From a virus: DNA of 20,380 bases. The stretch's first letter is position 1. Each line of letters opens with the position of its first letter. Shown here piece after piece: positions 1 to 20,380 of the stretch. A model generated the notes under the pieces. That model was given only the letters and a program-made list of their open reading frames with translations. It ran no database searches and was not told the origin of the DNA. Where the stretch lies: the IMG/VR virus record IMGVR_UViG_3300021365_001427, positions 1 to 20,380 of that record. The stretch is one strand, 5' to 3'. The translations under genes were made by a program, and so were the position numbers.

Positions 1-129
1 AGATACGTTAAGCTGGTGTGCTAGTAGCCAAGGCCAACTTTGTTCAATCCAATTGTCTGTTTCTAAAGCAAGGTGACCATTTTCAACTTGACTGCACCCA
101 TTAAAATATATTTTAGGTGCCCCAGGCAT
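1..129 (-). CDS. SGNH/GDSL-hydrolase-like protein, N-terminal part (runs off the left edge)
   Basis: An open frame starts at an ATG at 127-129 and stays open for 43 codons to base 1, so only the N-terminus is visible. The start reads MPGAPKIYFNGCS, followed by a WPWLLAHQLNV stretch about 20 residues later. A short beta-strand, then an F-N-G-C-S turn, then a W-P-x-x-L-A helix is the pattern of the first block of SGNH/GDSL-type hydrolase-like proteins that are common in marine phages. In that family the serine of this turn is the nucleophile. The ATG overlaps the end of the displaced queE tail, and upstream in the same frame there is a stop at 178-180, so this is the only ATG start available. 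The bases GGAAAA just before the ATG are a weak ribosome site. The fold assignment rests on 43 residues and is tentative; no substrate can be proposed. Confidence 0.5.
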   Translation of the reverse strand, partial: MPGAPKIYFNGCSQVENGHLALETDNWIEQSWPWLLAHQLNVS

Positions 130-181
130 TTTTCCAAATATCCACTTGCAATCTTGGACTGTAGCGATAACCCTTTGTCAT
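113..181 (-). CDS. Displaced 22-codon C-terminal tail of QueE (other frame)
   Basis: Immediately at the TGA of the main queE frame, an ATG (179-181) overlaps the stop as ATGA and opens 22 codons ending in TAA at 113-115. The peptide ends SPRLQVDIWKNAWGT, which is the conserved C-terminal signature of QueE proteins, preceded by K-G-Y-R-Y. Adding one A to the GAATGA at the junction (GAAATGA) would join it to the upstream 268-residue frame as V-A-A-L-E-M-T-K-G-Y-R-Y-S-P-R, which is how intact family members read. It is therefore a piece of queE rather than an independent gene, unless translational coupling yields a separately made tail. The frame change could be a true deletion, a sequencing error in a short A run, or a recoding site. 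Confidence 0.75.
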   Translation of the reverse strand: MTKGYRYSPRLQVDIWKNAWGT

Positions 182-984
182 TCCAATGCTGCTACTTCTT
201 TGACATTCAAATGGTACTGATTGGGAATGCCGCCTACTGGCATCAAGTATACCGGACCATGGAAACCATTGTCTCTATACTGTTTTACTGCACGATCTAC
301 ATCTTCAACGTCTGCTTCTGTGGCCACAACAAACTTGAGATAGGTATGTCCGTGACTTTGGTAGTGTTTGATAATGTCCGGCTTGATGGCATCTTCCCAC
401 TTCTCGCCCGAGCAAGGCAGTTTTGCACTTACACTAAACGTAAGTCGATCACTGTAACGACCAAACTCAGTAAACTCGTTTAAAAACTTGCAGAATTCAT
501 CGCTCAGTGGCTGTGTGCCATTTGTTTCAAATGTGATGTTTTGCAATCCAGAAAGTTTGCACAATTTGATAATGCCAGGCCAAGCACGTTGCCAACCTAG
601 CAATGGTTCACCGCCTGTGATAACCAAGTGTACATCTTGTCCAAACTGTTTGCCATCACTCCAGCGATTGTTAGGAATCAATTTGTGCATGTGTTGCACA
701 ATGTCTTGAGATTCCATAACTGGACTAAACTTTTTAAAGTCCTTGTGCCAACTTGCATAACTGTCGCAGCCAAACTCAGTGAGCGGTAAGTCTTCATACT
801 TGGAAAACTTGTCTACATTTTTGGCAATTTGCTCTGGATTGTCTGTGTGTTCACCAGCAGGCATACCAAAGCCTCTACACTCAAAGTTACAACCAAAGCT
901 GCGCAAGAATACGCTAGGAACTCCTGCCCACTTGCCTTCACCTTGTAAACTGTAGAAGATTTCTGCTACTTTAACTTTGCTCAT
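178..984 (-). CDS. queE: QueE, 7-carboxy-7-deazaguanine synthase (radical SAM), C-terminus frameshifted
   Basis: QueE converts 6-carboxy-tetrahydropterin to 7-carboxy-7-deazaguanine, the step that builds the deazapurine ring. The frame codes for 268 residues. The N-terminus has S-L-Q-G-E-G (12-17) and G-V-P-S-V-F-L-R (21-28), typical of the family. Cluster ligands appear to be C32, C36 and C73: the first two are in GCNFEC and the third is in the GCDS motif, separated from C36 by an unusual 36-residue insert. A glycine-rich SAM motif, V-I-T-G-G-E-P-L-L, lies near residue 120, and F-E-T-N-G-T follows near 152. The frame ends at TGA just before the conserved tail, which continues in the -1 frame to base 113. 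The start overlaps the upstream phosphoribosyltransferase by ATGA. Function is clear; whether the protein is active depends on the junction. Confidence 0.9.
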   Translation of the reverse strand: MSKVKVAEIFYSLQGEGKWAGVPSVFLRSFGCNFECRGFGMPAGEHTDNPEQIAKNVDKFSKYEDLPLTEFGCDSYASWHKDFKKFSPVMESQDIVQHMHKLIPNNRWSDGKQFGQDVHLVITGGEPLLGWQRAWPGIIKLCKLSGLQNITFETNGTQPLSDEFCKFLNEFTEFGRYSDRLTFSVSAKLPCSGEKWEDAIKPDIIKHYQSHGHTYLKFVVATEADVEDVDRAVKQYRDNGFHGPVYLMPVGGIPNQYHLNVKEVAALE

Positions 985-1577
985 TTCATTATCTCCTCAT
1001 TTGGATCCCAACGTTTCCACCATTCTTCCCAGGGAAAAACAATCCAACTTGGATCTTCAATTTTGTTTATTTCTTGCGCACTGTAGTTTGTATCAAGTTC
1101 ACTTTCGCTTGCTAGATTATCGTATAGCACTGCAAAGCGCACTGTATTTCCCCATACTGCATTCCAAACAGCTTCGCACTCTTCTCTATCACCAGGTGAG
1201 CAACTGCTTTCCCAGTCTTGCTTTATCCAGTTTATTGTAGCACCACTATCGTTAATGTCATCCATTATTAGAACCTTTTTACGGCAAGCGGGATCCCATC
1301 GTGCATTTGGAATGTCACGCTTGGCTTGATTGTTATAACCAAACACTTCTTCGCTCATCCAGAGGTTGCTCTCAACCTCGCCGTTTCCATCGCGCAAACG
1401 TACATCCAGTGTGTACATTTTAACATCAAGATACTGACTGAGCAAGTTTGCTGGTGTTAGTCCACCTCGTGTGATGCCCACAATGTAGTCGGGTAACCAG
1501 TTATCTTGCTGCATCTGACGCAGTATTTCCTGTGTTTGACGTTGTACATCGTCCCATGTTACAAATACTTTTTTCAT
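981..1577 (-). CDS. Type I phosphoribosyltransferase (purine-salvage type)
   Basis: The protein is 198 residues. It carries the PRPP-binding signature V-L-I-M-D-D-I-N-D-S-G-A-T at 102-114, with the paired acidic residues and small-residue loop of type I phosphoribosyltransferases. An upstream I-V-G-I-T-R-G-G-L at 32-40 matches the strand and pyrophosphate loop of the same fold. The C-terminal W-I-V-F-P-W-E-E-W resembles the W-x-x-F-P-W-E end seen in xanthine, guanine or hypoxanthine phosphoribosyltransferases, so a 6-oxopurine substrate is the best guess. It would make a nucleotide from a free base and PRPP in the cytoplasm. It is linked by ATGA overlaps to a glycosyltransferase upstream and to queE downstream, which suggests either guanine recycling (a base freed by DpdA exchange is one source) or handling of a deazaguanine. 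That role is inference. Confidence 0.85.
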   Translation of the reverse strand: MKKVFVTWDDVQRQTQEILRQMQQDNWLPDYIVGITRGGLTPANLLSQYLDVKMYTLDVRLRDGNGEVESNLWMSEEVFGYNNQAKRDIPNARWDPACRKKVLIMDDINDSGATINWIKQDWESSCSPGDREECEAVWNAVWGNTVRFAVLYDNLASESELDTNYSAQEINKIEDPSWIVFPWEEWWKRWDPNEEIMK

Positions 1578-2410
1578 TGATTAATCTTCCAGGTGCCTAA
1601 GAACTTTTTTGGATCATTCTCTCGCATGCGAGTCCATACGTCAAACTCTCCGGCTAGTGCTTGATCTAAGTATCCTGTATCTTGACCTAGACGCTTGCGA
1701 AGCCATTGCATTTTGTATCCCCACTGTATTCTTAACTGTGCTGTTGGTGGATAAAGAAAATCTTTGGGATTGTCTGGATTGCCTTCGTTCTGTTCAGGGT
1801 TGCGCTCTTGATAGGTAGTATCGTTGTTGTTTCCAGTTAAGTCATGTCTGTCATGAAAGCAAGTACTTTTAAGTTGAATTATTGCGTCATTCATGTAACA
1901 CACCTGGCTGACCCATCCATCAACAATTTGATGTGGTGATATACAACCATACATTATAATCCAATCACGTGGAAGAACTGGAAAAATAGCATATGGATGT
2001 CCGTGATTGTCGTTAAAACGCTGTACTACAAATTTGCCGCTGTGGCTGAGGATTTCAGTGTCCCACCCTTGGCTTTCCATTCTTGCATCATCATTCCACA
2101 CAATCAACCATTCTCCATGGCTTTCGCCGGCTAACTGGTTGTAATATTCGTTAAGCCTAGCATAGCCCAATCTTGGCTGCACAAATGCATAGAGATCATA
2201 GTCATGTTTTTCAAAATAAGGAACAATATCACTTTGAACATAGTCAATAGTGACCTGATCATCGTCATCAATGGCAAGTAAAAATTCAATACCGTCGGGA
2301 TCGTCAGCAGTATCGATCATGCTTTTTATGCTTTCCATCATCATTGTGGGCCGGCCGCGTGTTGCGCACAGCACAGAGATTTTTTTGGTTGCATTCATTT
2401 CAAAAGGCAT
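1574..2410 (-). CDS. GT-A fold glycosyltransferase (family 2-like)
   Basis: A 278-residue protein with the N-terminal layout of a GT-A nucleotide-sugar transferase. The first strand and loop read I-S-V-L-C-A-T-R-G-R-P at 11-21, followed by the acidic strand L-L-A-I-D-D-D-D at 44-51. A later L-I-V-W-N-D-D-A-R-M at 102-111 fits the DxD-like metal and nucleotide-sugar site. The C-terminal third is charged and shows no recognisable domain. The start ATG overlaps the clpP stop as TAATG, which supports this start over an internal ATG four codons in. The gene ends in an ATGA overlap with the phosphoribosyltransferase. Its acceptor is unknown: a virion protein, host envelope sugar or a modified DNA base are all possible. 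The fold assignment is firm, the role is not. Confidence 0.75.
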   Translation of the reverse strand: MPFEMNATKKISVLCATRGRPTMMMESIKSMIDTADDPDGIEFLLAIDDDDQVTIDYVQSDIVPYFEKHDYDLYAFVQPRLGYARLNEYYNQLAGESHGEWLIVWNDDARMESQGWDTEILSHSGKFVVQRFNDNHGHPYAIFPVLPRDWIIMYGCISPHQIVDGWVSQVCYMNDAIIQLKSTCFHDRHDLTGNNNDTTYQERNPEQNEGNPDNPKDFLYPPTAQLRIQWGYKMQWLRKRLGQDTGYLDQALAGEFDVWTRMRENDPKKFLGTWKINQ

Positions 2411-3027
2411 TATCTATTCTCCACTACTTTGTCAGCAAGCCCCCATTCAACTGCTTGTGCGGCAGTAAGGAATGTATCAAACTTCATAGTTTCACTCATT
2501 TCTTCGTAGGTTTTGCCTGCTGTATTGTGCCTAACATAAAGTTCAGTTAGACGTCTATTAACTTTCTTTGACTCTTCCATGCTGCGTACTGCATCTTCAA
2601 ACTGTAGTTCTTGTACATACACACTGCCTGACGTGCCGCGTGTACCTGAACTTACACGATGAATCATTGTGCGACTCTCAGGAAGCACAATACGTTTACC
2701 TGCTGTACCTGCTTGTGCAAGAAAACTGCCCATTGAGCATGCTTGTCCAATAACCACAGTACTTACATCGCACTTGATGAATTGCATTGTATCATAGATA
2801 CCAAGGCCTGCACTTACCTGGCCGCCTGGACTGTTGATGTACAACAAGATGTCCTTGTCAGGATCTTCACTTTCCAAGAACAGCAATTGTGCAATAATGC
2901 TATTGGCCATGTTGTCCTCAACTGGACCGTTAAGCATTACAATGCGATCTTTGAGCAAGCGACTGTAAATGTCGTATGCACGTTCACCTTTTGAAGTAGT
3001 CTCTACTACCATTGGGATCAATGACAT
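2410..3027 (-). CDS. clpP: ClpP-like serine protease
   Basis: At 205 residues this is full length for ClpP. The catalytic triad is in place: serine 98 in G-Q-A-C-S-M-G-S, histidine 123 in R-T-M-I-H-R and aspartate 184 in K-F-D-T-F-L-T-A. The strand [11 protein letters not shown] (65-75) and the C-terminal A-V-E-W-G-L-A-D are also standard. ClpP forms a barrel-shaped peptidase that degrades unfolded chains delivered by a Clp ATPase. No ClpA, ClpX or ClpC gene is in the window, so it would have to work with a host unfoldase, act alone on small peptides, or mix with host subunits. ClpP homologues occur in several marine T4-like phages. It overlaps queD upstream by TAATG and the glycosyltransferase downstream by TAATG, indicating coupled translation. 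Confidence 0.93.
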
Positions 3028-3503
3028 TATTCAGTAAACCTTTCTTTGCGTATTATATAAGGGGTATAGATGGCACTGTTTGCGCCATGTTCTGCACACT
3101 CTGCACTTTCGCACCAGCAACGGTCATTGGTTGCTTCACGGATAAGTTTGTCAGCAAAGCGCCATGCATGTTCTGCAAACTTTTCTGCACCAACACCTGC
3201 AACAATGTTAAGTTGTGCTAGGCCTTTTTCTTCCAGTACTCGAAAGTCATCCAAGTGAGGATCATTTTCATCTAATACAACTTTATGATCAAAACTATCT
3301 TCAAGCCATTGCTTTAGTGGCTTTAGTCCACCAAAGTCTACTGCCCAGTTTTTGTTGTCAAGTTCACTGCATCCAAATACAAATTTAAATTGTAAACTGT
3401 ATCCATGCAAGAACTTGCAATGCGAATGATCTGCATGCGGTTGACGGAACACTGCGCTTAATCCAATGTTGTGTCCATATGTTTTTGTGCTGTAATATGG
3501 CAT
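3027..3503 (-). CDS. queD: QueD-like 6-carboxy-tetrahydropterin synthase (6-PTPS family)
   Basis: A 158-residue T-fold enzyme. It would convert dihydroneopterin triphosphate, the FolE product, to 6-carboxy-tetrahydropterin for QueE. Catalytic cysteine 29 sits four residues before the L-H-G motif (H33), and F-D-H at 71-73 gives the Asp-His pair of the active site. D-F-G-G-L-K at 56-61 matches the D-F-x-x-L-K of the family. One difference stands out: the usual zinc triplet His-Gly-His reads His-Gly-Tyr (33-35), while extra histidines occur at 23, 26 and 28 in H-A-D-H-S-H. The zinc may be held by a changed ligand set. A good ribosome site, AGGAGA, lies a few bases before the ATG. The 69-base gap upstream holds only a weak hairpin. 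It overlaps clpP by TAATG. Confidence 0.88.
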
Positions 3504-3572
3504 TCTATTCTCCTAGTGTTAGTAGGTCAGAATGTTTAGAGACGGGTGAACCAACGGCGTCTATAGTAGTTA

Positions 3573-4304
3573 TCATCCTTCAAACAGGTGCACAGAATAT
3601 CCTTTGCCATTGGTATCGCCGCCACCGTTGTCAATTTCTTCGCCGTCATATTCAATGGCACTTACAGTATCGTCCCCATTTGCATATTCCAGTGTATTAA
3701 TCATAAGTTTTTTAGGATCAAGTTTCCCTCGTGTGGTAACAAGACCTTCAAAGAAAGTGCCTTTTTCGCTGCTGAGAAATTGTAGAATGTATTTGCCTCC
3801 CCATTCTTCATATTCGCTGCAACCCATGTTTGTGATTTCAGTTTTATAATCATCTTCGCGCATGATTGAATCTGTCCACTCACTGAGGCTTTCGTTGGTA
3901 ACAATTTCTGCAACTGTTGTTGCATTATATTCTTCGCTGTCAACTTCGTCAATATCAATGTTTGCACAACTGAAATCAACACCCCATTGATGATCCAGTT
4001 CGTTGAAGTGTTCATACCAAGTGCTACCATCACCATCTTCGTCGAACATGAAGTGTGCTTCTTTGGGAATGTCGTCAAATTCAATATTTTCAAAGTCATA
4101 ATCGCCGTCTTCGGCATTGAGCATGTAGTTTATAATATCGTTATCATAATGCTCATCAACGTGAGCTTTCCAAAAATCATACTGTGTTTTAGTAAGTTCG
4201 ATGTAGGCGCTCTCGCCTCCATATCCCCACAACCGTATGTTATAGTGACGAATAGGATGCTTGATTACTTCAATTAGTTCTTCTTGTTGCTCAATTGTAC
4301 TCAT
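3573..4304 (-). CDS. Very acidic conserved-type phage protein, function unknown
   Basis: A 243-residue protein that I do not assign to a named family. It is strikingly acidic: I count 58 Asp plus Glu against 15 Lys plus Arg. Acid-rich runs fall around residues 65-130 and 220-230. The N-terminal third has an I-R-L-W-G-Y-G-G-E-S-A-Y strand-turn segment (23-34) followed by a Y-D-F-W helix start, which looks like a folded domain rather than a disordered tail. A glycine- and asparagine-rich stretch lies near the C-terminus. There is no signal peptide and no membrane segment. Its start overlaps the HIT gene by ATGA, so it is the second gene of the unit starting at 4717-4745. The charge would suit a DNA-mimic or an inhibitor of a DNA-binding protein, but that is only a guess. 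Confidence 0.8.
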   Translation of the reverse strand: MSTIEQQEELIEVIKHPIRHYNIRLWGYGGESAYIELTKTQYDFWKAHVDEHYDNDIINYMLNAEDGDYDFENIEFDDIPKEAHFMFDEDGDGSTWYEHFNELDHQWGVDFSCANIDIDEVDSEEYNATTVAEIVTNESLSEWTDSIMREDDYKTEITNMGCSEYEEWGGKYILQFLSSEKGTFFEGLVTTRGKLDPKKLMINTLEYANGDDTVSAIEYDGEEIDNGGGDTNGKGYSVHLFEG

Positions 4305-4690
4305 GACTTCACCTTATAGTTGCCGGCACCTGGAACAACATTGCGCACACCGCCGACTGGATCTGCACAATCACTGTCTCGTCTAAAAATCAAATGTACA
4401 TGCGGATACTGAACAGTTTGGCCTGCACTTTCGCCTACATTGATTCCTACATTAAATCCTGTAATTTCGTTGCCGTCTGCCTCTACATTGGCATTGCCCA
4501 TCTGGACAGCATAGTTAAAGCAGCGGAGAAGTTTCTCCATGGTAGCTTCACGAGGCACAACAAGTGTATGCCCTGGCGTAACTGGAAAGCCGTCGTTGAA
4601 AACTGTAAAATCCCGTGTTTCCAACTGCACATCAGTCCAAGGGGCTCTACCCTCTTGTCTTGCCACATCTAACGTGTCTACACTATGCAT
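4301..4690 (-). CDS. HIT-family nucleotide hydrolase/transferase-like protein
   Basis: Read from the ATG at 4688-4690 the protein has 129 residues. I prefer this start to the in-frame TTG at 4711 because GGAG lies eight bases before the ATG and the predicted transcript begins near 4710. The family motif G-Q-T-V-Q-Y-P-H-V-H-L-I-F-R-R is at 90-104, followed by a D-P-V-G-G-V-R block (110-116), as in diadenosine-polyphosphate-type HIT proteins. In H-x-H-x-H the first histidine is replaced by Tyr95, while the central nucleophile His97 and His99 remain. N-terminal F-N-D-G-F-P-V-T-P-G-H-T-L-V-V-P-R (31-47) is also typical. HIT enzymes split nucleotide phosphoanhydride or phosphoramidate bonds. It is the first gene of its unit and overlaps the next gene by ATGA. 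Confidence 0.85.
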   Translation of the reverse strand: MHSVDTLDVARQEGRAPWTDVQLETRDFTVFNDGFPVTPGHTLVVPREATMEKLLRCFNYAVQMGNANVEADGNEITGFNVGINVGESAGQTVQYPHVHLIFRRDSDCADPVGGVRNVVPGAGNYKVKS

Positions 4691-4716
4691 ACCGCTTCTC
4701 CGCTGTTTCAATGTTT

Positions 4717-4745
4717 ATTATACAACAATTCATATTGTTTGTCAA
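4717..4745 (-). promoter_or_regulatory. Consensus sigma-70 promoter for the HIT-to-queE unit
   Basis: On the minus strand TTGACA (4740-4745) is followed after exactly 17 bases by TATAAT (4717-4722): both hexamers match the consensus in full. Transcription would start near 4710, giving a leader of about 20 bases before the HIT ATG. The spacer contains a six-base inverted repeat, AACAAT and ATTGTT, at 4724-4739, which could be an operator. Confidence 0.85.
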
Positions 4746-4781
4746 CCTTTAATCATTAGCTGGTTTCCATGACATTCTGCC

Positions 4782-5147
4782 TTATAATTCTAAATATCCA
4801 TCTAATGCATAAAGACAATGCTCCCGCAGCCTAGGATGTTCATCCCAATAGGTTAAAGCAGCCCAGGTTAGATATTTTTTATCAATACTTGTTACGTTCG
4901 AACCTTTATGCTTGCCAAACCAAAACTTATAATTAGGATCATAATTATTGGCGGTAAGCCCACTAGGAAATTTTTGACTTTTTAAGTTGTTTAAAAAATC
5001 TTGTCTAGACCTATATTTAAACTGACCTGATTCTTTCCACATCTTTTCTAGATAGTATGGAAAATATTTTGTTAGTGCAGTCTCAGGAGTTTTAGTAAAA
5101 TCTCCCTGTGCATAAGCCTTCATTTTTTTACTTTGTTGTTTATACAT
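4782..5147 (-). CDS. DUF3820-like small protein
   Basis: A 121-residue protein. The C-terminal half has F-W-F-G-K-H-K-G-S-N-V (75-85) followed by K-K-Y-L-T-W-A-A, matching the F-G-K-Y-K-G ... Y-L-x-W layout of DUF3820, a small domain also seen at the end of exonuclease X-like proteins. The N-terminal half is lysine- and tyrosine-rich and has no recognisable motif. Two ATGs, at 5147 and 5123, could start it; neither has a strong ribosome site, though AGG lies next to the first. It is the last gene of the folE unit, 57 bases after the oxygenase, and those bases show no clear promoter. The role is unknown; a nucleic-acid-linked function would fit the domain. Confidence 0.65.
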   Translation of the reverse strand: MYKQQSKKMKAYAQGDFTKTPETALTKYFPYYLEKMWKESGQFKYRSRQDFLNNLKSQKFPSGLTANNYDPNYKFWFGKHKGSNVTSIDKKYLTWAALTYWDEHPRLREHCLYALDGYLEL

Positions 5148-5204
5148 CCTAATCGATCCTAATATCTTCCATACCTGCTGTATTCGTCAGTTAAATAAGT
5201 CATA

Positions 5205-5843
5205 TTAATAACTCTGTGCTAATCGCCACATCAAGTATGCCTTGCTCTCAATGGGATCATACTTTGCATCTTCATCACGCAGATTGCTTACAATAGTTCC
5301 TGGTGTAGGATCCACAAAGTGTGGCATGCTGTAACGTGTTTGATCGATGTGTGTGTTTACCACTCTGTGCTTTGTGCTAACAAAGTAATCGTTAGTCCAA
5401 CGCTGGAGTAAATCACCAATGTTAACCACTACACCGTCTTGTGCATAGGGAACAGGATGCCATGTACCTTTGAGATCCTGTACTTCAAGTCCTGGCACAT
5501 CATTGATTTGCCATAACAGAGTAATGGTGCCGTAGTCACTGTGTTCACCAATACGCATCTGCTTGTCCTCTAGTGGACCAGTGTACGCAGGGTAGTGAAT
5601 GACTCGTGTTGTATTATATGGATCCTGATGCGCATCTACCAGTGTAGTACCGCAGTCTAGGATAGTATCAAACTTGGCAAGTATACGCAGAGTTAAATCA
5701 TCTGCAATACGAATAGTTTCTAATCCTGTTGTACGCAGATCAACTTCCTCAGGCCATAGTTCATCTGGCATGCGTGTATTGTTGTAGTTAAAACTTTCTT
5801 TCATATCCTTGGGAGCAGTTGGGTCTACATTTTCTGCACCCAT
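5205..5843 (-). CDS. Fe(II)/2-oxoglutarate oxygenase, catalytic part (downstream of an in-frame stop)
   Basis: This 212-residue segment is the jelly-roll catalytic part of an isopenicillin-N-synthase-type dioxygenase. Iron ligands are H101 and D103 (G-E-H-S-D-Y-G) and H159 (S-T-K-H-R-V). R170 with S172 (T-R-Y-S) is the 2-oxoglutarate-binding pair. The ATG at 5843 is internal: the frame is open up to a TAA at 5874-5876, and beyond it the same frame holds the N-terminal domain. The ten codons between the stop and this ATG read Q-A-E-N-N-L-G-Y-S-V, a normal continuation of the enzyme. No good ribosome site precedes the ATG, so this part may not be made alone. Oxygenases of this fold hydroxylate or desaturate many small molecules; the substrate here is unknown. 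Confidence 0.85.
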   Translation of the reverse strand: MGAENVDPTAPKDMKESFNYNNTRMPDELWPEEVDLRTTGLETIRIADDLTLRILAKFDTILDCGTTLVDAHQDPYNTTRVIHYPAYTGPLEDKQMRIGEHSDYGTITLLWQINDVPGLEVQDLKGTWHPVPYAQDGVVVNIGDLLQRWTNDYFVSTKHRVVNTHIDQTRYSMPHFVDPTPGTIVSNLRDEDAKYDPIESKAYLMWRLAQSY

Positions 5844-5873
5844 AACACTGTATCCTAGATTGTTTTCTGCTTG

Positions 5874-6062
5874 TTAACTGTATATCTTTTTGGTGTACAA
5901 GTCCAGTTCAAAGAACTGCTTCATGTAATCAAACCAGTCTTTCATGGTTTGTTGATCTTGTTTGTCTAGTGTATTGGTAAAGACTGCGAAGCCCACTGTT
6001 GTGTAGGCTTCGCGAATCTCGTCCAGTACTGTTTCTGAGTTGAAATCAATAACTGGAATCAT
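5874..6062 (-). CDS. Fe(II)/2-oxoglutarate oxygenase, N-terminal domain, ended by an in-frame TAA
   Basis: The 62 codons match the N-terminal (DIOX_N-type) domain of isopenicillin-N-synthase-like oxygenases: M-I-P-V-I-D-F at the start, then an amphipathic helix, then T-V-G-F-A-V-F-T-N, with F-F-E-L-D at about 50-54. The ribosome site GGAAAC lies in the end of the upstream binding-protein gene. The TAA at 5874-5876 lies exactly in frame with the catalytic part (the two ATGs are 219 bases apart, 73 codons). One base change (from AAA, CAA or GAA, for example) would restore a protein of 285 residues, normal for the family. The gene is therefore a nonsense mutant, a readthrough case or a sequence error. 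Confidence 0.8.
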   Translation of the reverse strand: MIPVIDFNSETVLDEIREAYTTVGFAVFTNTLDKQDQQTMKDWFDYMKQFFELDLYTKKIYS

Positions 6063-6064
6063 TT

Positions 6065-7138
6065 TTAGTTTCCTGGTACGTTGGCTTTGATGCCTTCTAC
6101 ATAGTACATCATACTATTAAGATGTGCATCGTCTGCAATTTCACCTGCTTTAAGTTGTACTTTACCTTTGTTGTCCAATAATGGACCAGTAAATGCAAAA
6201 TACTTGCCTGCTTCAATAGCATCCTTGATTTCGTTTGCTTTAGCAGCAACATCTGCTGGCATGTTAGTAAACGGTGCCATCTGTACACTACCATCATCCA
6301 TATGACCAAAGTAGTCACCTGTTTTCCAAGTGCCGTTCATTACTTCGCCAACACGCTTTACATAGTAAGGACCCCAGTTGTCAATAGTTGCAGTCAACTG
6401 TGCTTTAGGAGCAAACTTGATCTGATCACTTGCTTGACCAAAGCCCAACTTGCCTTCTGATTGTGCAGCCTGCAATGGAGCAGGTGAGTCAGTGTGCTGT
6501 GCAACCATGTCACAACCTTCTGCCATCATAACTTTAGCAGCCTGCGACTCTTTGCCTGGATCATACCAAGTGTTTGCCCAAGTAATCATGATCTCTACAT
6601 CTGGGTTCATCTTCTTTGCACCCAAGTAGTATGTGTTAATCTCACGAATAACTTCTGGGATTGGGAAAGCAGCAACATAACAAATTTTGTTTGTCTTTGT
6701 CATCATGCCTGCAATAATACCCTGTACATGTCTTGCTTGATACAGACGTAAACCATATGTTGCCATATTGTCTGCACGTTTGTAACCAGTTGCATGCTCA
6801 AATGCTACATCTGGAAACTCTTTGGCAACTTTAAGCATTGATGGCATATAGCCAAAACTGGTTGCAAAGATAATATCTGCTCCGCCTTTTGCCATTTGAC
6901 GCATTACACGCTCGGCATCAGGGCCTTCTGGTACACTTTCAACAAAAGTTGTCTCAACTTTGTCGCCGTATGCTTCTTCTACTTGCTGACGACCAATGTC
7001 ATGACGATATGTCCAACCATGGTCACCAATAGGTCCGACGTAGATAAATCCAACCTTTACTTTGTCTGCTGCACTTGCACCCATTGCCATACCAAGTACG
7101 ACTGCGGCTGCAACTACAATTGTTTTAATAATATTCAT
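6065..7138 (-). CDS. BMP-family (PnrA/TmpC-like) periplasmic substrate-binding protein
   Basis: A 357-residue protein with a clear signal peptide: K5, a hydrophobic core rich in V, A, L and M, and a likely cleavage after G-A-S-A (about residue 23). No lipobox cysteine is seen, so it would be a free periplasmic protein. The mature start V-K-V-G-F-I-Y-V-G-P-I-G-D-H-G-W-T is typical of the BMP family, whose studied members bind purine nucleosides and pass them to an ABC transporter. No permease or ATPase gene is in the window, so it would depend on a host transporter. A ribosome site (AAGGAAA) precedes the ATG. It sits between folE and the oxygenase. This is a host-type metabolic gene, comparable in kind to the PstS proteins carried by cyanophages. 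Ligand unproven. Confidence 0.9.
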   Translation of the reverse strand: MNIIKTIVVAAAVVLGMAMGASAADKVKVGFIYVGPIGDHGWTYRHDIGRQQVEEAYGDKVETTFVESVPEGPDAERVMRQMAKGGADIIFATSFGYMPSMLKVAKEFPDVAFEHATGYKRADNMATYGLRLYQARHVQGIIAGMMTKTNKICYVAAFPIPEVIREINTYYLGAKKMNPDVEIMITWANTWYDPGKESQAAKVMMAEGCDMVAQHTDSPAPLQAAQSEGKLGFGQASDQIKFAPKAQLTATIDNWGPYYVKRVGEVMNGTWKTGDYFGHMDDGSVQMAPFTNMPADVAAKANEIKDAIEAGKYFAFTGPLLDNKGKVQLKAGEIADDAHLNSMMYYVEGIKANVPGN

Positions 7139-7165
7139 CGATGATTTTCCTTGTTGTTTTTAGAG

Positions 7166-7852
7166 TTATCGAGGACTAAACCCTTGTTGCAATTTGATAT
7201 TGTCCATAAACTCTTTTTTAGTGCCGTCGTCGTTTTTGAAAGCACCTTTAAGCACAGTTGTTTGTGTTAAACTACTGTGTGCCATAATGCCTCTATTCTC
7301 ACAACATCCATGTGTTGCTTGAATGTAAACTCCAACGTCTTTACTGCCAGTTGCATTTTGTATTTCTCTAGCAATATCCATTGCAAGTTCTTCTTGCAGT
7401 GTTCCGCGCCTTGCACACCATTGTGCAATTCGTGTATATTTTGAAAGTCCAATCAGTTTGTCAGCAGCAATGATACCAATGTATGCAACACCAGTCACCG
7501 GCTGATGATGGTGCGAACAAACACTTTTAAGTTCGCTGCGCACTACCAACATACCATCATATCCATCCTCAACATGATTGGGAAATGCTGTTGCATTGGG
7601 CATTGGATCATAACGACCACTCATTAATTCATTGATGTACATCTTTGCTAGACGTCTGCCTGTGTCATTGCTGTTGGGATCATTTGCTCTGTCAATGATT
7701 AAACTGTCTAATACATCTTCAAACTTGGTGGTAAGTTCTTCAATTAGCAGTTGTTTTTCGCCTTCGTGTAGATAGGGTGCAATGTTATCGCCGGCCCAGT
7801 ATCTGCCTCCAGCATTGCGAATTCGTTGTGTAATTACTCTTGAAATTGTCAT
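7166..7852 (-). CDS. folE: FolE, GTP cyclohydrolase I
   Basis: FolE opens GTP to dihydroneopterin triphosphate, the entry step to both folate and 7-deazaguanine. The frame has 228 residues. Zinc ligands appear as C112 and H115 in V-C-S-H-H-H and C183 in H-G-C-C-E-N-R-G. The family motifs L-I-G-L-S-K (133-138) and a run from L-Q-E to the helix A-R-E-I are present. The canonical C-E-H-H reads C-S-H-H-H here, a small variation at a conserved position. The ATG is preceded by GGAG and by a promoter at 7898-7926. With queD and queE in the neighbouring unit, a role in making the base used by DpdA is likely; folate supply is the alternative. Confidence 0.95.
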   Translation of the reverse strand: MTISRVITQRIRNAGGRYWAGDNIAPYLHEGEKQLLIEELTTKFEDVLDSLIIDRANDPNSNDTGRRLAKMYINELMSGRYDPMPNATAFPNHVEDGYDGMLVVRSELKSVCSHHHQPVTGVAYIGIIAADKLIGLSKYTRIAQWCARRGTLQEELAMDIAREIQNATGSKDVGVYIQATHGCCENRGIMAHSSLTQTTVLKGAFKNDDGTKKEFMDNIKLQQGFSPR

Positions 7853-7897
7853 TTGTTACTCCGAGTTAGGGTCGAGGATGACCGCAATAATGTTGTT

Positions 7898-7926
7898 ATT
7901 GTAATGTTTATTTAGGCAAAAGTCAA
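7898..7926 (-). promoter_or_regulatory. Sigma-70-like promoter for the folE unit
   Basis: On the minus strand TTGACT (7921-7926) and TACAAT (7898-7903) are separated by 17 bases; each hexamer has one mismatch to consensus. The leader to the folE ATG would be about 40 bases. Within the spacer the bases CTAAATA resemble the TATAAATA-type late promoter of T4-like phages, so dual early and late use is possible but weaker. Confidence 0.65.
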
Positions 7927-7927
7927 A

Positions 7928-8830
7928 CTATTCGGTAATTCTTTTATCCCAAATTCGACTAAAACACAGTCTATTTTTTGTACTACCTCTACTGTATTCT
8001 GGGTAGTCGCCTTTGTGATCAACACCAAAAATTACACAATTACTTGGTGCAATATTTAATTTAGCACACATACCGTGTTGTTGCTGAAAATATGTTTTCC
8101 ACACCCATTGGCTGCTATAGTTGCTGATAAGTCTATGCCCAACATGTGCTGCACTATGGTTCATGTATGGATTGTCTTGATTTATATACGCTGATAACGT
8201 ATCGTCAGTAAATTCGCGCTCTAATCGCATGCCAATACGCAGTGTTTCAACTGGAAATACCTTGCTTAAACTGGTTGCAATTGTGGTAATACATTTAAAA
8301 TCTACATTGAAGTTTGCACTTTTGCTGATATTAAGATACGCCATATCAATCATTACTGGTACATTTAAAATTTCACACTGCTCAAGTACTTGTTGGTAAC
8401 CATCAGGTATGCCGCCAGTGTTGGCAAATGGCATACTAACAACCACAACATCATTTTGTTCAATTGGCCCTTCGTTGATCCAAGCAAACTTTTTAAATAT
8501 TTCTCTACCTTGAATTTGATGATAGAAGTATTCGCCGGGCCACAGACGCAGTCTTTTATCTGTGTGCTTTAAGTAAAATTTGTCAAATACTTCGGTTGTA
8601 CCGTTTGCATATGCAAGGTGTTTAAACTGGTCAATGCCGTGTATGGTATGTCCACCGCACATCCACTGCGAATAATCTTGCAAGAATTGTTGTACATCAG
8701 TGTTGCTGTATGGCTTGTGGTGTATTTTTACAAAAGCTAGTACTTCGCTGTTGTGTATGCTCCATGCTCCGCCATATGGTTTATTTTTTAAATTTGGAAG
8801 CGTTGGACTCAACGTGTATACCACTTCCAT
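7928..8830 (-). CDS. PLP-dependent aminotransferase-like protein (fold type I, short)
   Basis: A 300-residue protein with the core landmarks of class I/II aminotransferases. The likely PLP lysine is K190 in S-L-S-K-V-F-P-V-E-T, followed by R198 in L-R-I-G-M. D162 and Y165 in V-M-I-D-M-A-Y fit the residues that hold the pyridine ring, and A-N-G-T-T-E at 75-80 fits the phosphate-binding turn. It is shorter than the usual 350-400 residues, mainly at the N-terminus. It overlaps galE by 22 bases and is the last gene of the unit beginning at 12420. Next to an epimerase and a glycosyltransferase, a role in making an amino sugar or other decoration is plausible, but amino-acid metabolism cannot be excluded. 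Confidence 0.7.
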   Translation of the reverse strand: MEVVYTLSPTLPNLKNKPYGGAWSIHNSEVLAFVKIHHKPYSNTDVQQFLQDYSQWMCGGHTIHGIDQFKHLAYANGTTEVFDKFYLKHTDKRLRLWPGEYFYHQIQGREIFKKFAWINEGPIEQNDVVVVSMPFANTGGIPDGYQQVLEQCEILNVPVMIDMAYLNISKSANFNVDFKCITTIATSLSKVFPVETLRIGMRLEREFTDDTLSAYINQDNPYMNHSAAHVGHRLISNYSSQWVWKTYFQQQHGMCAKLNIAPSNCVIFGVDHKGDYPEYSRGSTKNRLCFSRIWDKRITE

Positions 8831-9765
8831 GCATGTTCAACAATGTCGTCAATATGATATTCGTTTTGCCAGTTTGACACTGCAAAAAACTTTTCGTTGT
8901 TGGCAACCAGTATATCAGGATCGCCTTCTCGTGTAGGGGCTTCGACCACTGCTTGCGGCTTACCGCCACTTACAGCACAACACTTGGCAATAATCTCCAA
9001 GTTACTGGCACCGCGTCCTGTGCTTAAATTGTAAAAGCCTGGAACTACCCGCTGCTCTGTTGCATAACAGTGCGCTTTGGCAATGTCTGCAACATGCACA
9101 TAGTCACGCACACAAGTTCCGTCATCAGTGGCAAGTCCTGTGCCAAACAGTGTAAACACCTTGTTGTCGCGAATTGCTTCCATTACTCTTGCAATAATAT
9201 GTGTGGCAGCTTTTTCTTGCCCGTGTCGCCCAAGTGGGTCAGCACCGGCGGCATTGAAATAGCGTAGTCCAACATAGTTAATGCCATATGCTACACTGTA
9301 CGTTTCTAGCAGTTGCTCTACCATGAGTTTGCTAATGCCATAAGGTGAGATTGGATCTTTTGGGTCAGCTTCGTATATAGGTGTTGTTACTGGATCGCCA
9401 TACACTGCGGCACTGCTTGAAAAAATAATCTTGCTGTGTATTTGATGTTCAACCATCCAGTCCAGCAAATTTTTAGTAGCAATAAAGTTGTTTTCGTAAT
9501 AGGTACGTGGGTTTTTAACACTTGGTCCAACAAGACTTGAACCTGCACAATGCACAATAGCATCTGGACGATATTCAGTAAACCATAGCAGGCCTTCAGG
9601 TGATGAAAACTCAGCTTCGTGGAATCCGTCATACCATTGTACTAGATGACCTGGGCAAGGCCGACGATCAATACCAATGACCGTCCACCCCTGCTCTTTG
9701 AAGTAAATTGCTGTTTGCCCGCCTATGTAGCCACCAGCACCTGTGATGATTACTATTTTGCTCAT
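8809..9765 (-). CDS. galE: GalE-type UDP-hexose 4-epimerase (extended SDR family)
   Basis: A complete 318-residue NAD-dependent epimerase. The nucleotide loop is G-A-G-G-Y-I-G-G at 9-16, with an acidic D33 at the end of strand two. The catalytic part has S-S-S-A-A-V-Y-G (116-123) and the Y-x-x-x-K pair at Y142 and K146. Further family marks are L-R-Y-F-N-A-A-G-A near 167 and R-D-Y-V-H-V-A-D near 226. These fit UDP-glucose/UDP-galactose 4-epimerase very well, though the exact sugar cannot be read from sequence. Its start overlaps the GT-B glycosyltransferase by ATGA, so it probably supplies or adjusts the sugar donor for that enzyme. Confidence 0.93.
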   Translation of the reverse strand: MSKIVIITGAGGYIGGQTAIYFKEQGWTVIGIDRRPCPGHLVQWYDGFHEAEFSSPEGLLWFTEYRPDAIVHCAGSSLVGPSVKNPRTYYENNFIATKNLLDWMVEHQIHSKIIFSSSAAVYGDPVTTPIYEADPKDPISPYGISKLMVEQLLETYSVAYGINYVGLRYFNAAGADPLGRHGQEKAATHIIARVMEAIRDNKVFTLFGTGLATDDGTCVRDYVHVADIAKAHCYATEQRVVPGFYNLSTGRGASNLEIIAKCCAVSGGKPQAVVEAPTREGDPDILVANNEKFFAVSNWQNEYHIDDIVEHAWKWYTR

Positions 9766-10997
9766 ACTGCAATCTTTGTACTGTTAACAATTTCAACAGT
9801 TGGATTCTCTTCGATCTTTGTTACTGCGTACTTTGCACCAGCAACATGATCTCTATAGCGATTGCCTGTGCGCAACCATTGTTCGCCATTGCCTTCCATG
9901 ATGTCAATGACTCTGTCAATTGTGCCATCTGTCCAGTCGCTAATCAAACCCATGTTGTGATGTGGATTTTCCAACAAGTTGGTTAGCTTGTTTTCAGCAT
10001 CGTCAATGCTCCACGGAACATATAATCTATCTGGATCATTGGCAAATGTTTCAGGGAAACTGCGATAGGCTGGATACAGTACATTACAGCCCAGTGCGTC
10101 TGCTTCGCTGACAGTGTTACTTACCCAATCTTGTAACGCACAGTTAAACAATACACGACTGTCGTTTACAATTTTGTAGTATTCATCTTTTTTGAGGTTT
10201 TCGTGAATCTCAAGAATGCCACGCGACTCAAGTTCTCTTGCACGTTCAATGTATTTAGGATTGTTGCTACGCAATGGGCCACCTTGCAAGATAGCAAAGG
10301 TTTGCTGCCCTGGATAAAATTCACTATAACGTTCTACCAGATCCATGTAAAAATCTGGCTGTTTCTCTTGATCAAAACGTGCTGTAAACACAATACGCTT
10401 TGAGCGTTCGTGGAAAGGCTTTATCACTTGGCCCAACCTTTCACGAACTTCCTGTTTGCCAAAGGCAAGCCCTGAGATATTGTAGATAGGTGCTTCCCAG
10501 CCTGCAATCTTCATGTGTGCTACCATTTCTTCATTGGTAGCCAACACTGTTGCAAACTCACACACCATCTTCTCGTATAGGCCCATCCACTTTGACATGC
10601 CCCACACATGCACGAAATCATCTGGATCAATTGCTTGGGCTAGACAGCGTACATAAACGTGGGGTCTTTGTTCTGCAGGAATCTGATCCATTATATATGG
10701 AAGACTTTCAATTCCTGGTTGAAACATATCTTCAAAATAAACTACGTCTTCTCCTCCACACTCACCGTTGCGCATCATCTGCACCAGGTTCATGATCTGG
10801 CTCATGCCAAAGTAACTGCGTCCATGTGCATCAAGCACCTGTCCTACACTGATGCTTTGTGTGTCATCAATGGTGTTACCCGGAACATAAACAACATCAA
10901 GACCTCTACGATCAAAAACACGTTTGTTCCATTCAGTTAATTGAAGAGTGTAACGTGCCTCATAGCTTTCGAGGCCCATGTAGAAGAGTTTACGCAT
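9762..10997 (-). CDS. GT-B fold glycosyltransferase (GT1/GT4-like)
   Basis: A 411-residue protein with two Rossmann-like halves. The C-terminal half begins at R-I-V-F-T-A-R-F-D-Q-E-K-Q-P (201-214), the usual entry strand and K-x-P turn of GT4-type enzymes. Then comes A-I-L-Q-G-G-P near 236, and the donor-binding region N-T-V-S-E-A-D-A-L-G-C-N-V-L (294-307) with E298. The N-terminal acceptor half has no recognised motif. A strong ribosome site, AGGAGA, lies in the end of the upstream small gene. It overlaps galE, which suggests a UDP-sugar donor. The acceptor could be a virion or host-surface molecule or the phage DNA base. Confidence 0.85.
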   Translation of the reverse strand: MRKLFYMGLESYEARYTLQLTEWNKRVFDRRGLDVVYVPGNTIDDTQSISVGQVLDAHGRSYFGMSQIMNLVQMMRNGECGGEDVVYFEDMFQPGIESLPYIMDQIPAEQRPHVYVRCLAQAIDPDDFVHVWGMSKWMGLYEKMVCEFATVLATNEEMVAHMKIAGWEAPIYNISGLAFGKQEVRERLGQVIKPFHERSKRIVFTARFDQEKQPDFYMDLVERYSEFYPGQQTFAILQGGPLRSNNPKYIERARELESRGILEIHENLKKDEYYKIVNDSRVLFNCALQDWVSNTVSEADALGCNVLYPAYRSFPETFANDPDRLYVPWSIDDAENKLTNLLENPHHNMGLISDWTDGTIDRVIDIMEGNGEQWLRTGNRYRDHVAGAKYAVTKIEENPTVEIVNSTKIAV

Positions 10998-11000
10998 AGC

Positions 11001-11279
11001 TTATCTCCTGCCGCTGTTGTAACGGCCTTGGTTATTGTTGTTTCTATTATTGTCGTTGTGTCGTGGCCGGAAACCATTCATACGCTTGGCATCTTCCTCC
11101 CACATATTTTTGCAGTTTTTGCCAGCGGAGTATTTGCGGAATTGCTGGTAAGGATACTTTTTGTTGTTGTAAAGGTCTTCGGGATTGTAACGATACCCGT
11201 AGTTTTGGCAAAACAACAAGTATGCGTCTAGGTCATTCCACACTGCTTCTGTGCGTGGATTTTTATATTGATTAGCCAT
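11001..11279 (-). CDS. Small phage protein with Asn/Arg-rich basic tail, unknown function
   Basis: Read from the ATG at 11277-11279 the protein has 92 residues. I prefer this to the upstream in-frame start at 11333 because AAGGAAAG precedes the inner ATG at good spacing and the longer version would overlap its neighbour. The first 60 residues are rich in aromatic residues (L-F-C-Q-N-Y-G-Y-R-Y) and look folded. The last 20 or so are almost only Asn, Arg, Gly and Gln (N-N-R-N-N-N-N-Q-G-R), a disordered basic tail that could bind nucleic acid. I do not recognise the family. It lies ten bases after the T-fold gene and three bases before the glycosyltransferase. Confidence 0.75.
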   Translation of the reverse strand: MANQYKNPRTEAVWNDLDAYLLFCQNYGYRYNPEDLYNNKKYPYQQFRKYSAGKNCKNMWEEDAKRMNGFRPRHNDNNRNNNNQGRYNSGRR

Positions 11280-11289
11280 AATGCTTTCC

Positions 11290-11715
11290 TTAATGACTAG
11301 TTGAAGGGTAGCTGATAATGCATCCGTTTTCACCGTCTTCGCTTACATTAATTACAACGTTACGGCCTGGATACTTGCCAGCTATATGTGTATATAGCTC
11401 GTCTGCAATCATCTCACAACTTTTATAATCAAGCTGTAGTATGTCTCCGCTGTAAAGACGCTTGAGCCAACGCTGGAACTGAATGAACTCAATGTCTCTG
11501 TCATTGTGGAATACATCAATTGCCACTTTAAAATGAAACATATGACGATGTGGATATCCTAAAAATGAAACATCATCCCAGTCACCTGTTGCCAGCTTTG
11601 GATCATCTAAAGCCGCAGGATACTTGTGAATGCCTTCTTGCTGGAATGTTACCCAAATTGATCTACGAGCAATATCTTTGCTGTGTTCAATATTTTCACG
11701 TTGTTCTTGATTCAT
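11290..11715 (-). CDS. Divergent T-fold protein resembling 6-pyruvoyl-tetrahydropterin synthase/QueD
   Basis: A 141-residue protein. Near residue 30 it has G-I-H-K-Y-P-A, and in the middle H-R-H-M-F-H-F-K-V-A-I-D-V, comparable to the H-G-H-N-Y-x-L-x-V motif that holds zinc in QueD-like enzymes. I-E-F-I-Q-F-Q-R-W-L-K follows at the position of the family's D-F-x-x-L-K. The end, S-C-E-M-I-A-D-E-L ... V-V-I-N-V-S-E-D-G-E-N-G, parallels the P-T-x-E-N-L-A ... V-x-V-x-E-T part. I do not see the catalytic Cys in the usual place. If the fold is right, this is a second 6-PTPS relative beside the QueD gene at 3027-3503. It overlaps the upstream unknown gene by TAATG. Confidence 0.6.
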   Translation of the reverse strand: MNQEQRENIEHSKDIARRSIWVTFQQEGIHKYPAALDDPKLATGDWDDVSFLGYPHRHMFHFKVAIDVFHNDRDIEFIQFQRWLKRLYSGDILQLDYKSCEMIADELYTHIAGKYPGRNVVINVSEDGENGCIISYPSTSH

Positions 11716-12218
11716 TATACTACCTCGTCCTTGCTGTAGTCACTCCACGGTGTAAACACAGTTCTGTCCATGAGTTTGTGTAAGCTGTGTGTCCACACGC
11801 CCGGGTTGGTTGCGTCAAAGTCATTGTCGTCAATTTTGACCATTGTGTTATAGTTGTACAAGTTGACATAAGGAATACTGATACGCAACTGTGCTATAAA
11901 GTTGTTGTATTCGTCATAACCATCATCGTGAATCTCTTCCAGTTGACTGTATGGAACATCCAGTGTACACAGTATACCCTGTTTGAGGAAATACTTGATC
12001 ATGTGTTCCCATTCACCATATTCCTCAATGCTGTCTTTGGGAGGATCATAGCTGTGATTAGCACCAAAGAAGATGTGTTCGCAGTCTTTGTATGCTTGTT
12101 CAATGTCTTCAACTGGCTGCACACCAACTACAAACAGTGTGCGTTTGCCAAATGCTGGTGTATGTTCTACTTCGGTGCCGTAAAAGAATTTAACAGCTTC
12201 ATGTCCGTCACGATTCAT
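11715..12218 (-). CDS. Unknown acidic phage protein
   Basis: A 167-residue protein that I cannot assign. The sequence alternates hydrophobic strands and helices as in an alpha/beta domain: R-T-L-F-V-V-G-V (26-33), then a helix, then H-I-F-F-G-A-N (48-54), and G-I-L-C-T-L-D-V-P (80-88). The pattern could be part of a TIM-barrel or Rossmann-type fold, but no catalytic motif is clear. The C-terminal end is acidic with scattered histidines. No signal peptide or membrane segment is seen. It overlaps the DUF465 gene by 11 bases and the T-fold gene by TAATG, so these are made together and this protein may be a partner of the T-fold protein. Confidence 0.75.
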   Translation of the reverse strand: MNRDGHEAVKFFYGTEVEHTPAFGKRTLFVVGVQPVEDIEQAYKDCEHIFFGANHSYDPPKDSIEEYGEWEHMIKYFLKQGILCTLDVPYSQLEEIHDDGYDEYNNFIAQLRISIPYVNLYNYNTMVKIDDNDFDATNPGVWTHSLHKLMDRTVFTPWSDYSKDEVV

Positions 12219-12396
12219 TTAAAATTCCTAGTTCTTGTTGAAGTTTTAACATTTCTTCTTTGGTTGCAAGTTTACGCTTTTTGGCTTTGACTATTGCTTC
12301 ACTGCTAACACTGTCATTTTCCATGTATTCAACCAAATCGTGAAGTCTCTTGTGTTCTTTTACCAAATATTCATAACGTTTTTCAGGATTAGCCAT
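12208..12396 (-). CDS. DUF465 (YdcH-like) small helical protein
   Basis: A 62-residue protein that fits DUF465: an opening helix with L-V-K-E-H-K-R-L-H-D-L-V (11-22), a short turn, and a second helix K-A-K-K-R-K-L-A-T-K-E-E-M (37-49). It should form a helical hairpin or coiled coil. Its function is not established in any organism I can name. The ribosome site AAGGAG is strong and close to the ATG, and the leader from the promoter at 12420-12448 is under 20 bases, so it is probably well expressed as the first gene of its unit. Confidence 0.8.
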   Translation of the reverse strand: MANPEKRYEYLVKEHKRLHDLVEYMENDSVSSEAIVKAKKRKLATKEEMLKLQQELGILNES

Positions 12397-12419
12397 TGAG
12401 TACTCCTTAGTATTCTATA

Positions 12420-12448
12420 ACTATACACTGGTTATGACATATTGTCAA
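12420..12448 (-). promoter_or_regulatory. Sigma-70 promoter inside the 3' end of dpdA
   Basis: On the minus strand TTGACA (12443-12448) and TATAGT (12420-12425) are 17 bases apart, one mismatch in total. The -35 hexamer is made by the last codons of dpdA, and the -10 lies just beyond its stop. It would start the DUF465 to aminotransferase unit, so that unit can be expressed apart from the replication genes. Confidence 0.75.
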
Positions 12449-13958
12449 GTGCTTCCAGTGCCTTTTCGTCAAATTCTTGTTCATCTGCAACATCTTCTTC
12501 GACGTCAAACAAACTGTTAAACTGTGTTGCAGCATTTACAATCTTCTTACCAGTGAAGCCTCTTGTGCCTTTAACACTGTCCCAGAATTTGCTGTATTCG
12601 TTGATGATGTTCATTGACTTGGCGTAATCTCTCTGTTCAAACACACGCTCAACAACATCACGGAATAGGATTCTGTCAAATGTTTCCTGTACCAGCATGC
12701 CTGGCACTACACCTGCATCATATTCTCTGTTGGCACGTTGTACACTTTCAATGTGCATCCAAACATTGTGGCCCATAAGCAATGCATACGAAAAACTGTC
12801 CCATGATGTTTTGCCTTCTTTGCCAATTTTGTTTAGCATGCCCGGAGCATAGTGACACACATCGCCAATGGTAAGACGCTCAGTGATTGGGCTGTCTTCA
12901 AAAAGTTTGTGTACGCCATCAGCAAGCACTGCATCACGGAACGGTGTACTATCACCAGAATACTTTTTGTTGTCAATGGTGGGTTCCATCTGGTAACTCC
13001 ATTTGCCGCGATCATCGATGCGTATACTGTTATACACCTGGCCATTTGCTGTAGCAAGGAATGGACTTGCACAGTCAAAACTGATAGTGAAGTTTTCGTT
13101 AGCATGACGGCGCACACTGCGCTGTATGTCAGTGAGCAAGCATGCCCATTCCAGTTTGCTTGTGCCCAGGAAGTGCATCCAGTCATGTTGACCTTTTTCC
13201 AACAAGCCTTCGTGGATAAGCGTAACCAATCTTTTCAGCACAAGATGCACATCGCACATGTTCTGTCCACCCATGCCCCAACCATCAAAAGGACGATCTG
13301 CTTTGTCGCTGCAAAAGCCTTTCATTTTGTCATACCAATGATCTGCTTCAGCGTGATTGCTGCCCTGTAGTACATTTAGGATTTTGAGATCGCCGCCACG
13401 ATTGGCCATCCAAAATTCATTATTGAAGTGAGTTGCGTTCACAGCATCATCATAACTGTGAATGCCGCAGAGCTCACTTGCTTTTTTATCCAGGTAAGTC
13501 CATGTAGGAATATCCATGGTCATGCCATGTGTAGCAATGCCCATCTGCCAAGCAATAACTTGCTCGCGTTTTTTCTCTGCATTCTTGTCTTTGGGATCGG
13601 CCCACTGCCCGGGCCATACACCTTTGGCAATCTGAAATCCGCCTGAGTCAGCAAGCATGATAGTGTCTGCTTCTCTGTTGCGAACCATGTCCTCTTTGGG
13701 CACATGTTTGCTGAGATCCATATCAGCGTGTCCAGCACTGTACAAACTGTATTTGTATGGAAATAAACTTTCTTTGCTGTTAAGCCAGTTCATTGATTCC
13801 ATATTGCCCAATCCTTTGGGCAGTCTGTCACCTATTGTGCTTACTTGATCAGGATAGCGTTCCTTGCCAATATAGCCAGCATAAAAACTGCTAATAGCCG
13901 GAAGAAATATAGCATAGTCTTTTTGCTTTGCAGTTAGGTTATCTTGTTTGAAGTTCAT
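12432..13958 (-). CDS. dpdA: DpdA-like DNA 7-deazaguanine transglycosylase (TGT superfamily)
   Basis: A 508-residue member of the tRNA-guanine transglycosylase superfamily, of the DpdA type that exchanges guanine in DNA for a 7-deazaguanine. The general acid/base aspartate is D104 in L-A-D-S-G-G-F-Q, and the nucleophile is D295 in S-F-D-C-A-S-P, matching the F-D-C motif of TGT. G-W-G-M-G-G (226-231) and H-F-L-G-T-S-K (262-268) match the substrate-pocket turns G-x-x-V-G-G and M-G-V. The C-x-C-x-x-C zinc site of tRNA-acting TGT is not seen, which favours a DNA role over tRNA. It overlaps the gene before it by 20 bases, has AAGG ahead of its ATG, and is the last gene of the polymerase/clamp unit. 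The acidic tail (residues 480-505) is unusual. Confidence 0.88.
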   Translation of the reverse strand: MNFKQDNLTAKQKDYAIFLPAISSFYAGYIGKERYPDQVSTIGDRLPKGLGNMESMNWLNSKESLFPYKYSLYSAGHADMDLSKHVPKEDMVRNREADTIMLADSGGFQIAKGVWPGQWADPKDKNAEKKREQVIAWQMGIATHGMTMDIPTWTYLDKKASELCGIHSYDDAVNATHFNNEFWMANRGGDLKILNVLQGSNHAEADHWYDKMKGFCSDKADRPFDGWGMGGQNMCDVHLVLKRLVTLIHEGLLEKGQHDWMHFLGTSKLEWACLLTDIQRSVRRHANENFTISFDCASPFLATANGQVYNSIRIDDRGKWSYQMEPTIDNKKYSGDSTPFRDAVLADGVHKLFEDSPITERLTIGDVCHYAPGMLNKIGKEGKTSWDSFSYALLMGHNVWMHIESVQRANREYDAGVVPGMLVQETFDRILFRDVVERVFEQRDYAKSMNIINEYSKFWDSVKGTRGFTGKKIVNAATQFNSLFDVEEDVADEQEFDEKALEALDNMS

Positions 13959-14574
13959 TTTTTACCTTGCGAATCCATCTGTAACAACCCGGAACTGCTG
14001 GATATTGATTCCAGACGTTAAAGTCATCTTGTAATGTTTGTTCATTGATATATTCTGCGTTCTCGTCTTGTATACTCCACTCTGGAAATACATTAAACTT
14101 TAATTCTGGAATAGTATTAACTAACTTGTTAAGACCCAATGGTCCAAATGTAATACACATTCCCCAGGCACTTCCTAGTATAATCCAATCTTGTACAGTT
14201 GGCCAATTCTTTTGCACATGATTGCGAAATGTATCAACACTACTTAGATGAACAGTAGACTCAGTGAAAATTTTATCATGCAAGTGTTGATCTGTTTTTT
14301 CGTGTCCAGCACAGTTTATTAAATCTGATAGCACTTTTTGATCTTTGTTTGTCCAAAGATACTGATTTAATGTATTGTACACACTTTTATCTTGATAGTC
14401 AAGTTGTAAATTGTTACAACAATTTACCACAGCACCAATATTAAAGAGTTTCAGTTGTTCAACTGCACGTTTATAAAATGGCCGATTTGTAGGAACATCC
14501 CAGCAATCGATACACAATAGACCCCAAACATTGGGTGCTTTATGCCAGTCATGTATGTATCGATTGTCAATCAC
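13939..14574 (-). CDS. Unknown protein between clamp and dpdA
   Basis: A 211-residue protein that I do not recognise. It starts at a GTG (14572-14574) that overlaps the clamp stop as TAGTG; no nearby ATG is in frame, so coupled translation from the clamp gene supports this start. It has a hydrophobic strand V-W-G-L-L-C-I-D-C-W-D (16-26), a helix, then I-G-A-V-V-N-C-C-N-N (47-56), and later W-I-I-L-G-S-A-W-G-M-C-I (130-141), an alternating pattern like a small Rossmann-type alpha/beta domain. Seven cysteines are present without a metal-site spacing. It overlaps dpdA by 20 bases, so a link to base modification or replication is suggested by position only. Confidence 0.75.
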   Translation of the reverse strand: MIDNRYIHDWHKAPNVWGLLCIDCWDVPTNRPFYKRAVEQLKLFNIGAVVNCCNNLQLDYQDKSVYNTLNQYLWTNKDQKVLSDLINCAGHEKTDQHLHDKIFTESTVHLSSVDTFRNHVQKNWPTVQDWIILGSAWGMCITFGPLGLNKLVNTIPELKFNVFPEWSIQDENAEYINEQTLQDDFNVWNQYPAVPGCYRWIRKVKNELQTR

Positions 14575-15305
14575 TACTTGCTCTGAGCAGGCAAAATATA
14601 GTTGTATACAGCAATGCCGCTATCAACTGTGATCTTTGTTGCACCTTCATCTGAGATGCGTACTGTTTTATCACCAGTCAAATTCATGATTGCAATAAAT
14701 TGCTGTACTGGCCAACTCCAAGTGCGTGTTAGTTTGCCTGCTACATCATGCTGAAACACAAAGTCACCAGCGTGTGTGCTGTGATCGCCAAACAAGAACT
14801 TCAAGTTACCATCTTCAGTTTTGGTCTGGAATGTTGTTTCTTCTGCATTTGCTTGTGCTTGCATCTTGAGACGCATAATGCTAGCAGTTGTAGGTTCAAA
14901 CTCCACAGTCCAGTTAACGTCTTTCATCTTGACAGTTTTCAGCTTTTCAGAAACAATTTCACTTACCATAAAGCGATAGTCGTTTTTAAAGTCTCCGGCA
15001 GCATTCTTAAAATGCAATCCAACTGCTGCCTGTTCGCCGTTGCGCTCCTGTCGTGTTACAGAGATATCAGCACCTTCTCGATATTCTCCAATGTTAAGAA
15101 GAATTTTTAGTTTAGCCAAGTTAGGCATACCAAATGTACCCATAAACTCAGCTACTGGTGTATGGAATTTTGCGTTCAACACAACACTTTTGTCTTCTGC
15201 TAGACCATCAATGTTTGTTTCTTTGTCTGTGCCTGTAATTTTAATAAGGTCGATACAGCCCAAATCATAGCTGTGTTCAACCAAGTCTAGTAGATAGTCT
15301 CTCAT
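14574..15305 (-). CDS. 45: Sliding clamp, gp45-like DNA polymerase processivity factor
   Basis: A 243-residue clamp subunit; T4 gp45 has 228. The first half has L-N-A-K-F-H-T-P-V-A-E-F and L-K-I-L-L-N-I-G-E-Y, and the second half has V-E-F-E-P-T-T-A-S-I-M-R-L-K-M-Q followed by a run of short strands, consistent with two PCNA-type repeats. The end, Y-N-Y-I-L-P-A, fits the last strand. The protein would form a trimeric ring that holds gp43 on DNA and in T4-like phages also links replication to late transcription. The clamp loader genes 44 and 62, which neighbour gene 45 in T4, are not in the window. A strong ribosome site, AGGAGA, precedes the ATG. Confidence 0.85.
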   Translation of the reverse strand: MRDYLLDLVEHSYDLGCIDLIKITGTDKETNIDGLAEDKSVVLNAKFHTPVAEFMGTFGMPNLAKLKILLNIGEYREGADISVTRQERNGEQAAVGLHFKNAAGDFKNDYRFMVSEIVSEKLKTVKMKDVNWTVEFEPTTASIMRLKMQAQANAEETTFQTKTEDGNLKFLFGDHSTHAGDFVFQHDVAGKLTRTWSWPVQQFIAIMNLTGDKTVRISDEGATKITVDSGIAVYNYILPAQSK

Positions 15306-15324
15306 TTAGTTTTCTCCTAAGTGT

Positions 15325-16269
15325 TTAAAAATGTTTAATTGCAGCCAGGCTTTGTCCACCTTTTAGACTGCTAAGTGTTCCTGGGCGTTGTATTTCTAAC
15401 CAACTTACGTTGTTATCCATGTCAAAACTGGCAAGTATCTTGAATCCTATCTTGGCACATGCATCTTTAATTAAGTGTCCTGGAGTATAAGTGTAATACG
15501 AATTTTCAAAGTTGTCAACTCCAATTGGATAATCGCAGTTGTTAAAGGTAAAAATAGCCACACCGCCTGGTCTTAATGCATGCATCAACCCAGATAGATA
15601 TTTTTCAATCAGTCTAATTGGTCTAAAGTTAAAATAGTCAACTGCAACAGCAACTCCAAATTGTCCAGCTGGCAGCACACCAAGAGGGTTATTGGCAGTC
15701 TCATCAACTGCATAGTATCTTAAACGTCGTTGATAATCCGGTGTCCACATTTTTTTAACTTCAACAAACATATCGTCGTGTTCATCGAGCAAGTAAAGCG
15801 GATCAAGATCAACTAATTTTCCAGTAACATCGCCTAGTCCAGGATTAAGTTGCAACCCTGGATATTTCCATTCTGTGTAGTTGCCCACACGACCAAGAAA
15901 AAAGTCTCTAGTTTCTGGTTCATATAGCAAGTTTTTAAATCTATTTCGATCTAGCTTGTATGCATACTCATCATTGAGGCCTTCTTCATAGATTTTTTCA
16001 CTTTTTTCAAAGTAAGGTTTTTCAATAGTATCAAAAAAATAGTTAATTTGAAATTTAAATTCGTCAATGTCTTTTTGCATTCCAACAAGATTGTCTAATA
16101 TGGTTTTCTCTCGCATTTGAATGCAGTATTTGAGGTTGTTAAAGTCGATATTTTGAACATCTAGGTCTTCACTGACTCTGCTCAATAATTCTTCAATGTT
16201 GGCGTGAGCATGTTTTACACTCAAACCGTTTACCATTTCTTTGTATGTCAGTAACTTGCTTAACTTCAT
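15325..16269 (-). CDS. SAM-dependent methyltransferase-like protein
   Basis: A 314-residue protein. The C-terminal part fits the late strands of a class I methyltransferase: F-G-V-A-V-A-V-D-Y-F-N-F (206-217), a helix, then A-L-R-P-G-G-V-A-I-F-T-F-N-N (234-247), which is the common strand-five L-x-P-G-G motif. L-Y-L-L-D-E-H-D-D (176-184) may be the SAM-ribose acidic strand. The typical G-x-G-x-G loop is not clear. The first 110 residues are helical and charged. The gene starts in a TAATG overlap with the DNA polymerase and lies just before the clamp, an unusual insertion between 43 and 45. Substrate unknown; DNA or a small molecule are both open. Confidence 0.6.
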   Translation of the reverse strand: MKLSKLLTYKEMVNGLSVKHAHANIEELLSRVSEDLDVQNIDFNNLKYCIQMREKTILDNLVGMQKDIDEFKFQINYFFDTIEKPYFEKSEKIYEEGLNDEYAYKLDRNRFKNLLYEPETRDFFLGRVGNYTEWKYPGLQLNPGLGDVTGKLVDLDPLYLLDEHDDMFVEVKKMWTPDYQRRLRYYAVDETANNPLGVLPAGQFGVAVAVDYFNFRPIRLIEKYLSGLMHALRPGGVAIFTFNNCDYPIGVDNFENSYYTYTPGHLIKDACAKIGFKILASFDMDNNVSWLEIQRPGTLSSLKGGQSLAAIKHF

Positions 16270-18929
16270 TATTCAAACTCAAACAAACTGCTAAAGGTAT
16301 TGGTGGTGTTTGTTTCTTGTGCTAGATCCCATGCTAGAACGTGCAGCAAATTGTCAATCTTTTGATCTACCACAGTTGCCTCCATTGCTGCATCATCGAA
16401 AGGCAAGTCTTTGAACCATTGTGGAATGTGTAGTTCATCTGTGGGATAGCCAATTGAGGTCCAGTTAAGAGGATTTGATTTGAGTTTGCACACAATGGTT
16501 TTCATACCATCAATGATGCTTTGTGAATAGTTATCACTGTTCATCTTCTTCATTGAATTCCAGTTCATAGCTGCTCTAACATGCCCAGGCATGTTGGCTC
16601 TTCCCAGCTTCTTCTCTTCGGCACTGTACTTGGTCAAGTTGTTAACACGTTTAGGTGAACCTTTTTCCCACGCTGGACGTTCTTTGAAGTCATACTTAAA
16701 GCTCTTGATCATCTCAATGATCTCTTCACGCCCTGCACCGGCAAGCACACGAGTTAGCAGTGTCATCAAGAACTTTTGGATTACAACTGGCGTGTCTGAG
16801 CGTTTCAAATCCAAGCCCATTGCCTTGATCTTGCCTTGTTTGCCTTCGACATCAAGTCGTTTGCCTTCAAGATCAAAAATGTTGATTGCATAACGCTTCT
16901 TGGTAATAAACAAGCCTCTGTCTGCAATACTTTCTCTGCCGCCTTTGATGATCACGCCGTTTGATCTTGGAACGTGAAATGCCTGTTCCATAAACGCTGG
17001 CCAACTGTCGTTTAACTGATCACTGATAGCATCATACAGTTGTATGCAAATCTCTTTGTTCCACTCCATGTTGCCTGCTTCTACGTCCTTCTTGACAATA
17101 GGCCATGCACTGAAGTACACACTATCAGTATCGCCATAGATTACAGCATCACCAACGTGATCATATGTTCCTGTGATACATTCATTTACAAAACTGTCCA
17201 TGTGATGTGCAATAGCTCTACCAGTTAGTGTTGTGCTTTGCCCAATGCGCTTGTCAAAAAACCTACAACCTGGATTAAGGATAGCACCATACAAGCTATT
17301 TAGATTGATCTTCTTGACCAGCTGACGTTTATCTAGAAACTCACGTTCATCTAGGTCGGTTGATGCACGAAGTTTTGCTTGAATTTCTTGACGTTCTCTA
17401 TACCAACGTGCAAGCAAACCAGGAACAACACCTTCTTTTTCGTATGTAAAGATAGTACCGTTTGCGCTCAGTATCCAAGGTTGATTGCTGTCAAACACAA
17501 TCTTCCAAATCTCTGCTGCACTGTGTACTGTTTCGTCGCCGTTTTCCCAGTCAATTGTGATCTCAGTGCCAACTTCCTGTTTCATAACGGCAGTGTATTC
17601 CAGTGTGCCAAACAGGCCTTCCCACGCCATTGCAAATGAACTTTTGTTTGCAACTTTATCCTTGATATAACGATCAGTCATAATTGGACGCAGTTGTCCA
17701 ATGATTGTTTCATTGCCCATGTTGAGCGCACGAATAGCACTAGGATACAGACTGTTGATGTCAATGGCGCCAATCCAGTCGTGCAATCCCTTCTTGGGAT
17801 ATGCAACATACGCACCTGCCGCTGCTGTGTCTTCGTCTGTTAAGCGTTCTCGTCGGTTGGGAACAACTAGTCCTTGTTCATGTGCTTCATTGATAATTGC
17901 TTGTTCTGTAACTGCTACAGCACCCATTGTGGTTTGTAGTAGCACAGTGTTTGCATGTGCCAATTCATTTGCCAGTGCAAGAAAACGCAGTTTCTTGTCC
18001 AGCTTGTCTAGCAAAAGTGTATCTTGTCTGTTGTATTCAATGAACGTTTTAAAGTTGTGATTGTACAGGTGATCCAGTGTGCCTTCATAAGCAGTCTTAC
18101 GCTCATCAAGTTCATATTCACCAATTGCATCCAAACTGTAACTGTGCCGCTCTTCATAGGTGTACTTGCGATACAGTTGCATGTAATCCATATGCACTCT
18201 GCCAATAAGATCGAATGTGATATTTTCAGCACCAAAGCGTTCAAATGTGCGCTTCTTGGGCAGTTGACTCCACAAACAAAAGCGTCTTGTGTCGTCTTTG
18301 CTCAATACTCTTGCCACTCTGTTAACAGTATAAGGAATATCATAACCCTCACTGTTCCAACCACTTAGTACATCCGCATCTTCAATGAGATCCAAGAACA
18401 CACCAAGCATCTCTTCTTCGCGTTCGAACAACATGGTGTTTTCAAATTGATCGCAGATTTCTTGTGCTGTTTCCCAGCTCATGTTCTTGGGAGGAATAAC
18501 CAGTGTAACCAGTTGTTCCATCCATTGCAAGTAAACAGATATAGCAGTAATTGCATTGAACGGATCGTTGGTTGGTGAATAGCCGCGCACTGGATCAAAG
18601 TCAACTTCAATATCAAAGAACGCTGTTTGCAATTTGGGTGCAACGTCATCTTTGTAGTTTTCTTCAAAACAGCGAAACACTGGATTGATATCACTTTCAA
18701 AGATCTGTTTGCCCGATTGCAGTCGCAGTTCTTTGCGGAACTCTTTGTTGTTCCGACTGCTAAATCGACTCACTGGTGAGCCATATATGCTTTTGTGTTT
18801 GCCGCGAGGATCCGCATAGTAAAACACATAGCTGGCAGGGTATTCACGATACTCGCGCCTGCCGTCTACACGTTCTACTACATGGATACGATCTTTGTCT
18901 CTGTCAAATAGAGCGTCAACATAACTCAT
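16269..18929 (-). CDS. 43: Family B DNA polymerase, gp43-like
   Basis: At 886 residues this is close to the 898 of T4 gp43 and is complete. The 3'-5' exonuclease has Exo I F-F-D-I-E-V-D (D106, E108), Exo II L-S-G-W-N-S-E-G-Y-D (188-197) and Exo III Y-N-R-Q-D-T (299-304). The polymerase has motif A D-I-N-S-L-Y-P-S (D390), motif B K-K-I-N-L-N-S-L-Y-G (539-548) and motif C Y-G-D-T-D-S (D600, D602). All catalytic residues are intact, so it should both extend and proofread. The last residues, F-S-S-L-F-E-F, resemble a short hydrophobic clamp-binding tail. It begins six bases after the DsbA-like gene and overlaps the methyltransferase-like gene by TAATG. Confidence 0.98.
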   Translation of the reverse strand: MSYVDALFDRDKDRIHVVERVDGRREYREYPASYVFYYADPRGKHKSIYGSPVSRFSSRNNKEFRKELRLQSGKQIFESDINPVFRCFEENYKDDVAPKLQTAFFDIEVDFDPVRGYSPTNDPFNAITAISVYLQWMEQLVTLVIPPKNMSWETAQEICDQFENTMLFEREEEMLGVFLDLIEDADVLSGWNSEGYDIPYTVNRVARVLSKDDTRRFCLWSQLPKKRTFERFGAENITFDLIGRVHMDYMQLYRKYTYEERHSYSLDAIGEYELDERKTAYEGTLDHLYNHNFKTFIEYNRQDTLLLDKLDKKLRFLALANELAHANTVLLQTTMGAVAVTEQAIINEAHEQGLVVPNRRERLTDEDTAAAGAYVAYPKKGLHDWIGAIDINSLYPSAIRALNMGNETIIGQLRPIMTDRYIKDKVANKSSFAMAWEGLFGTLEYTAVMKQEVGTEITIDWENGDETVHSAAEIWKIVFDSNQPWILSANGTIFTYEKEGVVPGLLARWYRERQEIQAKLRASTDLDEREFLDKRQLVKKINLNSLYGAILNPGCRFFDKRIGQSTTLTGRAIAHHMDSFVNECITGTYDHVGDAVIYGDTDSVYFSAWPIVKKDVEAGNMEWNKEICIQLYDAISDQLNDSWPAFMEQAFHVPRSNGVIIKGGRESIADRGLFITKKRYAINIFDLEGKRLDVEGKQGKIKAMGLDLKRSDTPVVIQKFLMTLLTRVLAGAGREEIIEMIKSFKYDFKERPAWEKGSPKRVNNLTKYSAEEKKLGRANMPGHVRAAMNWNSMKKMNSDNYSQSIIDGMKTIVCKLKSNPLNWTSIGYPTDELHIPQWFKDLPFDDAAMEATVVDQKIDNLLHVLAWDLAQETNTTNTFSSLFEFE

Positions 18930-18935
18930 TTATGA

Positions 18936-19193
18936 TTATAGTGTCCGTCCAGCGGTTGTAAGGATTTCTTCAAGTAGTTCTTGATCTTCTTTTTCAGTGG
19001 TGTAACTGGCTTTGTGTGCAATGCGAATTGCTTTTTTAAGCACACTTGGCTTGATTTGCATTTCTTCTGCAATAGCTTTTACTGTGTCGGATAAGCCGGC
19101 GTTGAGTGCTTCAACTTCACTCATTACTTGCATGCCTTCATTGATAATCTGTGTTAGTTTTGCTTTGCTTTCGCTGTCAAATTGTACGGTCAT
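18936..19193 (-). CDS. dsbA: DsbA-like phage double-stranded DNA-binding protein
   Basis: An 85-residue helical protein. T4 DsbA, a late-transcription-related DNA-binding protein, has 89 residues. The two share the order of a short helix, a segment like L-N-A-G-L-S-D-T-V-K-A-I-A-E-E (30-44), then a loop and helix M-Q-I-K-P-S-V-L-K-K-A-I-R-I-A-H-K (45-61), and an acidic E-D-Q-E-L-L-E-E-I end. The match is by pattern and length, so moderate. It is the first gene of the replication unit, with an AAAGGAG ribosome site and a consensus promoter 26 bases upstream. This is not the thiol oxidase that shares the name. Confidence 0.6.
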   Translation of the reverse strand: MTVQFDSESKAKLTQIINEGMQVMSEVEALNAGLSDTVKAIAEEMQIKPSVLKKAIRIAHKASYTTEKEDQELLEEILTTAGRTL

Positions 19194-19219
19194 GTGTATA
19201 CTCCTTTTGTACAGTGCTT

Positions 19220-19248
19220 ATTATATAAGGTTTGTGCATCAGTGTCAA
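19220..19248 (-). promoter_or_regulatory. Consensus sigma-70 promoter for the replication unit
   Basis: On the minus strand TTGACA (19243-19248) and TATAAT (19220-19225) are separated by exactly 17 bases, a full match to the consensus. The leader before the DsbA-like ATG would be about 20 bases. The -35 hexamer lies in one arm of an inverted repeat at 19241-19272. Confidence 0.88.
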
Positions 19249-19272
19249 CAACATTAATGCCATATTGACACT
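19241..19272. repeat. 8-bp inverted repeat over the -35 region
   Basis: AGTGTCAA (19241-19248) and TTGACACT (19265-19272) are perfect inverted arms with a 16-base spacer. One arm covers the -35 hexamer of the replication-unit promoter. An operator for a dimeric regulator is possible. A terminator is unlikely, because the loop is long and no T run follows. Confidence 0.5.
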
Positions 19273-19281
19273 TATGGTGTA

Positions 19282-20331
19282 CTAACTGCAATAGTCTTCC
19301 AGGTTTCCGTTACGGCGCAAGTCCAATGTTGCACAATGAAGGCCGCCAGCAAGAGTCATGCCATGACGGAATTGGATCGGCACACAGTCAATTTTGTATT
19401 TTTCAAGTTCTTTCATTAGAGGCACTTGTGCGCTATCGCAGATAATAGTGCTAGGATTAACACTTAAAATATTCATTCCAATGTATGGACTACACGGCGA
19501 AATATAATCATCAACTTTTGAACCTTGCACTACACAGTCTTCGAAGTAAATTTTATCCCACTTTTCAAAAATGGCTGGACAGTTGTCTGGATTAACTCTG
19601 GTGCTGTTTAGCAATACCAATCCAGGACGTAGTGGGATAATGGTGCTATCAAAGTGTGCATAACTGTATACTTCACTGTAATGCAAACGATAGCCCATTG
19701 GCTCCAGCAAACGTTTTAGCCAGCGGAATCCTTTGATGTTGCCTGAGTTTGAAATTTGGTACAGTAGATCTTTTCCTACTTTAACAATGTTTGGAGCATC
19801 AAACAAAATTTCTAGATCTTTGAGCGTAGGCTTACCATCAATGTTATCAAACTGATAGTTGTCGTCTAACAGCCTAGGCTTTGGTGCAGCAAACCATAAT
19901 GCGCCATCATCAAATGCTTCATAGAAGATATCTTCATACAGTCTTGTTTCAAAGTATCTTGCTCTGGTTGGACTTGGTGTTTCAATTAACATATCACCAA
20001 GTGGCAATACAACATCTCTTGGGCACCAGCTATACCAACCTTGGCTTTTCCAGTCTGGTGTACTAAATTCTTTGCTATGATCAATCTTTTTTGGACGGTG
20101 TACAATTACACCCATTTTTTTAAGCGTATCTGCTAATCCATCAGCGTCTTCATTGGCTTCTTCAATAACCCAACTAGGATAAGGACCTTCCATGTGTTCA
20201 ATTTCTTTGATTGAATATGGCGCATAACTGAAACTGCGTGTGCTAATGTCCATGCTTACACGACTGTGATGTGCATGTCCAACAATTACTTCTTCCAATG
20301 GATCCCAATGGTTGTGTGTATTAACTTTCAT
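19282..20331 (-). CDS. Amidinotransferase (arginine:glycine amidinotransferase-like)
   Basis: Read from the ATG at 20329-20331 the protein has 349 residues; an upstream in-frame GTG at 20373 is less likely because AAAGAG lies just before the ATG. The guanidino-group-modifying fold is clear: D-A-P-N-I-V-K-V-G-K-D-L (about 176-187), the histidine region A-H-F-D-S-T-I-I-P-L-R-P-G (about 243-255) and the nucleophile C333 in G-G-L-H-C. The D-L-R-R-N-G-N-L end parallels animal AGAT. Such enzymes move an amidino group from arginine to an amine. The acceptor here is unknown: glycine, a polyamine or a modified base are candidates. It is read from outside the window and lies before the replication promoter. 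Confidence 0.88.
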   Translation of the reverse strand: MKVNTHNHWDPLEEVIVGHAHHSRVSMDISTRSFSYAPYSIKEIEHMEGPYPSWVIEEANEDADGLADTLKKMGVIVHRPKKIDHSKEFSTPDWKSQGWYSWCPRDVVLPLGDMLIETPSPTRARYFETRLYEDIFYEAFDDGALWFAAPKPRLLDDNYQFDNIDGKPTLKDLEILFDAPNIVKVGKDLLYQISNSGNIKGFRWLKRLLEPMGYRLHYSEVYSYAHFDSTIIPLRPGLVLLNSTRVNPDNCPAIFEKWDKIYFEDCVVQGSKVDDYISPCSPYIGMNILSVNPSTIICDSAQVPLMKELEKYKIDCVPIQFRHGMTLAGGLHCATLDLRRNGNLEDYCS

Positions 20332-20380
20332 AATGGCTCTTTCTGTTTGTTGCTGGGTATTTAACTTTTGCACAAGTCGT

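Follow-up and report, generated by a model that had tools for sequence, protein, structure and literature searches.

Why should a gene for a probable DNA base-exchange enzyme lie in the same unit as a phage's DNA polymerase and sliding clamp? The locus that raises this question lies in a 20.4-kb virus contig (the window), whose open frames and translations we read on the minus strand. In that direction the unit comprises o85, the polymerase, a 314-aa gene, the clamp, a 211-aa gene and the dpdA-like gene (Table 1). Neighboring genes are closely packed: the polymerase and 314-aa genes overlap by 1 nt, as do the clamp and 211-aa genes, the 211-aa gene overlaps dpdA by 20 nt, and gaps of 6 and 19 nt separate o85 from the polymerase and the 314-aa gene from the clamp. 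This order and its tight overlaps confirm the initial annotation, whose coordinates correspond to open frames; two members, o85 and the 314-aa gene, had been omitted from it. The consensus promoter that it placed at the start of the unit is present as a complete match, and a second promoter-like site overlaps the 3' end of dpdA. Because promoter hits were at background overall in number, both sites are suggestive only. The second site makes it plausible that the unit ends with dpdA. No Rfam elements were detected in the window.

Table 1. Features of the polymerase-clamp-dpdA unit and of the deazaguanine pathway genes in the window
Feature	Position	Strand	Basis
QueE-like radical SAM 7-carboxy-7-deazaguanine synthase	178-984	-	NCBIfam QueE, to 4.2e-13, below curated cut-offs
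QueD-like 6-carboxytetrahydropterin synthase	3027-3503	-	Family-model matches
FolE, GTP cyclohydrolase I, first step towards deazaguanines	7166-7852	-	Pfam 1e-39
Promoter-like site, 11/12, overlapping dpdA 3' end, before gene o62	12420-12448	-	Consensus match only
dpdA-like gene, predicted guanine transglycosylase, 508 aa	12432-13958	-	TGT fold of model
DpdA tail peptide QFNSLFDV, aa 479-486, proposed clamp-binding motif	12501-12524	-	Disordered tail
Codon of catalytic D295, motif FDCASP	13074-13076	-	Invariant in alignments
Codon of catalytic D104, motif DSGGFQ	13647-13649	-	Invariant in alignments
211-aa gene, lineage-specific, GTG start	13939-14574	-	Open frame
Sliding clamp, gp45-like, 243 aa	14574-15305	-	Profile-profile match; PHROG 12062
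314-aa conserved gene (mt314), polymerase-clamp interval	15325-16269	-	No significant family match
Family-B DNA polymerase, T4 gp43 type, 886 aa	16269-18929	-	Pfam DNA_pol_B 1.2e-34; PHROG 262 E 1.6e-188
Polymerase C-terminal peptide TFSSLFEFE, clamp-binding-type	16272-16298	-	Sequence
o85, small protein, first gene of unit	18936-19193	-	PHROG 12534; transcriptional-regulator-like PHROG 639
Sigma-70-like promoter TTGACA-17-TATAAT, 12/12, upstream of o85	19220-19248	-	Consensus match only

The dpdA-like protein was detected by none of the Pfam, NCBIfam, PHROG and PADLOC models, and PDB sequence searches with the DpdA and clamp profiles returned nothing useful. We built an AlphaFold2 model of the protein with 26 sequences (pLDDT 84), in which a catalytic barrel (approximately aa 12 to 440) is followed by a flexible tail (aa 465 to 508). 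Foldseek matched this model exclusively to tRNA-guanine transglycosylase (TGT) structures at ranks 1 to 36, with E values down to 1.5e-6, and the best VIA-align Z score was 19.9, to 2ash, over 305 residues (rmsd 4.5). Both catalytic aspartates listed in the initial annotation, D104 and D295, are invariant in alignments of 26 and 28 sequences. The modeled fold together with both aspartates supports the DpdA-like assignment, and the protein probably exchanges guanine in DNA for a protective base that resembles it. The clamp was identified by hhalign comparison with T4-type gp45 profiles (prob 93.4, E 2.6e-7); its homologue in Vibrio phage 2.275.O also matches PHROG 223, 'DNA polymerase processivity factor'.

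Relatives of DpdA occur in at least 600 viral stretches, of which the best 80 were retained; locus counts include near-duplicates and the window itself. The matches listed comprise about 90 loci, and in nearly all of them dpdA is closely preceded, on its own strand, by the polymerase and/or the clamp; the polymerase is present in 84. Wherever clamp and dpdA were both listed (89 of 89 loci), the clamp precedes dpdA on its strand at a distance of less than 1.5 kb, and the two genes abut or overlap in about 40 of those 89. Gene o85 is found upstream of the polymerase in most of the listed loci. Searching related phages for the same order, a check proposed in the initial annotation, thus recovered it in about 90 loci, including those of Pseudomonas jumbo phage PA5oct, whose DpdA (gene EST35_0316) has 32% identity, and of Vibrio phage 2.275.O, at about 29%. 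Such recurrence of polymerase, clamp and dpdA indicates that their linkage is more than chance. The order is not kept in Sinorhizobium phage Phosso, where the clamp lies about 174 kb from dpdA. A viral_contigs search for relatives of the PA5oct and Vibrio 2.275.O DpdAs found none. A 167-aa protein encoded at 11715-12218 (-) is conserved downstream of dpdA in 78 of the matches listed and has no family match.

A second link between DpdA and the replisome is suggested by the DpdA tail. Residues 465 to 501, predicted to be disordered in the model, contain QFNSLFDV, which resembles the C-terminal TFSSLFEF(E) of the phage's own polymerase. Among the matches listed, the tail pattern [FY]xx[LH]F(D/E/S) was found in 38 of 42 distinct relatives (less than 90% identical), and a looser pattern in 40. 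F480, L483 and F484 are conserved in 31 to 32 of 35 sequences, with residues 477 and 486 onward variable. Consensus sequences across relatives are xFNxLF(D/E) for DpdA and TFxxLF(E/D)(F/W) for the polymerase. Several DpdAs terminate exactly at FNALFD; in the window DpdA and many relatives, unlike in the polymerase, the peptide is internal, 20 to 36 residues before the end. The Phosso DpdA ends in EGLF, without an FxxLF tail. A few other DpdAs (L049, L067) have a degenerate internal motif; their ends, DLWENN or NLWDF, may represent a clamp peptide that has been relocated. Based on these sequence patterns, we interpret the tail as a conserved, polymerase-like, hydrophobic-acidic peptide, and thus a putative clamp-binding motif, within the flexible C-terminal part of the protein.

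Chance alone can produce short linear motifs, and this pattern was first noticed in these very proteins. A C-terminal peptide of this type occurs only in the polymerase and DpdA among the 402 ORFs of a near-identical 316-kb contig (G001), the 448 ORFs of PA5oct and the 520 ORFs of Vibrio 2.275.O. BLOSUM scoring against a single polymerase-tail sequence discriminated weakly in G001 and PA5oct, so we used a profile made from polymerase tails only, with PA5oct excluded. With this profile, the DpdA tail ranked first of 82,483 sequence windows in PA5oct and third of 98,571 in G001. The profile does not pick the Vibrio 2.275.O DpdA, whose tail instead follows its own polymerase: the two have changed alike (polymerase ANNTDLFDW, DpdA LNNNDLFGW), and the DpdA tail is the top match to that polymerase tail in its proteome. 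As a control, the T4 polymerase tail was used as query, and the best other C-terminal hit was a 187-aa ORF (39600-40163) with PSLDFLYE near its end. From its position we take this ORF for gp55, which is known as a clamp client. The risk of a chance motif is lowered, though not removed, by the polymerase-only profile and by the evidence from other lineages.

DNA archaeosine is found in phage 9g, and the DNA modifications of phages CAjan and 9g have already been measured by mass spectrometry. DpdAs of this type (Queuovirinae) share with the window family a relationship to TGT, replacement of G by 7-deazaguanine in phage DNA (predicted for the window family), FolE, QueD and QueE, a dpdA gene adjoining the clamp and polymerase, and a C-terminal LF peptide. 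They differ in length (about 310 aa) and in their clamp and polymerase, and are not alignable with the window family (hhalign prob 0.7). The gene order also differs, dpdA-clamp-polymerase versus polymerase-clamp-dpdA here. In 9g, dpdA is directly followed by the clamp and polymerase, an arrangement already present in public genomes, and the same order, in some cases interrupted by a small gene, occurs in Seurat, NP1, RHEph26, Yong-L2-223, PSTCR7, K4PH164 and viral contigs.

LF forms the exact C terminus of 21 of 24 sampled 9g-type DpdAs, some of them near-identical, and the remaining three end in LFDE, LFA and GFF; no other ORF of the 242 in the sampled loci ends in LF. An alignment of nine sequences with identities down to 24% has 28 invariant columns, which include the final two residues. 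The DpdA of phage R5C ends in QVSLF, fitting the bacterial clamp-binding consensus QLxLF (PMC4549789). A clamp-type tail is absent from the ParB-paired DpdAs of Lephleur, Finch and phiSM and from the DpdA2-like proteins of nt-1 and GR7B. ParB-paired DpdAs (Rosebush, Finch, phiSM; bacterial DpdA-DpdB-like) resemble the window protein in occurring with deazaguanine genes, but have a ParB-like partner protein and no LF tail. Vibrio phage nt-1 DpdA2 shares the catalytic motifs DSGG(F/L)Q and IS(F/Y)D, a weak profile match (E 0.003, prob 10) and a T4-like replisome, but is encoded 24 kb from gp45 and lacks the tail; only about 0.1% of G in nt-1 DNA is modified (PMC6884629). Judged by sequence, clamp-type tail and gene coupling are convergent between the DpdA family here and the unrelated 9g type. 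We lean towards the view that at least two unrelated phage DpdA lineages, the jumbo-phage family here with gp45-type clamps and the 9g family with a different clamp, independently became clamp clients by way of C-terminal peptides while others are ParB-paired, giving two targeting modes, with guanine replacement coupled to replication in the former.

Taken with the adjoining genes, the polymerase-like DpdA tail suggests that these phages modify DNA right behind the replication fork. We consider it likely that the protein is a DNA guanine transglycosylase of the DpdA type, with the TGT fold, and that it acts as a client of the sliding clamp encoded by the phage itself. In the proposed mechanism, QFNSLFDV would imitate the polymerase C terminus and dock into the hydrophobic pocket of the clamp. 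A ring left behind the polymerase would then hold DpdA on newly made duplex, where the enzyme would exchange guanine for a 7-deazaguanine base supplied by the FolE, QueD and QueE enzymes of the contig. Encoding polymerase, clamp and dpdA in a single unit would keep all three co-produced. On the simplest reading, these DpdAs are clamp clients, and guanine exchange would follow the fork. The replisome coupling drawn from gene order in the initial annotation is thereby strengthened, through the polymerase-like tail and the 9g-type convergence, and the overall reading is partly supported.

Co-expression alone offers an alternative account: all of these proteins are needed simultaneously, DpdA locates DNA unaided, and its tail serves stability, dimerization or packing. 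Phage replication and modification genes often cluster, and plasmid DNA can be modified with the remainder of the phage absent: 9g DpdA and Gat-QueC modify up to 18% of G in plasmid DNA in E. coli lacking a phage clamp (PMC6884629). Thus, the phage clamp is not strictly needed for 9g DpdA, and the host clamp could serve there. Co-expression, however, leaves unexplained both why the DpdA tail resembles that of the polymerase and co-varies with it and why the 9g-type DpdAs have LF tails, which are missing from three ParB-paired DpdAs and two DpdA2-like proteins. A packing role also fits poorly with a tail predicted to be disordered and not packed on the fold. We regard this account as unlikely.

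That the protein is instead an RNA-acting TGT for phage or host tRNA, linked to replication genes by chance, appears quite improbable. Its predicted fold is that of tRNA-TGT, and the solved structures that it matched are all tRNA enzymes. However, the CxCx2C zinc motif of the tRNA-TGT CxCx2C...H site is absent from the window DpdA sequence, the window contains no tRNA genes, and the linkage to polymerase and clamp is conserved. A profile search, which according to the initial annotation would refute its reading by placing the protein with tRNA-acting TGT or an unrelated family, gave no TGT sequence-profile match above cut-off. We assign a very low probability to the idea that the DpdA tail competes with the polymerase for the clamp, with polymerase turnover as the main role and base modification secondary. 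A common motif would imply that the same pocket is contested, but gp45-type clamps are trimers with several pockets, and the DpdA catalytic residues are invariant. Moreover, CAjan lacking dpdA is viable, with modification abolished (PMC6884629).

Recruitment of DpdA by the 211-aa gene product, which the initial annotation had offered as a possible partner, is barely credible despite the overlap of the two genes in the window, as the gene occurs in only 12 of about 90 loci among the matches listed, all close relatives or copies of the window virus, is strongly divergent (35 to 42% in L004, L005 and L013), and is missing between clamp and dpdA in the many other loci where these abut directly. 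Its structural model is of low confidence (pLDDT 57) and had no fold match. An isochorismatase-like reading had been guessed from its IDCW and C140 motifs; it was dropped, as that model matched nothing.

The proposed tethering has precedents in T4. The gp43, gp55 and gp33 proteins bind gp45 through interchangeable hydrophobic-acidic C termini (PMC2988020). These are likewise short peptides on a flexible arm, whereas here the putative motif, recognized from sequence, is on a base-modification enzyme. T4 alpha-glucosyltransferase binds gp45 (PMC6024577; Sommer 2004, with pull-down confirmation in PMC13216743) and is thus a phage DNA-modifying enzyme on a sliding clamp, as proposed for DpdA here. 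Unlike DpdA, it glucosylates hmC with no base exchange and shares no unit with polymerase and clamp. According to the 2026 study (PMC13216743), the share of T4 alpha-glucosylation is set mostly by expression level, not by the gp45 interaction. We found no paper linking DpdA to the sliding clamp, as judged partly by titles; PMC6884629 colors DNA metabolism genes in its Fig. 3 and does not mention the clamp. Nor did we find in the literature an account of how modification by phage DpdAs attains about 30% of guanines, or of how these enzymes select phage DNA. A clamp-binding tail, if true, would be a concrete, testable mechanism for both, and a signature for finding further clamp-tethered DNA-modifying enzymes in phages. 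The analysis also places a widespread DpdA family that profile libraries had missed.

The supply of the base was examined through the pathway genes. G001 has the same FolE, QueD and QueE set as the window and no match to QueC, which leaves two candidates for the base: preQ0, if a host QueC takes part, and the QueE product. In this contig, an NAD+ synthase (SGGIDS protein, L100:4113-4892) directly follows queE, at the place where other phages have QueC. A xanthine/hypoxanthine phosphoribosyltransferase-like gene at 981-1577 (-) overlaps queE by 4 nt; homologues occur in 19 loci, where they often lie close to queE or folE, and the gene may act in the deazaguanine pathway.

Three further genes were noted in the window. 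A 2OG-Fe(II) oxygenase gene at 5205-6062 (-) is split into two open frames (5874-6062 and 5205-5843), representing a broken gene or a sequencing error. Upstream of the promoter of the unit, 19282-20373 (-) encodes a weak arginine-deiminase-like protein with three homologues elsewhere in G001. The gene at 6065-7138 (-) is predicted to encode a BMP-like periplasmic substrate-binding protein, named from its sequence, which apparently has a signal peptide; related genes are found in G001 and L014.
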